DNA from: Myxococcus xanthus
GTDB taxonomy: Bacteria > Myxococcota > Myxococcia > Myxococcales > Myxococcaceae
Reading direction: 5' to 3'
Length of the DNA: 64,000 bases
Assembly (NCBI RefSeq): GCF_900106535.1
Contig: NZ_FNOH01000003.1
Coordinates: forward strand, 620,001 to 684,000
Under the pieces are notes generated by a model that was not told the DNA's origin, searched no databases, and saw only the letters and a list, made by a program, of their open reading frames with translations. The position numbers and the translations under genes are program-made. Of the stretch, positions 1 to 64,000 are shown in pieces (position 1 is the stretch's first letter; each line of letters starts with the position of its first letter).

Positions 1-314
1 GCTTCGACAAGCAGGTGACCGCGGCGGGGCTGGCGCGCATCCTCGACATGGCCCTGGAGCTGTGCCCGGAGTTGGGCTCGGCGCCCGTCACGGAGACGTG
101 GGCGGGCTTCCGGCCGTGGACCGAGGACAAGCGGCCCTACCTGGGTGAAGGCCCCGTGCCCGGGCTCTTCCTGGCCACGGGCCACTTCCGAAACGGCATC
201 CTCCTGGCCCCCATCACCGCGAAGCTCGTCGCGCAGGCCGTACTGGGTGAGCGTCCCGCCGTGGACCTGGCCCCCTTCCGGTACGATCGCTCGCCCGCCC
301 AACCCCGCACCTGA
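1..314 (+). CDS. thiO: Glycine oxidase / FAD-dependent amine oxidoreductase, C-terminal part (ThiO-like)
   Basis: The 5' end lies outside the window; codons run from base 3 to the TGA at 312-314. The visible ~103 residues match the end of DAO-type oxidases: an ETWAGFRPWT segment, an LGEGPVPGLFLATGHFRNGI stretch where the FAD and substrate sites close, then a short helical tail. ThiO oxidises glycine to the imine used for the thiazole half of thiamine. A thiC gene with a TPP riboswitch 3 kb downstream supports the thiamine reading, although they are not in one operon. Only the C-terminus is seen, so another DAO-family oxidase is possible. Confidence 0.72.
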   Translation, partial: FDKQVTAAGLARILDMALELCPELGSAPVTETWAGFRPWTEDKRPYLGEGPVPGLFLATGHFRNGILLAPITAKLVAQAVLGERPAVDLAPFRYDRSPAQPRT

Positions 315-521
315 CGCAACCCGACGTCAAGGGTGGGAGCCGTTCCCCTGCCTCCTCGGACGCGGGGGGCACGAGCGAGCGGGCGGTCCCGCCGCCTGAT
401 TCAGAGGGGCGGACAGGACGCGGAGCATGCCTGTCCCACCCACCGCCAGGGGTCGTCCCCTCGCCAGGCCCCTCAATCGATCAGCCGTGAACCCTGATCC
501 GATGGTAAATTCCCGTACGCG

Positions 522-1796
522 TTGGCCAATGAATCCCGGAAACCTCTAGAATCGCTCGCTGTGGAAGCCATCCCCCCTGCCCCACCCCGAATCCTCATCG
601 TCGATGATGACGACTCCGTACGAGACGTCATCTCTGTCCTGCTACGTGAGGAAGGCTACAACTGTGTCGTCGCCAACGGGGCCGAGATGGCCCTGGACCT
701 GGCGGGCGAGGAGGAGACGCCGCTCGTCATCAGTGACATGAAGATGCCGGGCAAGGACGGCCTCTGGCTCCTGGAGAACCTCCGCGAGCGGCTCCCCGAC
801 ACCTCCGTCATCATGCTCACGGGCTACGGTGACACCGAATCGGCAGTGGACTGCCTGCGCCGCGGCGCGGTGGACTACCTGCTCAAGCCACCCAAGCTCA
901 CGGACCTCATCCGGGCCATCGAGCGGGCGCTGGCCAAGCGCCGCATCGAGATGGCCCGCAAGCGCTACCAGAAGAAGCTGGAGCGCAAGGTCCGGGACAG
1001 GACGGCCGAGCTGCGCAGCGCCCTGCGCGACATCGCCAACACGTACCAGAACACGCTGCTGGCCCTGGTGGCCGCCCTGGACGCGCGCGAGCACGAGACG
1101 AGCGACCACTCCCAGCGCGTGGTCAGCTACACGTCCGCCATCGCGCAGCGCATGGGCATCCAGGGCAAGGAGCTGGAGGAGATCGGACGCGGCGCGCTGC
1201 TGCACGACATCGGGAAGATTGGCGTGCCGGACGCGGTGCTGCTCAAGCCGGGCAAGCTCACCCCGGACGAGTGGCTGGAGATGCGCAAGCACCCGGACAT
1301 CGGCTTCCAGATGATCCAGGCCATTCCGTTCCTGGACACGCCTGCCTCCATCGTCCTTTCGCACCAGGAGCGCTGGGACGGCGCCGGCTATCCGCGCAAC
1401 CTCCAGCGGCACGAAATCCACATCGGCGCGCGCATCTTCGCCGTGGCGGACACGCTGGACGCGATGACGAGCGACCGGCCCTACCGCAAGGGCACGACGT
1501 TCACCAACGCCATCCAGGAGATCAAACGCTGCGCCAACACGCAGTTCGATCCGGAGGTCGTGCGGGCGTTCCTCGACATTGGCGAGGAGGGGCTGATCCG
1601 CATCAAGCAGGAGATGGCGACGAAGAAGCTCCAGCTCCCGCAGGCCGAGCAGGACGCCCATGACGCCGAGGCGGAGCTGGCCCGGCTCACGGATCTGGAC
1701 GACGACGTGGACGCCGCCGTGCCTGGGCACTCCGCCAGTGACGAGGACGAGCCCAAGTCCGCCGTCGTTCGTTCGGTGGCTGGCAACAAGGGGTGA
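522..1796 (+). CDS. Response regulator with HD-GYP domain (cyclic-di-GMP phosphodiesterase-like)
   Basis: A CheY-like receiver (about residues 22-140; acidic pair DDDD at 28-31, phospho-acceptor D72 in SDMKMPG, K122 in LKPP) is joined by a charged coiled linker (140-170) to an HD-GYP domain (175-350). The metal-binding HD is H228-D229 in LLHDIGKIGVPD, and the signature is HQERWDGAGYP with GYP at 289-291, so the hydrolase motif is intact. The acidic tail (~355-424) is low complexity. It should hydrolyse c-di-GMP under phosphorylation control, but no kinase gene adjoins it. The start is uncertain: TTG 522 is used here, and GTG 561 is in frame and would begin just before the receiver. The stop at 1794-1796 lies just before the moaA leader. 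Confidence 0.9.
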   Translation: MANESRKPLESLAVEAIPPAPPRILIVDDDDSVRDVISVLLREEGYNCVVANGAEMALDLAGEEETPLVISDMKMPGKDGLWLLENLRERLPDTSVIMLTGYGDTESAVDCLRRGAVDYLLKPPKLTDLIRAIERALAKRRIEMARKRYQKKLERKVRDRTAELRSALRDIANTYQNTLLALVAALDAREHETSDHSQRVVSYTSAIAQRMGIQGKELEEIGRGALLHDIGKIGVPDAVLLKPGKLTPDEWLEMRKHPDIGFQMIQAIPFLDTPASIVLSHQERWDGAGYPRNLQRHEIHIGARIFAVADTLDAMTSDRPYRKGTTFTNAIQEIKRCANTQFDPEVVRAFLDIGEEGLIRIKQEMATKKLQLPQAEQDAHDAEAELARLTDLDDDVDAAVPGHSASDEDEPKSAVVRSVAGNKG

Positions 1797-1852
1797 GCCT
1801 GGCTGGAAGAGATGACCGCACGGGGGGCGGCTGTTATGAGGACAGGTCCGCC

Positions 1853-2857
1853 GTGACGACACCTGCCCTCCAGCCCCCGCCTTCCGCGTTGGCTCCGCCC
1901 CTGCTGGACGCGCAGGGGCGGCGGATGACGTACCTGAGGCTGAGCATCACCGACCGGTGCAACTTCCGGTGCAGCTACTGCTCGCCCGCTTCGTGGGGTG
2001 GCAAGCGGGACCTGCTGGGCCCCGAGGAGTTGGAGCGAATCACCTCCGTCTTCGCCCGCATGGGAATCCGCCGCGTGCGGCTCACCGGCGGCGAGCCGTT
2101 GATCCGCCCGGACATCCTCGACATCGCCCGGCGCATCGCCGCGGTGCCCGGCATCCAGCACCTGGCCATCACCAGCAATGCCAGCCACCTGGAGCGGCTC
2201 GCCCGCCCCCTGCGCGAGGCGGGCGTCACCCAGCTCAACCTGAGCCTGGACACCCTCCTGGCGGAGACGTTCCGCCGCATCTCCAAACAGGGGGATTTCG
2301 ACGCGGTGCTGCGAGGCGTGGACGCGGCGGCGGGCGCCGGCTACGCGTCTCTCAAGCTCAACGTCGTCGTCATGCGGGGCGTGAACGACGAGGAAGCCTC
2401 CGCCCTGATCGCCTATGCGCACGCGCGCGGCTTCACGCCCCGCTTCATCGAGCTGATGCCCTTCGGTCAGGGCACGCCGGTGCCCACCGCGGAGCTGGTA
2501 GAGCGGCTCCAGGCGTCAGGACTGCCGCTGGAACCCGAGCCTGATGACACGGGCGACGCCGCCGGACCGGCGCGCTACTGGCGTGCGCCCGGAGGCCGCG
2601 TGGGCTTCATCTCCCCGCTCACACAGAACTTCTGCGGCACCTGCAACCGCGTGCGCGTGGCGTCCAATGGCGACTTGCGCAGCTGCCTCGGCGGCCGGGC
2701 GCAGGCGCCGCTGCACCAGCTCATCCGCGGCGGCGCCAGCGACGTGGAGCTGGCCGTGGCCATCCGCCGGGCGCTGGGCGACAAGCCAGAAGGGCACCGC
2801 TTCACCGAGCCCGGCAACGGCGCCACGTTGCTGTCCATGATGGGCATCGGCGGTTGA
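1853..2857 (+). CDS. moaA: GTP 3',8-cyclase MoaA (radical SAM, molybdenum cofactor)
   Basis: MoaA converts GTP to 3',8-cyclo-7,8-dihydro-GTP in the first step of molybdopterin synthesis. The radical-SAM cluster motif CNFRCSYC gives Cys36, Cys40 and Cys43, preceded by the typical YLRLSITDR. The C-terminal second 4Fe-4S site is CGTCNRVR...LRSC, and the protein ends in Gly-Gly as MoaA must. Length (334 aa) is usual for the family. GTG 1853 was chosen because MoaA starts shortly before the DxxGR-YLRLS segment and a GAGG lies 11 bases upstream. The frame stays open to a GTG at 1793 overlapping the previous stop, so a longer, coupled form is possible. Confidence 0.93.
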   Translation: MTTPALQPPPSALAPPLLDAQGRRMTYLRLSITDRCNFRCSYCSPASWGGKRDLLGPEELERITSVFARMGIRRVRLTGGEPLIRPDILDIARRIAAVPGIQHLAITSNASHLERLARPLREAGVTQLNLSLDTLLAETFRRISKQGDFDAVLRGVDAAAGAGYASLKLNVVVMRGVNDEEASALIAYAHARGFTPRFIELMPFGQGTPVPTAELVERLQASGLPLEPEPDDTGDAAGPARYWRAPGGRVGFISPLTQNFCGTCNRVRVASNGDLRSCLGGRAQAPLHQLIRGGASDVELAVAIRRALGDKPEGHRFTEPGNGATLLSMMGIGG

Positions 2858-2858
2858 A

Positions 2859-2906
2859 AACACGACGGGCGGGCCCGCGCCTTCGCGCCTGGCCCGCCCG
2901 AGTGTT
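2859..2906. terminator. Bidirectional hairpin terminator between convergent genes
   Basis: Arms CGGGCGGGCC (2866-2875) and GGCCCGCCCG (2891-2900) pair perfectly, with an inner CGC/GCG turn. AACAC before and GTGTT after extend the stem and give A-rich and T-containing flanks on both strands. It sits between the convergent moaA and DUF4870 genes. Confidence 0.75.
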
Positions 2907-2939
2907 CCAGGACCGTTTCCGCCGGCCCCGCGTGGCGCG

Positions 2940-3329
2940 CTACTTCACCAGTCGAATGTTGACCGGGTACTTGTAGAGCTGACCCTCGTTCGCCTTCAGG
3001 CCCGCGATGATGGCGAAGACGATGGCGACGATGCCGACGATGGGCAGCAGGACGGCGCCAATGCCGATGCAAACCGTGATGGCGCTGACGAAGGCCGCGA
3101 TGAACACCGTGATCTGGAAGTTCAGCGACTCCACGGCGTGGGCGCGGACGAAGGAGGACTCCTTGCCCTTCGTCAGCATCAGCACCAGCGGCACGGCGAA
3201 GCCCAGGCCCACGAAGTTGGCCAGGATGGTGCCCATGTGAGCGAGCAGCCCCATCGTCTTCTCATCCTGGGTCGGCATCGGCGTGCCACTGATGAACGAA
3301 CCCATTTGCTCCTGCGGCGGAGTCTCCAT
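2940..3329 (-). CDS. DUF4870 (Tic20-like) small membrane protein
   Basis: A 129-residue membrane protein. A hydrophilic N-terminus precedes the DUF4870 pattern: a KTMGLLAHMG segment, a first hydrophobic stretch (~32-52), the conserved polar HAVESLNFQ region, then two close hydrophobic helices (~75-118) and a short basic tail ending in PVNIRLVK. The family is common in bacteria and has no assigned biochemical role. The ATG at 3327-3329 has a strong GGAGGGG ribosome site 6-8 bases upstream, so the in-frame upstream extension is rejected. It lies 116 bp downstream of thiC on the same strand and could be read through from it. Confidence 0.82.
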   Translation of the reverse strand: METPPQEQMGSFISGTPMPTQDEKTMGLLAHMGTILANFVGLGFAVPLVLMLTKGKESSFVRAHAVESLNFQITVFIAAFVSAITVCIGIGAVLLPIVGIVAIVFAIIAGLKANEGQLYKYPVNIRLVK

Positions 3330-3445
3330 TGAAAATCCCCTCCAAAGATGTCTCGGGCGCGTGCACCGCACCCAGCGGGGTCCACCATGACACGCACCCG
3401 CTCTGATTGTCACGTCCAGGACAGGTGATCTGAAGGGGCACCCGC

Positions 3446-5510
<2,065 letters not shown>

Positions 5511-5593
5511 CCCGGCCGCGGGCGCAAGCGCTTGTCGACCGCGCAATGCCTGCGGAGCGACGGGCCTCCGCGCAAAGCTTGCGTGCCCCAAGG

Positions 5594-5613
5594 CAGGGAA
5601 ACACCGTTCCCTG
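5594..5613. other. Short inverted repeat between divergent thiC and CBS gene
   Basis: CAGGGAA (5594-5600) and TTCCCTG (5607-5613) form a 7-bp stem with a 6-base loop, and further G/C pairing is possible outside a bulge. It lies between the thiC promoter and the CBS gene. It could be an operator or an RNA hairpin in the CBS leader. There is no direct evidence of function. Confidence 0.35.
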
Positions 5614-5687
5614 GGGCAGACCTGTTGGCCCCAGAGATGCAACGATGAAGGGACTATCGTCGTCTTCCAACTGCCAGGAGTACCGCC

Positions 5688-6119
5688 ATGCAGATTGTCG
5701 GAGAGCTGATGACCCGTGACGTCGTCACGCTCAAGGAAACGCAGAACCTGGCCAAGGCGGATGAGCTGCTCCGGCTGCACCGCATTCGTCACCTGCCGGT
5801 GGTGCGGCAAGAGAAGCTGGTGGGCCTCATCACCCACCGCGACCTGCTGCGCGCCGCCGCAACCCACGCCACGGACCCGGCCGCGCAGCCGCTCTGGGCC
5901 GCGGACATCATGACGCGCGACGTGCAGACGGTGCGCCCGGACACGCCGCTGCGCCGGGCGGTGACGCTGATGCTCGAGCACAAGTACGGCTGCCTGCCCG
6001 TGGTGGATGAGGGCGGCGTCCTCCAGGGCATCCTCACCGAGGCGGACCTGGTCCGCTACGCCCAGCACCTCATCGGCGAGCAGGACCGCCGGGAGCTCGC
6101 CGCCGAGTTCAATGCCTGA
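5688..6119 (+). CDS. CBS-domain pair protein
   Basis: A 143-residue protein made of two tandem CBS domains (about 5-62 and 76-135). Each has the MTRDV start and the conserved HLPVV/CLPVVD plus GLIT/GILTEADL strands. Stand-alone CBS pairs bind adenosine nucleotides and act as energy sensors. The ATG has an AGGAG site 7 bases upstream. A DASS-type transporter starts 67 bp downstream on the same strand and may share its transcript, so a link to transport control is possible but unproven. Confidence 0.88.
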   Translation: MQIVGELMTRDVVTLKETQNLAKADELLRLHRIRHLPVVRQEKLVGLITHRDLLRAAATHATDPAAQPLWAADIMTRDVQTVRPDTPLRRAVTLMLEHKYGCLPVVDEGGVLQGILTEADLVRYAQHLIGEQDRRELAAEFNA

Positions 6120-6186
6120 CCCCGCCGCCAGCGCGTGAGGGGCGGGCCCGTGTCCCCTCTCCGCCTGGCGCGCGCTCCCCCACCCC

Positions 6187-7578
6187 ATGTCCCCCACTCC
6201 CCTGACAGGAGCGGCCTCCGCCGAGGCCCCCCTCTCCGCGACTCCACCCGGCGTCTCCGCGCCCCGGCATGCGTTCGCGCTGGCCGGGCTCACGGGGGTC
6301 GCGCTGGTGGCGCTCCTCGGCGTCGAGGGACCGGTGGCCACGCGCACGGTGCTCATCGGCGGTGCCTGTCTGGTGCTCTGGCTGACGGAGGTGGTGCCCT
6401 CGTTCGTACCCACGCTGTTGCTGCTGGGCGCCACGCCCGTCCTCCTGGGGCCGCTGGACCGTGCCTATCAGCTGCCGTCGGTGCTCGCGTGGTGCGCGGA
6501 CCCGGTGCTCGTCCTGTTCCTGGGTGGCTTCACGCTGGAAGTGGCCGCCATGCGGCACGGACTGGATGCCTCGGTGGCGCGGCACGTGATGCGGCTGTCG
6601 GGTGGACGGCCTCGGCGGCTGGTGTTGCTGGTGATGGCGGGCGTCGCCTTCCTCTCCATGTGGATGTCCAACGTGGCCGCGGCGGCGATGATGCTGGCCG
6701 CGCTGCGTCCCCTGCTCCAGGCCATGCCCGCGGGCGCGCCGCTGCGGCCCGCGCTGCTGCTGGGCGTGGCCCTGGGCGCCAACGTCGGCGGCATCGCCAC
6801 GCCCGTGGGCAGCGGTCCCAATGCGCTCGCCGTATCCGCCGCGTCCGAGTATGCGCAAGTCACCTTCGCGAAGTGGATGTCCTTCGCCCTGCCGCTCACG
6901 ATGCTCCTGCTGCTGGCCGGCTTCGGACTGGTGCTGCTGCGCTTCCGCGTGGGCGGCAGGCTGACGCTGCCCCCCGAAGCACCCGTGTCCCTGGCGCGCT
7001 CGGGACGGCGCGTGCTCTGGGTGAGCGCGGCGTGCGTGGTGGCCTGGCTGGCAGAGCCGCTCCACGGTGTGCCCGCGCCCGTGGTGGCGCTGGCCGCCAC
7101 CGCGCTGCTCTTCGGCAGCGGCCTGTTGAAGCGCGAGGACCTGGGCCGGTTGGACTGGGCCACGCTGCTGCTCATCGCCGGCGGCATCGCCCTGGGCCGG
7201 CTGCTGGAGCACTCCGGGCTCATCGCTCGCGCACTTGCCGGCGCGGACCTTGCGGGCTGGCCGGTGCCGGTGCAGTTGGGGGTATTGGTGGCCGTCGCGG
7301 CGGTGCTGTCCGCGCTGATGAGCAACACGGGGACGGCGGCGCTCCTCATCCCCCTGGCCACACAACTGCATCCCGCCGTTTCGACGCCGGTCCTCGTGGC
7401 CCTGGGGTGCTCGCTGGGCATGCCCTTCGTCATCAGCACCCCGCCCAATGCGATGACGGTGGGCGAGGGGCTGGCCTCCTCCGAGCTGATGAAGTTGGGG
7501 GTTCCCCTGATGTTGGGCGGATGTCTGCTGGTGAGCGTCTCGGGCCCTGCCGTGCTGCGCCTCTTTGGGTTGCCATGA
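6187..7578 (+). CDS. DASS/SLC13-family anion symporter
   Basis: A polytopic inner-membrane protein (463 aa, about 11-12 hydrophobic segments) of the divalent anion:sodium symporter family, which carries dicarboxylates, sulfate or phosphate. It contains both Ser-Asn-Thr-like substrate/Na+ hairpins: SMWMSNVAAAAMM near 155-167 (the first is SNV rather than SNT) and SALMSNTGTAAL near 378-389. Each is followed by the conserved loop, GIATPVGSGPNALAV and VISTPPNAMTVGEGL. The substrate cannot be read from sequence. It follows the CBS protein closely. Confidence 0.87.
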   Translation: MSPTPLTGAASAEAPLSATPPGVSAPRHAFALAGLTGVALVALLGVEGPVATRTVLIGGACLVLWLTEVVPSFVPTLLLLGATPVLLGPLDRAYQLPSVLAWCADPVLVLFLGGFTLEVAAMRHGLDASVARHVMRLSGGRPRRLVLLVMAGVAFLSMWMSNVAAAAMMLAALRPLLQAMPAGAPLRPALLLGVALGANVGGIATPVGSGPNALAVSAASEYAQVTFAKWMSFALPLTMLLLLAGFGLVLLRFRVGGRLTLPPEAPVSLARSGRRVLWVSAACVVAWLAEPLHGVPAPVVALAATALLFGSGLLKREDLGRLDWATLLLIAGGIALGRLLEHSGLIARALAGADLAGWPVPVQLGVLVAVAAVLSALMSNTGTAALLIPLATQLHPAVSTPVLVALGCSLGMPFVISTPPNAMTVGEGLASSELMKLGVPLMLGGCLLVSVSGPAVLRLFGLP

Positions 7579-7695
7579 GTTTCTCTCCCAGCTTGCTCGG
7601 CACCACGGTACGAACGCGGCGTCCCGGAAGAAGCAGTCGCGCGGCATGCGCGTTGAAGGGGCACTGCCTGCTCAGGCTTCGGCGGAGGTGAGCCC

Positions 7696-8193
7696 GTGAC
7701 GAACGTGACCATCACTGAGTATGAAACGCGCCTCTACTGGCAGGGAGAGCGCGGCGCCGTGCTGACGAGCGACCGTGCGCCGCCCGTGCCCATTGGCCAG
7801 CCGCTGACCGGGCAGGACACCGTGGCCGTGGGCCCCTGGTCCCCGGAGGCCCTGCTCGTGGGCGCGGTGGAGGGACGCACCCTGCTGGCGTTCCTGGAGC
7901 AGGCGCGGGAAGCGGACGTGCGCGTGCTCTTCTACCAAAGCTCCGCGGTGGCCCGCGTGGTGTGTGGCGCGGACCAGCCGCCGCATCTCACGGATCTCAT
8001 CGTGCGCCCACACGTGGCCGTGGCCACCGAAGCCGACGCGGAGGCCGTCCGCCTCATCTTCACCGAGCTCCCCGCGCACTGCTTCCCCAGCTCCGTCATC
8101 AACATCACTCCGCGCATCGAACCGGTGGTCGAGACGTGGCACGCTCGTAGCAGTGGTCGAAGCGTACCCGCCGCGACCGCCCCCGCATCCTGA
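7696..8193 (+). CDS. OsmC/Ohr-fold protein with degenerate active site
   Basis: I read this 165-residue protein as a diverged OsmC-family member. It has an N-terminal antiparallel sheet, then the long-helix segment SPEALLVGAVEGRTLLAFLEQA at the place where OsmC proteins carry LL-GA-xxC, a second sheet, the DLIVRPHVAVATEADAE segment typical of the family, and LPAHCFPSSVI with the second Cys. The first (peroxidatic) Cys is absent, with Glu/Gly in the VEGRT stretch. A normal Cys-based hydroperoxide reductase seems unlikely. The GTG start has GGAGG 7 bases upstream. No partner gene is evident; a sigma-54 regulator begins 27 bp downstream. Confidence 0.6.
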   Translation: MTNVTITEYETRLYWQGERGAVLTSDRAPPVPIGQPLTGQDTVAVGPWSPEALLVGAVEGRTLLAFLEQAREADVRVLFYQSSAVARVVCGADQPPHLTDLIVRPHVAVATEADAEAVRLIFTELPAHCFPSSVINITPRIEPVVETWHARSSGRSVPAATAPAS

Positions 8194-8220
8194 CCTGACA
8201 GCAAAGGCTCCACCTCCCCC

Positions 8221-9636
8221 ATGTCCCCACAGCGAATCCTGGTCGTCGACGATGAGGACAATGCCCGCCGGGCGATTGCCACCATCCTGAATGAGGAAGG
8301 CTACGAAGTGGCCGAGGCCGCCAATGGCGCCGAGGCCCTGGCTCGCATCGGCGAGTTCTCCCCCGCGGTGGTGCTCACCGACGTGCGCATGCCGCAGATG
8401 GACGGCCTCACGCTGCTGAAGACGGCCCGCGAGCAGGGCAGCGACGCCACCTTCGTGATGATGACGGCGTTCGCCAGCGTGGAGACGGCCGTGGAGGCCA
8501 TGAAGTCCGGCGCGGACAACTTCCTGCTCAAGCCGTTGGACGCGGACCAGGTGCTCGTCACCCTGGGCAAGGTGCTGGAGAAGCGCAGCCTGCGCCAGGA
8601 GGCCGAGGCGCTGCGGGACCAGGTGCGCTCGCGCGTCCGCCGCTTCCACGACATCATCGGCGAATCGCCCCAGCTCCAAGGCATCTACGACGTCATCCGG
8701 AGGGCGGCGGGCACGCGTGCCACGGTGCTCATCCTGGGCGAATCGGGCACGGGCAAGGAGTTGATTGCCCAGGCCCTGCACCAGGAGTCGCCACGCAAGG
8801 ACAAGCCCTTCATCCGTGTGCACTGCGCGGCCCTGTCCGAGAACCTGCTGGAGAGCGAGCTGTTCGGCCACGAGAAGGGCTCATTCACGGGAGCGCTGGC
8901 CCGGAAGGAAGGCCGCTTCGAGCTGGCGGACGGTGGCACGCTGTTCCTGGACGAGATTGGAGAAATCTCTCCCGCCGTGCAGGTGAAGCTGCTGCGCGTC
9001 CTCCAGCAGCGTGAGTTCGAGCGCGTGGGTGGCACCCAGACGCTGAAGGTGGACGTGCGCATCGTCGCGGCCACGCACCGGGACCTGGTGGCCGAGGTGA
9101 AGGCGGGGCGGTTCCGCGAGGACCTCTACTACCGGCTCAACGTGGTGAGCGTGACGCTGCCGCCGCTGAGGGACCGCAAGAGCGACGTCCCCGCGCTGGT
9201 GAACCACTTCCTGGAGAAGTACAGCGATTCATACGGCAAGCAGGTGCGAGGCCTGGCACCCGGGACGCTCCAGGCGCTGCTGTCCCATGACTGGCCGGGC
9301 AACATCCGCGAGTTGGAGAACGCCATCGAGCGCGCGGTGGTGCTGGCGCAGGGGCAGGAGCTGTCCACGGATGACCTGCCGCCCGTGCTGCGTGGGCCCC
9401 GGCCGCACGGGACGTCCACGGGCGCGCTCATCCCGGGCGCCACGCTGGCGGCGATTGAACGCGAGGCCATCCTGCGCACGCTGGAGATGGTGCAGGGCTC
9501 CACATCCCGGGCCGCCGAGGTGCTGGGCATCAGCGTGCGGAAGATTCAGTACCGGCTCAAGGAATACAGCACGCCGGATGGCGCGCCGCTCAAGGTCGTG
9601 GCCGATGAGGCGGAGGACCTGGCCGCGGAGTCGTAG
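8221..9636 (+). CDS. Sigma-54-dependent response regulator (NtrC family)
   Basis: The order is receiver (1-120; DDED near 10-13, D54 phospho-acceptor, K104), AAA+ sigma-54 activator domain (142-380; Walker A GESGTGKE 173-180, Walker [10 protein letters not shown]) and C-terminal Fis-type helix-turn-helix ([19 protein letters not shown]). The sigma-54 contact loop reads GSFTGA (220-225) rather than the usual GAFTGA, a conservative change. It activates sigma-54 promoters when phosphorylated. No histidine kinase adjoins it, so it is an orphan regulator. Its start has no clear ribosome site. Confidence 0.95.
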   Translation: MSPQRILVVDDEDNARRAIATILNEEGYEVAEAANGAEALARIGEFSPAVVLTDVRMPQMDGLTLLKTAREQGSDATFVMMTAFASVETAVEAMKSGADNFLLKPLDADQVLVTLGKVLEKRSLRQEAEALRDQVRSRVRRFHDIIGESPQLQGIYDVIRRAAGTRATVLILGESGTGKELIAQALHQESPRKDKPFIRVHCAALSENLLESELFGHEKGSFTGALARKEGRFELADGGTLFLDEIGEISPAVQVKLLRVLQQREFERVGGTQTLKVDVRIVAATHRDLVAEVKAGRFREDLYYRLNVVSVTLPPLRDRKSDVPALVNHFLEKYSDSYGKQVRGLAPGTLQALLSHDWPGNIRELENAIERAVVLAQGQELSTDDLPPVLRGPRPHGTSTGALIPGATLAAIEREAILRTLEMVQGSTSRAAEVLGISVRKIQYRLKEYSTPDGAPLKVVADEAEDLAAES

Positions 9637-9677
9637 CGGTTTGATGGGTGGGCTGGGGCACTGCTACCGTGCCCTGG

Positions 9678-10853
9678 ATGGGATGGCATTCGAGGCGAGC
9701 CTCGGTTCACCGGGGCAACGTGCTGCTGAGGGTCCTGGGATGGGGTGTGAGCGGAATCCTGCTGCTCGCCGTGTTGGCCCTCGCGGCCTTCCACGTCTGG
9801 TCTCAGCGCCAATATGGCCCCGCCATCGGGCAGTTCCGGGCCGACGTCACGGCGCAGGTGGACTTCTTCTGCGAACAACAGGCGCTGGTGGGCGCGGAGC
9901 CGTGGTTTCACGAACCGCGGGGCTCGGGCGATGCAGGCCCGCTGCTCAACGAATGGCTCCGCGTGGCTTCCGGCCCGCCCGGTCTGGAAGAGTCACCCCT
10001 TCGGCTCCCGGCACACCTTCTGTTGCTCCAGAAAGCCGAGAGCATGGAGGACTGGATAACGTCGGACCTGGACCTCTCCAGCCTGGACTTCGGCTGGATG
10101 CGCCAGATGCATGCGTTCGACCACTGGAATGCCATTCCCCGTGCGTCCATCGCACCGGGCAAGCCTTTCGACCTGATGTCCGCGTCCTTTCCGGAGTTCT
10201 CGCTCCTGGTGCTCTGGTCGAAGTTGCGGCTCCGGCATGCGATTGAACAGGGGACGCCGCTGGAAGCCGTGCGCGACGTGAGGCAGCTCGCGTGGCTGGC
10301 CTACCGCACGGACACGCTGTTGGGCGGCATGGTCGCCCTCTCATTGCTCACCGTCGAACACAGGATCCACGCCACCTTGGAGAATCCCCCGCCTGACTGG
10401 CGGCCCATGAGCCTTGAACAACAGAGGCGCTTCAAGGCCGTGCTGTGGTCCGCCTCTGCCTTTTCGAGCATCGCTTCTCCCGTGGAGGTCAGCGAGAAGG
10501 CACGCACGTGTGAGCCGGCGATTGGCCGCTGTATTGGCCTGGTGGAAGCCGCCCTTCGCGGCCGTTACCTGGAACCCTATGCGAAAGGCACGCACCAGCA
10601 GGCGTACCTGGAACTCAAGACAGCCAGCGCGGCGGGCCACTGCCCCACGCAACTGCTGGCGTCCATCTGGGAGCAAGGGCTCACGGTGACGGATGACGAT
10701 ACAGGGCCGGGTGCAGGGGACGAGCGTCCCCTGGCGGCGCGGCTGATTCCCACGAGCGCCCTCAGGGGCCCCTTCGCACTCCAAATCCTGGCATCCTCGC
10801 TGACCACCCTCGACCCGCTCCGCGAGCTCAAAGCCCTGGCCCCCGCCCCTTAG
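9678..10853 (+). CDS. Membrane-anchored hypothetical protein
   Basis: I do not recognise this ~391-residue protein. An N-terminal hydrophobic segment (about residues 15-37, LLRVLGWGVSGILLLAVLAL) anchors a hydrophilic domain rich in Trp, Leu and Arg, with DLDLSSLDFGWM and later AYRTDTLLGGMVALSLLTVE segments and three or four Cys. The domain probably faces the periplasm. The start is unsure: GTG 9648, ATG 9678 and GTG 9720 are all in frame, and none has a clear ribosome site. It follows the NtrC-type gene by about 40 bp, which suggests co-transcription. Confidence 0.7.
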   Translation: MGWHSRRASVHRGNVLLRVLGWGVSGILLLAVLALAAFHVWSQRQYGPAIGQFRADVTAQVDFFCEQQALVGAEPWFHEPRGSGDAGPLLNEWLRVASGPPGLEESPLRLPAHLLLLQKAESMEDWITSDLDLSSLDFGWMRQMHAFDHWNAIPRASIAPGKPFDLMSASFPEFSLLVLWSKLRLRHAIEQGTPLEAVRDVRQLAWLAYRTDTLLGGMVALSLLTVEHRIHATLENPPPDWRPMSLEQQRRFKAVLWSASAFSSIASPVEVSEKARTCEPAIGRCIGLVEAALRGRYLEPYAKGTHQQAYLELKTASAAGHCPTQLLASIWEQGLTVTDDDTGPGAGDERPLAARLIPTSALRGPFALQILASSLTTLDPLRELKALAPAP

Positions 10854-10882
10854 CAAGGGCAATGCCTCCAGGAACGGCCATC

Positions 10883-10921
10883 TACGACGGGCGTCGTTGA
10901 CTCTTACGACGGCCGTCGTAA
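10883..10921. promoter_or_regulatory. Double operator for the BlaI-family repressor
   Basis: TTACGACGGCCGTCGTAA (10904-10921) is an 18-bp perfect palindrome. TACGACGGGCGTCGTTG (10883-10899) is an imperfect copy, with centres about 21-22 bp apart, two helical turns. BlaI/MecI/CopY repressors bind TACxAC-type dyads. Placement directly upstream of blaI and across its promoter indicates autorepression. Confidence 0.85.
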
Positions 10922-10924
10922 TAC
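10897..10924 (+). promoter_or_regulatory. Promoter of blaI-blaR1
   Basis: TTGACT (10897-10902) and TAATAC (10919-10924) are spaced 16 bp apart, with the perfect palindrome filling the spacer. The start of transcription would fall near 10931, only about two bases before the ATG at 10933, so the message may be leaderless. Confidence 0.75.
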
Positions 10925-10932
10925 TCCGCGAG

Positions 10933-11328
10933 ATGACCACCCACGCCCTCCCGCAGCCGACGCGGGCCGAGCTGGCCATCCTCCGTGTACTCTGGAAGCA
11001 GGGCCCCAGCACCGTCCGACAGGTGCATGAGCTGATGCGGGGCACCCAGGACAAGGACACCGGCTACACCACGGTCCTCAAGCTCCTGCAGAACATGACG
11101 GAGAAGGGCATCGTCCAGCGTGACGAGAGCGAGCGGACCCATGTCTATGAAGCCGCCATCAGCGAGACGCGCACCCAGCGCGACCTCCTGCGCGACTTGA
11201 TGGACCGGGCCTTCGGGGGGTCCGCCACGTCGGTCGTGGCCCAGGCGTTGTCTATGAAGCGCGCGTCCGCCGAGGAGCTGGCGGAGATTCGCAGGCTGCT
11301 CGACGCACACGAAAAGCGGGGGAAGTGA
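10933..11328 (+). CDS. blaI: BlaI/MecI/CopY-family transcriptional repressor
   Basis: A 131-residue winged-helix repressor. It has the N-terminal TRAELAILRVLWKQGPSTVRQVHELM DNA-binding helices, the TGYTTVLKLLQNMTEKGIVQRDE recognition helix and wing, and a C-terminal dimerisation helix ending in EIRRLLDAHEKRGK. In this family proteolysis by the partner BlaR1 frees the operator. The ATG at 10933 is chosen; the upstream TTG of the open frame is part of the -35 box. It overlaps the next gene by one base (TGATG), so the two are coupled. Confidence 0.93.
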   Translation: MTTHALPQPTRAELAILRVLWKQGPSTVRQVHELMRGTQDKDTGYTTVLKLLQNMTEKGIVQRDESERTHVYEAAISETRTQRDLLRDLMDRAFGGSATSVVAQALSMKRASAEELAEIRRLLDAHEKRGK

Positions 11329-13241
11329 TGGACGCGCGTTATCTCCACGCCCTGGAGCAGGCGCTGCTCGGCTTCCTGTGGCAGGGCGCGGTAGTAGCCC
11401 TGGCGGTCGCGGGTATCCTGTCCCTGACGTCGCAGCGCGCCGCGCGGACGCGTTACGCCACCGCATGCCTGGGGATGGTGGCCATGGCCGTGCTGCCCGT
11501 GGTGACGTTCCTGACCGCGCTGGCGGAGGCCTCGCGCGCCGTGACGTTCGGCGCCTTCGGGTCCCTGACCCAGTCCAGCATGCTGACCGTGGCCACGACG
11601 GAGACCGCGTCCCTGGCGGCTCCTCACTGGACGGAGGTGCTCCGCCCCTGGCTTCTGCCGGCGTGGTGCTGCGGCGTGCTCCTCCTGTCGGCCCGGACCG
11701 TGGGCGCATGGATCATCACCCACCGGATGGCCCGACAGGAGACGGAGGCCCCCTCGGCCCACTGGCGTGAGGCACTGACTCGTGCGTTGCACCACGTCCG
11801 CCTGTCCCGGCCCGTGCGCCTGCTGGCCTCCACCCGCGTCGACGTGCCCATGGTCATTGGCCTGTGGCGCCCCCTCATCCTGGTGCCGGCGGGTGCCATC
11901 ACCGGGCTGTCCGCCGCGCAGTTGGAAGCCATCCTCGCGCACGAACTGGGCCACATCCGGCGCCACGACTACGTGGTCAACCTCCTCCAGTCCTTCGTGG
12001 AGACCCTCCTGTTCTACCACCCGGCCGTCTGGTGGCTGTCCCACTGCATCCGCGAGGAGCGTGAGCACTGCGCGGATGACCTGGCCGTCCAGTGCTGCGG
12101 GGATGCGCTGCTCTACGCCCGCGCCCTGGCCCACATCGAGGAGCTGCGCCTGGCGCCATCACCCCACCCCGCCCTGGGCGTCAGCGATGGCTCGCTGCTG
12201 ATGCGCGTGCGACGGCTGCTGTCCGCGTCCGAGGGCATGACGCCGCGCAGGTCCTGGCGGCTCGCCAGCGGACTGGGCAGCGCCGTGCTCGCCGTGGCCC
12301 TGGGGTCGTCGCAACTGCCGGAGACGGCCCACGCCACGGAGCCGGTGAGCACGCCGCCCCTCCACGCGGAGGCAACCCCCGGCACCGTGCAGCGACTGTC
12401 CAGCGCCACGCCCATGCACCATCTGCTCGTGGCCCCGGCGACCTTCTCCGCCCAGACCCCGCAGGCCCCCGCGCCCATCGAGCGCCCGAAGGCGGCGGCG
12501 AAGGCGGAGCGAGCACCCGCGGCGAAGCCCCGTCCCACGCGGCCCGCCCCCCTCCTCATCCCAGACATGGGGACGATTGCCCGCACGGAGCTGTCGCGCG
12601 TGCCCTACTCGCTCGACGGTGAGCCCGCCGCGCCCGTCCTGCTCGAGGACACCTCCCTGGAGTCGCCCGACGCCACCCTGGCCGAGGCCGCCTCCGCGCA
12701 CGCCGACGAGCACGCCGCCGAGCTGCCCCGAGTGGTCGTCTCCGCGCCGGCACCCTCGCGCGCTTCCGCGTTCGACGCCGTCTACAAGGCCATGAAGGCG
12801 CCGGCTCCCGTCAAGACGCTCCGGCCCGGAATCACCCCGCCCCGGTTCCTCTCGGGCGAGCGCATCCACCTTCCCAGTATCGTCTACGGGATTCAGTCCC
12901 ACTTCGGAGGCTTCCCCAAGGGCGCGGTGGTGGCCCGCTGCATCATCACCACGCAGGGCTCCGTCACCGACTGCCAGCCCATCCAGGGCCTGCGGGGCCT
13001 GGAGGAAGGCGTCATCCGCACGCTCTCCACCTGGCGCTACGAGCCCGCCACGCTCAACGGGAAGCCCGTGGCCGTGCGCTACGTATTCGACGTCTGGTTC
13101 ACGAAGGAGCCGGGCGGCGGAACGCACGAATCCCGGCACTTCGCGGGCCTCGACCTCTCCGATGTGGTGGGCGCCGCGGCCCCAGGGACGTGCGACGACT
13201 GCGACACCTTCGAGTTCCACAGCCCGACGGCGCGCCGGTAG
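11328..13241 (+). CDS. blaR1: BlaR1-type M56 metallopeptidase with C-terminal TonB-like domain
   Basis: An antirepressor-type membrane protease of 637 aa. Four hydrophobic segments lie in the first ~330 residues, with the zinc site HELGHIRRHDY between the second and third pairs (HExxH near residue 205). A long Pro/Ala-rich linker (~335-510) leads to a TonB C-terminal-like domain (about 530-610: GAVVARCIITTQGSVTDCQP, then WRYEPATLNGKPVAVRYVF). Classical BlaR1 carries a penicillin-sensing domain here instead, so beta-lactam is not the obvious signal. It should cleave the neighbouring BlaI. No beta-lactamase gene is adjacent. Confidence 0.9.
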   Translation: MDARYLHALEQALLGFLWQGAVVALAVAGILSLTSQRAARTRYATACLGMVAMAVLPVVTFLTALAEASRAVTFGAFGSLTQSSMLTVATTETASLAAPHWTEVLRPWLLPAWCCGVLLLSARTVGAWIITHRMARQETEAPSAHWREALTRALHHVRLSRPVRLLASTRVDVPMVIGLWRPLILVPAGAITGLSAAQLEAILAHELGHIRRHDYVVNLLQSFVETLLFYHPAVWWLSHCIREEREHCADDLAVQCCGDALLYARALAHIEELRLAPSPHPALGVSDGSLLMRVRRLLSASEGMTPRRSWRLASGLGSAVLAVALGSSQLPETAHATEPVSTPPLHAEATPGTVQRLSSATPMHHLLVAPATFSAQTPQAPAPIERPKAAAKAERAPAAKPRPTRPAPLLIPDMGTIARTELSRVPYSLDGEPAAPVLLEDTSLESPDATLAEAASAHADEHAAELPRVVVSAPAPSRASAFDAVYKAMKAPAPVKTLRPGITPPRFLSGERIHLPSIVYGIQSHFGGFPKGAVVARCIITTQGSVTDCQPIQGLRGLEEGVIRTLSTWRYEPATLNGKPVAVRYVFDVWFTKEPGGGTHESRHFAGLDLSDVVGAAAPGTCDDCDTFEFHSPTARR

Positions 13242-13254
13242 CGCATCCTACATT

Positions 13255-13282
13255 CCGCTGACGGGCCCTACCCCGCCAGCGG
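13255..13282. terminator. Hairpin terminator between convergent blaR1 and kinase genes
   Basis: CCGCTGACGGG (13255-13265) and CCCGCCAGCGG (13272-13282) pair with one mismatch around a 6-base loop. It lies between the convergent genes and overlaps the last codons of the leftward kinase gene. Confidence 0.6.
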
Positions 13283-14374
13283 CATCCGGAGGATGAAACG
13301 AGCGCCCCCACCGGGCGCGGTGTCCACCTCCAGCGAACCACCATGCTGCGTGACGATGGCATGGACGATGGACAGCCCCAGCCCCGAGCCCTGAGCCTTC
13401 GTGGTGAAGAAGGGCTCGAAGATGCGGTCCCGGGCCTCCTGGGGAACACCCGGGCCGCTGTCGTCCACGGTGAGCCACACGCGCCCGCCCTCGTGCCCCG
13501 CAGACAGCGTCACGGTGCCTCCCGCTGGCGTGGCCTCCAGCGCGTTGAGGCACAGGTTGATGAGCACCTGACGCAGCCGCTCCTCCTCGCCCGCCACCGA
13601 CGGCACCGGCGCCTCGCGTGGCGTGACTTCCAGCGACACCTTGCGGGACGCGGCCTGCCCGCTCAGCAGATCCACCACCCGCCGCAGCATCTCGTTCACG
13701 TCCACGGAGGCGGGACGGAACTCGCGTGGCCTCGCGAACTGGAGGAAGTCCTCCAGGATGTGATCCAGGCGGCGAATCTCATCGCGCACCAACAGCAGCG
13801 GCTCCAGCAAGGGCGCCTGCTGTCCATCCGGAAGACGCCGTAGACGCCGCTCGAGGACGGAGAGCTGGAGCGCCGCCGCGTTCAGTGGATTGCGGATTTC
13901 GTGGGACAGGCCCGCCGTCATCGTCCCCACCGCCGCCAGCTTCTCCGTCACCTGGGCGCGCCGCGCCAGCTCGCGCTTCTCCGCGTGCAGGCGCACCTGC
14001 CGCATCGCTTGCTCCAGCGTCAGCAGCAGCTCCTGCGGCGCGCAAGGCTTCATCAGGTACGCACACGCGCCCGCCCGCACCGCGGCCACCGCCGTCTCCA
14101 ACGTGGCGAAGCCCGTGAGCAGCACCACCTCCGAGTCCGGCGACGCGGCCTTCAGCTCGGCGGCCAGCGCCGTCCCGTCTCCGTCTGGCAGGCGCAGATC
14201 CACCAGCGCCACGTCGAAGCCCTCCCGGACCCGCTCGCGTGCCGCCTTGCAACTGGACGCGCCGCGGACCGCGTAGCCCGCGTCCCCGAGCAACTCCTCC
14301 AAGTTGTCCAGAAAGGCCGCGTTGTCATCCACCACCAGGACGGACGGACGGGACGGAGAGGTGGGCTCGCTCAT
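13268..14374 (-). CDS. Response regulator fused to histidine kinase (receiver-HisKA-HATPase)
   Basis: A soluble 368-residue protein. Its N-terminal receiver (10-125) has DDN near 16-18, D59 in [10 protein letters not shown] and K109, so it is phosphorylatable. The kinase core follows, with H158 in [12 protein letters not shown], then the N box, a G1 box DDSGPGVP and a G2 box [11 protein letters not shown]. With a receiver at the N-terminus, phosphate input from another kinase may control its own kinase activity. It is the third gene of a leftward operon and overlaps the double-receiver gene by 4 bases (ATGA). Confidence 0.93.
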
Positions 14375-15084
14375 AAGGCGTGGGTGGGACGTGCCGCGTG
14401 CGCCGTTTCCAGCACCTCCATCAGCGCGCCTGGGTCGAAGGGTTTGGAGAAGACGCCCGTGGTCCCGTCAAGCGGGGCCGCGTCGGGATAGGCCGTCATG
14501 ACGAACGTGGGCAGGTGAGGATAGCGCGCGCGCAGCCGTCGCAGGGCCTCACCATCCGGCCCACCGGGAACGCGCAGGTCCACCAGCGCGGCGAAGGGCT
14601 GCACGCAGAGGATTCGGTCCGCGTCCAGCACCGAGGCCGCCGTCACACAGGAGAAGCCGCGCCCGCGCAGCAGCTCGGCGATGTTGTCGCTCAGCGCCGG
14701 GTCGTCCTCCACCAGCACCACCAACCCATCCCGGCGAGCACCGGACAGCAGCTCCACCAACGTGGGGATGGGCACGGGCTTGGGCAGCACCGCGAGCAGA
14801 CCTTCGCGCCGGGCCGTCTCCAAGTCATCCTGGCGTGGGTGCGCGGTGATGACCACCGCGGCCAGGCCCGGGTCCACGCGGCGGAGGTGGTGCACGGCAT
14901 CCGCGCCGCTCATGCCGGGCATGCGCATGTCGGTCAGCAGGACGTCGAAGCGCGTGGTGCGCGCCAACCGCACGGCCTCGTCACCGCTCGTGACGACAGT
15001 GGCCGCGTCCCCGCCGTCGCGCAGAATCTCCGCGAGGTTCTCCGCGAACGCCACGTTGTCATCCAACAGGAGGTACTGGCGCAT
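14371..15084 (-). CDS. Tandem double-receiver response regulator
   Basis: A 237-residue protein of two receivers and nothing else. Receiver 1 (1-115) has LDDN (7-10), D52 in [11 protein letters not shown] and K102. Receiver 2 (120-230) has EDDP, D169 in [12 protein letters not shown] and an SKPFD lysine. Both phospho-acceptor Asp residues are present. Such proteins act as phosphate carriers or sinks. It sits between two kinase genes, overlapping the upstream one by 26 bases and the downstream one by 4, so it probably links them. Confidence 0.92.
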
Positions 15085-16249
15085 GCGTCTCCTCCGAAGC
15101 GACGAGGGAAAGCCGAATCACGAAGCGCGCTCCCGCGCCGGGACGGGGGACATACGCGATGCTCCCCCCATGCCGCTCCACGATGCGCTTGACCAGCGCG
15201 AGCCCGAGCCCGATGCCGCGCGCCTTCGTCGTCATCAGCGGCTCGAAGAGGCGGCGGCGGATGACGTCGCTGACGCCCGGCCCGGAATCCTCCAGCACCA
15301 GCTCCACCATCTCCGGCTCGCGCGTGGCAGCGGACAGTGACACCGTCCCGCCCGTCTCCTCCAGGGCCTGGACGGCGTTGTCGAGCAGGTTCACGAACAC
15401 CTGGCGCAGCTGCCCCGCGTCTCCTTGAACCGCGGGCAATGAGGTCAGTCCCTCCGCGCTCACGACGACAGCGTCGGGCCGCTGCACGGCCTTGAGCGCT
15501 TCCTGCCAGACCTCGTCCAACCAGACCTCCTGCCGGTGCAGGGGCCGGTCCCGAATCATGTCCAGCAGGTCGGAGACGATGCGGTTGGCGATGCCCACCT
15601 GGTCGCCAATGCGGTCCAGGTGCTTCGTCGTGCGCTCGTCCATGGCCCCCGGGCGCCCCCGGAGGATGTAGAGCGACGTCTCGATGACGCCCAGCGGATT
15701 GCGCAGCTCGTGGCCGATGGAACCCACCAGTTGGCCAAAGGTGGACAGCCGCTCACTGCGCGCCTGCTGCGCCAGCAGATCTTCCCGGTACGTGTGGAGC
15801 ATGATGGCCAGCTCCAGGTCGAGAATCTTCCCCACCGCGGAGCGGGCCGCGCGGAGCGCCGCGGGCTCTTCCAGGTAGGTGGCGTCGATGTGGCTGTTGA
15901 ACTCCTGCCGCAGGATGTTCATCGCGCCGAACATGTAGTGCTGCGGCAGGGCGATGCGCACGTGCATGCGGCCAATGCGGCAGCGCAGCGCGTAGTAGGC
16001 CTCGTCCCAGGGGCCGCGGAGGAGCTGGTCCATCCACACCTGCAGGGTGCCGCGCAGGTGGCCCACCTGGCTCTCGCCCCCTTCAAGCGCCTGCCGAGCC
16101 CCTTCGTGCTCCAGGATGCGGTCGTAGAAGACGCGAGCGAAGCGCGCGAAGTGGGGCTTCGCGGTGGCATGCAAGGTCACGAGAGCCTGCTCGTCCGCCG
16201 AGCTGAACCCCACGTACCGCTTCAATTCCTCGAACAAGGTTTCCGCCAT
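15059..16249 (-). CDS. Globin-coupled sensor histidine kinase
   Basis: Residues 1-155 match the protoglobin/globin-sensor fold: [10 protein letters not shown], the [21 protein letters not shown] helices and [17 protein letters not shown], where H96 is the expected proximal haem ligand. The transmitter has H180 in [12 protein letters not shown], an N box, a G1 box EDSGPGVS and a G2 box [13 protein letters not shown]. The protein is soluble with no membrane segment. Haem-based sensors of this kind detect oxygen, NO or redox state. It is the first gene of the three-gene signalling operon and should feed phosphate to the double receiver that follows. Confidence 0.92.
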
Positions 16250-16649
16250 GAGTCCTGGGGTAAGAGCCTATCCGCGCTGAACGCATGAGCGCAGGAACTT
16301 CCTCCCCCGCTTCGCGATGGCTCGGCACGCCGCCCAGGGGCCACGGCCCGCGAGTCCAAGGACTCCGCCGGGGACGTGACATGGACCGCCTGTGGCGCAC
16401 CGCGAATGGCCATGAAGGCTCCTGGAGCCAGGTCATTCCGGCCCGGCGAGGGCGCTTCAGCAAGCCCCAGGCCAGTGCCTGTGCACGGAGGGCGGCCCAA
16501 GGACGCGTGCAGGAAGTGCGCGCATCCCGCATCCGGATTCAACGGGCGCAAGGTTTGCACGCGAACATGGGGGCACGGCGAATCCCCACAGCCCTCAGAC
16601 TGCACTCTGTTCTGGTATGCGCCTGCTCCCCCTTGACACGGGTGTGCCG
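16250..16649. other. 400-bp intergenic region with no supported gene
   Basis: This lies between the start of the leftward globin-kinase gene and the stop of the leftward LysR gene. Open frames on both strands read as Arg/Pro/Ser-rich noise without ribosome sites. It should contain the kinase operon promoter, but I cannot assign -35/-10 boxes. I see no RNA gene or repeat. Confidence 0.6.
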
Positions 16650-17540
16650 TCATTCCCCTCCACCGAGCAGGTACTCCAGCAACGCACGAACAGGAGATGA
16701 CAGGCCGTCCCAGTCCTGGAAACAGACACAGAGCCGACGCTGGGCCCAGGCCTCCGAAAGGGGCACCTTCCGATAGGTGCCCTCCCGCTGATGCCGATTG
16801 GCGACGCGCTCCGGGACGATGCCCAGGCCCACGCCGTGAGACACCATCTCGCACAGCCCCCGGAAGCCCTTCATCCGGACGCGGAAGGACACGTCGAATC
16901 CCGCGCGACGTGCGTGCCCATCAATGTGCTCCTGCAAGGCGCTCTCGGCCGCGAGGCCGACGAAGGGCTCCCGATACACATCGCGGAGCGCGAGGCTCTT
17001 GGATGCAGCCAGCGGGTGCCCGGCGGGGATGATGAGCACCAGGGGGGCGGGCTCCAACGGGCGGACTTGAAGCGTGCCCGTCTCCACGGCGTCCGAAATC
17101 AGTCCGGCCTCCGCCAGGCCTGCCTCGACCGCCTTGACGATATCCGCGCTGGTTCGCTCTCTCAGGTCGATGTTCAGCCTCGGGTGCCTGGCAAGCCATG
17201 GCGCCAGCTTCTCGGGCAGGTACTCGGTCAGCGCCGCGGTGTTGGCATAGAGGCGAATGGTGCCGCGCCGGCCTGAAACAAACGCATTCAACTCATCCTT
17301 CAACAGCTCCTGTTGATGCAGGATCAACCGAGCGTGGTGCACGAGTGCGTCACCGGCCTCGGTCGTCACCACGCCCCGAGGCCGCCTCTCGAGCAGCTTG
17401 ACGCCCACCGCATCCTCGATGCTTCGCAGGCGCTCGCTCGCGGATGCCAGCGTCAGGTTCGCGCGTTGGGCACCTTGCGTGATGCTCCCCGCATCCACGA
17501 TGCAGAGGAACAAGCGAAGATCCGCGAGGTCGAGTCGCAT
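16650..17540 (-). CDS. LysR-family transcriptional regulator
   Basis: A 296-residue LysR regulator. The N-terminal winged helix-turn-helix (1-65) reads MRLDLADLRLFLCIVDAGSITQGAQRANLTLASASERLRSIE, followed by the usual linker helix and a PBP2-like effector domain (90-290; RLYANTAALTEYLPEKL, then LVLIIPAGHPLAA). LysR genes usually face a divergent target gene. Here 277 bp upstream separates it from the 3' end of another leftward gene, so there is no divergent target and its regulon lies elsewhere. The effector is unknown. Confidence 0.94.
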   Translation of the reverse strand: MRLDLADLRLFLCIVDAGSITQGAQRANLTLASASERLRSIEDAVGVKLLERRPRGVVTTEAGDALVHHARLILHQQELLKDELNAFVSGRRGTIRLYANTAALTEYLPEKLAPWLARHPRLNIDLRERTSADIVKAVEAGLAEAGLISDAVETGTLQVRPLEPAPLVLIIPAGHPLAASKSLALRDVYREPFVGLAAESALQEHIDGHARRAGFDVSFRVRMKGFRGLCEMVSHGVGLGIVPERVANRHQREGTYRKVPLSEAWAQRRLCVCFQDWDGLSSPVRALLEYLLGGGE

Positions 17541-17817
17541 CGCGCCCCCTGCGCACGCTGCCTCCGGTGCGTCCGAAGGGAGTCACGAGACGCTCCGCAT
17601 TGTGCCAGAGCACGCCGGATGGTCCAGTCAGCGCACGTCGGGCGCCTGAGCGCGCCCACTGAAATCGCCATGCGGCCGGACAGTTGGAACGTGGCAGATG
17701 AAGGCCCGCAGCGGGGCTTCAGGTGTCTTGGCCCGCTGAATGGTCGCCACGAGCCCCGGCAGGGAAACGGAGCCCCAGCGAATCAGGAAGTGATTGAAGC
17801 GCCGGGGCCGGCACCGC

Positions 17818-19005
17818 CTAGTGAGTGAGGGGGCCCCGGGACGACATACGTCGGGGCGCGATCTGCTCGCGCGTCACCGTCTCACGGCCGGTGGCCCTTC
17901 CCCGCTCCAGCAGCGACTTGAAGCGCAGCAGGTCGTCATCCATCTGCTTCTTCGGGTCCGCGCCCAGCAGCTTCGCGAAGGCATGGCCAATGGCCCCCGC
18001 TGGCGGGTTGTAGGACAGCCGGATGTCCACCCGAGTGCCGCCTCGCGGCGTGGACTCGAAGTGGATGACGCCCAGGTTCTCCACCGCCGTGCCCTCCACG
18101 CTCTTCCAGGCCAGCACCTTGTTGGGCACGAACTTCGTGACGACGGCCTCCCATTCGAAGTGCAGCCCCGCGGGCCCGCGCACCTTCCAGTGCGAGCGGC
18201 CCTCGACGCCCGGAATCACTTCATCCACGTGTGTCATGAACCGGGGGAAGTTCTGCATCTCCCTCCAGAAGGCGAACACCTCCTCCACCGGCGCGTTCAC
18301 GTTGATGTCCTTGTGAAGGGTGATGGCCCGCCGTCCCGCGCCCATCCCCGTGAGCCGCCGCAGCCCCAGGTTCGTGAAGGCCCGCGTGCCCAGCATCACG
18401 CCGCCCACAGCCGCCAGGGTTCCTGCCACTCCGCGGCGTCCCAGCCCCCAGGCCGTCAGTGTCAGGCCGCCCAGCGCCCCGAAGAGCCGTTCGGACGGCG
18501 ACCAGTGCTCCTGGAAGAAGGGCCTCGACTCACCCGAGCGCATGCTGCCTCCTTGCAGCGCCGGATGCGCTGAGCCCTCCGCATACGGAACAAGCTGGTT
18601 GTCCAGCCCATGCACCCCCTGCACCTTGCCGATGCGGGGCAGCACGCGCCGGAGTTCCTCGCGAAGGATGGGGCCTTCCAACCGAACCACGCCATCCCGA
18701 GCCATCACGCGAATCGCTCCGGGATGCGAGCACACCCGGCCCAGAGCCGAGCGCACCCGCTCCTCCAGGACGAGGTCCTCCACCGGTTCCCGGTGCAGCT
18801 TGCGCATCGATTCGAAAAAGACGCCGCGCGAGCGCTGCGAGAGGTCCCGAGCGACGACGCCCACCGCGCCTCCCGCCTCATGCGCCGCGTGGACGGCCTT
18901 CCCCTGCAGATGGGACCTGCGCCAGCGGCCACTGCGTGGGTCCGTCCAGTACATCAGCCCCAGGCCCAGCCCCGCGCCACCGATTCCCCATAGGGCAGCT
19001 TTCAT
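17818..19005 (-). CDS. BON-domain / SRPBCC (polyketide cyclase-like) membrane-associated protein
   Basis: A 395-residue three-part protein. Residues 1-20 form a short glycine-rich hydrophobic segment. A BON-like domain spans about 75-140 (LVLEERVRSALGRV, then GAIRVMARDGVVRLEGPI). After the SPSERLFGALGGLTLTAWGLGRRG hydrophobic pair (~160-200), an SRPBCC/START-like domain (215-360) begins with the typical INVNAPVEEVFAFWRE and NFPRFMTHV strands and helices. Such SRPBCC proteins bind hydrophobic ligands. The ATG at 19003-19005 has AAGGAGG 6 bases upstream, overruling the longer frame. The role is unknown; lipid or envelope maintenance is a guess. Confidence 0.85.
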   Translation of the reverse strand: MKAALWGIGGAGLGLGLMYWTDPRSGRWRRSHLQGKAVHAAHEAGGAVGVVARDLSQRSRGVFFESMRKLHREPVEDLVLEERVRSALGRVCSHPGAIRVMARDGVVRLEGPILREELRRVLPRIGKVQGVHGLDNQLVPYAEGSAHPALQGGSMRSGESRPFFQEHWSPSERLFGALGGLTLTAWGLGRRGVAGTLAAVGGVMLGTRAFTNLGLRRLTGMGAGRRAITLHKDINVNAPVEEVFAFWREMQNFPRFMTHVDEVIPGVEGRSHWKVRGPAGLHFEWEAVVTKFVPNKVLAWKSVEGTAVENLGVIHFESTPRGGTRVDIRLSYNPPAGAIGHAFAKLLGADPKKQMDDDLLRFKSLLERGRATGRETVTREQIAPRRMSSRGPLTH

Positions 19006-19392
19006 CGTCCGCCTCCTTCTGGCTCGTGTCCTTCGCTCCACGGAACGTGACGGCGGCGATGGCGCGGTGCAGCAGACGGGAAGGGGCTGCCTCGCTCGCG
19101 TCCGCGGGGGATGGCTGATCACCAACCGGGCGGCCCGGGGCCCGGAGGTCCTCGCGCTGACTGGGCAGCCAGGACGGTGCCCAATCCGCCTGGACGGTCG
19201 GAATTCATCGCGTGCTCAACACCGGGAGCGCGGCGGACGAGCACGCCGCACCCACGCGGTGGGAGGGCGGGAGCCCAGGCGAGCAACGGGTGCCAACGCG
19301 AACGCCCGCCCCGTTCCACGAGGCCACCGGCGTGGCCAGCTTTCTCCTGACGAGCGCCCGTTCCATTCCAGGGAGCGGCGAGGAGTGGCGGC
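19006..19392. other. 387-bp divergent intergenic region
   Basis: This region separates the leftward BON/SRPBCC gene from the rightward phosphoribosyltransferase gene. It should hold both promoters, but no convincing boxes, palindromes or RNA structures stand out. Open frames through it lack ribosome sites and are Arg/Pro-rich. Confidence 0.55.
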
Positions 19393-20073
19393 ATGCGAGA
19401 GCCCGAATTCCAGGACCGCTATGAGGGAGGCCGCGTGCTCGCGGACCACCTGCGGCGCCATGCGCGGCAACCCGGCACCCTGGTACTGGCGCTGCCACGT
19501 GGCGGCGTGCCCGTGGGCGCCGAAGTCGCACGGAAGCTCGGAGTGCCGCTCGATGTCTTCCTGGTCCGCAAGCTGGGCACGCCCGGCCACGAGGAGCTGG
19601 CCATGGGCGCCATCGCCTCCGGGGGCGTGCGGGTGCTCAACCGCGAGGTCGTGAACGAGCTGAACATCGGCCGCGAACAGATTGAAGCCGCGGCCCGCCG
19701 CGAGGCCGTGGAGCTCCAGCGGCGTGAAGAGAGCTACCGGGAAGGCCGGCCGCCCCCCAACGTGCGTGGGCGCACCGTCCTCCTGGTGGATGACGGGCTG
19801 GCCACTGGAACGACGATGCGGGCGGCCGTGGCGGCGCTGCGGCTCCTGGAGCCCGCGGCCATCATCGTGGCCGTGCCCGTGGCCGCGGCCGAGTCCTGCG
19901 AAAGCCTGGCCCAGGTGGCGGACGAGGTCATCTGCGTCCGCATGCCCGAGCCCTTCTATTCCGTGGGCCTGTGGTACCGCGATTTCGCGCAGACGGAGGA
20001 CGACGAGGTGCGCGCCCTGCTCGCCGAGGCAACCCGGGAAGGGGCTGCCAGCGAAGCACAGCCCTCCGCCTGA
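19393..20073 (+). CDS. Phosphoribosyltransferase-family protein
   Basis: A 226-residue type I PRTase fold. The start FQDRYEGGRVLADHL, the LALPRGGVPVGAEVAR loop and the PRPP-binding motif VLLVDDGLATGTTM (about 129-142) are intact. The tail ends in VGLWYRDFAQTEDDEV, a typical ending for the stand-alone PRTase proteins often found beside stress or hydrolase genes. The nucleobase substrate is not predictable, and many members have no known reaction. GAGGAG lies 7 bases before the ATG. Confidence 0.9.
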   Translation: MREPEFQDRYEGGRVLADHLRRHARQPGTLVLALPRGGVPVGAEVARKLGVPLDVFLVRKLGTPGHEELAMGAIASGGVRVLNREVVNELNIGREQIEAAARREAVELQRREESYREGRPPPNVRGRTVLLVDDGLATGTTMRAAVAALRLLEPAAIIVAVPVAAAESCESLAQVADEVICVRMPEPFYSVGLWYRDFAQTEDDEVRALLAEATREGAASEAQPSA

Positions 20074-20255
20074 GCCCGGCGCCTCGTGCCGCACGGAGAA
20101 CTCCGCGCCGCTGCGCGCCCGGCCCTCGAACCGGATGTGGACATCCATGGGCCCGTTCCCTCGTCCGCGGCGCCACCACGGCGGCACGCCAATGCCCGGC
20201 GAGCCACCGTCCGACCGGGGATTGCGGTTAAGCTCCCACGCTCGCCGCCCACCGC

Positions 20256-22375
20256 ATGCACGAGTTTCCTTCCCGTCGACAGTTGATGCTGGCCGTCCTG
20301 GTGGCCACGACTCTCTCCGCGGCTGTCGAGGGAGTCTGGAGCTACTCCGGGGCGGTGAGCCCCCCTGCTCGCGTCCTCCTCACCGCCGCGGTGGGGCTGC
20401 TCATCAGCGGCACCCTGGCGCTGTTGCTCCTGCGAACCCGGGAGCGCGCTCACCGCGCACGGGACGCCGCCCTGCGCAGCGCGGATGACGCCAGCGCGCT
20501 TCGCGCAGCCGTCATGGACGTGACGCCCGTGGGCTTCGCCTTCTTCGACCGCGAGCTGCGCTACGTTCACATCAACACGGCCCTGGCGGCGATGCATGGC
20601 CTGCCCACGGAGCGGCACCTGGGCCGGCACGTCACCGAGGTGATGCCCGACCTGGGCAAGCTCATCGCTCCGCGCCTCCAACTGGCGCTCAGCACGGGGG
20701 CCTCCATCCAGGACACCCTGCTCCAGGTGGAGACGCCCGCCGCGCCGGGCGAAAGCCGCTTCTGGTTCGGCAGCTATCTGCGCGTGTGCGGCGCGAACGG
20801 CGAGGTGCTGGGCGTCATCGCCGCGATGTCCGAGCTCACCGAGCGCATGCGCGCGGAGGAGAGCCTCCAGGAGCACGAGGGCCGGCTGGACGTGCTGACG
20901 CGCTCGCTGCCGGACTACCTGTGGGGCGGCAAGCTGCGCGGCGGGAGGCTGCGCGATTTCTACTGCACGCCCGTCATCGAGCGCACCACCGGCTATGCCG
21001 CCTCCGCGTTCGTCCAGCCCGCACCGGATGGCGGACCGCCGCCGCTGTGGGCGGAGATGATCCACCCCGAGGACCGCGCCCGCTACCGGGCCAGCATCGA
21101 GGGCCTGGCCCCCGGCGCCGAGGCGGAGCTGGAGCACCGGCTCATCTGCGCCGACGGCCGCGTGCGTTGGGTGCGCAGCCGCGCCGCCGCTTCCGCGTTG
21201 GATGCGCAGGCGGAGCTGCATGTCGGCTGTGTCGTCACCGACATCACCGACCGGCGGCTCGCGGATGACCTGCGCCAGCGCCTGCATGACAGCTTCCGCC
21301 GCTCCGCCCAGGAATGGCGCCGCACCTTCGACGCGGTGGCCTCGCCGCTGATGGTGTTGGGGGCGGATGGCACCGTCCAGCGTCTCAACGCCGCCGCCAT
21401 CGCGCTCTTCGGAGGCATGGACCCGTCCGGCCAGCCGCTGTTCACCGCGGCCAGTGCCCCACCCTGGTCGCACGCACTGCCGTTGGTGGAGGAACTGCGC
21501 CGCACCCGCGCCAGCGCCACCCGCGAGCTGGGCGACCCGGTGTCGCGCCGCACGTGGGAGGTGTCCGCCACCTGGGTGGAGGAAGCCGGCGGCGAGGACT
21601 CGCGCATCATCCTGGTGGCCACGGAGGTGACACGTCTCCTGGAGCTCCAGGCCAGCCTGCGGCGCAGTGAGACGATGGCCGCCATGGGCGCCATCGTCGC
21701 GGGCGTGGCCCACGAGGTCCGCAACCCCCTCTTCTCCATCTCCGCGGTGGTCGACGCGGTGGAGGCCACCTTCGGCGCGCGCGCGGAGCTCAAGCCCTAC
21801 GTCGACGTGCTGCGCGGCGAGGTGAAGCGCCTCAACCACCTCACGCAGGAGCTCTTCGAGTACGGCCGCCCCACCCGCGGCGAATGGGTGGAAGGTCCCG
21901 TGCTCCCGGTGATGATGGATGCACTCTCCGCATGTGCCCTGGCCAGTGAACGCGCCGGTGTGAATGTGAATCGCGAATTGGCGGCGGAGCTGCCCCGCGT
22001 TCGAATGGACGCCCGGCGTTTGTTTCACGTGTTTCGCAACGTGGTGGAGAACGCGGTGCAGCATTCACCGGCGGGCAGCGCGGTGCGGGTGGCGACGGAA
22101 GAAGTGAAAGAGGCGGGCCGGGCCTGGGTGCGGTGCACCGTGCGCGACGGTGGGCCGGGCTTTCGCGCGGAGGACCTGTCCCACGTCTTCGAGCCCTTCT
22201 TCAGCAAGCGGCGCGGCGGCACGGGGCTGGGCCTGTCCATCGTCCAACGCATCCTGGAGGAGCATCAGGGTATCATCCGCTTGCGCAATCACCCGGAGGG
22301 CGGCGCGGAAGTCACACTGCTGCTTCCTGCTGTTTCTTCGCGTGTATCAACCCAGCACGTAGACTCCCTGACTTC

Positions 22376-22379
<4 letters not shown>
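20256..22379 (+). CDS. Membrane PAS-domain sensor histidine kinase
   Basis: A 707-residue kinase. Two membrane helices (about 10-27 and 37-57, with a very short periplasmic loop) are followed by a PAS domain (~85-205: DVTPVGFAFFDRELRYVHINTAL), a second PAS (~215-330), a degenerate third (~350-450) and the kinase core: H486 in VAGVAHEVRNPLFS, an N box NVVENAVQHS, a G1 box DGGPGF and a G2 box GTGLGLSIVQRIL. The signal is probably sensed in the cytosol. Its stop overlaps the start of the NtrC-type regulator (ATGA at 22376), so the two form a coupled two-component pair. Confidence 0.94.
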
Positions 22380-23743
<1,364 letters not shown>

Positions 23744-23754
23744 TCTGGACGCAG

Positions 23755-23841
23755 CAAGCAGTCTTGAGCCGTTGCGCGGGAGCAAGCACCCGAATTTGCT
23801 TGGAACCGAGACAAGCCTGTCTCTGGCCCTGAGCTTGCTTG
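23755..23841. repeat. Cluster of CAAG(C)/(G)CTTG half-sites
   Basis: The pentamer-like element CAAGC or its complement GCTTG (or the CAAG/CTTG core) recurs in both orientations at 23755, 23763, 23783, 23798, 23812, 23833 and 23837. The first pair forms CAAG-N4-CTTG. Such clustered dyads are typical of binding sites for sigma-54 activators, and the activator gene ends 12 bases upstream. The assignment is by position and pattern only. Confidence 0.5.
23824..23839 (+). promoter_or_regulatory. Candidate sigma-54 (-24/-12) promoter
   Basis: TGGCCCTGAGCTTGCT matches the consensus TGGCACGNNNNTTGCW, with GG at 23825-23826 and GC at 23837-23838 at the required spacing. Transcription would begin near 23850, just before the GTG at 23854 of the lone receiver gene. 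Confidence 0.6.
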
Positions 23842-23853
23842 AGGGCCCGCTCA

Positions 23854-24234
23854 GTGGCTCAGAACATCCTGATCGTCGACGACGAGTCTTCCCTCTGCTG
23901 GGTGTTGGGCCAGTTCTTCTCCGGGGCCGGCTACCGCGTGGACTCGGCCGGCGCGCTGGACGAGGCCCTGGACCTGATGACGACGGGCCGCTACGACCTG
24001 GTCATCAGCGACCTGCGCCTGAGCGGAACGCTCTCCGAAGAAGGGCTGATGCTGGCGGACTTCGTGCGCCGCTACACGCCCCAGACGCGGGTGGTGCTGC
24101 TGACGGCGTTCGCCACCCAGGAGCTCACCGACCGCGCGCAGGCGCTGGGCGTGGACCTGGTGCTTTCCAAGCCGCAGCCGCTGCCCACGTTGGCTGAGCA
24201 CGTCTCACGCCTGCTCGCCGCCGCCGCCGTGTAG
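23854..24234 (+). CDS. Single-domain response regulator
   Basis: A 126-residue lone receiver with no output domain: VDDE (8-11), D53 in ISDLRLSG, the LLTAFAT switch region with Thr, and a lysine in SKPQPLP. It probably acts by protein contact or as a phosphate shuttle. A two-residue insertion follows the phospho-acceptor loop (LRLSGTLSEEGLMLAD). The GTG at 23854 is preferred to TTG 23839 because the latter is part of the candidate -12 element. It is separated by 110 bp from the kinase/NtrC pair upstream. Confidence 0.88.
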   Translation: MAQNILIVDDESSLCWVLGQFFSGAGYRVDSAGALDEALDLMTTGRYDLVISDLRLSGTLSEEGLMLADFVRRYTPQTRVVLLTAFATQELTDRAQALGVDLVLSKPQPLPTLAEHVSRLLAAAAV

Positions 24235-24418
24235 TTCGCGCCCCTGCCGCCGCGTGCGAGCCCCCTGGCTCCGCGCGACGATGCGTCATCGAGTTGCATT
24301 TCGCCGGGACGGCCCCGAACAACTGGGACACCGACGGCTCATCGTTTCTTGAGTCAGTCATCCGCCGATGACAACCTTCGCGGCTCCTCGGCGGGGCCCG
24401 TCCCAGCCTCGACCTTCC

Positions 24419-26230
24419 ATGCGCCTTCCTCACTTCACACGGTCCTCACCGCGCAGCTTCCTTCGCCGCGTGACACGGCTCGCCGCCCCGTTGTTGCTGG
24501 TGGCTTCAGCCACCGCCAGCGCCCAACCCGCGGCGTCGCAGGCCATCGACGTGCAGCAGTACAAGCCGGCGCCGGGTGCCTATGACGTGCTCGGCATGCA
24601 CGGCGCGCGCATCGCGCCGCACCTTTCCTGGAACCTGGGCGCGTCGCTCAACTACGCGAATGATCCGCTCAACCTCGTGGACCCGCGAGCGGACCGGTTC
24701 CTCTACCGCATCGTGGACAGCCAGCTCACGCTGGACCTGATGGGCGCCATCTCCCTGTTCGACCGGGTGGAGCTTGGCGTCGCGCTGCCCATCTCCCACA
24801 CGACGTCGGAACCCGCCGCCGCGGTGGCGCCGGACCTGTCGAACGGCGTGGGGACCACGGGCGTGGGTGACCTGCGGCTGGTGCCGAAGGTCCGCCTGCT
24901 CTCCACCGACAGCGGGATCCACCTGGCGGTGACGGCGCCCCTGACGTTGCCCACGGGCGGCGGCTCGAAGTTCCTGGGCTCGGACACGGTGACGTTCCAG
25001 CCGCGCTTCGTGGCGGAGTGGGCCACCACCGCCGTCCGCCTGCTGGCCAACGTGGGCTTTAACGTCCGCCGCGAGGAGCAGTTGCGCAACCTCCGCGTGG
25101 GCAACGAGTTCGCCTACGCGGTGGGCGCCGAGGTGCCCCTCACGCAGGCCCTCACGGCGCAAGCCACCCTGGCGGGCGCGCTGGGCCTGAAGGAGACGAG
25201 CGCCGAGGAGCGGCCCATGGAAGTCCTGGCCGCGCTGAAATACCGCTTCACCCCGGGGTTGGCTGCGCATGTGGGCGCGGGCCCGGGCCTGTCGCGGGGC
25301 TATGGCACCCCGTCCTTCCGCGTGCTCGCGGGTGTGGCCTGGACGCCGTTTGAATCCAAGGGCGGCCCCGCCTCCACCGCGCCGGTCTGCGACCTGGGGC
25401 CCGAGGACTTCGACGGCTTCCAGGACGACGACAACTGCCTGGACCCGGACGATGACGGTGACGGCATCCCCGACGTCACCGACGTGTGCCCCACCGAGCC
25501 GGAGACCTTCAACAGCTTCCAGGACGAGGACGGTTGCCCGGATGACCCGAACGCCCACCAGCCACCCACCGAAGCGGGCCAGCCCGCACCGGCCCCGGCG
25601 CCCCTGGCGCTGCCGCCCGCGCCGGTGGATACCGACAAGGATGGCGTTGTCGATTCGGAGGACCTGTGCCAGACCGAGCCGGAGGACTTGGACGGCTTCG
25701 AGGACGAGGACGGTTGCCCCGACCCCGACAACGACCAGGATGGCATCCCGGACGCCGAGGACCAGTGCCCGCTGGAGGCGGAGACCATCAACGGCGTGCA
25801 GGATGATGACGGCTGCCCGGACAAGGGCAAGGCGCAGGTGCGCGTGGAGGGCGCGCGCATCGTCATCCTGGACAAGGTGTACTTCGGCACGGGCCAGGAC
25901 GTGATTCTGGCCAGGTCCCACGGCCTGCTGCGGCAGGTGGCCGCCACGCTCAAGGCGAACCCGCGGATCCTGATGGTCCGTGTGGAAGGCCACACGGATG
26001 ACCAGGGCAACGACATGAAGAACCTGGACCTGTCCCAGCGGCGGGCGAGGAATGTGGTGGCCTTCCTGGTGAAGGAAGGCATCGCGGCGCAGCGGCTGGA
26101 CGCGGTGGGCTATGGTGAAGCGAAGCCGGTCGACACCAACGAGACGGCCAAGGGGCGCGAGAACAACCGGCGCGTCGAGTTCAACATCGTGAAGGTCGCC
26201 GAGCCTTCGACGGGAGGAGGCACGCGTTGA
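24419..26230 (+). CDS. OmpA-family outer-membrane protein with thrombospondin type-3 repeats
   Basis: The signal peptide runs from a basic start to LAAPLLLVASATASA. A beta-rich region (~25-300) resembling an outer-membrane channel/adhesin barrel follows. Next come several Asp-rich calcium-binding type-3 repeats (DxDGFxDEDGCPD and DDDGDGIPD patterns, ~325-465) split by a Pro/Ala linker, then an OmpA C-terminal peptidoglycan-binding domain (VYFGTGQDVI, VRVEGHTDDQG, LSQRRARNVVAFL, NRRVEF). It ties the outer membrane to the cell wall. ATG 24419 gives a normal signal peptide; ATG 24368 is also in frame. The stop overlaps the FecR-domain gene by one base. Confidence 0.9.
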   Translation: MRLPHFTRSSPRSFLRRVTRLAAPLLLVASATASAQPAASQAIDVQQYKPAPGAYDVLGMHGARIAPHLSWNLGASLNYANDPLNLVDPRADRFLYRIVDSQLTLDLMGAISLFDRVELGVALPISHTTSEPAAAVAPDLSNGVGTTGVGDLRLVPKVRLLSTDSGIHLAVTAPLTLPTGGGSKFLGSDTVTFQPRFVAEWATTAVRLLANVGFNVRREEQLRNLRVGNEFAYAVGAEVPLTQALTAQATLAGALGLKETSAEERPMEVLAALKYRFTPGLAAHVGAGPGLSRGYGTPSFRVLAGVAWTPFESKGGPASTAPVCDLGPEDFDGFQDDDNCLDPDDDGDGIPDVTDVCPTEPETFNSFQDEDGCPDDPNAHQPPTEAGQPAPAPAPLALPPAPVDTDKDGVVDSEDLCQTEPEDLDGFEDEDGCPDPDNDQDGIPDAEDQCPLEAETINGVQDDDGCPDKGKAQVRVEGARIVILDKVYFGTGQDVILARSHGLLRQVAATLKANPRILMVRVEGHTDDQGNDMKNLDLSQRRARNVVAFLVKEGIAAQRLDAVGYGEAKPVDTNETAKGRENNRRVEFNIVKVAEPSTGGGTR

Positions 26231-27396
26231 TGCGGACAGCCCCTTGGATGATGGCGGTGATGCTGGCGGGTCCACCCGCGCTCGCCGCGCAGACGCAGGC
26301 GCCGTGCGGCGGGCTGCGCTTCGACAGCGGCCGGATCGTGTTCGGCCGGCCGCTGGCCCCCCAGGGCGCGGAGACGGACGCGTGCCTGGCGCACGTAGCC
26401 CAAGCGCTCCTGGCGCGCCCCGCCATCCGTTCCGTGACGGTGGCGGCGAAGCTTCCGGACGCAGAACGGCTGGACGGCCAGGGCCTGGCCGCGGCGAAAC
26501 GGGCCGCGGATGTGCTGGTGGCGGCGGGCGTGCCCCGCACGCGCGTGTCCGCCATGGCGCCGCCGTCCGTGGAGGGCGAGCCCGCACAGCTCCAGTTCGC
26601 CTACGTGGAGCGGCCCGCCCAGCCCGCGGTGGCCCGGCTACGGGCGGCCAGCGGCGCGGTGGAGGCCGGCGCGACGGAAGCCCAACTCCTCGCGCGGACG
26701 GTGGGTGACGCGCTCTACCCGGGCGAGCTGCTGCGCACCGGCGAGGACGCCCGGGCCGAGCTGGCCCTGGCGGACGGCAGCATGGTGCGCGTGGTGGAGA
26801 ACAGTCTCATCAAGGTGGGCGCCATCGAGCTGATGGCGAACCTCCAGCGCAAGGTGCAGTTGGACTTGCTGCGAGGCACCGTGGAGACGGACGCGGCGCC
26901 GGGTGGCGCGGGCTCCATCTTCGAGGTCCGCACGCGCGGCGCGGTGGCCGGTGTGCGGGGCACCCGGTTCCGCGTGTCGGCCCAGGACGACGGCACCAGC
27001 CGGCTGGAAACACTGGAAGGCAAGGTGGCCCTCAGCGCGGAGCAGGCCGAGGTCGAGGTGTCGGGCGGACATGGTTCGCGCGCGAAGCCGGGCTCGCCTC
27101 CGGAGCCGCCTCGCCCGCTGCTGCCGGCGCCCACGCTGGTGGGCCCTCGGGGAGGCGCGTTCGCCACGGCCCCGAAGGTGTCCTGGCGGACGCTGGAGGG
27201 CGCCGCGACATACCGCGTGGAGGTGGCTCGCACGGCGGACTTCGCCGCGAGCGTCCAGACGTATGACAGCGCCAGCCCGGAGCTGGCGATTCCCGGGCCC
27301 CGCCAGGGCAAGTGGTTCTGGCGGGTGATGGCCGTGGACGGAGACGGCTTCGTGGGCTTCCCCTCGAAGATCTACGCCTTCGACGTCCAGCCCTGA
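26230..27396 (+). CDS. FecR-domain periplasmic protein with N-terminal OmpA-like region
   Basis: A 388-residue exported protein. The signal peptide ends near PPALAAQT. Residues ~22-115 look like a reduced OmpA-like fold (GRIVFGRPL, SVTVAAKLPDAERLDGQGLAAAKRAADVLVAAGV). The FecR domain follows (~150-270: GDALYPGELLRTGEDARAEL, SMVRVVENS, FEVRTRGAVAGVRGTRF, LETLEGKVAL), and the tail is an Ig/FN3-like module (PTLVGPRGGAF to FPSKIYAFDV). No anti-sigma segment is present, so this is the structural FecR type. It is coupled to the OmpA gene (TGATG overlap) and lies 72 bp before the CHASE2 gene. Confidence 0.88.
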   Translation: MRTAPWMMAVMLAGPPALAAQTQAPCGGLRFDSGRIVFGRPLAPQGAETDACLAHVAQALLARPAIRSVTVAAKLPDAERLDGQGLAAAKRAADVLVAAGVPRTRVSAMAPPSVEGEPAQLQFAYVERPAQPAVARLRAASGAVEAGATEAQLLARTVGDALYPGELLRTGEDARAELALADGSMVRVVENSLIKVGAIELMANLQRKVQLDLLRGTVETDAAPGGAGSIFEVRTRGAVAGVRGTRFRVSAQDDGTSRLETLEGKVALSAEQAEVEVSGGHGSRAKPGSPPEPPRPLLPAPTLVGPRGGAFATAPKVSWRTLEGAATYRVEVARTADFAASVQTYDSASPELAIPGPRQGKWFWRVMAVDGDGFVGFPSKIYAFDVQP

Positions 27397-27468
27397 GACT
27401 GTTGCGTTGCGTGCGCCCATTCGCACACGCATGATGGCCGGGCCCTGCCTCCCAGCAGGCCCCCGCCC

Positions 27469-28926
27469 ATGGACTCCAGTCCCGCCGAGCCCCACCGCCG
27501 CGACGGCCTCCGTCTGCCATCGCCCGCAGTACTGCGGGTGCTGGGTGCATGCGTGGGCATCGCGCTGGCGGGGGTGACGGCGGCCACCGGTGGCGCACCG
27601 GGCTTCCTGGAGCGCCCGCTCTACGACCAGGCGGTGAGCCGACTGCTGCCCGCCGTGCCGCCGAGCGCGGACCTGGTGCTGGTGGAAGTGGATGACCGCG
27701 CCCTCGCGACGCTGAGCGAGCGTTGGCCGCTGTCACGCACCACGTGGGCCCGCGCCTTCCATGCGCTCGCCGCCCAGCGCCCCGCCGCAGTGGCGGTGGA
27801 CGTCGTCTTCGACCAGCCCGGGCCGCGTGACGCGCTGGAACTGGGTGAGGACATCCTGGAGGCGCTCCGCCGCTCCGGGCTGACGGAGCAGCCCGCGGGT
27901 GAAGCCTTGGCGGCGGACCTGGAGGCACGGCTCCTCGCGCGCGACGGCGATGCCCGGCTGGCCGAAGCGATTTCGGAAGGGAACGGTGTCGTCCTGGGAG
28001 CCGCGGCGCTCACGGACGACGTCCCGGTGATGGCGCCCCTCCAGGATGGCGCCCTCGGCACGCCGCTGGCCCTGCCCGCCCACGCACTGCGGCTCCAGGC
28101 CCGGGAGGTGGCGGGAAGCATCGCGCCCCTGCGCATGGCGGCTCGGGGCAGTGGAACACTCAACATGCTGGTGGACGGTGACGGCGTCATCCGTCGATAT
28201 CCCTACGCCGTGGGCGTGAGCGGACAGGCCTGGCCTTCGCTGGCACTGGCCACCGCGCTGCACCTGACGCCCGAACGGGCGGAGCCTCTGCGTGAGCTGG
28301 CGGCATGGGACCACGGCGCGCCGTTGATGCGGCTGCCCGCACCCAACTGGCTTCCCCGGGTGAGTCTGGCGGACCTGCTCCACGCGGACCCGCGCTCGGT
28401 GGGCTTGGACCTGGCGCTGCGAGGCAAGACAGTCTTCGTGGGTGTCACCGCCACGGGGCTGCATGGCCAGAGCACCCTGCCCGGCCAGGTGGCGGTGCCC
28501 GGCGTGGAGATTCACGCCTTCGCCCTGGACAACCTGCGGTCGGGCCGGCTGATGCGCTCGTCGGGACTGGTGGCGCTGCTGGGCGTTCTGGAGACCGCGG
28601 CGGTGCTCGCGGCTTTCGTCTGGCTTTGCCGGCGCGCGCGCACGTCCGGCGCGGTCCTCCGATGGGCGGTGACGCTGGCGGTCCTGCACACGGCGCTGGT
28701 GGCGTGGCTGGCGTCGGACCCAGGCTGGGTCATTCCGCTGGTCCCCTCGTGGGTGGGCCTCCTGCTGATGCTGGTGGTGGACGCGGCGTCGCGCGCGCAG
28801 GAGATGGGCCGGCAGCGAGGCGCCCTCCGTCGGCTCTTCATCCGCTACCCCCAGGCATCCGTGGAGCCGGCGGCGCCACAGCGAGATGCCCAGCGCGCCC
28901 GCGCCGACGCAATGCACCAGGACTAG
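27469..28926 (+). CDS. CHASE2-domain sensor protein without an output domain
   Basis: A 485-residue protein. One membrane helix (~22-45) is followed by a CHASE2 extracytoplasmic sensor domain (~50-340: DLVLVEVDDRALATL, AVAVDVVFDQPG, MLVDGDGVIRRYPYAV, GKTVFVGVTATGLHGQ). Three close membrane helices (~365-450) follow, and then only about 40 residues in the cytosol. CHASE2 proteins normally end in an adenylate/diguanylate cyclase or kinase; here nothing catalytic remains. It forms a likely operon with the OmpA and FecR genes, a pairing also known for FecR/CHASE2 cyclase loci. Confidence 0.9.
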   Translation: MDSSPAEPHRRDGLRLPSPAVLRVLGACVGIALAGVTAATGGAPGFLERPLYDQAVSRLLPAVPPSADLVLVEVDDRALATLSERWPLSRTTWARAFHALAAQRPAAVAVDVVFDQPGPRDALELGEDILEALRRSGLTEQPAGEALAADLEARLLARDGDARLAEAISEGNGVVLGAAALTDDVPVMAPLQDGALGTPLALPAHALRLQAREVAGSIAPLRMAARGSGTLNMLVDGDGVIRRYPYAVGVSGQAWPSLALATALHLTPERAEPLRELAAWDHGAPLMRLPAPNWLPRVSLADLLHADPRSVGLDLALRGKTVFVGVTATGLHGQSTLPGQVAVPGVEIHAFALDNLRSGRLMRSSGLVALLGVLETAAVLAAFVWLCRRARTSGAVLRWAVTLAVLHTALVAWLASDPGWVIPLVPSWVGLLLMLVVDAASRAQEMGRQRGALRRLFIRYPQASVEPAAPQRDAQRARADAMHQD

Positions 28927-29013
28927 CGGATAGCCAAAGAACCGCTCCGGGCGAACCCGCGCCACACGAAGCCTTGAGCCAGGCAGCAGCCGTGGCAGCA
29001 TCCCCGCTCCTAC

Positions 29014-30798
29014 ATGCTCCGCTACGCCCTCATCGCCGAGCCCGACCCACAGCGAGCCGCTGGCCTCTTGTCCCTGATGACGGAGGAAGGCCTGGAAGGC
29101 GTCGTCGCCAAGGATGGAGCGGATGCCCAAGATGTCGTGCGCCAGCGAGGTGCGCCCCTGCTGCTCGTCACGGACCTGGCGCTGCCCCGGCTGGACGGCT
29201 TCGCGTTGCTGACGTGGCTTCGGGAACAGGAGGACTCCGCCGCAACACAGGTCGTGGTGGTCACTGCCTTCGACGAGCTCCGCGTCCGCGCATGGCAGCT
29301 CAAGGAGGCGCTGGGCATCCATGCGTTGCTCAGTCGCCGGGCCTCCGCGGAGGTGATGCGAGACACGCTGCGTCGCGTACTCGCAGGGCAGCTCGCACCA
29401 CAGCCGCCTCCGGCGGAGGGGGCCGCGGAGCAGGAGCGGCAACGGCTGGCGAGCATCGCGGCCATGCACCTGGTCGACAACGGACCGCCCGAGGCGGAGC
29501 TCCAGCAGCTCGTGAAGGAGGTCGCCCAGGCCTTCGGTGTTCCCGTGGCGCTGCTGACGCTGGTGCTGGGCGAGCGCCAGTGGTTCAAGGCCCACGTCGG
29601 CCTGCCACCCACCCTCGCGAAGGACCGGGGCACGCCGCGCGACTGGGCGTTCTGTCATCACGTGGTGCAGGGGCGCGAGCCGCTCGTCGTACCGGACGCC
29701 CGGCGCCATCCCTACTTTCGTGACAACCCACTGGTGCGCGACGGCATTGTGGGCAGCTACGCGGGCGCACCGCTGCTGACCTCCACGGGCGAAGTCCTGG
29801 GCTCGCTGTGCGTCATCGACACGCGCCCGCTCGTCTTGGGAGCCGAGGACCTGGCCGCGCTGCGGGAGCTCGCGAACCGTGTCGCGGAGGACCTGGAACA
29901 ACGGGCCCGGATGAAACCGGCCACCGGAAAGGCCCCGGCAGAGCCCGCGCTCACGGAAGCGTCGGCCCTGGGACTCCTGCGTGATGCGGTGCAGGCCCTG
30001 GATGTAGCGGCCCTGGTCGTGGCGCCTGGACGCAAACCCCACGCGTGCAACACCGCGATGACGGACCTGCTGGGCCTGCCGCCGGAGCCCTTCCCGGCCA
30101 TGACGTTCGATGCCTTCTGCCAGCACGTCGCGGGACTCACCGCGGACCCGGCGAGCACGCTGCGGCAGCTCGACCTGGCCTCCGAATCGTCCCGAGGCCT
30201 CCGCCTGACGCTGGTCCTGGAGCGGCCCCAACCGCACCGGCTGCGCTGGGTGGCCCGGCCCTTCGCCATCCCTGGCGGCATGGCGCAGATGCTGACGCTC
30301 ACCGACATCGGACACACCCGGCCAGCCCGTGAGGAGCGGGAGCGGCAGCACCGGGTGGACGCGCTGACGGGACTGGTGTCGCGGCGCGCGGGCGAGGAAC
30401 GAGTGCTGCGCGAGATTGGCCGCTGCCGCAGGGATGGCATGCCCTTCAGCGTGCTGCTCGCGGACCTGGTGGGACTGGGGCGCATCAACGCGACCCGAGG
30501 TTTCGACGCGGGGGACGCCACACTGCGAGACGGAGCCCGCATCACCGAAGCCCTGGGAGTCCCTGGAGGCTTCGCGGTGCGATGGGAAGGCGGGGCGTTC
30601 CTCCTGGCCCTTCCTGGTGTGGACGCAGCGCGGGCCGAAGCATTGCGGCAGAAGCTGCGCGACACCCCTGGCGCTCCCGATGTGGTGTCCGCCACCGTCA
30701 CCGTCGAGGGTGAGGAAGACCCTCAGGGAACGCTGGCCCGAGCCCAGGCAGCGCTCATCCGGGCCAAGACGGAGCACCGGCCACTGCGGCTGGCATGA
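29014..30798 (+). CDS. Receiver-GAF-PAS protein with degenerate GGDEF domain
   Basis: A 594-residue cytosolic signalling protein. It comprises a receiver (1-125; D53 in VTDLALPRLDG), a GAF domain (~150-300: DWAFCHHVVQGREPLVVPDA, GSYAGAPLLTSTGEVLGSLCVID), a short PAS-like region (~315-435) and a GGDEF-fold domain (~445-590) beginning RVDALTGLVSRRAGEE. The active-site signature reads RWEGGAF in place of GGDEF/GGEEF, so catalysis is not expected, and the inhibitory RxxD site is not obvious. It may bind c-di-GMP or GTP or act by contact. It lies 87 bp downstream of the CHASE2 gene. Confidence 0.88.
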   Translation: MLRYALIAEPDPQRAAGLLSLMTEEGLEGVVAKDGADAQDVVRQRGAPLLLVTDLALPRLDGFALLTWLREQEDSAATQVVVVTAFDELRVRAWQLKEALGIHALLSRRASAEVMRDTLRRVLAGQLAPQPPPAEGAAEQERQRLASIAAMHLVDNGPPEAELQQLVKEVAQAFGVPVALLTLVLGERQWFKAHVGLPPTLAKDRGTPRDWAFCHHVVQGREPLVVPDARRHPYFRDNPLVRDGIVGSYAGAPLLTSTGEVLGSLCVIDTRPLVLGAEDLAALRELANRVAEDLEQRARMKPATGKAPAEPALTEASALGLLRDAVQALDVAALVVAPGRKPHACNTAMTDLLGLPPEPFPAMTFDAFCQHVAGLTADPASTLRQLDLASESSRGLRLTLVLERPQPHRLRWVARPFAIPGGMAQMLTLTDIGHTRPAREERERQHRVDALTGLVSRRAGEERVLREIGRCRRDGMPFSVLLADLVGLGRINATRGFDAGDATLRDGARITEALGVPGGFAVRWEGGAFLLALPGVDAARAEALRQKLRDTPGAPDVVSATVTVEGEEDPQGTLARAQAALIRAKTEHRPLRLA

Positions 30799-30836
30799 GC
30801 CACGCTGGAGCCCTTCACCGCGACGAGGAGCACCGC

Positions 30837-31167
30837 ATGTCGACGCCCGTGCCCGACCGCCTGCGCCTGCCCTTCCACTTCGACGCCGCGCCGCGCCAGC
30901 AGGAGCTCGCGGCATTGTCCGCCGAGGCGTGGTTGCGCGGACGGCGAGGTGCGGCTCCACGTCCCCATCACCACGCACCCCGACGTGGCCTTCTTCCTCG
31001 GCGGCGAGCGAGTCGTCCTCCAGCCCGGTGAGTGCTGGTACCTGGACTTCAACCGTCCCCACCGGGTGGACAACCCCAGCGACACCGACCGCGTCCACCG
31101 GGTGCTGGACTGCGACGTGAATGACTGGCTGCGAGACGTCTTCACGCGGGCCGTGAATGGGCGCTGA
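30837..31167 (+). pseudogene. Aspartyl/asparaginyl beta-hydroxylase gene with internal deletion and frameshift
   Basis: The ATG at 30837 has GAGGAG upstream and encodes about 32 residues typical of the start of these enzymes (LRLPFHFDAAPRQQEL, ending AEAW). Around 30930-30940 the homologous reading jumps to another frame, continuing ADGEVRLHVPITTHPDVAFFLGGE and WYLDFNRPHRVDN to the TAA-free end at 31167 (TGA). The middle of the domain, including the first iron-binding His/Asp region, is missing, while the distal His survives in RPHRV. I infer a deletion of some 70-90 codons. The remaining fragments cannot give an active Fe(II)/2-oxoglutarate hydroxylase. Confidence 0.72.
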
Positions 31168-31206
31168 AGCCTTCGAACGATTCTGGCTCCGCCGCAGCGA
31201 GCTCGC

Positions 31207-31704
31207 TCAGTGCTGCCCCCGCGCCGCGACGGCGTCCTGGATGAGCCCGGCGAGCAGCATGAGGGACTTCGGATCCTTGCTCGCGCGCACGCGCCAGGAG
31301 CCAGCGCGGGTATGCAGCACCAGCCGGTACGACTCCTCGGCGAGGACGAGCCGCGCGATGCAGCCGAAGATGACCATGACGACGGCGATCAGCGCCGCCT
31401 CATAGCCCCCCTTCGCCGTGCTGCTGGAGACGGACAGCGCGGACAGAGCCGGCAGCCCCACGCTCATGCACAGGCCCAGCGTGGCCAACACAGGAACCAT
31501 GCGAGGCGTGCGCCGCACCGTCTCCACCCGCTGGACGTCCGCGAGCAGCAGCGTCTTGCCCCGGGCGACGATCCGCTCGGTCGTCACACGCAGGCCGGCG
31601 TCCTGAAAGAGCGGCACTTCGGAAGGAGCGGGCGGCGCAACCAGCGGGCGGTCCGGAAACGCGGGAGTGGCGGGCACCGCGGACACGGCGAGAGGCTCAA
31701 TCAT
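31207..31704 (-). CDS. DUF6232-like small membrane protein
   Basis: A 165-residue protein with a short Pro/Ala-rich start, a small beta segment (PLFQDAGLRVTTERIVARGKTLLLADVQRVE) typical of DUF6232, two hydrophobic helices (~70-90 and 98-118), then a beta hairpin (YRLVLHTRAGSWRVRASKDPKSL) and a final helix. The fold resembles PH-like membrane proteins of unknown role. The start at 31704 overlaps the end of the upstream receiver-like gene by 8 bases (ATGATTGA), so the two are coupled. Confidence 0.78.
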   Translation of the reverse strand: MIEPLAVSAVPATPAFPDRPLVAPPAPSEVPLFQDAGLRVTTERIVARGKTLLLADVQRVETVRRTPRMVPVLATLGLCMSVGLPALSALSVSSSTAKGGYEAALIAVVMVIFGCIARLVLAEESYRLVLHTRAGSWRVRASKDPKSLMLLAGLIQDAVAARGQH

Positions 31705-32110
31705 GGGGCGACTCGGTCGACGGCGGCACGGCCCCGCCGGGAGAGATGAATACGGAACTCGGATGACCTGGAACGTGGGCCAGCAACACCCGGCGCAGCT
31801 CACCGAGCGGCCCGCCCAGCGCGAAACAGTCGCGGGCGCCCAGCCGCAGGGCGAGTCCCATCAGCCGCTCATCGGCGAAGGGCAGCAGCACGATGATGGG
31901 CCCCTGGGGCGAAAGCTCCCGGGCGCGCTGAAGCCGGCGCTGGAGACTCTCACCGCGCTCGACGTGGACGAGCACGAGGTCTGGACACCCACCGGCCGGC
32001 GCGCCCGACTCCAGCGCGATGCCCAGCTCGGCCAGCACGTCCATCAGGAGCGAGCTGAGCGACGCATCCCCTCCGAGCAGGAGGGCACGGGCAATGGACG
32101 AGGACTTCAC
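31697..32110 (-). CDS. Degenerate receiver-like protein
   Basis: A 137-residue protein with the alternating helix/strand pattern of a CheY fold (ARALLLGGDASLSSLLMDVLAELG, PDLVLVHVERGE, PIIVLLPFADERL, GARDCFALGGPLGELRRVL). The acidic pair is replaced by GGD, the phospho-acceptor position is VHV, and the conserved Lys is absent. It cannot be phosphorylated normally. It is read leftward downstream of the kinase/NtrC pair (about 120 bp after the NtrC gene) and is coupled to the DUF6232-like gene. Confidence 0.65.
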   Translation of the reverse strand: MKSSSIARALLLGGDASLSSLLMDVLAELGIALESGAPAGGCPDLVLVHVERGESLQRRLQRARELSPQGPIIVLLPFADERLMGLALRLGARDCFALGGPLGELRRVLLAHVPGHPSSVFISPGGAVPPSTESPHD

Positions 32111-32232
32111 GTTGCAACATCAAGCAATGCCCATGCCCGCTGTCCCCGCCCCGAGAGCCCGGGCAACGTGCGGATGAACCGTTGCATCACGCCAGACGTC
32201 CCTGGCGGATTACCACGGTGTCTCGCGCGCCC

Positions 32233-33591
32233 CTACCCGCGCTCCCGTTCGCGCCGGTGGATGGTGGACACATCGATGCCGAGCACCTCCGCGGCGCGCG
32301 TCTTGTTCCCGCCGCAGCGTGTCACCATCCACGCGATGTACTCCGCCTCCAGCCGCCGCAGGGGCCACAGCGCGTGCTGCGCCATCACCAAGGGCTGCAC
32401 CTCCGGCGCCTCGGGTGGCAGGTGTGGGCGCAACTCCTCCAGCCCCACGACTTCGCTCGCCACCATCACCGCCAGCCGCTCTATCAGGTTCTCCAGCTCA
32501 CGCACGTTTCCCGGCCAAGGCAAGGTCGCGAGCGCGGCCACCGCCTCCGGAGACAGGGACTGCATGCGGGAGCGAGGGTTGCGCGCGCGGGCGCGAGCCG
32601 TGAAGTGCTCCACCAACAAGGGGATGTCCTCGCGCCGCTCCGCCAGCGGAGGCAACAGCAGTGTCACGACATTGAGCCGGTAGAACAGGTCCGCGCGGAA
32701 GCGGCCCTCGCGCACGCGGGCGTCCAGGTCCTGGTGCGTGGCGGCGACGATGCGCACGTCCACGGTGCGGCTGCCGTCGGCGCCCACCGCGCGCACCTCG
32801 CCGTCCTCCAGGACGCGCAGCAGGCGGGCCTGGAGCTCCAGCGGCATGTCGCCAATCTCGTCCAGGAACAGCGTGCCCCCATCCGCCTCCACGAAGAGGC
32901 CGCGGCGGGCGTGGGTCGCGCCGGTGAAGGCCCCCTTGAGGTGACCGAACAGCTCACTCTCCAGCAAGTCATGTGGCAGCGCCGTGCAGTTGACCGCCAC
33001 GAAGGGCCCGGAGGCGCGAGGCCCCTGGAAGTGCAGCGCGCGCGCCACCAACTCCTTGCCCGTGCCGCTCGGGCCTCGCAGCAGCACCGCCGCCTGGGCG
33101 TAGGCCACGCGGTCGATGAGCTCGTAGAGGTTCCGCATCGCCGCGCTTCGGCCCACCAGCGCCCCCAGCCCGCTGCGCTCGGCGGCGGCGCGCCGCAGGG
33201 CCCGGTTCTCCACCTGGAGCCTGCGCTCCTTCAAGGCGCGCTCGAGGAAGAGCAGCACCTCATCCAAGCGGAAGGGCTTGGTGAAGTAGTGGTACGCGCC
33301 GCGCTTCATCGCCTCCACCGCGCTCTCCACGCCGCCGAAGGCCGTCATCATCAACACGGGGATGTCCGAGTCGAGCGCCCGCACGGCCTCCAGCACGTCC
33401 AGGCCGTCCACCCCTTCCATGCGCAAGTCACACAGCACCGCGTCGTAGGCCTGTGCGCGCGCCATCCGGATGGCCGCTTCGCCGCCCGTAGCCAGGTCCA
33501 CGACATACCCCGCGTCCGTGAGGGGCTCCCGCAGCATGAGGCCCATGTCCACGTGGTCATCGACGACCAGGATGCGTCCTTCAACCGACAT
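32233..33591 (-). CDS. Sigma-54-dependent response regulator (NtrC family)
   Basis: A 452-residue regulator. Receiver (4-122; VDDH 9-12, D55 in [14 protein letters not shown] lysine), AAA+ domain (~145-370; Walker A GPSGTGKE, intact GAFTGA in [16 protein letters not shown], Walker [10 protein letters not shown]) and a C-terminal helix-turn-helix ([21 protein letters not shown]). The ATG at 33591 overlaps the last codons of the upstream kinase by 11 bases, marking a cognate pair. Longer frames upstream are not coding. Confidence 0.95.
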
Positions 33592-35689
33592 GCCGCTCCT
33601 CCGCGCTGGGCTTCGCGATGGGCCAAAGCACCGTGACGCAGGTGCCCCGCCCCTCCTCGCTCTCCAGCTCCAGCCGGCCACCATGGTTGCGCACGACGTG
33701 AGCCACCATCGTCAGGCCCAGTCCCGTGCCCTGTCCCCGCTTCTTGGTGGTGAAGAAGGGGTCGAATACCTGATTGAGGTGCTCCCGGGGAATGCCGCAG
33801 CCGTCGTCGCGGAGGGTGAGCGCCACCAGCCCCCACGGCTCCGCCTCTGGCACCGCCGCGGCCAGCGTCACCTGCCCGCCCTCGCCACACGCGTGGCAGG
33901 CGTTGAGCGCCAGATTCACCAGCACCTGCTGGAGCTGGTCCGGGTCCGCGGCCAGTGGAGGCAGCGTCTCCGGAACGGTCACCTCGAAGCGAACCCCGCG
34001 CCGCTCCACTTCCATGCGCAGCAACTCCTGGACGTCCTGGAGCAGGGAGATGAGCGGCACCGGCCGCACCGCCGTGGGCTGGAGGCGCGAGAAGTCCAGG
34101 AGCTGCCGCAGCGTGCGGCTCACCCGGTCGATCTGCTCGATGATGACGGCAATGCCAGGCCCCTGCGGGTGTTCCCTGCCCAGCTTGCCCAGCACGTACT
34201 CCGCGCGCCCACGCACCACGCCCAGCGGCGTGCCAATCTCATGCGCGATACCAGCGGCGAGCACCCCCACCGTGGCCAGCTTCTCCGCGCGCAGCAACTG
34301 CGTCTCCAGCGCGCGCACGTTGCTCAGGTCCTCCACCACCAACAAGGTCTGGACCTCCGGGTGGCGCGCCTCCAGCGGCACCGCGTGGAGATTGAAACGG
34401 CCCTCCTCGCCGAAGAGCACCAGCGTCTCACCCAGGATGCCATGGGCGCGCGACTCGCTCGCGGCGGCCTCCACCAGGGCGCGAATCCGGGACACCACGG
34501 GTGCCGGTGCCTGGGGGAACGCCGTCTCCAACGGCGCGCCAATGGCGTCCGGAGGCATGCGCTCGCGGAGCACCTGGTTCACCGCGCTGATGCGCCCGTC
34601 CACGGTGAGCGCCAGCACCCCGGAAGGAATGTGGTCGAGAATCTTCTGCGTCTTGTCGTGCAGGTGCGCCAGTTGGTCCGCGTGCTGACGGCTCTCTCGC
34701 AAGGCGGCCGCGCGGCGCTGCGCCAGCACCACGTACACGGCGAACGTCACCAGGAAGAGCGCCACGAGCAGCGCCGCGGCCAGGAGCCGCCAGATGAGGG
34801 CCTGCTGATGCGATCGCAGCGTCGCGGTAGACACCAACGTGGCCGCGGCCCAATGGCTGCCACCTCGGACGCGGATGGGCGTGAACACGGCGATGGCCTC
34901 CGAGCGGCCCAGGCCCAATCGCTCGGCCTCCTCCGCGCGCAGCGGCAACGCGCCGCGCTCCCCCTCGCGCATGCGAGCCGCCAGCGTCGTGAAGCCCGGC
35001 ACCCATGCGCCCTCCGTCTCCAGGCGCCGGAACCAGTCCGCCAGGGTGGCGTCGCTGGCGGAGGTCGGATGACCATAGGTGCCCAGGAGCAACAGCCGCG
35101 CGTCCGGGTCCGACGTCACGATGCGCAGCGGCGTGAAGAAGGATGTCGTGTCGACGAGCACCGCCACCGCGCCCTCGGGCCGGCCTTGCTCATCCACGGG
35201 CAGCGCCGTGGCCATGACCCGCAGCGAGTCCAAGCCGCCATCCTCCATGGGAGGTGACAGCGTGACGTCCCCCGGCGGCCGCAGCAGGGCCCGCCGGGCC
35301 GCCTCCGCCATCTGCGCCAACACGGGCGCTCGCGCTACTTGCTTGCCCATGCGCCGGTCCAACATGCGCAGCCATTCCTTGCCGTTGGCGTCGTAGGCGA
35401 TGAGGACCTTGTACTGGCCCACCGCCTCCAACAGGGCCCGCATCTCCCGCCGGTGCTCCGCCAACGTGCCGGGCTGGGACATCAGCTCCCCGGCGAAGCG
35501 CAGGTCCTCCGCCACGTCCTCCAGCGTCTCCGCCACCCCGCGTGTGGCCTCATCCAACTGGGCCTGGCGCTCCACCGCGAACTGGTGCCACTGCGCCTCC
35601 CGGTTGCGCTCCAACAGGGTGAACACCCCCACCCCCACCGTCGTGAGGGCGACACAGAGCAACAGGATGGGGACGAGCGCGTACCGCAT
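33581..35689 (-). CDS. Membrane sensor histidine kinase (partner of the NtrC-type regulator)
   Basis: A 702-residue kinase. Membrane helix 1 (~5-25), a large periplasmic sensor region (~27-285, mixed alpha/beta, double-Cache-like), membrane helix 2 (~298-322), a PAS domain (~340-460) and the transmitter: H483 in GIAHEIGTPLGVV, an N box NLALNACHA, a G1 box DDGCGIP and a G2 box GTGLGLTMVAHVV. The sequence HEIGTPL (Gly in place of Arg-Asn) places it with the NtrB/ZraS-like kinases that act on sigma-54 regulators. It is divergent from aibR. Confidence 0.93.
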   Translation of the reverse strand: MRYALVPILLLCVALTTVGVGVFTLLERNREAQWHQFAVERQAQLDEATRGVAETLEDVAEDLRFAGELMSQPGTLAEHRREMRALLEAVGQYKVLIAYDANGKEWLRMLDRRMGKQVARAPVLAQMAEAARRALLRPPGDVTLSPPMEDGGLDSLRVMATALPVDEQGRPEGAVAVLVDTTSFFTPLRIVTSDPDARLLLLGTYGHPTSASDATLADWFRRLETEGAWVPGFTTLAARMREGERGALPLRAEEAERLGLGRSEAIAVFTPIRVRGGSHWAAATLVSTATLRSHQQALIWRLLAAALLVALFLVTFAVYVVLAQRRAAALRESRQHADQLAHLHDKTQKILDHIPSGVLALTVDGRISAVNQVLRERMPPDAIGAPLETAFPQAPAPVVSRIRALVEAAASESRAHGILGETLVLFGEEGRFNLHAVPLEARHPEVQTLLVVEDLSNVRALETQLLRAEKLATVGVLAAGIAHEIGTPLGVVRGRAEYVLGKLGREHPQGPGIAVIIEQIDRVSRTLRQLLDFSRLQPTAVRPVPLISLLQDVQELLRMEVERRGVRFEVTVPETLPPLAADPDQLQQVLVNLALNACHACGEGGQVTLAAAVPEAEPWGLVALTLRDDGCGIPREHLNQVFDPFFTTKKRGQGTGLGLTMVAHVVRNHGGRLELESEEGRGTCVTVLWPIAKPSAEERHVG

Positions 35690-35781
35690 GGCCCGCGGAG
35701 TCTAACCGCCAGCCCCTCCCCAACCCCTTGAAATAGCAGGGAAATCAGGAGGCTCGCCGGCCCGGGGGCCGACTTTGGCGA

Positions 35782-35810
35782 TTGACACTCCGCGTCGGGC
35801 GCTGCTACCT
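35782..35810 (+). promoter_or_regulatory. Promoter of the aib operon
   Basis: TTGACA (35782-35787) is a perfect -35 box. After 17 bases CTACCT (35805-35810) sits at the -10 position, and its last bases belong to the TetR operator. Transcription would begin near 35817. Confidence 0.65.
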
Positions 35811-35824
35811 ACCGGTCGGTAGGT
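35807..35824. promoter_or_regulatory. AibR (TetR-type) operator
   Basis: ACCTACCG (35807-35814) and CGGTAGGT (35817-35824) are perfect 8-bp inverted arms around a 2-bp centre. The dyad covers the -10 region and start point, 18 bases before the GTG of aibR. Binding would block the promoter of the whole operon; isovaleryl-CoA is the known inducer of AibR in M. xanthus. Confidence 0.85.
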
Positions 35825-35842
35825 CTCCAGAAGGGAGCAGAC

Positions 35843-36529
35843 GTGACGAACACCGGAGGACGGAAGCCGGACGAGGGCGAGCGCTACCGAGCCATCCTTG
35901 AAACGGCGGCGCGGCTCATCTGTGACCGGGGGTACGAGGGCACGTCGATGCAGGAGATCGCCGCCGCGTGCCGGATGACGAAGGCGGGCCTCTACCACCA
36001 CATCCAGAACAAGGAGCAGTTGCTCTTCGCCATCATGAACTACGGGATGGACCTGTTCGAGGAGCAGGTCCTCTCGCGGGTGCAGGACATCGCGAATCCG
36101 GTGGAGCGGCTTCGCGCGTGCATGCGCCACAACATCCTGCTGGTGACGCGGGGGTGGAGCAAGGAGGTCATCATCATCCTCCACGAGCACGCCACGCTCA
36201 CCGGCGAGACGCGCGCCTTCATCGACGCCCGGAAGAAGAAGTACGTGGACTTCCTGGAGGAGGCCTTTTCGCAGGCCTCGCAGCAGGGCCTCATCCGCCC
36301 CGTGGACCCGACGGTGGGCGCCTTCTCGTTCCTGGGAATGGTGCTGTGGATCTACAAGTGGTTCAAGCCGGACGGGCGCCTCACGGATGAGCAGATCGCC
36401 GACGGCATGGTGGGCATGTTGTTCCCGCCCTTCGCCGCCGCTGGGGACACCGCTGGACAGGCAGGGCCCTCCCCGTTGCGCATGGTGCCGAGCGTGTCGG
36501 CCACCGGCACGGATTCGGAGGACGCATGA
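35843..36529 (+). CDS. aibR: TetR-family regulator AibR
   Basis: A 228-residue TetR repressor. The N-terminal helix-turn-helix (about 12-58: RYRAILETAARLICDRGYEGTSMQEIAAACRMTKAGLYHHIQNK) is canonical. The all-helical C-terminal domain should hold the ligand pocket. In M. xanthus AibR represses the alternative isovaleryl-CoA operon and is released by isovaleryl-CoA. The same order of genes follows here, and an inverted repeat covers the promoter. GTG 35843 is preceded by AAGGGAG. The stop overlaps aibA (ATGA). Confidence 0.93.
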   Translation: MTNTGGRKPDEGERYRAILETAARLICDRGYEGTSMQEIAAACRMTKAGLYHHIQNKEQLLFAIMNYGMDLFEEQVLSRVQDIANPVERLRACMRHNILLVTRGWSKEVIIILHEHATLTGETRAFIDARKKKYVDFLEEAFSQASQQGLIRPVDPTVGAFSFLGMVLWIYKWFKPDGRLTDEQIADGMVGMLFPPFAAAGDTAGQAGPSPLRMVPSVSATGTDSEDA

Positions 36530-37323
36530 AGACGGCGCGCTGGTGCTCGCTGGAGGAGGCGGTGGCTTCCATTCCGGATGGCGCGTCGCTGGCCACCGGC
36601 GGTTTCATGCTGGGTCGCGCCCCCATGGCGCTGGTGATGGAGCTCATCGCGCAGGGCAAGCGCGACCTGGGCCTCATCTCCCTCCCCAACCCGCTGCCCG
36701 CGGAGTTCCTCGTGGCGGGCGGCTGTCTGGCCAGGCTGGAGATTGCCTTCGGCGCGCTGAGCCTCCAGGGCCGCGTGCGTCCCATGCCCTGCCTCAAGCG
36801 GGCCATGGAGCAAGGCACCCTCGCCTGGCGCGAACATGATGGCTACCGCGTCGTCCAGCGGCTGCGCGCCGCGTCCATGGGGCTGCCCTTCATCCCCGCG
36901 CCGGACGCGGACGTGTCCGGGCTGGCACGGACGGAGCCGCCTCCCACGGTGGAGGACCCCTTCACCGGCCTGCGCGTGGCGGTGGAGCCTGCCTTCTATC
37001 CGGACGTGGCGTTGCTCCACGCGCGCGCCGCGGACGAGCGCGGCAACCTCTACATGGAAGACCCGACCACGGACCTGCTGGTGGCGGGCGCGGCGAAGCG
37101 GGTGATTGCCACGGTGGAGGAGCGGGTGGCGAAGCTGCCTCGCGCCACCCTGCCCGGCTTCCAGGTGGACCGCATCGTCCTGGCTCCCGGCGGCGCCCTG
37201 CCCACCGGCTGCGCCGGACTCTACCCGCACGACGACGAAATGCTGGCCCGCTACCTGTCGCTGGCGGAGACGGGCCGTGAAGCGGAGTTCCTGGAAACGT
37301 TGCTGACGCGGAGGGCGGCATGA
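36526..37323 (+). CDS. aibA: AibA, subunit A of 3-methylglutaconyl-CoA decarboxylase
   Basis: A 265-residue protein with the CoA-transferase family I subunit A fold (DGASLATGGFMLGRAPMAL, the PAPDADVSGLARTEPP and VAVEPAFYPDVALLHARAADERGN segments). With AibB it forms a complex that decarboxylates 3-methylglutaconyl-CoA to 3,3-dimethylacrylyl-CoA rather than moving CoA. It belongs to the alternative route from acetyl-CoA to isovaleryl-CoA used for iso-branched fatty acids when leucine breakdown is limiting. It overlaps both neighbours by 4 bases, so translation is coupled and subunits are made in equal amounts. Confidence 0.92.
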   Translation: MKTARWCSLEEAVASIPDGASLATGGFMLGRAPMALVMELIAQGKRDLGLISLPNPLPAEFLVAGGCLARLEIAFGALSLQGRVRPMPCLKRAMEQGTLAWREHDGYRVVQRLRAASMGLPFIPAPDADVSGLARTEPPPTVEDPFTGLRVAVEPAFYPDVALLHARAADERGNLYMEDPTTDLLVAGAAKRVIATVEERVAKLPRATLPGFQVDRIVLAPGGALPTGCAGLYPHDDEMLARYLSLAETGREAEFLETLLTRRAA

Positions 37324-38060
37324 GCGCGACGCTGGACATCACCCCAGCGGAGACCGTGGTCTCCCTGCTGGCGCGGCAGATTGATGACGGCGGCGTGGTG
37401 GCCACGGGCGTGGCGTCACCGCTGGCCATCCTGGCCATCGCCGTGGCGCGCGCGACGCACGCGCCGGACCTGACGTACCTGGCCTGCGTGGGCTCGTTGG
37501 ATCCGGAGATTCCCACGCTGCTGCCCTCCTCCGAGGACCTGGGCTACCTGGATGGCCGGTCCGCGGAAATCACCATTCCGGACCTGTTCGACCACGCGCG
37601 GCGCGGCCGGGTGGACACCGTCTTCTTCGGCGCGGCCGAGGTGGATGCCGAGGGCCGCACCAACATGACGGCCAGCGGCAGCCTGGACAAGCCGCGGACG
37701 AAGTTCCCCGGCGTGGCGGGCGCAGCGACGCTGCGGCAGTGGGTGCGCCGGCCGGTGCTGTTGGTGCCGCGCCAGTCGCGCCGCAACCTGGTGCCGGAGG
37801 TGCAGGTCGCCACCACGAGAGATCCGCGCCGGCCGGTGACGCTCATCTCCGACCTGGGCGTGTTCGAACTGGGCGCGTCCGGCGCGCGGCTGCTCGCGCG
37901 ACACCCCTGGGCCTCGGAAGAGCACATCGCGGAGCGCACGGGCTTCGCCTTCCAGGTCTCCGAAGCGCTGTCCGTCACCTCGCTTCCGGATGCCCGGACG
38001 GTGGCGGCCATTCGCGCCATCGATCCGCACGGCTACCGCGACGCGCTCGTCGGCGCCTGA
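37320..38060 (+). CDS. aibB: AibB, subunit B of 3-methylglutaconyl-CoA decarboxylase
   Basis: A 246-residue CoA-transferase family subunit B-like protein. Instead of the catalytic Glu of true CoA-transferases, the active-site strand reads LTYLACVGSLDP with Cys at residue 56, the position I recall as the catalytic Cys of M. xanthus AibB. This supports decarboxylase rather than transferase function. Other family segments are DGGVVATGVASPLAILAIAVA, DTVFFGAAEVDAEGRTN and RPVTLISDLGVFELG. It is coupled to aibA and separated by 47 bp from aibC. Confidence 0.93.
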   Translation: MSATLDITPAETVVSLLARQIDDGGVVATGVASPLAILAIAVARATHAPDLTYLACVGSLDPEIPTLLPSSEDLGYLDGRSAEITIPDLFDHARRGRVDTVFFGAAEVDAEGRTNMTASGSLDKPRTKFPGVAGAATLRQWVRRPVLLVPRQSRRNLVPEVQVATTRDPRRPVTLISDLGVFELGASGARLLARHPWASEEHIAERTGFAFQVSEALSVTSLPDARTVAAIRAIDPHGYRDALVGA

Positions 38061-38107
38061 GCAGGGCCGTTCCCCTTCCACGAATTCAGATGCACGGAGG
38101 CACCCAG

Positions 38108-39145
38108 ATGAAAGCCGTCGTACTGCGCAGCTTTGGTGAAGCGGGCAACCTGAAGATGGAGACCATGCCCATGCCCCGTCCCGGGCGTGGCGAGGTCCTC
38201 CTGCGCGTGCATGCCTGTGGCGTCTGCTACCACGACGTCATCAACCGCCGAGGCAACCTGCCCCGCACCAGCGTGCCCGCGATTCTTGGCCACGAGGCCG
38301 CGGGTGAAGTCATTGAAGTCGGCCCGGACACGCCAGGCTGGAAGACGGGAGACCGCGCCGCGACGCTCCAGCGCATGTCGTGCGGCGACTGCGCCCTGTG
38401 CCGCAGCGGCCGCAACAGCCTCTGCAAGACGGACAACCGCTTCTTCGGCGAGGAGCTGCCCGGTGGCTACGCCCAGTTCATGGTGGCCCCCGTCGGCGGA
38501 CTGGGCCGGGTGCCCGCGTCGCTGCCCTGGAACGAGGCGGCCACGGTGTGCTGCACCACCGGCACGGCCGTCCACACGGTGCGCACGCGCGGCAAGGTGC
38601 GCGCGGGCGAGACGGTGCTCATCACCGGCGCCAGTGGCGGCGTGGGCCTGTCCTCCGTGCAGCTCGCGCGGTTGGACGGCGCGCGCGTCATCGCGGTGAC
38701 GTCCAGCGAGGCGAAGGTGCAGGCGCTGAAGGAGGCGGGCGCGGACGAGGTCATCGTGTCGCGCGGGCTGGACTTCGCGTCGGACGTCCGCAAGCGCACC
38801 CAGGGCGCGGGTGTGGACGTGGCCGTCGAAATCGTCGGCAGCGCCACGTTCGACCAGACGCTGAAGTCCATGGCGCCCGGAGGCCGCGTGGTGGTGGTGG
38901 GCAACCTGGAGTCGGGGATGGTGCAGCTCAACCCGGGGCTCGTCATCGTCAAGGAGCTGGAGATCCTGGGGGCCTACGCCACCACGCAGGCGGAGCTGGA
39001 CGAGGCCCTGCGCCTGACGGCCACCGGCGGCGTGCGGCAGTTCGTGACGGACGCGGTGCCCCTGGCCGAGGCCGCGAAGGCCCACTTCCGGCTGGAGAAC
39101 CGCGAAGTGGCGGGCCGGCTGGTGCTGGTGCCCCCCGAGGCGTGA
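38108..39145 (+). CDS. aibC: AibC, zinc-dependent medium-chain reductase
   Basis: A 345-residue medium-chain dehydrogenase/reductase. The catalytic zinc ligands lie in HACGVCYHDVINR and LGHEAAGEV. The structural zinc loop has CGDCALCRSGRNSLC, and the NADP-binding Rossmann turn is ITGASGGVGLSSVQLA (about 178-193). In the aib pathway it reduces 3,3-dimethylacrylyl-CoA to isovaleryl-CoA. The ATG at 38108 has GGAGG upstream; a frame reaching back into aibB is not used. It lies between aibB and mvaS in the same operon. Confidence 0.93.
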   Translation: MKAVVLRSFGEAGNLKMETMPMPRPGRGEVLLRVHACGVCYHDVINRRGNLPRTSVPAILGHEAAGEVIEVGPDTPGWKTGDRAATLQRMSCGDCALCRSGRNSLCKTDNRFFGEELPGGYAQFMVAPVGGLGRVPASLPWNEAATVCCTTGTAVHTVRTRGKVRAGETVLITGASGGVGLSSVQLARLDGARVIAVTSSEAKVQALKEAGADEVIVSRGLDFASDVRKRTQGAGVDVAVEIVGSATFDQTLKSMAPGGRVVVVGNLESGMVQLNPGLVIVKELEILGAYATTQAELDEALRLTATGGVRQFVTDAVPLAEAAKAHFRLENREVAGRLVLVPPEA

Positions 39146-39194
39146 GCAAAGCGGCGGCTGGAATCCAGAGCACGACAAGGAATCGAGGAGTCCG

Positions 39195-40451
39195 ATGAAG
39201 AAGCGCGTGGGAATCGAAGCGTTGGCGGTCGCGGTGCCGTCCCGGTACGTGGACATCGAAGACCTGGCCCGGGCACGCGGCGTGGACCCGGCCAAGTACA
39301 CGGCGGGCCTGGGCGCCAGGGAGATGGCCGTCACCGACCCCGGAGAGGACACCGTGGCCCTCGCGGCCACCGCGGCGGCCCGCCTCATCCGTCAGCAGGA
39401 CGTGGACCCGTCCCGCATCGGCATGCTGGTGGTGGGCACAGAGACGGGCATCGACCACTCGAAACCCGTCGCCTCGCACGTGCAGGGCCTGCTGAAGCTG
39501 CCGCGCACCATGCGGACCTATGACACGCAGCACGCGTGTTACGGCGGCACCGCCGGGCTGATGGCGGCGGTGGAGTGGATTGCGTCCGGCGCGGGCGCGG
39601 GCAAGGTGGCCGTGGTGGTGTGTTCGGACATCGCGCGCTACGGGCTGAACACCGCGGGCGAGCCCACCCAGGGCGGAGGCGCGGTGGCGCTGCTGGTCTC
39701 CGAGCAACCCGACCTGCTCGCCATGGACGTGGGCCTCAACGGCGTGTGCAGCATGGACGTGTATGACTTCTGGCGGCCCGTGGGCCGGCGGGAGGCGCTG
39801 GTGGACGGGCACTACTCCATCACCTGCTACCTGGAGGCCCTGTCCGGCGCTTACCGGGGCTGGCGCGAGAAGGCCCTGGCGGCGGGGCTGGTCCGCTGGT
39901 CGGACGCGCTGCCCGGCGAACAGTTGGCGCGCATCGCCTACCACGTGCCCTTCTGCAAGATGGCCCGGAAGGCGCACACCCAACTGCGCCTGTGCGACCT
40001 GGAGGATGCGGCGGACGCGGCGGCTTCGACGCCGGAGTCGCGGGAGGCGCAGGCGAAGTCGGCCGCCAGCTATGACGCCCAGGTGGCGACTTCACTGGGA
40101 CTCAACTCGCGCATCGGAAACGTGTACACCGCGTCCCTCTACCTGGCGCTGGCGGGCCTGCTGCAACACGAGGCCGGCGCGCTGGCGGGACAGCGCATTG
40201 GCCTGCTGTCCTACGGCAGCGGCTGCGCGGCCGAATTCTACTCCGGCACGGTGGGCGAGAAGGCCGCCGAGCGGATGGCGAAGGCGGACCTGGAGGCGGT
40301 GCTGGCCCGGCGCGAGCGCGTCTCCATCGAGGAATACGAGCGCCTGATGAAGCTGCCGGCGGATGCGCCCGAGGCCGTGGCCCCGTCGCCCGGAGCCTTC
40401 CGGCTGACGGAGATTCGCGACCACCGCCGCCAGTACGCCGAAGGGAACTGA
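39195..40451 (+). CDS. mvaS: Hydroxymethylglutaryl-CoA synthase MvaS
   Basis: A 418-residue HMG-CoA synthase that condenses acetoacetyl-CoA and acetyl-CoA. The catalytic Cys115 lies in YDTQHACYGGTAGL. The general base Glu region is GTETGID, and the His of the thiolase fold lies in AYHVPFCKMARKA. The SYGSGCAAEFYSGTV loop is also intact. HMG-CoA feeds both the mevalonate route and, with AibA/B/C, isovaleryl-CoA. GAGGAG precedes the ATG. It is the last gene of the operon and is followed by a terminator hairpin. Confidence 0.96.
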   Translation: MKKRVGIEALAVAVPSRYVDIEDLARARGVDPAKYTAGLGAREMAVTDPGEDTVALAATAAARLIRQQDVDPSRIGMLVVGTETGIDHSKPVASHVQGLLKLPRTMRTYDTQHACYGGTAGLMAAVEWIASGAGAGKVAVVVCSDIARYGLNTAGEPTQGGGAVALLVSEQPDLLAMDVGLNGVCSMDVYDFWRPVGRREALVDGHYSITCYLEALSGAYRGWREKALAAGLVRWSDALPGEQLARIAYHVPFCKMARKAHTQLRLCDLEDAADAAASTPESREAQAKSAASYDAQVATSLGLNSRIGNVYTASLYLALAGLLQHEAGALAGQRIGLLSYGSGCAAEFYSGTVGEKAAERMAKADLEAVLARRERVSIEEYERLMKLPADAPEAVAPSPGAFRLTEIRDHRRQYAEGN

Positions 40452-40486
40452 CGCAGGGCGCCGGGCGCCCATCCCAGACGCGTGAC

Positions 40487-40514
40487 GAGGCACCGGCAGG
40501 CTTCCCGGTGCCTC
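40487..40514 (+). terminator. Terminator hairpin after mvaS
   Basis: GAGGCACCGG (40487-40496) and CCGGTGCCTC (40505-40514) form a perfect 10-bp stem with an 8-base loop, followed by CCCTTCC. A second weaker dyad (GGGCG/CGCCC) lies just before it. It ends the aib operon 36 bases after the mvaS stop. Confidence 0.75.
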
Positions 40515-40595
40515 CCCTTCCGCCGCCATCTCCCTACCGTGAACCTCGAAACCCCTGCCTCGATGAACGGGGCACGGCTGAAAGGAGACGGAATC

Positions 40596-41084
40596 ATGGC
40601 GGACCTACCTGCCCGCAGAGGCGGAAGCATGCTGGGAGCCCCACGCGGCTGGGACCCCTTCGAGCGCATGCAGGAGCTCTTGGGATTCGACCTCGGCCGG
40701 ATGCTCGGCCCCCAGGGCACACGGGAAGGCGGCTTCGTGCCCGACTTCGAGGTGAAGGAGACCCAGGATGCCTTCATCTTCAAGGCCGATGTCCCCGGCG
40801 TGGAGGAGAAGGACCTGGAAATCACCCTCGCGGAGAACCGGCTGACCATCAGCGGCAAGCGGGAAGAAGAGCGCCGCGACGAAGGCGACCGCTACTACGC
40901 CTACGAGCGCAACTATGGCTCGTTCAGCCGCACCTTCACGCTCCCCCGGGGTGTGAATGCCGACAACGTCCAGGCGGACTTCAAGAGTGGCGTCCTCAAC
41001 GTGCGCATCCCCAAGAAGTCCGAGGAGCAGCCCAAGCGCATCAAGGTCGGCGGTAGCGAACGCAGTGAGAAGGCGAAAGCCTGA
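40596..41084 (+). CDS. Small heat-shock protein (Hsp20/alpha-crystallin)
   Basis: A 162-residue chaperone. The N-terminus (MADLPARRG, then WDPFERMQELLGFDLGRML) is followed by an alpha-crystallin domain (~48-145: FVPDFEVKETQDAFIFKADVPGVEEKDLEITLAENRL) and ends with the conserved GVLNVRIPK segment and a Lys-rich tail. It resembles the myxobacterial spore-coat heat-shock protein SP21/HspA closely in layout and is probably its paralogue. AAGGAG lies 9 bases before ATG 40596; the longer frame upstream crosses the mvaS terminator and is rejected. Confidence 0.93.
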   Translation: MADLPARRGGSMLGAPRGWDPFERMQELLGFDLGRMLGPQGTREGGFVPDFEVKETQDAFIFKADVPGVEEKDLEITLAENRLTISGKREEERRDEGDRYYAYERNYGSFSRTFTLPRGVNADNVQADFKSGVLNVRIPKKSEEQPKRIKVGGSERSEKAKA

Positions 41085-41101
41085 GCCACCAGGAGGGGCG
41101 A

Positions 41102-41155
41102 TCGGGAGAAGCCGGCCGTGTTATGGGACTTGGCACGACAACCGGCTTTTCCCGA
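41102..41155 (+). other. Long RNA hairpin in the leader before the SnoaL-like lipoprotein gene
   Basis: TCGGGAGAAGCCGG (41102-41115) pairs over all 14 positions (one G-U) with CCGGCTTTTCCCGA (41142-41155). The 26-base loop can form an inner CGTG/CACG stem. It starts 18 bases after the hsp20 stop and ends 14 bases before the next ATG. It could terminate hsp20 messages or control the next gene's ribosome site (AAGAAGG directly after the stem). Confidence 0.6.
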
Positions 41156-41169
41156 AAGAAGGCTACCCA

Positions 41170-41685
41170 ATGATGCGCCGCGCCCTTCCCCTCCCCTTCC
41201 TGGCCACCCTCCTCCTGCTGGCGTCCGCGTGCGCGACCACCGGCGCGGCGCCAGCGGAGGCGGACATTCTCCAACTCGTGAGTGATCAGACGGAGGCCTG
41301 GAACCGCCAGGACGCGGTGGCCTGGTCCAAGGACTTCGCCCCGGACGCGGCCTTCATCAACATCGTGGGCACCGTCTTCGAAGGCCGCGATGAAATCCAG
41401 GAGCGCCACGCGGGCATCTTCGCCACCATCTTCAAGGGCAGCCAGAGCCAGGTCACCGTGCGCAAGGTCCAGTTCATCCAGGAGGACCTGGCCATTGTCG
41501 ACACCACACACGAGGTGACGGGCCATCCCGGCCTGCCCCCCGGCGTCCAGGACACCGAGCCCGGCCTGCTGCGCACGCAGATGCGGTACGTGATGAAGCA
41601 CGTGAACGGGCAGTGGCAAATCATGGCCGGCCAGAACACGGACGTGAAGCCCAGGCCCCAGGCGGCCGCGCCCCAGACGCCCTGA
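41170..41685 (+). CDS. SnoaL-like (SgcJ/EcaC family) exported protein
   Basis: A 171-residue protein with a signal sequence and a possible lipoprotein Cys (LLLLASAC, residue ~20). The rest is a cystatin-like SnoaL/DUF4440 fold of the SgcJ/EcaC type (ADILQLVSDQTEAWNRQDAVAWSKDFAPDAAFINIVGTVFEGRDEIQ, then GQWQIMAGQNTDV). Family members are of mixed function; some bind small ligands or act as cyclases. ATG 41170 is chosen for the signal peptide and the AAGG site. It is convergent with the ATPase gene, with only 3 bases between stops. Confidence 0.85.
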   Translation: MMRRALPLPFLATLLLLASACATTGAAPAEADILQLVSDQTEAWNRQDAVAWSKDFAPDAAFINIVGTVFEGRDEIQERHAGIFATIFKGSQSQVTVRKVQFIQEDLAIVDTTHEVTGHPGLPPGVQDTEPGLLRTQMRYVMKHVNGQWQIMAGQNTDVKPRPQAAAPQTP

Positions 41686-41688
41686 TGC

Positions 41689-44121
41689 TCAGTGGGTGGT
41701 GGAATCCTCGCGCTGGGCGGCGCGCGCCTGACGGAACAGCGGCGCCAGCGCGGCGAAGCCAGCCACCACCGTGGAGCCGTTGTTGACCACGGCGGCGGCG
41801 ACAGGCGGCAGCCATCCCAGCGCCGCGAGCACCATGGCCACGGCATTGGGCACCAGCACCAGCCCGAGCCCCAGGTGGACGCGGGCCAGGGTGTCGCGGC
41901 CTGCGTCGAACGCCAGCAACAGGTCATCGAGGCTGCCTCGCAGCAGCACCACGTCCGCCGTCTCCAGCGCCACGTCCGTCGCCCCCCTCAAGGAGATACC
42001 AACGTCGGCGAGCGCGAGCGCCGGGGCGTCATTGATGCCATCCCCCACCATGGCCACGATGCGTCCCTGGCGCCGGAGCGTGCGCACTTGCGTGGCCTTG
42101 TCCTCGGGAAGCAGCTCCGCGATGGCCTCGTCCACGCCCAACCGGCTCGCGACCTCCGCCACCCGCGACGGCGAGTCCCCGGACAGCAGCACGATGCGCC
42201 TGCGCCCGTTCTCCTTCAGGGACTGCACCACGCCCGCGCTCTCCGGCCGCAGTGTCTCCACGTAGCTGATGCACCCGGCCAGCGCGCCATCCACGGTGAC
42301 CCACAGGGTGGCGACATCGCGCGGCACGGACCGGGCCAGCGCCGAGCCCGCGTCCGTCACGTCCACACCTTGCTGCTGCATCCAGCGCGCGCTGCCCACG
42401 CAGACGCGGCGCCCGTTCACCTGGGCGCAGACGCCCCGCCCCAGGACGAACTCCTCCAGTCCCGCCTCGGGCTGCGGCACCTCTACGCCTTGCGTCTGGG
42501 CGTGCCTGCGCACCGCCTCCGCCACGGGATGAGACTGACGCAGCTCGGCAGCGGCGCTCAGCGACAGCACCTCGCGCGCGTCCCAGCCCCGAACGGGAAT
42601 GACGTCCACCACTTCCGGGACACCCAACGTCAGCGTACCTGTCTTGTCGAAGACGATGGTGTCCGCCTGGGCCAGCCGCTCCAGGTACTGCGCCCCCTTG
42701 ATGAGGATGCCCTGACGCGCCGCGAGCGTCATCGCCACCAGCGCGCTCGCCGGCACGACGATGCGAACACCCGTCCCGAAGTCCGTGATGAGGATGCTGA
42801 TGGGCCGTGACGCCTCGCGCGTCCACAGCCACGTCGCCGCGGCGAGCCCGAAGGTCGGCAGCACGACGCCGTTCGCCACCGAGTCCACCTTCGCCTGCAG
42901 CGTCATGGGCTTGGCGCCCGCGCCTTCGAGGATGTGGAGAATCTTGGCCGCCGTGGTCTCCACGCCCGCGCGCACCACCCGCACCCGAAGGCTGCCCTCG
43001 CCCACCACGGACGCGGCCAGCACGCGGTCTCCCGCCTCGCGGACGCGGGGCTCGGATTCACCCGTGAGCGCCTTCTCATCCACCCACGCAGTGCCGGACA
43101 CCACCGTCCCGTCGGCGGGCACGCTCTCCCCCGCGTGCACGACGATGAGGTCGCCCTCCTTGAGCCGGTCCGCCCGGACCTGCTCCACCTCTCCGTCCAC
43201 CCGCAGTCGCCAGGCGTACAGCACCTCCAGCCGCATCAGCCGGGAGATGGCGGACCGGGCGCGGTCCGCGCTGCGCTCAATCAACAAGTCGCCAATGCCC
43301 AGCAGGGAGGTGATGAGCGCCGCGGTCCGCACCTGCCCCGTGGCCAGGGATACCCCCACCGCCACCAGGTCGAGCAGGTCCACGGTGATGCGCCGCTCCG
43401 CGACGGACTGGAAGGCGCGCTGTGCCAGCGGCAGGCTCGTCAACGCGACGCCCGCGGCCAACACGGGCATGGGCGCCGCGTTCACGACGCACGCGGCGAG
43501 CACCGCCGAATTGAAGACAGTGGCGGCCCATTCCCGCCGGGGCGGCTCGGGCGCGGCGGGCCAGGTGGATGGATCGCTCGTACGCAGGGCCGCCATCAAC
43601 TGGCTCGCGTTGAGCATCTCCGGGTCGAAGCTCACCACCAGCGAATGGATGGCCGGCGAGGCGCTCGCCTTGTGCACCCCCGCCAGCGTCGCGGCCCAGG
43701 CCGCCAGCTTGAGGATGTCGTCGTCCTCGAGCCCTCGGACGTGCAAGCGCACGCGACCGGGCAGTGCGTGCAGCACCTCCACCTGGAACGGCTTGGGCGG
43801 AAGCTGGTGCAACGTGAAGGCGAAGTCCCGCACCCGCAGCGCGAACGCGCCAGGGAAGCGCGAGGCCTCCTGGTAGTGCACCTTGACCAGGCCCGTGCTG
43901 CGCTGACACGTGGCCACCTGGACTTCGGGGCGGGACTCCAACCAGCCGAGCAACTGGCGCAGCGTCTTGGAATCCTCCGCCGCGCCTCGGATGAGGAGCC
44001 GGCCCGGAGCCACGTCCGTGACGTGGACGGACACGGGCCGCTGATGCCCATCCAGGACATCGTGCGCGCGCCCCTTGAAGCCGCGCGCCATGCCACTCAG
44101 GAACTCCACCTCCGCCCGCAT
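41689..44121 (-). CDS. P1B-like metal-transporting P-type ATPase with non-standard ion site
   Basis: An 810-residue P-type ATPase. The N-terminus (1-190) holds two HMA-like modules without CXXC. Next come membrane helices, the actuator with TGES (KALTGESEPRV), the phosphorylation site DKTGTLT at D492, HP in QSHPVAEAV and the hinge VGDGINDAPAL. The transport helix before the phosphorylation domain, where P1B pumps have CPC/SPC/TPC, reads GVRIVVPASALVAMT, so the usual thiolate ligand is gone and the cargo is unclear. ATG 44121 is preceded by a G-rich site. It is the last gene of a leftward operon with an HMA_2-like protein. Confidence 0.88.
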   Translation of the reverse strand: MRAEVEFLSGMARGFKGRAHDVLDGHQRPVSVHVTDVAPGRLLIRGAAEDSKTLRQLLGWLESRPEVQVATCQRSTGLVKVHYQEASRFPGAFALRVRDFAFTLHQLPPKPFQVEVLHALPGRVRLHVRGLEDDDILKLAAWAATLAGVHKASASPAIHSLVVSFDPEMLNASQLMAALRTSDPSTWPAAPEPPRREWAATVFNSAVLAACVVNAAPMPVLAAGVALTSLPLAQRAFQSVAERRITVDLLDLVAVGVSLATGQVRTAALITSLLGIGDLLIERSADRARSAISRLMRLEVLYAWRLRVDGEVEQVRADRLKEGDLIVVHAGESVPADGTVVSGTAWVDEKALTGESEPRVREAGDRVLAASVVGEGSLRVRVVRAGVETTAAKILHILEGAGAKPMTLQAKVDSVANGVVLPTFGLAAATWLWTREASRPISILITDFGTGVRIVVPASALVAMTLAARQGILIKGAQYLERLAQADTIVFDKTGTLTLGVPEVVDVIPVRGWDAREVLSLSAAAELRQSHPVAEAVRRHAQTQGVEVPQPEAGLEEFVLGRGVCAQVNGRRVCVGSARWMQQQGVDVTDAGSALARSVPRDVATLWVTVDGALAGCISYVETLRPESAGVVQSLKENGRRRIVLLSGDSPSRVAEVASRLGVDEAIAELLPEDKATQVRTLRRQGRIVAMVGDGINDAPALALADVGISLRGATDVALETADVVLLRGSLDDLLLAFDAGRDTLARVHLGLGLVLVPNAVAMVLAALGWLPPVAAAVVNNGSTVVAGFAALAPLFRQARAAQREDSTTH

Positions 44122-44158
44122 GAACGCCCCCCGAGCTGAACGCAGTGCAACCGCGACC

Positions 44159-44743
44159 TCACACGTGGGGCCGGGGCCGGAAGGGCACCGTCCCGCTGAC
44201 GCGCGCGGCGTCTTCCAGCTCCTGCTCTCGCACACCGTCACGGAACACGCTGTAGGCCCAGTACAGCGCGTTGTCCCAGCGAGGCAGCCAGCCCTTCTGC
44301 GACGGGTTCGCCACCAGCGAGTAGATGCCCGTGGCCGTCAGCACCACGGGAATCAACTCGTAGAGGCCCGCCCCCGTCAGCTCACGCACCCGTCCGTCCA
44401 GCCACCGGGCGCCTCTCACCAGGTGCTCGGCCGGAGCCCTCCGCGACTTCGCCATGAACTTGGCGTCGACGATGCCGTCCAGGCCCGCCGTGTCGACGAT
44501 GGCCGCCAGGAGCGACTCCACGTCGGCCGCGTCCGGGCTGTATTCGACGAGCAAGCTGCCCGTGAGTGGGGAATGGACGGTGCCGAACACACCTTGCGTC
44601 TCCCCCAGCTCACCGCGCACGCGGTCCGCGACGGCCGAGTCATCTCGGAAGCAGCTCGCGCGCACACGAAGCCGGCCCGGGGAGTGGTGCACGAGCAACA
44701 ACCACTCCCCTTCGATGGCGCCCGAGTCCGGGTCGAGCCTCAT
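44159..44743 (-). CDS. HMA_2-domain protein, accessory to the P-type ATPase
   Basis: A 194-residue protein. Residues ~10-85 form a ferredoxin-like heavy-metal-associated module without CXXC (LLLVHHSPGRLRVRASCF, then SPLTGSLLVEYSPDAADVESLLAAI), matching HMA_2. The second half has a hydrophobic helix (~130-150, LYELIPVVLTATGIYSLV) and a polar tail. The same module type starts the adjacent ATPase, so the two probably interact at the membrane. It overlaps the upstream small gene by 4 bases and lies 37 bp before the ATPase. Confidence 0.75.
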   Translation of the reverse strand: MRLDPDSGAIEGEWLLLVHHSPGRLRVRASCFRDDSAVADRVRGELGETQGVFGTVHSPLTGSLLVEYSPDAADVESLLAAIVDTAGLDGIVDAKFMAKSRRAPAEHLVRGARWLDGRVRELTGAGLYELIPVVLTATGIYSLVANPSQKGWLPRWDNALYWAYSVFRDGVREQELEDAARVSGTVPFRPRPHV

Positions 44744-45012
44744 GCGTGCCCCTCTCGACTGTCCGCGACGGGCCGGGCACCACTGTCCGCCGCACGCCGG
44801 CTGTGGGCCTGATGAAGGTTCGCCCGCGAGCGCGCCTCCGCCACCAGGTCGGAGAGGTACTCACGCTCGGTGGCGATGACCCGCCGCGTCCACGCCACCA
44901 AATCAAACGCCGCCGTCGCCACGGAGACGACCGCACCGCGTGAGTTGTCGACGGTGCTCCGGGCCATCCAGCCGCTGGCCACGCCCGCCAGGAATGCCAC
45001 CGCCGTCTTCAT
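44740..45012 (-). CDS. Small single-helix membrane protein of the ATPase operon
   Basis: A 90-residue protein: a glycine-containing N-terminal hydrophobic segment (TAVAFLAGVASGWMA, 3-17), a second weakly hydrophobic stretch (~27-45), then a charged amphipathic helix (REYLSDLVAEARSRANLHQAHSRR). I do not recognise a family; it is loosely like the DUF5132-type small proteins found beside HMA_2/ATPase genes. It overlaps both neighbours by 4 bases (ATGA), so it is a true coupled gene. Confidence 0.7.
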   Translation of the reverse strand: MKTAVAFLAGVASGWMARSTVDNSRGAVVSVATAAFDLVAWTRRVIATEREYLSDLVAEARSRANLHQAHSRRAADSGARPVADSREGHA

Positions 45013-46226
45013 AGCCCCCCCGGAGCGGCATGGGCGTCAGCGCCCAGCCCGGCGACGGGAGACGACGGCATCCGCCCGTCGCGCGGCTCGAACGAGTCGC
45101 CCTGCGGCGAACGAACGACCCCGTGGGTCCGGAACTGCTTCAGCAGGGCCTGCACCCGCTCGCGACGCACCGGACGGTTGAGCGCGGCGGCGGCCTGCCG
45201 CAGCAGCAGCCACTCCGCGTTCGACATGGACAGATCCACCGCGGCAATCACTTCGAGCGCGTGCAGGAAGGCATCCCGCGCGGGCTCGGGCACCTCGTGG
45301 AGACGCTCGACCCACTGCGCCTCGTCTTCGCCCAGGCGCTCCAGCAGTCGCTTGCGCGCCGCGGAAGGGCTGTTGCGCAGCAGGTGCGCCAGCATGACCG
45401 TCGCCTCGGAACTCAGCACCCCATCCGTTCCGAACAGGCACCAGGCGCCTTCGATGAGCAGCTCCACGCACCGCGCGTCCACGGCCCGCACGGCGGAGAA
45501 CGCATCGTCCAGGGCGCGGCGGTAGCGCGCATACTCCACCGAGGCCTCGCCCAGCCGGCGCGTGTGCCGCCAACTGGTGACGGAGGAGGTCAGGACGCTG
45601 GCGAAGGGAAGGAGGTTTCGCAGCACGCCCTCTCCCATCAAGCGGTTGCCCAGCTTCCGCTCCGCCGCCTCCGTGTCCTCGGTCAGCATCCGGCCCACGA
45701 GCCCCGCACCGCCGTGGTCCGCGTCCTCCCACGTCTCCGAGCCCGCCGTGAGGGCGTTCAGGTGGAGCAGATCCCACGGGTCATCCGGGTCGATGCGCAC
45801 GCCGAACGCGGACGCCACGTCGCACATCATCCGGGCCTGGATGAGCGAGCGCAGCATCGTGTCCAATCCCATGGCGGATCCTGCCACGGGGACGGCCACG
45901 AGCGCCCCCACGAAGCCGGTGTCCAGGGTGAACATGGCCGCGCTGGTGGAGATACCCGCGGCGCTTGCCCCCACCAGCGCAGCCTCCTTGCTGGCACGCC
46001 GGATGAGGGCATCCGTCTCGGACGCACGGACGGCGGACGTGGTACCGGCGCGCCGCGCCTCGTAGTGACGCACGTAGGCGGTCACCAGACGGGCGTGCCA
46101 CGCGCCCGAACGGATGTCCTCGAAGCGCAACTCACGCCCGAGCTTCTCGGCGAAGTCTCGCAAAGGGTGCAGTGCGGCCGCCGGCGTCGCGGCGTCTTCC
46201 GGATGAAATGGAGCGGTTCGTGTCAT
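45009..46226 (-). CDS. EcsC-like protein with TerB-like C-terminus
   Basis: A 405-residue protein opening the ATPase operon. The N-terminal half (~75-250) has the EcsC pattern: helix-rich, with a Gly/Ala hydrophobic stretch (KEAALVGASAAGISTSAAMFTLDTGFVGALVAVPVAG) and repeated nodulin-like helices. The C-terminal half (~280-375) resembles a TerB-like all-helical domain (AIDLSMS-type turn in VIAAVDLSMSNAEWLLLRQAAAAL), without clear metal ligands. It is probably membrane-associated. Its stop overlaps the small membrane gene. The combination with HMA_2 and a P-type ATPase suggests a membrane-stress or metal-handling role, which is inference. Confidence 0.68.
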   Translation of the reverse strand: MTRTAPFHPEDAATPAAALHPLRDFAEKLGRELRFEDIRSGAWHARLVTAYVRHYEARRAGTTSAVRASETDALIRRASKEAALVGASAAGISTSAAMFTLDTGFVGALVAVPVAGSAMGLDTMLRSLIQARMMCDVASAFGVRIDPDDPWDLLHLNALTAGSETWEDADHGGAGLVGRMLTEDTEAAERKLGNRLMGEGVLRNLLPFASVLTSSVTSWRHTRRLGEASVEYARYRRALDDAFSAVRAVDARCVELLIEGAWCLFGTDGVLSSEATVMLAHLLRNSPSAARKRLLERLGEDEAQWVERLHEVPEPARDAFLHALEVIAAVDLSMSNAEWLLLRQAAAALNRPVRRERVQALLKQFRTHGVVRSPQGDSFEPRDGRMPSSPVAGLGADAHAAPGGL

Positions 46227-46399
46227 GGGCTTGAGTGCGGAACAGCCGTGCGCGCCAGACCTGGAGGGCGCGACACGGCTGGTGGGGGGTGCATCCGATG
46301 TGGGCTTCCAGGAATCGGCGCACTCAAGCTAGGGAGATTCGAGGACCGGGAGAACCGGTCCTGCGGGGCAACGCCTACGCCGCCGGGTTGACGGTGGCC

Positions 46400-46957
46400 T
46401 CAGCGAACGGTGATGGCCGCCCGGACAGCGCGCAGGAGCTCGGTGAGCTCGACACGCGCCTGCGCCTTCGCCGCCGGGTCTTTCTCGTCCTGACCTCGCT
46501 GCGCCACCAGCGCCGTCACCATGGCGCCCGCGGCGGCCTTGGCGCGGGCCCAGGGATTCGTCTCCGCGTCCGCTTCGTTCGTCGTCACCGCGGCCCAGAC
46601 TTCACACAGGTGGCTGGCCGCGTCCGCGAACGCGGCGACGGCGGGCTTCTGTTCGAGGATGGACGCATTGCGCAGGTCCCCCAACGCCCCCGCGATGACG
46701 TGCCCCTGGCGAGGTGCCTCACCGCGGGCCTGGGCGAAGAGGTCCGCGGCGGCGGCGGCGCCCTCGACGCGTGTCGCGGCCAGCCGCAGCCACTCCGCAC
46801 AAATCTGGAAGGCCATGGGCTCGGGGAACCGCGCCGTCAGCCAGCCCAGCAAGGGATAGAGGTACTCGGAGCGCTGCCAGGCCTCGTCCACGGAGCCGCA
46901 GGCCAGGCCCGACTTCTGGAACATGCCGAGCAGGAACGCATCAGGGGATTCACTCAT
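46400..46957 (-). CDS. Hypothetical helical protein
   Basis: I do not recognise this 185-residue protein. It is almost all alpha helix, Ala-rich, with no signal peptide or membrane segment (LLGWLTARFPEPMAFQICAEWLRLAA, then HLCEVWAAVTTNEADAETNPWARAKAAAGA). ATG 46957 is chosen; GAGGAGAG lies 11-18 bases upstream. Its 3' end is 173 bp upstream of the EcsC-like gene on the same strand, so it could be the head of the same transcript. Confidence 0.68.
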   Translation of the reverse strand: MSESPDAFLLGMFQKSGLACGSVDEAWQRSEYLYPLLGWLTARFPEPMAFQICAEWLRLAATRVEGAAAAADLFAQARGEAPRQGHVIAGALGDLRNASILEQKPAVAAFADAASHLCEVWAAVTTNEADAETNPWARAKAAAGAMVTALVAQRGQDEKDPAAKAQARVELTELLRAVRAAITVR

Positions 46958-47009
46958 CGCGGCGCCCACTCTCTCCTCGCGGTGGCCCTGGGACAACCCC
47001 GAGCGTGGC

Positions 47010-47615
47010 CTACGGTGCGCCCGTGGGCAGTGACACGTAGTGCTCACCCAGCTCGGTCAACGTGCCCGCGGCGCCGAGCAGGCTCGCGAAGCACGGGTCG
47101 TTCGTCCACCGCCCCGTGAACCACGCGTAGCGGAACACGTCCTCGCGCCGCTCGCAGACGGCCACCATCTCCGTCATCTGCACCCGCTGCTTGGCGACCG
47201 AGTCAATCTGCGCGCCATCCGGCTGGCTGTGGCAGTTGGCGAACTCGGTGACCCAGAACGGCTTGCCGTACTTCGTGAGCCGGTCCAGGTTGTAATCCAG
47301 GCCATAGTCGTACCAGTGGAACCCGAGGTAATCGATGTGCGGGTCGCGGTTCCCGTTGGCGGCGCGATAGGCGGAATAGAAGGCGTCCAGCCAGTCAACG
47401 GGGTCGCCATAGCCCGACAAGGTGCCCCAGTTCATCGCCGGCCCCACCAGCTTCACGCCGGTGTTCTGGGCGACACGCTCATACCGTGGCCACAGCTCCG
47501 CCGCGGCCTGCGGCGACATGTTGGCCTGGTCCGTGAGGTTGGGCTCGTTGAGGAGCAGCAGGTACTGGATGCGCGGATTCGCCCGGAGGATGGACTCAAT
47601 CCGCGCCGCGCCCAA
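47010..47615 (-). pseudogene. 5'-truncated glycoside hydrolase (Asl1/GH128-like)
   Basis: The 201 visible residues match the C-terminal two-thirds of Asl1-like glucan hydrolases, usually 250-450 aa: LLLLNEPNLTDQANMSPQAAAELWP with the acid/base Glu, YLGFHWYDYG, WVTEFANCHSQPDG with the nucleophile Glu, and a final GTLTELGEHYVSLP. A TGA sits immediately before the first TTG (47616-47618). The same frame continues upstream for about 25 codons (…ALSTEQLGA-stop) and then ends, so the N-terminal barrel strands and any signal peptide are missing. Both catalytic Glu remain, but the fold is incomplete. Confidence 0.7.
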
Positions 47616-47766
47616 TCAGGCCCCCAGCTGCTCCGTCGAGAGCGTCCACGGTTTTCTGAGGCGCGCCGGAGCATCAGGAGCGACAAGCCCTGGAATTCAC
47701 TTGGCCGCGCGTCGAGCACGCGTCTTGCTTTGGCTCACGGCTCTTCCAAACATCCACGGAGGCCCC

Positions 47767-49077
47767 ATGGTCGTCCCTCGAATCCAAGTCGTCGCCTGTT
47801 GCACCGCTGCCCTACTGTTTGCTGGCTGTGAGAGCACCCTGTGCGGTTCGGAGCCGCCCACCGCGGACGCCAGCTGCCTTCCCCCGGAACTGGAGCAAGC
47901 GCCGGGCGAGTACGTCGCCTCGTCGGCCCCTCGGGACGGAGCGCCCACCATCGACGAAGAGCTGGCGGCCTTCGTCAGCGGCAACACCAGCCTGGGTGTG
48001 GCGCTCTATCAGCGCGCCATCCAGGAGAAGCAGAACCTCTTCTTCTCGCCCTACAGCGTCACGCAGGCCCTCTCCACGGTCTACGCCGGGGCACGGGGGA
48101 ACACCGAGGCGCAGATGGCCCAGGCACTGCGCTTCTCCCTGTCCCAGTCGAGGCACCACCCCACGGCGAACGCCTTGGAGCGCGCCCTGGCGAAGCCCGC
48201 GAGCCCTCCCCCGGCTTCGGGGACACCGCCGACCTTTCATTCCCTGAACTCGGCATGGGGTCAGCAGGGCATGACCTTCCATGACGGATTCCTCGACACC
48301 CTGGCCCGGCATTACGGCGCCGGCATGCGTCTGATGGACTTCGAGAACGACGCGGCCGGTGCGCGCGCGGAAATCAACCGCTGGGTCGAGGTGAACACGA
48401 GAGACCGCATCCAGGACCTGGTCAATGAAGAGTCCCTCCCGAACGCGACGCGCTTGATGCTCATCAACGCCGTCTATTTCAAAGGCGCGTGGTCGTGGCC
48501 GTTCCGCGAGCAAGGAACGCGGAACGCGGCCTTCCGGGCCCTGGATGGAACGAGCCACCAGGTCCCGACGATGAGCGGCGGCAGGGGGCAGTACATGGAG
48601 GGGGATGGCTTCGAAGCCGTCACCCTGGACTATGCCGGAGGCACCTTCCGCATGGTGCTCGTCGTCCCGGAGTGGGAGCGCTTCGAGGAGGTGGAATCCC
48701 GGCTGTCTCCCGCTTTCTTCAAAGACGTCCGCGCACGGCTCGAGAACCATCAGATCGACATCCAGCTGCCGCGCTTCCAGATCGAGTCCGAGCTCCCCCT
48801 CATCCCCGCATTGCAGGCGCTGGGCATGGAGGACGCGTTCACGGAGGGCGCTGACTTTTCGGCCATCTCCCCCACGAAGCTCAGGATTGCGACCGTGAAT
48901 CACAAGGCGTTCGTGGCCGTGAACGAGCTTGGGACGGAGGCCGCCGCCGCGACTGCCGTGGGAATGGTCCCCGTGTCACTGCCAAAGCCGATCCACGTCA
49001 ATCGGCCGTTCATCTTCGTCATCGAACACGTGGCGACGCAGAACGTGCTGTTCCTGGGGCGGTTCGTGAAGCCTTGA
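47767..49077 (+). CDS. Lipoprotein serpin (serine protease inhibitor)
   Basis: A 436-residue serpin, rare in bacteria. The signal peptide ends in a lipobox (ALLFAG, Cys21). Serpin landmarks: NLFFSPYSVTQALSTVYAGARGNTEAQM, LMLINAVYFKGAWSWPF, IDIQLPRFQIESE and HKAFVAVNELGTEAAAATA, an intact hinge of small residues. Aligned to antitrypsin, the scissile pair is Val403-Ser404 (VPVSLP), giving elastase-like specificity. NRPFIFVIEHVATQNVLFLGRFVKP closes the fold. It should be inhibitory and tethered to a membrane. ATG 47767 was chosen for the lipoprotein signal. A trypsin-like protease gene follows in the same direction. Confidence 0.94.
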   Translation: MVVPRIQVVACCTAALLFAGCESTLCGSEPPTADASCLPPELEQAPGEYVASSAPRDGAPTIDEELAAFVSGNTSLGVALYQRAIQEKQNLFFSPYSVTQALSTVYAGARGNTEAQMAQALRFSLSQSRHHPTANALERALAKPASPPPASGTPPTFHSLNSAWGQQGMTFHDGFLDTLARHYGAGMRLMDFENDAAGARAEINRWVEVNTRDRIQDLVNEESLPNATRLMLINAVYFKGAWSWPFREQGTRNAAFRALDGTSHQVPTMSGGRGQYMEGDGFEAVTLDYAGGTFRMVLVVPEWERFEEVESRLSPAFFKDVRARLENHQIDIQLPRFQIESELPLIPALQALGMEDAFTEGADFSAISPTKLRIATVNHKAFVAVNELGTEAAAATAVGMVPVSLPKPIHVNRPFIFVIEHVATQNVLFLGRFVKP

Positions 49078-49142
49078 TGCCCCCGTGGCACCACGCCCCC
49101 GCGCCGGTGCCCCGCGACGAACAGGGTTCAGGAAGGTGCGAC

Positions 49143-49174
49143 TGACGCGTCAAGCGCCTCCACTTGACGTGTCA
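49143..49174. promoter_or_regulatory. Tandem palindromic sites upstream of the trypsin-like gene
   Basis: TGACGCGTCA (49143-49152) is a perfect 10-bp palindrome, and TGACGTGTCA (49165-49174) is a near copy 22 bp further on, two helical turns. With flanks they form a 12-bp inverted repeat with one mismatch (TGACGCGTCAAG / CTTGACGTGTCA). This is typical of paired operators for a dimeric regulator; the regulator is unknown. Confidence 0.6.
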
Positions 49175-49281
49175 TGACGCGAGCAAGGCCTGCTGCTCCG
49201 CGGATAAGCACGTGATTCGATTGGGCAGCAATCCGGCATGTGGATTGCTGACGGCCTCCGCACTTGAAACGGGAGGTTGCA

Positions 49282-50202
49282 TTGCGATTCATGAGCGGAG
49301 TGGTCGTCGCGGTCGGTCTGCTGGGGTGCGGTGGTCCGGAGGTGGAGCGAGACCCGGTCGATACGATCAGCCAGATGGACCAGGAGATTGTGGGAGGAAT
49401 CGAGGCTCGGCCTCACTCCTTCCCGTGGATTGTCAGCTTGCAGCAGGGCACCAGCCACTTCTGTGGTGGCGCCCTCGTGCGGGTCGGCGCCAAGGAAGAG
49501 AGCGATATCGTCCTCACCGCTGCCCATTGTTTCTACGACGGTACGTCCAACGTCACCGCGGTCGCAGGGGCTCATGACCTGTACCGCCCCACCGCGGGAC
49601 AAGCCACAGCCCGGGTGGTGAGGGCGGTCCTTCACCCGCAATACAATCCGGACACGACGATGAACGACATCGCCGTTCTCAAGCTCGACCGGCCCATCAA
49701 GTTCGACCAGGCCGTTGCCGGTGCCTGCGGTCAGTCATCCACCATGCGCCCCAATCTGGCCGCGCAGTACGCATCTGGAGGCACCCGCGCACCTGTCTGT
49801 CTCCCTGCCAGCGGGGATCGGGTTGCAGACAACACGATGGCGACCGTCGCGGGCTGGGGCCTGACACGGGAGGGCGGGTATGACACGTCCTCCCTCTTGC
49901 TGCAGGTGGGGGTCCCCACCCTGAATCACCGGGACGTGGCCAATAGCTATCGCCCCCATGGAATCACCATCAACGAGCAGGCGATGTTCGGGGCTGGTTA
50001 CAAGGAAGGAGGCAAGGACGCATGCCAAGGGGACAGCGGAGGACCTCTCATCGTACCGGGGCCCCAAGGGTACGTGCTCCAGGGAATCGTGAGCTTCGGC
50101 GTGGGCTGCGCGAGGGCGGGGTTGCCCGGCATCTATACGCGGGTCTCCAATTACATCCCGTGGATCAACACGCAGATCCGGACCTACAGCGCCGTCAGAT
50201 AG
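49282..50202 (+). CDS. Trypsin-like (S1) serine protease, lipoprotein
   Basis: A 306-residue chymotrypsin-fold protease. The short signal ends GLLGC (Cys16, lipobox). The pro-segment ends MDQE before IVGG (36-39), so activation needs cleavage after Glu, not Arg/Lys. The triad is complete: TAAHC, NDIAVLKL and GDSGGP. The residue six before the catalytic Ser is Asp (KDACQGDSGGP), giving trypsin-like Arg/Lys preference. Disulfide Cys positions are normal. TTG 49282 is chosen with GGGAGG 5 bases upstream; TTG 49264 and ATG 49291 are alternatives. It lies 205 bp after the serpin gene. Confidence 0.93.
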   Translation: MRFMSGVVVAVGLLGCGGPEVERDPVDTISQMDQEIVGGIEARPHSFPWIVSLQQGTSHFCGGALVRVGAKEESDIVLTAAHCFYDGTSNVTAVAGAHDLYRPTAGQATARVVRAVLHPQYNPDTTMNDIAVLKLDRPIKFDQAVAGACGQSSTMRPNLAAQYASGGTRAPVCLPASGDRVADNTMATVAGWGLTREGGYDTSSLLLQVGVPTLNHRDVANSYRPHGITINEQAMFGAGYKEGGKDACQGDSGGPLIVPGPQGYVLQGIVSFGVGCARAGLPGIYTRVSNYIPWINTQIRTYSAVR

Positions 50203-50324
50203 CGGGCGCGTGAGAGGGCTCCGTCAGGCGCCGGTCCCCCGTGAACTTGAATCCCGGACACGACATCGCCCCCGGTCGAATGCCCCGGAGGCGATGAGAC
50301 GACAGGTTCCACCGTGCGGCGGAA

Positions 50325-51023
50325 CTAGATGAGGGGCATGAAGACCTTGAACCCGGTACGGCCGCTGTTGGTCGTGTTGCGCTCGATGAAGTCGCTGGCG
50401 GACGAGTGGCCGTCGCCGGTGGTGATGGCCGTGTGCCCGTAGATGCTGCCCAGTCGAGTGGAGGTGCTCTCCCAGGTGAGGACGAGGCCCGGAATCTTCA
50501 GCGCCTGCTCGAGCGACATGTTGACCTGCTTGAACTTGTCGCGCGGCAGGTTGTTGTCAATCTGGTTGCCGTTGCCCCAGACCTTGATGCCGAAGGCGTT
50601 CTGGATGGCCCGGCTCACACCCGTGGCGCACAGGCCCTGGCTGTTGTACCCGCCCATGCCCAGCGCGGCCTGGCGGCCCGCCTCGGCGAGCCTGCGCATC
50701 GCGGGGGTCGCCTGGCCCGGGGCCACACCGCCGCTCCCGCTGACCTCTCCGCCGCCCGACGCACCGCCGGAGCCCCGCGGACCGCTCTTGCCAGAGTCGA
50801 AGGAATCCTTGCCGCTGTGGCCCGTGGCGCGGCCGCCAGCGCTCCCGGGGAGGCGCAGCGTGGCACCCGCGTAGATGAGGTCTGGATTGGCGATATTGTT
50901 GATGCGCGCCAACTCCTTCACCGACGTCTTGAAGCGAGCGGCAAGCTCCGAGAGGGTGTCCCCCTTGCGAATCAGGTAGGAGGAAGATGCTCCCCGGCGG
51001 CTCGAATTGATGGACGTGGACAT
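50325..51023 (-). CDS. LysM-domain protein with CHAP-like C-terminus
   Basis: A 232-residue protein. An N-terminal LysM (about 14-60: SYLIRKGDTLSELAARFKTSVKELARINNI) binds peptidoglycan. A Gly/Ser-rich linker (~62-105) joins it to an alpha/beta domain with GLCATGVSRAIQNAFG and YGHTAITTGDGHSSAS, whose Cys and His sit as in CHAP/NlpC-type amidases. It is therefore a likely cell-wall hydrolase. There is no signal peptide, so it would need another export route or act after lysis. CAGGAG precedes the ATG, and the leader is unusually A/T-rich for this genome. Confidence 0.85.
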   Translation of the reverse strand: MSTSINSSRRGASSSYLIRKGDTLSELAARFKTSVKELARINNIANPDLIYAGATLRLPGSAGGRATGHSGKDSFDSGKSGPRGSGGASGGGEVSGSGGVAPGQATPAMRRLAEAGRQAALGMGGYNSQGLCATGVSRAIQNAFGIKVWGNGNQIDNNLPRDKFKQVNMSLEQALKIPGLVLTWESTSTRLGSIYGHTAITTGDGHSSASDFIERNTTNSGRTGFKVFMPLI

Positions 51024-51192
51024 TCAGGTCTCCTGGTTCCCATTGTCGTCACGGCCCTCCCGGAGTTGCGTCCGGTTTCCCAAAATCTTGGAATCCGCAG
51101 GAAAATGAGGGGCCGTAAATCGCGAAAATCCGAATAAAACCAGGAACCTGGAGGCGCTCGATTGCGATGCCGCCTCCGTGCCGAAGTGAGCA

Positions 51193-54123
51193 TCACCCGT
51201 CTGGCAGCCGTGCCTTCGCCACCGGCCCCAGCTCCACGCGGAGCGCCTGTGCGAAAGCATCTGGCAGAGGCTTCAGGGGGTCATCCGCCAAGCCGTACTC
51301 CTCGATGCGGGGCGCCGCCCCCAGGAGGAACTCCAGCCAGCGCTCCCGCAGCCGAACCGTTCGCTCCAGGCGCTCGTCGATGGTGTTGGCAATCAACGGA
51401 AGGTGAACGTCCAGGGTGGTGTCCGGCTGTCGCGCGCGAAGCCGCTGGACGAGCGAGCCCAGCCGGTCGACGCGACCCACGCGCTGCTCGAGCTGTGCGG
51501 GGTTCCACGCCAGGTCGTGATGAACCACCCGACGGCAGTGATGATGCAGGTCCAGCCCCTCCTGCATGACCTCGTTGGCCACGAGGACCATCGGGTACAG
51601 TGGCGTGTTGAAGGCCTCGCGGAGCCGCTCCCGGCTCTCGCCCTCCACGGTGTGGCGGACGAGCGCCCCCGCGCGAACCGCATCATCGAGCACTTCGCGC
51701 CGCCGCTCCTCGTCGAGCTTCCCCGCATAGATCAGGAAGCGCTTCAGCAACTCGAACCAGGGCCGTCCCCGAGGCGTGGTCCAGAAGCGGTCCACCACCG
51801 ACGACAGCGCCCGGGACTCCACCGCCTCCACGTCAACGCCCTGCTCCTTCGCGAATGCCAGCAGCTCCGGAAGGAAGGGGACATTGCGAGCGACGAGGTA
51901 GCTGGCGAGCCGCTCGACGGTGCGGACCCGCAGCTCGGGAGGTACCTCGAACAGGGCACCCTTGAGGTAGGACCAGAGATGCTCGCGGCGAAGCACGAGG
52001 GCCGCGTCCCCTGCGTCAATCGTCCAGGAAGGCGTCCTGTCTCCCTCGGCGGAGTCCTCGACGTCGTCGGCGACGAGATCGAAGCCGAGCGCCACGAAGC
52101 GCGCGTCCGTCAGGCGCCTCAACACCTCCGGGTCGACATCCCCCGCCAATACTCCGTCTCGCACGAAGAGGGCCACGGCCTGCTCGACACAGCGTTTGAC
52201 CAGGGACCAGTCCATCCGCTCCGCTTGCGTCTTCGAAACGCGTTGCTGGCGCAGGAGGCCGTTCGCCCGCTCGATGACGAGTTCAAGGTGGGCCCCCTCC
52301 ACCACGACGCCCTCCAACAGCGTACCGGTATACCGCTCTCGCAGCGCGAGGTAGAGCGCATCCTGGGCGCGGCCGAACCGATCACGCAGGCGAGAGTGAT
52401 GTCCATCCACCCGCTTGCCGTCCAGCTCGTGCTCGAAGATGTCGCCGTGGCTCGCGGCCGGAAACACCTTCCTCCATCGCTCCAGCAAGTGATGCTCCCA
52501 TTCCGCCTCGATTCTCCGCTTCAGTTCACGGAGCGTCTCGATGCGGGCGCAGAAGATGAGCGTCTTCTCGTCGCGGGCGACAGCCTCCAGCGCGTCCCGC
52601 ACGACGTGGTCCACCTTCGGGTGCCCCCCCTGCTCCACGCGCAGTTCCCCCACCACGCTCCGCAAGAGCCCGCGGTAGGCCTCGGCGTCGCCGTCGGGCA
52701 GGGCCTGCCGCTCACTGGAGAGCAGCGCCCCCTCGCGCGCGGCCCCATAGGAGGAGACCATGTTGATCTGAACCGCCGCCTTATGAGTGCGGCTCTTCCC
52801 CCGGAAGAGCTCCGCGATGAACCGCTCGTAAAGCATGAAGGGAACGCCCGCCCCACCCTGGGCCCGCAGTCGGGGGCGGTGGCTCCTGCGGTAGACACGC
52901 TTGTCCTCCCGGAGGCTCCGAATCATCCACCGCCGGAAGCCCGGCTCGATGCGCTCCGTCTTCAGGGACAGCAACCGGCGCGCGCACAGGACCACCGCCC
53001 GCAGGGACGCATCTGCCGGCTCCTCCACCAGCTGGGGGTCCCTGGCAAACAACGCGCCGAAGTCCGAGACGACGGCCTCGTCCGCTTGTGACCAGACGCG
53101 CTCAAGCTCGTTATAGGCCTGCTTGTAGTCCCCCACGTCGTCCAACAATCGCTGGGCCTGCTCCATCAGGTCCGCAGGCGCGGACCGGGCCAGGGCGAAG
53201 AGCGAGAGCACTTGCTTGAGCTCGTCGACAGAGAGCTGAAACGGCGTGGCCGTGAGGAACAGCGCCTTGTCGAAGCGCCCCTCGAAAACAGTGCGCACCC
53301 CGGTGGCCCGTACCGAGTCCACGTTCTTCAGCTTATGGGCCTCGTCAACGATGAGCAGGTCGAAGTCGGGGATGAGCTGCCCGACCAGACGAAAGCGCAG
53401 GTCCATCAGCGCATCATCGACCCACCTCTGGTTCGCGAAGCCGTCGTACTCCTCGCTTTTCCAGAGCGCGTCGAGTGAGCCCTCTCCCGCGCGCTGTTTG
53501 TGTCTTTTCAATGCCTCTCGGACATGGGGTCTGATGACCGACCACTCGAAGGTATCGAGGAACGCCTGCTGCTCGACGTCCACGCGCGCCACCGCGCCCT
53601 CCCGGTAGCGACGAAAGATGGCCGCCACCTGATTGCCGGCGAGCCCCTGTGCATCCGCCCACAACGAAAGCAGCCAGGCCTGGTCCGCCAAGGAGCGACT
53701 TCCCGCGAAGATGTTCACGGGCGCGATGGTGATTCGCGTCTCGCGAGTGGCCGCGACCAGCTCAGCCAGGGTGCTCGCGGTCTTGGACTGACCCGCGAAG
53801 CCCCGGTACATGGGGCGGCTGGTGTCACAGAAGGCACGCAGCTCCTTGGACCACTTCGTATTGAGGTCGGGCCCCGGGGTGAGAATCAGCGCCCGGGCAT
53901 CCGGCAGCACATGCAACCGGGCCGCAAGGACGCCGAGCGCCTCATACGTCTTCCCCATTCCCACTTCATCCGCCAGCACAACTCCTGGCTGATCATCGAA
54001 CAGCTCCAGCGCGCGGAGGACGGTGTCCTCCTGTCGCTCGATGTCACGCAGGGGCACCGTCGAATCAGCCCGTGCATCCAGATGCAGGAAGCTCCGCAAC
54101 CACGTCCGCTCACGTCTTTCCAT
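51193..54123 (-). CDS. SNF2-type helicase of a three-gene cassette
   Basis: A 976-residue superfamily 2 ATPase. Motif I is VVLADEVGMGKTYEA (GMGKT 55-59), motif II is IVDEAH (DEAH 260-263) and motif III is LFLTATP. After a very long middle insert (~400-800), the second RecA core has the TLIFC strand and motif VI in LEQRVGRVDRLGS (~880-890). It is a DNA translocase/helicase rather than a specific known restriction subunit. It overlaps the PLD-family gene by 14 bases and ends the cassette. SNF2-type motors with PLD proteins are found in DISARM and related defence loci. Confidence 0.88.
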   Translation of the reverse strand: MERRERTWLRSFLHLDARADSTVPLRDIERQEDTVLRALELFDDQPGVVLADEVGMGKTYEALGVLAARLHVLPDARALILTPGPDLNTKWSKELRAFCDTSRPMYRGFAGQSKTASTLAELVAATRETRITIAPVNIFAGSRSLADQAWLLSLWADAQGLAGNQVAAIFRRYREGAVARVDVEQQAFLDTFEWSVIRPHVREALKRHKQRAGEGSLDALWKSEEYDGFANQRWVDDALMDLRFRLVGQLIPDFDLLIVDEAHKLKNVDSVRATGVRTVFEGRFDKALFLTATPFQLSVDELKQVLSLFALARSAPADLMEQAQRLLDDVGDYKQAYNELERVWSQADEAVVSDFGALFARDPQLVEEPADASLRAVVLCARRLLSLKTERIEPGFRRWMIRSLREDKRVYRRSHRPRLRAQGGAGVPFMLYERFIAELFRGKSRTHKAAVQINMVSSYGAAREGALLSSERQALPDGDAEAYRGLLRSVVGELRVEQGGHPKVDHVVRDALEAVARDEKTLIFCARIETLRELKRRIEAEWEHHLLERWRKVFPAASHGDIFEHELDGKRVDGHHSRLRDRFGRAQDALYLALRERYTGTLLEGVVVEGAHLELVIERANGLLRQQRVSKTQAERMDWSLVKRCVEQAVALFVRDGVLAGDVDPEVLRRLTDARFVALGFDLVADDVEDSAEGDRTPSWTIDAGDAALVLRREHLWSYLKGALFEVPPELRVRTVERLASYLVARNVPFLPELLAFAKEQGVDVEAVESRALSSVVDRFWTTPRGRPWFELLKRFLIYAGKLDEERRREVLDDAVRAGALVRHTVEGESRERLREAFNTPLYPMVLVANEVMQEGLDLHHHCRRVVHHDLAWNPAQLEQRVGRVDRLGSLVQRLRARQPDTTLDVHLPLIANTIDERLERTVRLRERWLEFLLGAAPRIEEYGLADDPLKPLPDAFAQALRVELGPVAKARLPDG

Positions 54124-56305
54124 GGGTGCCCTCAAGCCCGTAGAAACGAACGACACCGTCCAGCCACCCGGCACCTCGCGGTCGCAGCCGCGTCAAGTCC
54201 GCGCGCAGCAGGGTCCGCAGCTCCGCGAGCAGCGCCTGCTTCGCCTCCAGATCCGCGCTCTCGGGCAACACGAGCTGCTCCAGCTCTCGAAGCAGCTCGC
54301 AGCCGTAGACCCAGATTTCGTCATCGGACACGGAATCCCGAGGCAAGTCGCGCAGCCGCTCCCAGAGCGTCCGGGCCCCCGTCGGCCCCAACAACCGATA
54401 ACGAAACGCGGAGACCGTCGATGCGGCGAGCAAATCCTCCTTCAGCCCCCACCAGGCCTTGAAGACGTCCGTGGGGCCAAAGCCCTCGCCAAATACGGAG
54501 TCCAGGACGGAGTCGACCCCCGCCACGCCGCGCTGCTCGCGAAGGGTCGACAACCGCTCCGCGCCCACACGCCGCGCCAACAGCGCCAGCAACTCCCGGA
54601 CTCCCAGGCCCGCGAGATGAGCACTCGTGGGCAGCATCGCGAGGTCCGCGACGCGGATGGGAACAAGCCACGACCGTCCCGCCGCGCGGAACTCCAGCTC
54701 GGCTCCCGCCGCGGCCAGATCGAAGTCGGAGAGTACCACCGGACCCGAGCGCGGCCCCACGCCCTTCGCCAGTTCCCTGTCCAGGTACCACCAGGCCCAG
54801 CCCCCCAGTCCCCCTGGCCCCTGCTGACTCCAGGTGACGGTCAATGTGCGAGCGGCCGCGTCATGGACGACGTCCTCGAGCCACGCCGAGAAGTCGACCT
54901 CGGCCCCGGGCGCATCTCGCTCCTCGAAGCGCGCTGACTCGAAGGGCGCGCACACCAGCGAGGGCAGCATTTCCGACAAGCGCACCTCTCCGTCCAGGCA
55001 GAGCAGAACGCCCGCCTCGACGTTGCCACCCTGCTCCACCCCACACGAAAGCGCGGCGGCGGAGGCGTTGGCGGACCCGATGAGCGCATAGGTCAGCGTC
55101 CTGCCTGCGGTCGTCACCGTCAGCAGGAAGAGCTTGGCATGCAGGGGGCGTCGGCTCGCGCGCCCGGCAGGTGTCAGCGTCGCCGTTGGATGGAGCCAGA
55201 GTTGGATCTCGTGCTCGCGGACGATGCGCTCGAGGATTCGCCTCGGCGCATGGACCGTCGGCGGCTCCACGGGCCACATCCGCCCCTCCGCGACTTCATG
55301 CTCGAATGCGTCTCTCTCGTACCGTCCAGGCCGCCCGGAGCCGAGCTGGATCTCGACACGCTTCGCCGTGACGCGGTTGACCCCAAAGTACTCCAGGCGC
55401 TCGATGTCCTCGCCGTCGACTGACTCGCGATAACGCGAGGCCCACAGCCGCCCTTCGCCCTCCGCGAGCACGGGCGTTCCCCCGCCATAGGGAGGGGCGA
55501 GTGGTGCGTCCTCCCATGGCACGCCAAGGTCCAGCGGCGGCGGACTCCCGGGGCGAAGCGCGAGCAACTCGGAGAGCACCGACGCGAGCCCCGTCGTGTC
55601 ATTCGCGATGTCGAGGTCATCCAGTTCGAAGAACGGGGACAGGATGCCCACACGAGTGACTCGCGCGTCCTCCGGGAGCGCCTCTCTCAGATGATCGAGC
55701 ATGGACGCGCTGAAGGTGTCCACGAAGAGCGCATCCGTCGGCGCCTGGCCGCTGGGAAACGGCGTGTCGGAGATTCTTGCCGCGAGCGCGGAGCGGACCA
55801 GCGTCAACTGGGTGCCCGGGTGGGTCGCGAGCGCCGCGCAGCTTCTGAGGAACCTGTCTACGTTCCGTAGGAACGCCGCGTCGGCGGGGACGTCGTAGCG
55901 CAACGTGCGCGTGAAGAAGAGTTCGGCGTTCTGCTCGTGGCCCGGCCTGGTGGCATTGCCCGAGCCCACGGCGACGCGCGCCTCCCCGTCGTACAGCACC
56001 AGGATGACCTTCGGGTGGAACGTCCGCTCCCGGATGAGCTGGAGGTCATACGGCAGGCGACGGCCTCCCCGGCGGACACGCGCGTCGACGAAGCAAGCCA
56101 CCGGTGTCTCGCGCAGCGCCGCGCGGGCCTCCTCATGGTAGCGGACAGCCTCCTCCTCCGGGTCCCCCTGCAGGCGCAGCAATGCACGCAGGATGCGGTC
56201 CTCGAAATAGGAAGGGTCGAATGTATAGGAGCAAAAGACGGCTCCCAGGCAGGGTTGCTCGGAGACGAGGACCTGCTCGATGAGCCTCCGGGATTCGATC
56301 ATCAT
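54110..56305 (-). CDS. PLD-family nuclease-like protein
   Basis: A 731-residue protein with two HKD-type phosphodiesterase sites. Site 1 is RTFHPKVILVLYDGEARVAVGSGNAT (H97, K99) and site 2 is PLHAKLFLL, then ALIGSANAS (H389, K391), so both catalytic pairs are present. It begins with an MMIESRRLIEQVL helix, and the long C-terminal half (~430-731) has no match I recognise. Bacterial PLD proteins of this kind cut DNA (BfiI-like) or act as DrmC-type accessory nucleases. It overlaps the upstream gene by 4 bases and the helicase by 14. Confidence 0.85.
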   Translation of the reverse strand: MMIESRRLIEQVLVSEQPCLGAVFCSYTFDPSYFEDRILRALLRLQGDPEEEAVRYHEEARAALRETPVACFVDARVRRGGRRLPYDLQLIRERTFHPKVILVLYDGEARVAVGSGNATRPGHEQNAELFFTRTLRYDVPADAAFLRNVDRFLRSCAALATHPGTQLTLVRSALAARISDTPFPSGQAPTDALFVDTFSASMLDHLREALPEDARVTRVGILSPFFELDDLDIANDTTGLASVLSELLALRPGSPPPLDLGVPWEDAPLAPPYGGGTPVLAEGEGRLWASRYRESVDGEDIERLEYFGVNRVTAKRVEIQLGSGRPGRYERDAFEHEVAEGRMWPVEPPTVHAPRRILERIVREHEIQLWLHPTATLTPAGRASRRPLHAKLFLLTVTTAGRTLTYALIGSANASAAALSCGVEQGGNVEAGVLLCLDGEVRLSEMLPSLVCAPFESARFEERDAPGAEVDFSAWLEDVVHDAAARTLTVTWSQQGPGGLGGWAWWYLDRELAKGVGPRSGPVVLSDFDLAAAGAELEFRAAGRSWLVPIRVADLAMLPTSAHLAGLGVRELLALLARRVGAERLSTLREQRGVAGVDSVLDSVFGEGFGPTDVFKAWWGLKEDLLAASTVSAFRYRLLGPTGARTLWERLRDLPRDSVSDDEIWVYGCELLRELEQLVLPESADLEAKQALLAELRTLLRADLTRLRPRGAGWLDGVVRFYGLEGTHGKT

Positions 56306-57705
56306 GCGGCACCTTCCAGAACATCCAGCTCCCGGCTCATGGGCAGCCGTCCCAGGTCCGTCAGCAACGTGCGGACCACATCCAGCTTGAACGAGGGGAA
56401 GCGTGCCGACTCTGGCCGTGCGGTGTAGGACGTGACGATGAGCACGAGCTTGCCGGCCTCGTTGCGAATCCAGCCTTCGCCGCGTCGCCGCTCGCGCTGT
56501 ACATTGGAGTGATAGAGCAGCAACAGGTCTAGCGCCGCGAGTGAATCCGCGTCCACCAGCGCCTCGACCAATCGAAGAAAAGCGGCGCCATGCATGGGCA
56601 GTCGCCGGATCGCACCGACCCTCGGCGAGGACAGCAGCGCCGCGCATGCGCCCTTCAGCGCCCCAAGTGTCTCCGCATCGAGGGCCTCGCGTCCGATGCG
56701 CTCGCGGGGAGCGACCCAACCGGCGCCATCCAGACAGGAATAGACCCGGTCGAAGGCCCCGACGAGTCCCTGCATCACCTCACCGAAGCGGCGCGCCGTC
56801 AGCAGGAGCGCCAGCAGCTCATCCGAGAGCCGTCCCAGCCGGCCCGCCAGCGCAGCGTCGAGGATGTCTCGCGGAGCAGCGACCCCGGCCTTCGCTGCCG
56901 ACTCGACCAACTGGCTCATCGCGAACGAGTGCGGGTCCCGTGCGTGCACGAAGAGGGCCTCGAACAACCGGTGCTGCTGGGCGGTGCGTCCGCGCTCGAC
57001 CAGGGAGCTCAGACGGCTGAACCGCCCCACCTGAGCCAACGTCAGCCGCCCGTGAACCCGCGCGATGCTCGTCGACTTCCTGTCCAGCGCCACCAGCGCG
57101 TACTCCTCGTATCGCCCCCGGTGTTTGTTCTCCGAGGGCTCGTCCCAGAACGCATCGATGAGCGCCAGCGCGCCCGGGCCCGGCCGCAGGGAACCCTCGA
57201 TGACGAGCCCAGAGCGCCGCAGCGGTGCCAGGTAGGCCCCCAGGTTTCCCAGCTCCTGCTGACGCGAGATGAGCTGGAAGTCGAGCGGCAGGCTCGACGC
57301 ACCTGAGCGCCACGCATTTCGCGCACCTCGCACGCCCCGCATGGAATCCCAATCGCCCCGAGGAAGCTGGCCCTCACGGAACTCCAGCGTGGCCAGGGCC
57401 CAGAAGCGCTCCCAACGCTCGAAGAGTTCTCGCCGAACCTCGTCCGTCGCGGGGTAGGAATGGTGCTCGATGGCCCGCTCCACGAGCTGCAATCCATAGA
57501 GCACCATCGCGTAGGCCTGGGCCCTGCTGGAGCGGGTCGTCAGCGTGGGCAACCCCCAGAGCCCCACCTGCTGCGAGACATAGTCGAGCGCGAGCGGGTC
57601 TTCGGAGGTCAGCTCGGGATTCTCCGCGGGCGGCGCCACCCAGCAGAGGGCATCGGCGGGACTCTTCAGCGGCGTGAGCGTGGGCATGCACGCGCAGGCT
57701 CGCAT
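56302..57705 (-). CDS. Unknown protein opening the helicase/PLD cassette
   Basis: I do not recognise this 467-residue protein. There is no signal peptide or membrane helix. It is mainly alpha-helical with an early GLWGLPTLTTRSSRAQAYA segment, a winged-helix-like middle (QQELGNLGAYLAPLRRSGLVIEGSL) and a basic C-terminal part (SNVQRERRRGEGWIRNEAGKL) that could bind nucleic acid. ATG 57705 is used; ATG 57687 is in frame, and neither has a clear ribosome site. Its stop is coupled to the PLD gene (ATGA). A 16-bp palindrome lies 31 bases upstream, so this is the start of the operon. It may be the sensor or specificity subunit. Confidence 0.8.
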   Translation of the reverse strand: MRACACMPTLTPLKSPADALCWVAPPAENPELTSEDPLALDYVSQQVGLWGLPTLTTRSSRAQAYAMVLYGLQLVERAIEHHSYPATDEVRRELFERWERFWALATLEFREGQLPRGDWDSMRGVRGARNAWRSGASSLPLDFQLISRQQELGNLGAYLAPLRRSGLVIEGSLRPGPGALALIDAFWDEPSENKHRGRYEEYALVALDRKSTSIARVHGRLTLAQVGRFSRLSSLVERGRTAQQHRLFEALFVHARDPHSFAMSQLVESAAKAGVAAPRDILDAALAGRLGRLSDELLALLLTARRFGEVMQGLVGAFDRVYSCLDGAGWVAPRERIGREALDAETLGALKGACAALLSSPRVGAIRRLPMHGAAFLRLVEALVDADSLAALDLLLLYHSNVQRERRRGEGWIRNEAGKLVLIVTSYTARPESARFPSFKLDVVRTLLTDLGRLPMSRELDVLEGAA

Positions 57706-57735
57706 CTCGGCGCCGTGCTGGAAAGACAGGGGACC

Positions 57736-57751
57736 TACTCCCCGGGGAGTA
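57736..57751. promoter_or_regulatory. 16-bp perfect palindrome upstream of the three-gene cassette
   Basis: TACTCCCCGGGGAGTA is a perfect dyad 31-46 bases before the first start codon of the leftward cassette, at the place of an operator or core promoter. No other copy is obvious in the window. No regulator gene is adjacent, so it may bind a cassette protein or a genome-encoded repressor. Confidence 0.65.
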
Positions 57752-57872
57752 TGGCCAGCGTGTCATTGGGGACCTCTCTGGCCCATGACGCAGTGGCTCA
57801 TGACAAGGCTTCTGAAAGCCGTGTCTTGAAAATGTCCCAGCTCTCCGAGAGCCAAAGCTGCCACTACCCACA

Positions 57873-58093
57873 GTGAACAAACCTCATCCATCCAACGTCA
57901 CGCACCCCATCTTCGCGTTCCTGCGTGACCACGCCACCTTCGAGCAGATGCGGGAGTTCACCTGCTGGAGCACACCACGGTCGACATGGAGCACGCCAAC
58001 GAGAGCCATGCGCCCGTCTGGCACCAAGCATTCTGGGTCATGACGCACGGCATTGCCTTGCAGTCCTTCCACGGAGTGGTCGCGACTGTCTGA
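57873..58093 (+). pseudogene. Decayed short gene between the cassette and the peptide locus
   Basis: GTG 57873 begins a protein-like stretch (NKPHPSNVTHPIFAFLRDHATFEQMREFT) which loses sense near 57965. A second frame then reads EHTTVDMEHANESHAPVW and ITHG-type segments to a TGA at 58091-58093. The layout suggests a frameshift plus internal deletion. The N-terminal part faintly resembles iron-binding haem-oxygenase-like proteins (FxxFLRxHxTxEQ), but this is weak. The rest of 57706-57872 holds the cassette's upstream palindrome and no gene. Confidence 0.4.
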
Positions 58094-58107
58094 TAATGTA
58101 GACGGCC

Positions 58108-58728
58108 ATGAGCCTCATTGAACGACTGCGGGACTCACGACGCCATGAAGAACGGCCGTCCCAAAAGGCTTCGCGAGCGGCCCGGACATCGAGCGCCGCA
58201 CCTCGCCCCACCGTCAATCGAGACCTCCGCACGCAACTGCTACGGCTGGACCGCATCGACAGCACCTTGCGTTCTGCGTGGGTGGCGACGGAGTTCAAGG
58301 ACCGTGCTCTTGAACGCAAGCTCAATGCGCTCACCGAGGCGGGCATCGACTGGCTGCGTGAGACGATCAAGGTCCACGGCTGGCCCGGGCATCGCCTCGT
58401 GGGCCGAAGCGGGGCCGCGGCCGCCTGGCGGCTGATTCAACACGCCGACTGCTCGCTGGCCTTCCAGAAACGCTGCCTGAAGTTGCTGCGGGACGCGGCG
58501 GCGCGCGCCGACGTTCCCATCCAGCAGGTGGCCTACCTCACGGACGTGGTGCGCATGCGAGAGGGGAAGAAGCAGCTTTATGGAACGAAGTTCCGCAAGG
58601 TGAAGGGAGAGCTCGTCCCCTACCCCATCGAGAAGGAGGCCGGCGTCGACTTGCGCAGGAAGGAGATGAACCTGCCGTCGCTCGCCGCCTATGCGCGGAA
58701 GATTCGCCGCACATTCCAACCTTCGTGA
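58108..58728 (+). CDS. DUF6624-family protein
   Basis: A 206-residue protein of the DUF6624 type. After a basic, disordered N-terminus (1-45), the core has LTEAGIDWLRETIKVHGWPGHRLVGRSGAAAAWRLIQHAD, CSLAFQKRCLKLL, AYLTDVVRM, LYGTKF and a final YPIEKEAGVDLRRKEMNLPSLAAYA, all in family order. The biochemical role of DUF6624 is unknown. It is the first gene of a rightward run with two JmjC proteins and a short peptide. Its stop is 11 bases before the next ATG, so they are one operon. Confidence 0.85.
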   Translation: MSLIERLRDSRRHEERPSQKASRAARTSSAAPRPTVNRDLRTQLLRLDRIDSTLRSAWVATEFKDRALERKLNALTEAGIDWLRETIKVHGWPGHRLVGRSGAAAAWRLIQHADCSLAFQKRCLKLLRDAAARADVPIQQVAYLTDVVRMREGKKQLYGTKFRKVKGELVPYPIEKEAGVDLRRKEMNLPSLAAYARKIRRTFQPS

Positions 58729-58739
58729 CGGGAGCCGCC

Positions 58740-59984
58740 ATGCACCGCGCCTTCGATTGGCAGCCTTTCGTGAAGCAACACTGGGAGAAGGCACCCGCGC
58801 GCCTGGCACTGCCCGGCCCCATCCTCCCCGTCGACCAGGTCTTCCAGGCCGCGATCTCCGCCTGTGCCCCCTTCCGCCACGGGACGCGGTTTCGCGCCCT
58901 TCCCGACGCGCGCTTCTTCGTGGAGGCCGCCAGGCTCGCCGCCCCGGGAACGCTCCTCCCGGGTGAAGACGACGCGTCCCTGGAGTCGTTCTCGCGCCGC
59001 GCCTCCAAGCACCTGGACGGCGCATCCTTCCAGCTCCACGTCGAACAACCGTTCATGTTCGACTTCGCCCTCTGGAGCGCCTTGCGAGACTTCCTCAGGG
59101 GGCTCCTGGAGCGCGTGGGCGTCCCGGTGCTGCCCATGGCCACCGACCTGTTGCTGGGCCGCTTCTCACGAGGCCCTTACGGCATCGCGAAGCGGCCCCA
59201 CCATTCGCTGGTGACGCTGGTGCTCCAGGGCCGGCTGCGCGTCCGGCTCTGGAAGAAGCTCTGGGGCTCGCCCCCCAACGAAACCGAGGACTTCGACCGC
59301 CACCTGGACAAGGCCACCACCCTGGAGGCCGGTCCCGGTGAGCTGCTCTACAGCCCCTCTCGCTACTGGCAGCTCGAAGAAGCCCAGGGGGACTGCATGG
59401 CCGTCCGGGTATGGATTCCCGTCAAGGGGAGCCGGCCCACGGACGCGGCCAAGGACGTGCTCGTGGGGCTCCTCGAAGCGCGGCACGCGCACGATGAGCG
59501 TGTGCCCTACCACCCCTACCCCTGGCGCCGGCCGCGCAGGGGCGCGCAGGCAACCATTCCATCCGTCGAGCAGGCCGCGGATACGCTCCACGCGCTGACT
59601 CGGGAAGAAGACGTTCAGCAGGTCCTGCGCCTCATCTGGGCCCGGAGGGTCAGCGCTTGCGCGCTCGAGCCCGTGCCGCCGCCGGACCAGGCCCCACCCC
59701 TGTCAGACCCCGACCGGGTGAGGAAGACGCCGACCGTGGACATCATCCGGATGAAGGACCCTTCGGGGCTGTGGATCTGGGCCGTCAACGGACATGCCTT
59801 CCCCGGCCCCAACGAGGCCCTGGGACAGCGGCTCATCAACGCACTGTCCTCGGAAGCGCCGCCTTGCGTCGGTGAGCTGTGCAAACTGGCTCGCCCCGGT
59901 CCGCAGCGAGAGGCCAGTCGCGCCACGCTGGCGGCGCTCCTCCGGCTGCGCGGGATTCACGTCATCACCGGAGCGGAGGCCTGA
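58740..59984 (+). CDS. JmjC/cupin-like protein lacking iron ligands
   Basis: A 414-residue protein, tandem paralogue of the next gene. A ROX/JmjC-type jelly roll (~90-240) is followed by a shared C-terminal winged-helix-like module (~325-410: WIWAVNGHAFPGPNEALGQRLINAL). At the place of the iron motif HxD it has GIAKRPHH, with the His and Asp replaced by Ala and Arg. The distal His of YYHVG is replaced in RYWQLEE. It is therefore probably not an oxygenase but may bind substrate or the active paralogue. ATG 58740 is chosen with GGGAG upstream. It lies 3 bases before the next gene. Confidence 0.8.
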   Translation: MHRAFDWQPFVKQHWEKAPARLALPGPILPVDQVFQAAISACAPFRHGTRFRALPDARFFVEAARLAAPGTLLPGEDDASLESFSRRASKHLDGASFQLHVEQPFMFDFALWSALRDFLRGLLERVGVPVLPMATDLLLGRFSRGPYGIAKRPHHSLVTLVLQGRLRVRLWKKLWGSPPNETEDFDRHLDKATTLEAGPGELLYSPSRYWQLEEAQGDCMAVRVWIPVKGSRPTDAAKDVLVGLLEARHAHDERVPYHPYPWRRPRRGAQATIPSVEQAADTLHALTREEDVQQVLRLIWARRVSACALEPVPPPDQAPPLSDPDRVRKTPTVDIIRMKDPSGLWIWAVNGHAFPGPNEALGQRLINALSSEAPPCVGELCKLARPGPQREASRATLAALLRLRGIHVITGAEA

Positions 59985-59987
59985 CGG

Positions 59988-61316
59988 ATGCCCACCTTGG
60001 AAATCGCGACCCGCTTCGACTGGGACACCTTCGTCAGGCGCTACTGGAACCAGCGCCCCGTGCTCTTCAAGGGAACACAGGCCTCCCCCTTCACCGTCGA
60101 CGACGTCTTCGAGGCATCGGCCGGCGCCACCCAGCGCTACCTGTCCCGCAGCTACGAGCCGGCGTCACGGCCCGACGTCACCTTCACGGTGGACCGGCTG
60201 CGGCAGCTCCGCTCCCGGGAGTGGCTGCCCAGAAAGTCCGATGGCTCCCTGGACGGGTATGACGCCCGCATCGCCTCGCAACTGGGCGAGCGCCGCTACG
60301 CCCTCATCATCGCCACGATGCACGCCTCCGGCTTCCAGCTCTGGTCACGGCAACGCGCCTTCTTCTCCGGCCTGTGGCAGCGCGTGGGCATGCCCGTGAC
60401 GGGCGGCATCACCTCGCTGTTCCATGGGACCTACGAGCACAGCCCCGTGGGAGTCCACCTGGACCGCTTCACCACGTTCATGTTCGCGCTGCGCGGACGC
60501 AAGCGGATGCGCTTCTGGCACAAGCGGCCGTGGAGCGAGGACGTCTCCACCATCCTGGACTACCAGCCCTACCTGGCGTCGTCCTTCGTCGCGGAGGTCG
60601 AGCCCGGCGACATCCTCTACTGGCCCTCCACGTACTACCACGTGGGCGAGAGCGCCGGCGCAGGCGTGGCCAGCAGCCTGAATGTCGGCATCCCCATCAC
60701 CGAGCACCACGTCATCTATTCCGTGGACGACCTGCTGCGCGGGATGCTCGACGAGACGTCGCTCGCCGACCAGGAGTGGAAGCAGACGCGGCTCGCGCGG
60801 GTATCGGCCTCGCCCCTGGCCCGCGGTGCCCTCTCGAAGAACGGTGTCCTGGCCACGGAGCTGCCCCGGGCGCTCACCGAAGCCGTGCGCGCGTTTCGCG
60901 ATGTCAGCCACCCGAAAGAGGCGCGACGGCACATCCAATCCACCTGGCTCAAGCGGTTGACCTCGGGAGGCTTCGAGCCCGTGCCACCGCCCACCCGTGA
61001 AAAGCCTTTGCGTGACTCACACCACGTGCGGGTGGACCCGAGCTTCCCCGTCCTCTTCGAACGAGACAGCGCCACACGGTGGATTTGTTCCGCCAACGGC
61101 CATGCCCTGCGCGGCGCGGGTGGTGGACGCGCCATTGAAATATTCTTCCGAAAGCTGAACTCCGGCGCGGCTGTAAGCGTCGAGGAGTTGCTGAGCCCGT
61201 TTGGGACACGGCGCGCTGCGAGACATGATTCAGAAGTCATCGCCGCAACGCGTGAAGGAATGCGTGGCGTCCTGAAAAAACTTCACGCAGTTCGCGCAAT
61301 CACTCTCAGCGCTTGA
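59988..61316 (+). CDS. JmjC/ROX-type 2-oxoglutarate oxygenase
   Basis: A 442-residue protein with the ribosomal-oxygenase (YcfD/MINA-like) layout: the start DWDTFVRRYWNQRPVLFKG, a JmjC jelly roll with iron ligands H157 and D159 (GVHLDRFTTFMFAL) and H218 (STYYHVGES), and a C-terminal winged-helix-like module. The enzyme should hydroxylate a peptide or protein side chain using Fe(II), oxygen and 2-oxoglutarate. With a short precursor-like peptide gene 61 bp downstream, the peptide is the obvious candidate substrate. It is a paralogue of the gene before it. Confidence 0.88.
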   Translation: MPTLEIATRFDWDTFVRRYWNQRPVLFKGTQASPFTVDDVFEASAGATQRYLSRSYEPASRPDVTFTVDRLRQLRSREWLPRKSDGSLDGYDARIASQLGERRYALIIATMHASGFQLWSRQRAFFSGLWQRVGMPVTGGITSLFHGTYEHSPVGVHLDRFTTFMFALRGRKRMRFWHKRPWSEDVSTILDYQPYLASSFVAEVEPGDILYWPSTYYHVGESAGAGVASSLNVGIPITEHHVIYSVDDLLRGMLDETSLADQEWKQTRLARVSASPLARGALSKNGVLATELPRALTEAVRAFRDVSHPKEARRHIQSTWLKRLTSGGFEPVPPPTREKPLRDSHHVRVDPSFPVLFERDSATRWICSANGHALRGAGGGRAIEIFFRKLNSGAAVSVEELLSPFGTRRAARHDSEVIAATREGMRGVLKKLHAVRAITLSA

Positions 61317-61377
61317 CGCATCCGCCGTCAGCGCCCAGGCTTGGCCAGCAGTCCACATCCATCGATGGAGGAGTGTC

Positions 61378-61530
61378 ATGACGAAGACGAAGGCGAAGGC
61401 CCCCCAATCGTCCAAGCAGACCAAGCAGAAGCTCGTAAAGCTGATGAACGTCATGGAGAAGGCCACGGTTCCCGCTGCCACGACGGCCATGAACCTGACC
61501 TGCAGGCGCATCTACTGCTCCCCCTACTGA
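61378..61530 (+). CDS. 50-residue candidate RiPP precursor peptide
   Basis: A small gene with a perfect GGAGGAG ribosome site 6 bases before its ATG. The product has a Lys/Thr/Gln-rich N-terminal half (MTKTKAKAPQSSKQTKQKL), an amphipathic middle (VKLMNVMEKATVPAATTAM) and a distinct C-terminal tail C42-R-R-I-Y-C47-S-P-Y50. A leader/core layout with residues suited to modification (Arg, Tyr, Cys, Pro) fits a ribosomally made, modified peptide. It follows the JmjC pair and DUF6624 gene and is itself followed by a strong hairpin. It is too short for most gene finders. A small basic regulatory protein is the alternative. Confidence 0.7.
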   Translation: MTKTKAKAPQSSKQTKQKLVKLMNVMEKATVPAATTAMNLTCRRIYCSPY

Positions 61531-61536
61531 TGGCCT

Positions 61537-61566
61537 CGGGCCGCTGGGCATCGTCCCAGCGGCCCG
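61537..61566 (+). terminator. 12-bp perfect hairpin directly after the peptide gene
   Basis: CGGGCCGCTGGG (61537-61548) and CCCAGCGGCCCG (61555-61566) form a perfect stem with a 6-base loop, starting 6 bases after the TGA of the peptide. CTTCCC follows, with no U-run. Precursor genes in RiPP operons often carry such a hairpin to stabilise or end their message so that peptide exceeds enzymes. Confidence 0.75.
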
Positions 61567-61674
61567 CTTCCCAACCTGCGCAGTGTGCCTCGCAGAACCG
61601 ATGTAAGGCATTCTGGAGCATGCAGCCCCCCTCACTATCCTGTCACCCTCCTGGATCTCCCGTGGAGCCGTGAC

Positions 61675-63075
61675 ATGAAAAGCGCTGTCGACCTGCAGGG
61701 CAACCCACTGAGCGACATCTCCCTCGCCGCGATGCGGCGATGGCTCCTCGAAGCCGATGTGCTGGGCTACCTGCCACAGATTGCCGCCACGGAGTCTGAA
61801 GGCCGCCTCTGGACGTACTACGGGTTCGGCGTCCGGCGCATCGATGCGTTCGTCCGCGCGAACGGGTACGCGGCCCTCGACGACGCCACCCTCCTCACCG
61901 ATGACCTGGACGCCATCGTGGCGCTGCGGGAGTTCATGGCCGCCGCGCCCCCGCTCATCGACGGCCGCCGGAGGCTCGTGGAGCAGCTTCGCGCCTTCGC
62001 CGCGGAACGGGACGCGCTGGACCAGGGCCGTCCGCTCACTGCGCACGAGCTGTTCTCCCTCTGGTACCTGAAGGCCGTTCCGGGCGCCTACATGGCGCAG
62101 CGGCTCCAGCTCGCGGACGTGGACGAAGCCACGGTGCGGCGCATCGCGAAGCTCTCCGCCGTGGGACTGCAGATGTTCGACGACGGGGTGGACCTCCAGG
62201 CGGATCTCGACCGGGGGCGCTTGTGGTTGAGCGCGGAGGAGCTCGAGCTGCTGGGACTGTCCATGACGCCGCCCGCGACGCTGGCCACCACCGCGGGGGA
62301 GCGCATCATCCGGCTGCGCAAGGCCATCTGCCTCGAGTACTTCCTCGCGGTGTATGACGAAGCCTCTCGCATCGCCTCGCCGGAGAGTCGCAAGCGCGCC
62401 CAGTCCTTCGCGGAGGCCTGGCTGAGCTTCCTCCAGCAGGACTACCTCAAGCTGTACACGCCCGGAGACCCCAAGCCCTGGGACTCCGTGCAGCGCGTCC
62501 TGAAGGCGCTGCCAGGCTCGGAGACCGTGAAGCTGCCCGTGCTGCACTCGCTGTTCTCCCTCATCTCCGCCCTGCCGCTTCCGCCCGTGGACGTGGAGGC
62601 CTGCCGGCGGGAGCTGCAACAGCTCGGGGGCTGCCCTCGGGCGCTGGCGCCAGAAGTGGCCCTGGACGCCATGGGTGTCTGCGAGGCGGAGGGAGACGCG
62701 GCGAACTTCGACGTGCCCGGGCCGGAGGCCTCCGTGCTGGAGCGCGTGCTGCTGGCCTCGCCCTCCAAGCACACCGCGGCGGACTTCGCGCGGCGCTGCC
62801 GCGAATCAACCGAGGGCTCTCCGTCCAACCTGCGCGACCCCAACCTGTCGGAGGTGTTCGCCAGCGGCATCAAGCTCGCGGAGCGCTCCGCGCGGAACTC
62901 CGTCACCGCCCGGGAGAACTTCCTCCAGCAGCTTCGCCCTGGCTCAAAGCGGGCCCCGGTGGTGGACGCCGAGCTGGCCGAGCGGTTCTCGCGCGACGGC
63001 GCGGACTGGCTCGCGTTGGGAATCGAGGCCCTCGCGGCGACGGCCCGCGGGGTCCGCGACGGCTGCCGGAAATAG
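61675..63075 (+). CDS. Squalene/phytoene-synthase-like helical protein
   Basis: A 466-residue, signal-free helical protein. Residues ~125-200 align with the second half of phytoene/squalene synthases: WYLKAVPGAYMAQRL, the helix GLQMFDDGVDLQADLDRGRLWLSAEELELLGLS matching LQLTNILRDVxEDxxRGRxYLP, then RLRKAICLEYFLAVYDEAS. In the second aspartate motif D173 and D177 are kept but the Asn, Arg and Glu are changed. TDDLD at 75-79 could be the first motif. The last ~170 residues are unique. Catalysis as a normal head-to-head synthase is doubtful. GGAG precedes ATG 61675. The 145-bp gap after the peptide holds its hairpin. Confidence 0.55.
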   Translation: MKSAVDLQGNPLSDISLAAMRRWLLEADVLGYLPQIAATESEGRLWTYYGFGVRRIDAFVRANGYAALDDATLLTDDLDAIVALREFMAAAPPLIDGRRRLVEQLRAFAAERDALDQGRPLTAHELFSLWYLKAVPGAYMAQRLQLADVDEATVRRIAKLSAVGLQMFDDGVDLQADLDRGRLWLSAEELELLGLSMTPPATLATTAGERIIRLRKAICLEYFLAVYDEASRIASPESRKRAQSFAEAWLSFLQQDYLKLYTPGDPKPWDSVQRVLKALPGSETVKLPVLHSLFSLISALPLPPVDVEACRRELQQLGGCPRALAPEVALDAMGVCEAEGDAANFDVPGPEASVLERVLLASPSKHTAADFARRCRESTEGSPSNLRDPNLSEVFASGIKLAERSARNSVTARENFLQQLRPGSKRAPVVDAELAERFSRDGADWLALGIEALAATARGVRDGCRK

Positions 63076-63105
63076 AACCTCTGTCCCTCACCTCATCCAT
63101 CATCA

Positions 63106-63894
63106 ATGAATCCTGAATCCAGCATCGCGGCGGCCGAGTCCCCCTGGCTCGTCCGCCGCAAACCCCAGGCGTCGCCTCGTCTCCGGCTGTTCTGCTTCCC
63201 CTACGCGGGAGCCGGCAGCCTTCCCTACTTCCGTTGGCCTGACCTGCTCCCCGAGGCGGACATCGAGGTGTGCGCAGTGCAGCCTCCCGGCCGGGAGAAC
63301 CGCCTGCATGAGCCGTCCGTGGAGGAGCTCCCACAACTGCTGGACGCGCTCGTGCGGGAGCTGTCGCCCCTCTTCGATGGCCCCTTTGCCTTCTTCGGCC
63401 ACAGCCTGGGCGCGCTCATCGCCTTCGAGCTGACGCGCGAACTCCGCCGCCGGGGCCTTCCGCTGCCTGGCACCCTGCTCGTCTCCGGCTCCGAGGCGCC
63501 CTCCCGGCGCAGTGGACTTCCCCCACTGAGCGGCCTGCGGCGAGACGACTTCATCCGCGAGCTGTCCGCTCGCTACGACGGCATTCCGCAGCAGGTCCTG
63601 GCGCAGCCGGAGATCCTGGACCTCATCCTCCCCATCCTGCGCGCCGACCTGAAGATTTCAGAGCGCTACACCTACCAGGAGGAGCCTCCGCTTCCAGTGC
63701 GGCTGTGTGCCTTCGGTGGCACTCGCGACCCTCGCGTCTCGGAAGCCGCGCTCGACACGTGGCGACTGCAAACACAGCAGTCCTTCTCGATGAAGATGTT
63801 TCCAGGCGGCCACTTCTTTCTCAACGAGCTGACGGCCCAGGTGGTCCAGGCCGTCCATGCCGAACTCGCAGTCGGAGCAACCCCAGCACCATGA
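63106..63894 (+). CDS. Type II thioesterase
   Basis: A 262-residue alpha/beta hydrolase of the GrsT/RifR type that clears stalled or mis-loaded carrier proteins in polyketide/peptide assembly lines. The family start RLFCFPYAGAGSLPYFRWP, the nucleophile elbow GHSLGALIA, LFGGTRDPRVS-like acid region (AFGGTRDPRV) and the final catalytic His in FPGGHFFLNE are all present. Its stop overlaps the start of a carrier protein (ATGA), so it opens or belongs to an assembly-line cluster that continues beyond the window. Confidence 0.93.
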   Translation: MNPESSIAAAESPWLVRRKPQASPRLRLFCFPYAGAGSLPYFRWPDLLPEADIEVCAVQPPGRENRLHEPSVEELPQLLDALVRELSPLFDGPFAFFGHSLGALIAFELTRELRRRGLPLPGTLLVSGSEAPSRRSGLPPLSGLRRDDFIRELSARYDGIPQQVLAQPEILDLILPILRADLKISERYTYQEEPPLPVRLCAFGGTRDPRVSEAALDTWRLQTQQSFSMKMFPGGHFFLNELTAQVVQAVHAELAVGATPAP

Positions 63895-64000
63895 ACAGAG
63901 ACGACCTGCTCGATGTCCTGACCCGCTATGTCGCGAATGAACTCCTGGACGGGGACGCGGAGGACCTCGATTCCTCCACGCCCCTCTTGGAGCTCGGCGT
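63891..64000 (+). CDS. Carrier protein, N-terminal part (acyl/peptidyl carrier)
   Basis: The first 36 codons of a small carrier: MNRDDLLDVLTRYVANELL, then EDLDSSTPLLELGV, the helix I and loop pattern that ends just before the phosphopantetheine Ser (expected a few residues past the window edge). It is coupled to the thioesterase. In M. xanthus I recall the DKxanthene cluster lying a short distance from the aib operon and including a stand-alone carrier, so this may be its start; that is recall and inference. Confidence 0.78.
   Translation, partial: MNRDDLLDVLTRYVANELLDGDAEDLDSSTPLLELG

Follow-up and report, generated by a model that had tools for sequence, protein, structure and literature searches.

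When the 64,000-nt stretch of the Myxococcus xanthus contig NZ_FNOH01000003.1 (the window) was analyzed, the genes at 58108-61530 were best explained as a whole as one member of a pair of precursor operons belonging to a so far undescribed RiPP family, probably with enzymes shared in trans (probability about 0.78). Directly observed were gene identity, conservation, co-occurrence, loss as units and the loss of H-x-D in JmjC-A; hydroxylation and dehydration are the chemistry that we infer from the sequences. An earlier, sequence-only reading had described four rightward genes as one unit, and it was confirmed that the four genes are real and behave as such (Table 1). All four ORFs were recovered, overlapping or tightly spaced: the JmjC-A start overlaps the stop codon of DUF6624 (GTGA), the gap from JmjC-A to JmjC-B is 3 nt and that from JmjC-B to the peptide gene is 61 nt. 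The conserved part of the DUF6624 protein begins at about residue 36 in the alignment, and its start codon is tentative.

Table 1 Features of the four-gene unit in the window
Feature	Position	Strand	Evidence or remark
DUF6624 protein, first gene of the unit	58108..58728	+	Pfam PF20329, E-value 9.6 × 10−18
JmjC-A, probable pseudoenzyme partner	58725..59984	+	JmjC family by homology, without the H-x-D metal motif
JmjC-B, predicted oxygenase	59988..61316	+	PF08007 JmjC_2, E-value 1.8 × 10−7; H157-x-D159 and H218 (window numbering)
Ribosome-binding region of the peptide gene	61363..61374	+	GGAGGAG in the sequence
50-aa precursor peptide candidate	61378..61530	+	Leader about 1-32, variable linker, tail T-C-R-R-I-Y-C-S-P-Y
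Hairpin after the peptide stop codon	61538..61565	+	Perfect 11-bp stem; terminator-like, without a T-run

A hairpin of −25.5 to −30.8 kcal/mol (45 nt) is found 3' of the peptide in all seven window-type loci. Two loci with a dehydratase gene downstream fold almost as stably (−26.6 and −27.4 kcal/mol), so hairpin energy alone is not diagnostic. The window hairpin was absent from the output of the consensus terminator scan, and the consensus promoter scan found nothing.

When 96 Myxococcaceae genomes were searched with the peptide profile, 19 homologues were observed in 12 genomes, all with E-values of 2.7 × 10−19 or lower; the next-best match (E-value 0.0039) lies within an 851-aa frame. The Myxococcus vastator locus L005, from the genome_contigs search, was taken as G075:C762 and counted once. 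The JmjC pair is located upstream of the peptide in 19/19 loci, and no peptide without the JmjC genes was found among the 96 genomes. The ribosome site and the Lys-rich, leader-like half noticed in the sequence-only reading both hold up, with GGAG upstream of the peptide in every one of the 19 loci. The precursors are 47-51 aa long with a Lys-rich leader, and K7, S12, K13, Q14, K18, L19, K28, C42, Y46 and C47 are invariant in the alignment.

The search for short ORFs beside JmjC pairs and the alignment of their C-termini, which had been proposed as a check, thus gave 19 loci with a common tail (consensus [S/T]-C-x(1,2)-[R/K]-x(0,2)-Y-C). Ser or Thr always stands directly before the first Cys ([S/T]-C...C in 19/19). 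A single basic residue between both Cys is conserved (Arg in 18 tails, Lys in one) and is shifted by one position in two of the 19 tails. Adjacent Arg residues, previously taken as a signal, had to be given up as one, since the Arg-Arg pair is present in only one of the 19 peptides, the window's own.

The openness of the peptide frame is no evidence of coding because the +2 frame (13 of 14 sequences tested) and one antisense frame (14 of 14) are also stop-free. In the predicted frame, amino acid similarity exceeded the redistribution null, with mean z of 3.1, 3.4 and 1.8 inside the window-type, single-locus and C12-type groups, respectively, and 3.6 and 3.8 in between-group comparisons; the five other frames gave −1.2 to 1.3. 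Pairs with fewer than six differences were excluded from this test, and 20 of 21 pairs were used in the window-type group and likewise in the C12-type group. The peptide is under mild selection, with pN/pS of 0.51 for window-type and 0.85 for C12-type sequences (1.02 for the C12-type leader), and third-position changes show little excess. The C12-type leader is also strongly conserved at synonymous sites (Sd/S 0.067 versus 0.28-0.29 in the rest). The mild pN/pS and this synonymous conservation speak for an untranslated ORF whose conservation is that of an RNA or DNA element, which we nevertheless consider very improbable, as the similarity is specific to the coding frame, the amino acid profile persists across DNA of 63 % identity and the ribosome site is never missing. 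The 50-aa ORF is therefore supported as a conserved peptide evolving as a coding frame. With the ORF at all 19 loci, never apart from the JmjC genes and coding-like in its frame, none of the three outcomes that the sequence-only reading had named against itself was observed.

The H-x-D...H motif is the iron-site rule of JmjC proteins. In the alignment columns it is kept by JmjC-B in 19/19 loci and by 21/21 other JmjC relatives compared; the JmjC relative of genome G074 (L056) was missed by the crude gene caller and left out of these counts. JmjC-A is without H and D at the metal columns in 19/19 loci and keeps the distal His in 7/19. No Pfam family was matched by JmjC-A at E-values up to 1, but it shares 29 % identity with JmjC-B across most of its length (E-value 1.3 × 10−39). 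JmjC-A is related in sequence to JmjC (PF08007) oxygenases without being a canonical enzyme, its iron site being incomplete. The two proteins had been read as paired JmjC/ROX-type oxygenases; this stands for JmjC-B and fails for JmjC-A (H-x-D in 0/19), and the pair is probably an enzyme (JmjC-B) with a pseudoenzyme (JmjC-A). When the phylogenetic tree was drawn, the 19 JmjC-A sequences formed one clade (support 100/100). In this tree the JmjC-A and JmjC-B groups are joined through long branches, so that their sister relation may be false.

The closest solved structures to JmjC-B are ribosomal protein L16 arginine hydroxylases (profile E-value 3.3 × 10−7). ROX proteins are generally dimeric and carry a C-terminal, RRE-like winged-helix domain. 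An AlphaFold2 model of JmjC-B from a two-row alignment (window and L005) was poor (mean pLDDT 36), with 60-80 reached only in the C-terminal part, which has helices and short strands. Across 195 genomes of the phylum, with eight candidates scored in each, relatives of JmjC-B at E-values of 1 × 10−15 or lower were confined to the bacterial family from which the window comes (35 of the 195). More distant relatives adjoin YcaO/TfuA, ATP-grasp, LanB and radical-SAM RiPP enzymes. At two loci (L048 and L049), peptides of another kind were seen near JmjC relatives; these were excluded from all counts.

A close DUF6624 homologue (58-100 % identical) occurs exactly once in each of the 12 peptide-bearing genomes. 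A sequence search for solved relatives of DUF6624 returned chance-level matches only, and its AlphaFold2 model, from a two-row alignment of the window and L005, was poor (mean pLDDT 52). A close homologue of a LanM-type dehydratase domain (DUF4135) is also present exactly once in each of the same 12 genomes, directly downstream of the peptide in 12/19 loci. The earlier statement that no standard RiPP enzyme is present holds for the window locus, which is without DUF4135, but not for the genome, where DUF4135 lies beside a second peptide copy on another contig.

Seven genomes carry two unlinked and complementary loci, one with DUF6624 and without DUF4135 (window type) and one with DUF4135 and without DUF6624. 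Because each locus in these genomes has lost one accessory gene, the simplest scheme would be sharing in trans, in which DUF6624 and the dehydratase serve both precursors. Some inner branches of the tree, on which the reciprocal-loss scheme depends, have support of 83-94. Gene content thus points to enzymes that are probably shared between the loci and suggests that another enzyme is contributed by the second, distant copy. Beyond DUF6624, JmjC-A/B and DUF4135, crude gene clustering found no conserved gene common to different locus types.

DUF4135 scored above the Pfam cut-off in 4/4 proteins tested. In an alignment that included two full-length LanM proteins from the genus, all ten DUF4135 proteins covered the dehydratase part and ended before the LanC part. 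The residues with known roles in LanM are the Lys of YKPR, D-x-H..N, DLE and R...T. The Lys of YKPR, D....N and D-L/M-E are kept in 10/10 DUF4135 proteins, as is the R with T (four proteins) or S (six) six residues on, and the His of D-x-H is replaced in 9/10. The domains reached 22-48 bits against the NCBIfam LanM model (cut-off 304) and gave no match to a solved structure. The low LanM scores and the replaced His weigh against the reading proposed here.

The units are gained and lost in one piece. Within the genus, two genomes (G066 and G078) have neither locus and keep the flanks, including SQS/PSY-like and NRPS genes. G066 is without the equivalent of window positions 57754-61555, between flanks of 93-96 % identity, and G078 keeps only a 197-bp JmjC-B tail fused to the final bases of the peptide ORF; the two absences may reflect a single ancestral loss. 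That the four genes form part of the neighbouring cluster with SQS/PSY-like, thioesterase and NRPS genes (from 61585) is hardly credible to us. The next gene does start adjacent and co-oriented, and unit and cluster occur together in seven genomes, but G066 and G078 have the cluster without the unit, the cluster is missing at 12/19 peptide loci and a hairpin lies 3' of the peptide. The peptide was thus rejected as a part of these genes. The only basis of the SQS/PSY label is a weak match by one orthologue (L041; E-value 1.5 × 10−4, below the Pfam cut-off), and the window copy matched nothing. The natural deletions and the split into two complementary loci offer a direct test bed for the role of DUF6624, for that of an H-x-D-less JmjC protein next to an intact one, and for the possible action of a cyclase-less LanM-type dehydratase on a putatively hydroxylated, Cys-framed tail.

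In the proposed pathway, the short gene would encode a precursor of 47-51 aa whose Lys-rich leader is probably helical and whose short tail is framed by Cys. JmjC-A and JmjC-B may form a heterodimer; its JmjC-A subunit, which no longer has the iron site, would bind or present the leader; RRE-like folds fused to PF08007 are described in section 6 of PMC12710340. JmjC-B, which is predicted to be an Fe(II)/2-oxoglutarate oxygenase and most closely resembles the L16 arginine hydroxylase, would hydroxylate the basic residue of the tail or the neighbouring Tyr. The LanM-type dehydratase domain would phosphorylate and eliminate the Ser/Thr preceding the first Cys, and DUF6624 may be a further enzyme or partner. 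Taken on its own, the alteration of the peptide after synthesis by an oxygen-using enzyme with a metal-site-less twin is probable. We are more tentative, at odds clearly below even, about a new RiPP class with all of the following: a JmjC oxygenase/pseudo-oxygenase heterodimer (JmjC-A as leader scaffold, JmjC-B hydroxylating the tail), a cyclase-less LanM dehydratase acting on the Ser/Thr before the first Cys, and a pathway split over two unlinked operons in seven species by reciprocal loss of DUF6624 and dehydratase, with a shared enzyme set and a two-peptide product.

Arg specificity is not forced, because of the Lys in one tail and the position shift in two. It is quite possible, if a little short of an even chance, that the product is a RiPP in which JmjC-B acts on Tyr, another tail residue or an already dehydrated residue, with a purely structural role for JmjC-A. 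None of the 19 tails departs from the Tyr and the two Cys, and PMC12707348 describes BipG of biphenomycin as inactive on Arg-containing substrates and active on Orn. The closest solved relatives of JmjC-B, however, are arginine hydroxylases, and ycfD and JMJD5 are known cases of Arg hydroxylation by JmjC-type enzymes (PMC5862942).

Outside RiPPs, the Lys-rich peptide could be a small protein that has a regulatory function or binds the ribosome and is modified by an enzyme resembling ribosomal oxygenases. This explanation draws on the relationship of JmjC-B to ribosomal oxygenases, on the resemblance of the Lys-rich N-terminal half to ribosomal protein tails and on the finding that no leader protease or exporter could be recognised among the genes of the unit or its conserved neighbours. 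It is improbable in view of the patchy presence and whole-unit deletion, the dehydratase domain adjoining the peptide in most loci and the RiPP contexts of distant JmjC relatives. The RiPP reading first made from the sequence is partly supported: a gene-encoded, conserved precursor-like peptide with a conserved leader and a distinct tail is clustered with JmjC-A/B in 19/19 loci. It gains because DUF4135 lies beside the peptide in 12/19 loci, JmjC relatives are found near RiPP enzymes and papers report JmjC and DUF6624 proteins in such settings.

A literature search, covering subscription papers and bioRxiv only to a small extent, found no recognisable description of this peptide family. JmjC and DUF6624 proteins are only beginning to be recognised in RiPP clusters, and the compact, conserved system described here brings the two together with a single small precursor in 12 species. 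DUF6624 is frequent in graspetide groups 18, 20, 23 and 42, of which group 18 is also rich in oxygenases (graspetide-group sections of PMC13097080). The likeness is at family level: graspetides have an ATP-grasp ligase and a precursor rich in acidic acceptors, but no ATP-grasp enzyme is among the Pfam matches of the unit, and the peptide tail is without Asp/Glu. In class II lanthipeptides (LanM) and dehydrazoles (LanMbC, CcaM), a DUF4135 dehydratase adjoins a precursor with Ser/Thr and Cys (as covered in part of PMC10676384), and Ser/Thr and Cys are present in 19/19 tails here. In contrast to those systems, neither a cyclase domain (LanC or class III) nor YcaO is present in these loci, the ten aligned proteins holding the DUF4135 part only, and the window locus is without DUF4135.

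In biphenomycin-type clusters (BipG/BpmG, PbsQ), a JmjC or cupin-like Fe/2OG enzyme is encoded beside the precursor, as here, and acts on a basic side chain, a JmjC protein hydroxylating Orn in the biphenomycin precursor (PMC12707348, PMC12257519); the same kind of target is predicted here. The cluster descriptions in these papers name an MNIO, an arginase and a B12 radical-SAM enzyme as partners and a single JmjC protein, whereas the present loci have an active/degenerate JmjC pair, DUF6624, a LanM-type dehydratase and a different precursor. YcfD/RoxA (the L16 Arg hydroxylase), MINA53 and NO66 belong to the JmjC_2 family with H-x-D...H, as does JmjC-B, and are its best solved relatives. Unlike these ribosomal oxygenases, JmjC-B is encoded in an operon with a precursor-like peptide and a degenerate JmjC twin, and the peptide is its predicted substrate.

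The 50-aa peptide is a conserved gene, and we consider it probably (at roughly 0.8) to be a RiPP precursor. All four ORFs of the sequence-only reading were present where it had placed them, within the unit listed in the table. The DUF6624 protein matched Pfam PF20329 (E 9.6e-18) and JmjC-B matched JmjC_2 PF08007 (E 1.8e-7). No Pfam family was matched by JmjC-A, which aligns with JmjC-B at 29% identity (E 1.3e-39). Start and stop codons of the DUF6624, JmjC-A and JmjC-B genes overlap or almost touch, and the peptide gene begins 61 nt past JmjC-B. In PMC13097080, DUF6624 is described as frequent in four graspetide groups and as a possible undiscovered biosynthetic enzyme class.

Short Lys-rich ORFs were scanned in 36 neighbourhoods and the window, and a peptide profile was then searched over 96 family genomes. 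Elsewhere in the window's own genome, on a different contig (G000:C12), lies another JmjC pair with a homologous peptide gene behind it. In total, 19 homologues (E<=2.7e-19) were found in 12 of the 96 genomes; the next-best match (E 0.0039) lay inside an 851-aa frame. The proposed short ORF is thus kept in relatives, with the JmjC-A/JmjC-B pair immediately upstream and a GGAG upstream of the gene in 19/19. Ten columns are invariant, seven in the leader (K7, S12, K13, Q14, K18, L19 and K28) and three in the tail (C42, Y46 and C47). The residue before the first Cys is always Ser or Thr, and a basic residue always stands between both Cys (18 Arg, 1 Lys). The adjacent Arg-Arg, from which hydroxylation had been argued, is not conserved among the homologues.

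When BLOSUM similarity was compared with that of redistributed changes in all six frames, the predicted frame gave mean z values of 3.1, 3.4 and 1.8 for comparisons inside the three groups and of 3.6 and 3.8 for those across groups, against -1.2 to 1.3 in the five other frames. However, pN/pS of the peptide gene (0.51 in the window type, 0.85 in the C12 type) and third codon positions that vary little more than the others count against a coding reading. In the C12-type leader half, synonymous sites are conserved too (Sd/S 0.067 vs 0.28-0.29 in the rest).

Features and their positions
Feature	Position	Strand	Remark
Four-gene unit	window 58108-61530	+	
Peptide gene of the unit	window 61378-61530	+	
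Peptide gene of the second locus	L006:8830-8973		
Its leader half	L006:8830-8916		compared with six C12-type relatives
SQS/PSY-like, thioesterase and large multi-domain genes	window 61585-64000, on into L007		multi-domain gene on the other strand
Dense RiPP region with three G043 JmjC proteins	L048 (G043:C11:163001-183000)		
67-aa Lys-rich peptide with G057 JmjC/radical-SAM genes	L049 (G057:C13:1000-20500)		ends ICECCINVD
Helicase	within window 51193-57705	-	best PADLOC match PDC-M27C, E 1.8e-56
PLD-like protein	within window 51193-57705	-	best PADLOC match ZacB, E 3.2e-15
467-aa protein	within window 51193-57705	-	without match

The paired JmjC proteins held up as a conserved pair, but JmjC-A has lost both H and D of H-x-D in 19/19 and is thus degenerate; its distal-His column holds His in 7/19 and Gln in 12/19. 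In JmjC-B, H-x-D and the distal His are intact at every locus (19/19), and the other JmjC relatives in the gene set also have all three residues (21/21). This pattern across the loci identifies the pair as a predicted enzyme and its degenerate twin, conserved jointly. Each protein forms one clade (support 100/100) in a tree for which the program warned of two long branches meeting. The solved proteins closest to the joint profile are ribosomal protein L16 arginine hydroxylases (4lit, E 3.3e-7). PMC12707348 describes BipG, a JmjC protein that hydroxylates ornithine in a RiPP; PMC12710340 reports RRE-like domains fused to PF08007 and the closest bacterial homologues of PF08007 in RiPP-like contexts. 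Most likely, JmjC-B would hydroxylate the peptide tail with JmjC-A as partner; the basic tail residue has about an even chance of being the target rather than another.

The next gene past the peptide encodes a DUF4135 protein in 12/19 loci (Pfam E 5e-14 to 3e-20, four proteins tested). Ten such rows were placed in an alignment together with two complete LanM proteins from the genus (L101 and L104). The protein spans the LanM dehydratase part and ends short of LanC. All ten rows keep the YKPR Lys, the D....N pair, the D-[LM]-E motif and an R...T/S pair (4 T, 6 S), and the D-x-H His is retained in just one. Scores against the NCBIfam LanM model were 22-48 bits, below the cut-off of 304, and a solved-structure search matched none. 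Unlike LanM, the protein is divergent and without a cyclase part, and we regard it as a cyclase-less LanM relative with putative dehydratase activity. Its most likely role would be dehydration of the Ser/Thr preceding the first Cys, and activity on these peptides is slightly favoured.

In five genomes (G004, G025, G034, G055 and G071) a single locus holds the full five-gene set, and seven (G000, G060, G063, G067, G075, G076 and G077) have two loci, the window type with DUF6624 without DUF4135 and the C12 type with DUF4135 without DUF6624. Close homologues of both proteins occur once each in exactly the 12 peptide genomes of 96, except, for DUF4135, a 38-aa match in G057 and weak matches to full LanM in five genomes and, for DUF6624, a separate subfamily (~32-44% identity) in other genomes and two partial matches. 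The two loci lie >4 Mb apart in the single-contig genomes G060, G063 and G077 and on separate contigs in the remaining four. In the JmjC trees, five-gene loci fall partly beside the window type and partly beside the C12 type, so the simplest history would be a five-gene ancestor, then duplication or transfer and reciprocal loss. Such a history points to enzymes shared in trans, for which the odds appear balanced.

Natural deletions were observed in two genomes. In G066, window 57754-61555 is absent and the flanks (93% and 96% identity) are joined with 53 nt between. G078 retains 61158-61354 (the JmjC-B end and following bases), joined straight to 61527, four bases before the peptide gene end; its upstream flank is several kb off, with other genes between. 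The second locus lacks L006 6166-10792 in G078, and in G066 the gap extends to 10816. This gap takes away the JmjC pair, the peptide gene and the larger part of DUF4135, leaving scraps of the DUF4135 end and flanks of 97-98% identity. At the window locus, conserved DNA in both genomes continues through the SQS/PSY-like gene into the thioesterase gene. The SQS/PSY-like gene is kept without the four genes, and therefore the unit consists of four genes and the neighbouring cluster was rejected as part of it. This separate cluster is also found in genomes without the peptide unit; the SQS/PSY-like identity is weakly supported (orthologue match E 1.5e-4).

More distantly related JmjC proteins occur in RiPP-like surroundings. 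Two in genome G043 adjoin YcaO and TfuA, and a third has a double-Gly-leader peptide, a full LanB and an ATP-grasp maturase as neighbours. A relative in G057 adjoins rSAM_ocin_1 (C-methyltransferase) and a SPASM radical-SAM protein. A further group (two members tested) lies near a TldD/PmbA-family gene; at L057, L064 and similar loci a Rieske protein is also present. The association with RiPP genes is not universal because some relatives lie near NRPS genes instead.

The helicase, PLD-like and 467-aa genes stand in a row and may represent an anti-phage defence of the Zac or PDC-M27 kind.
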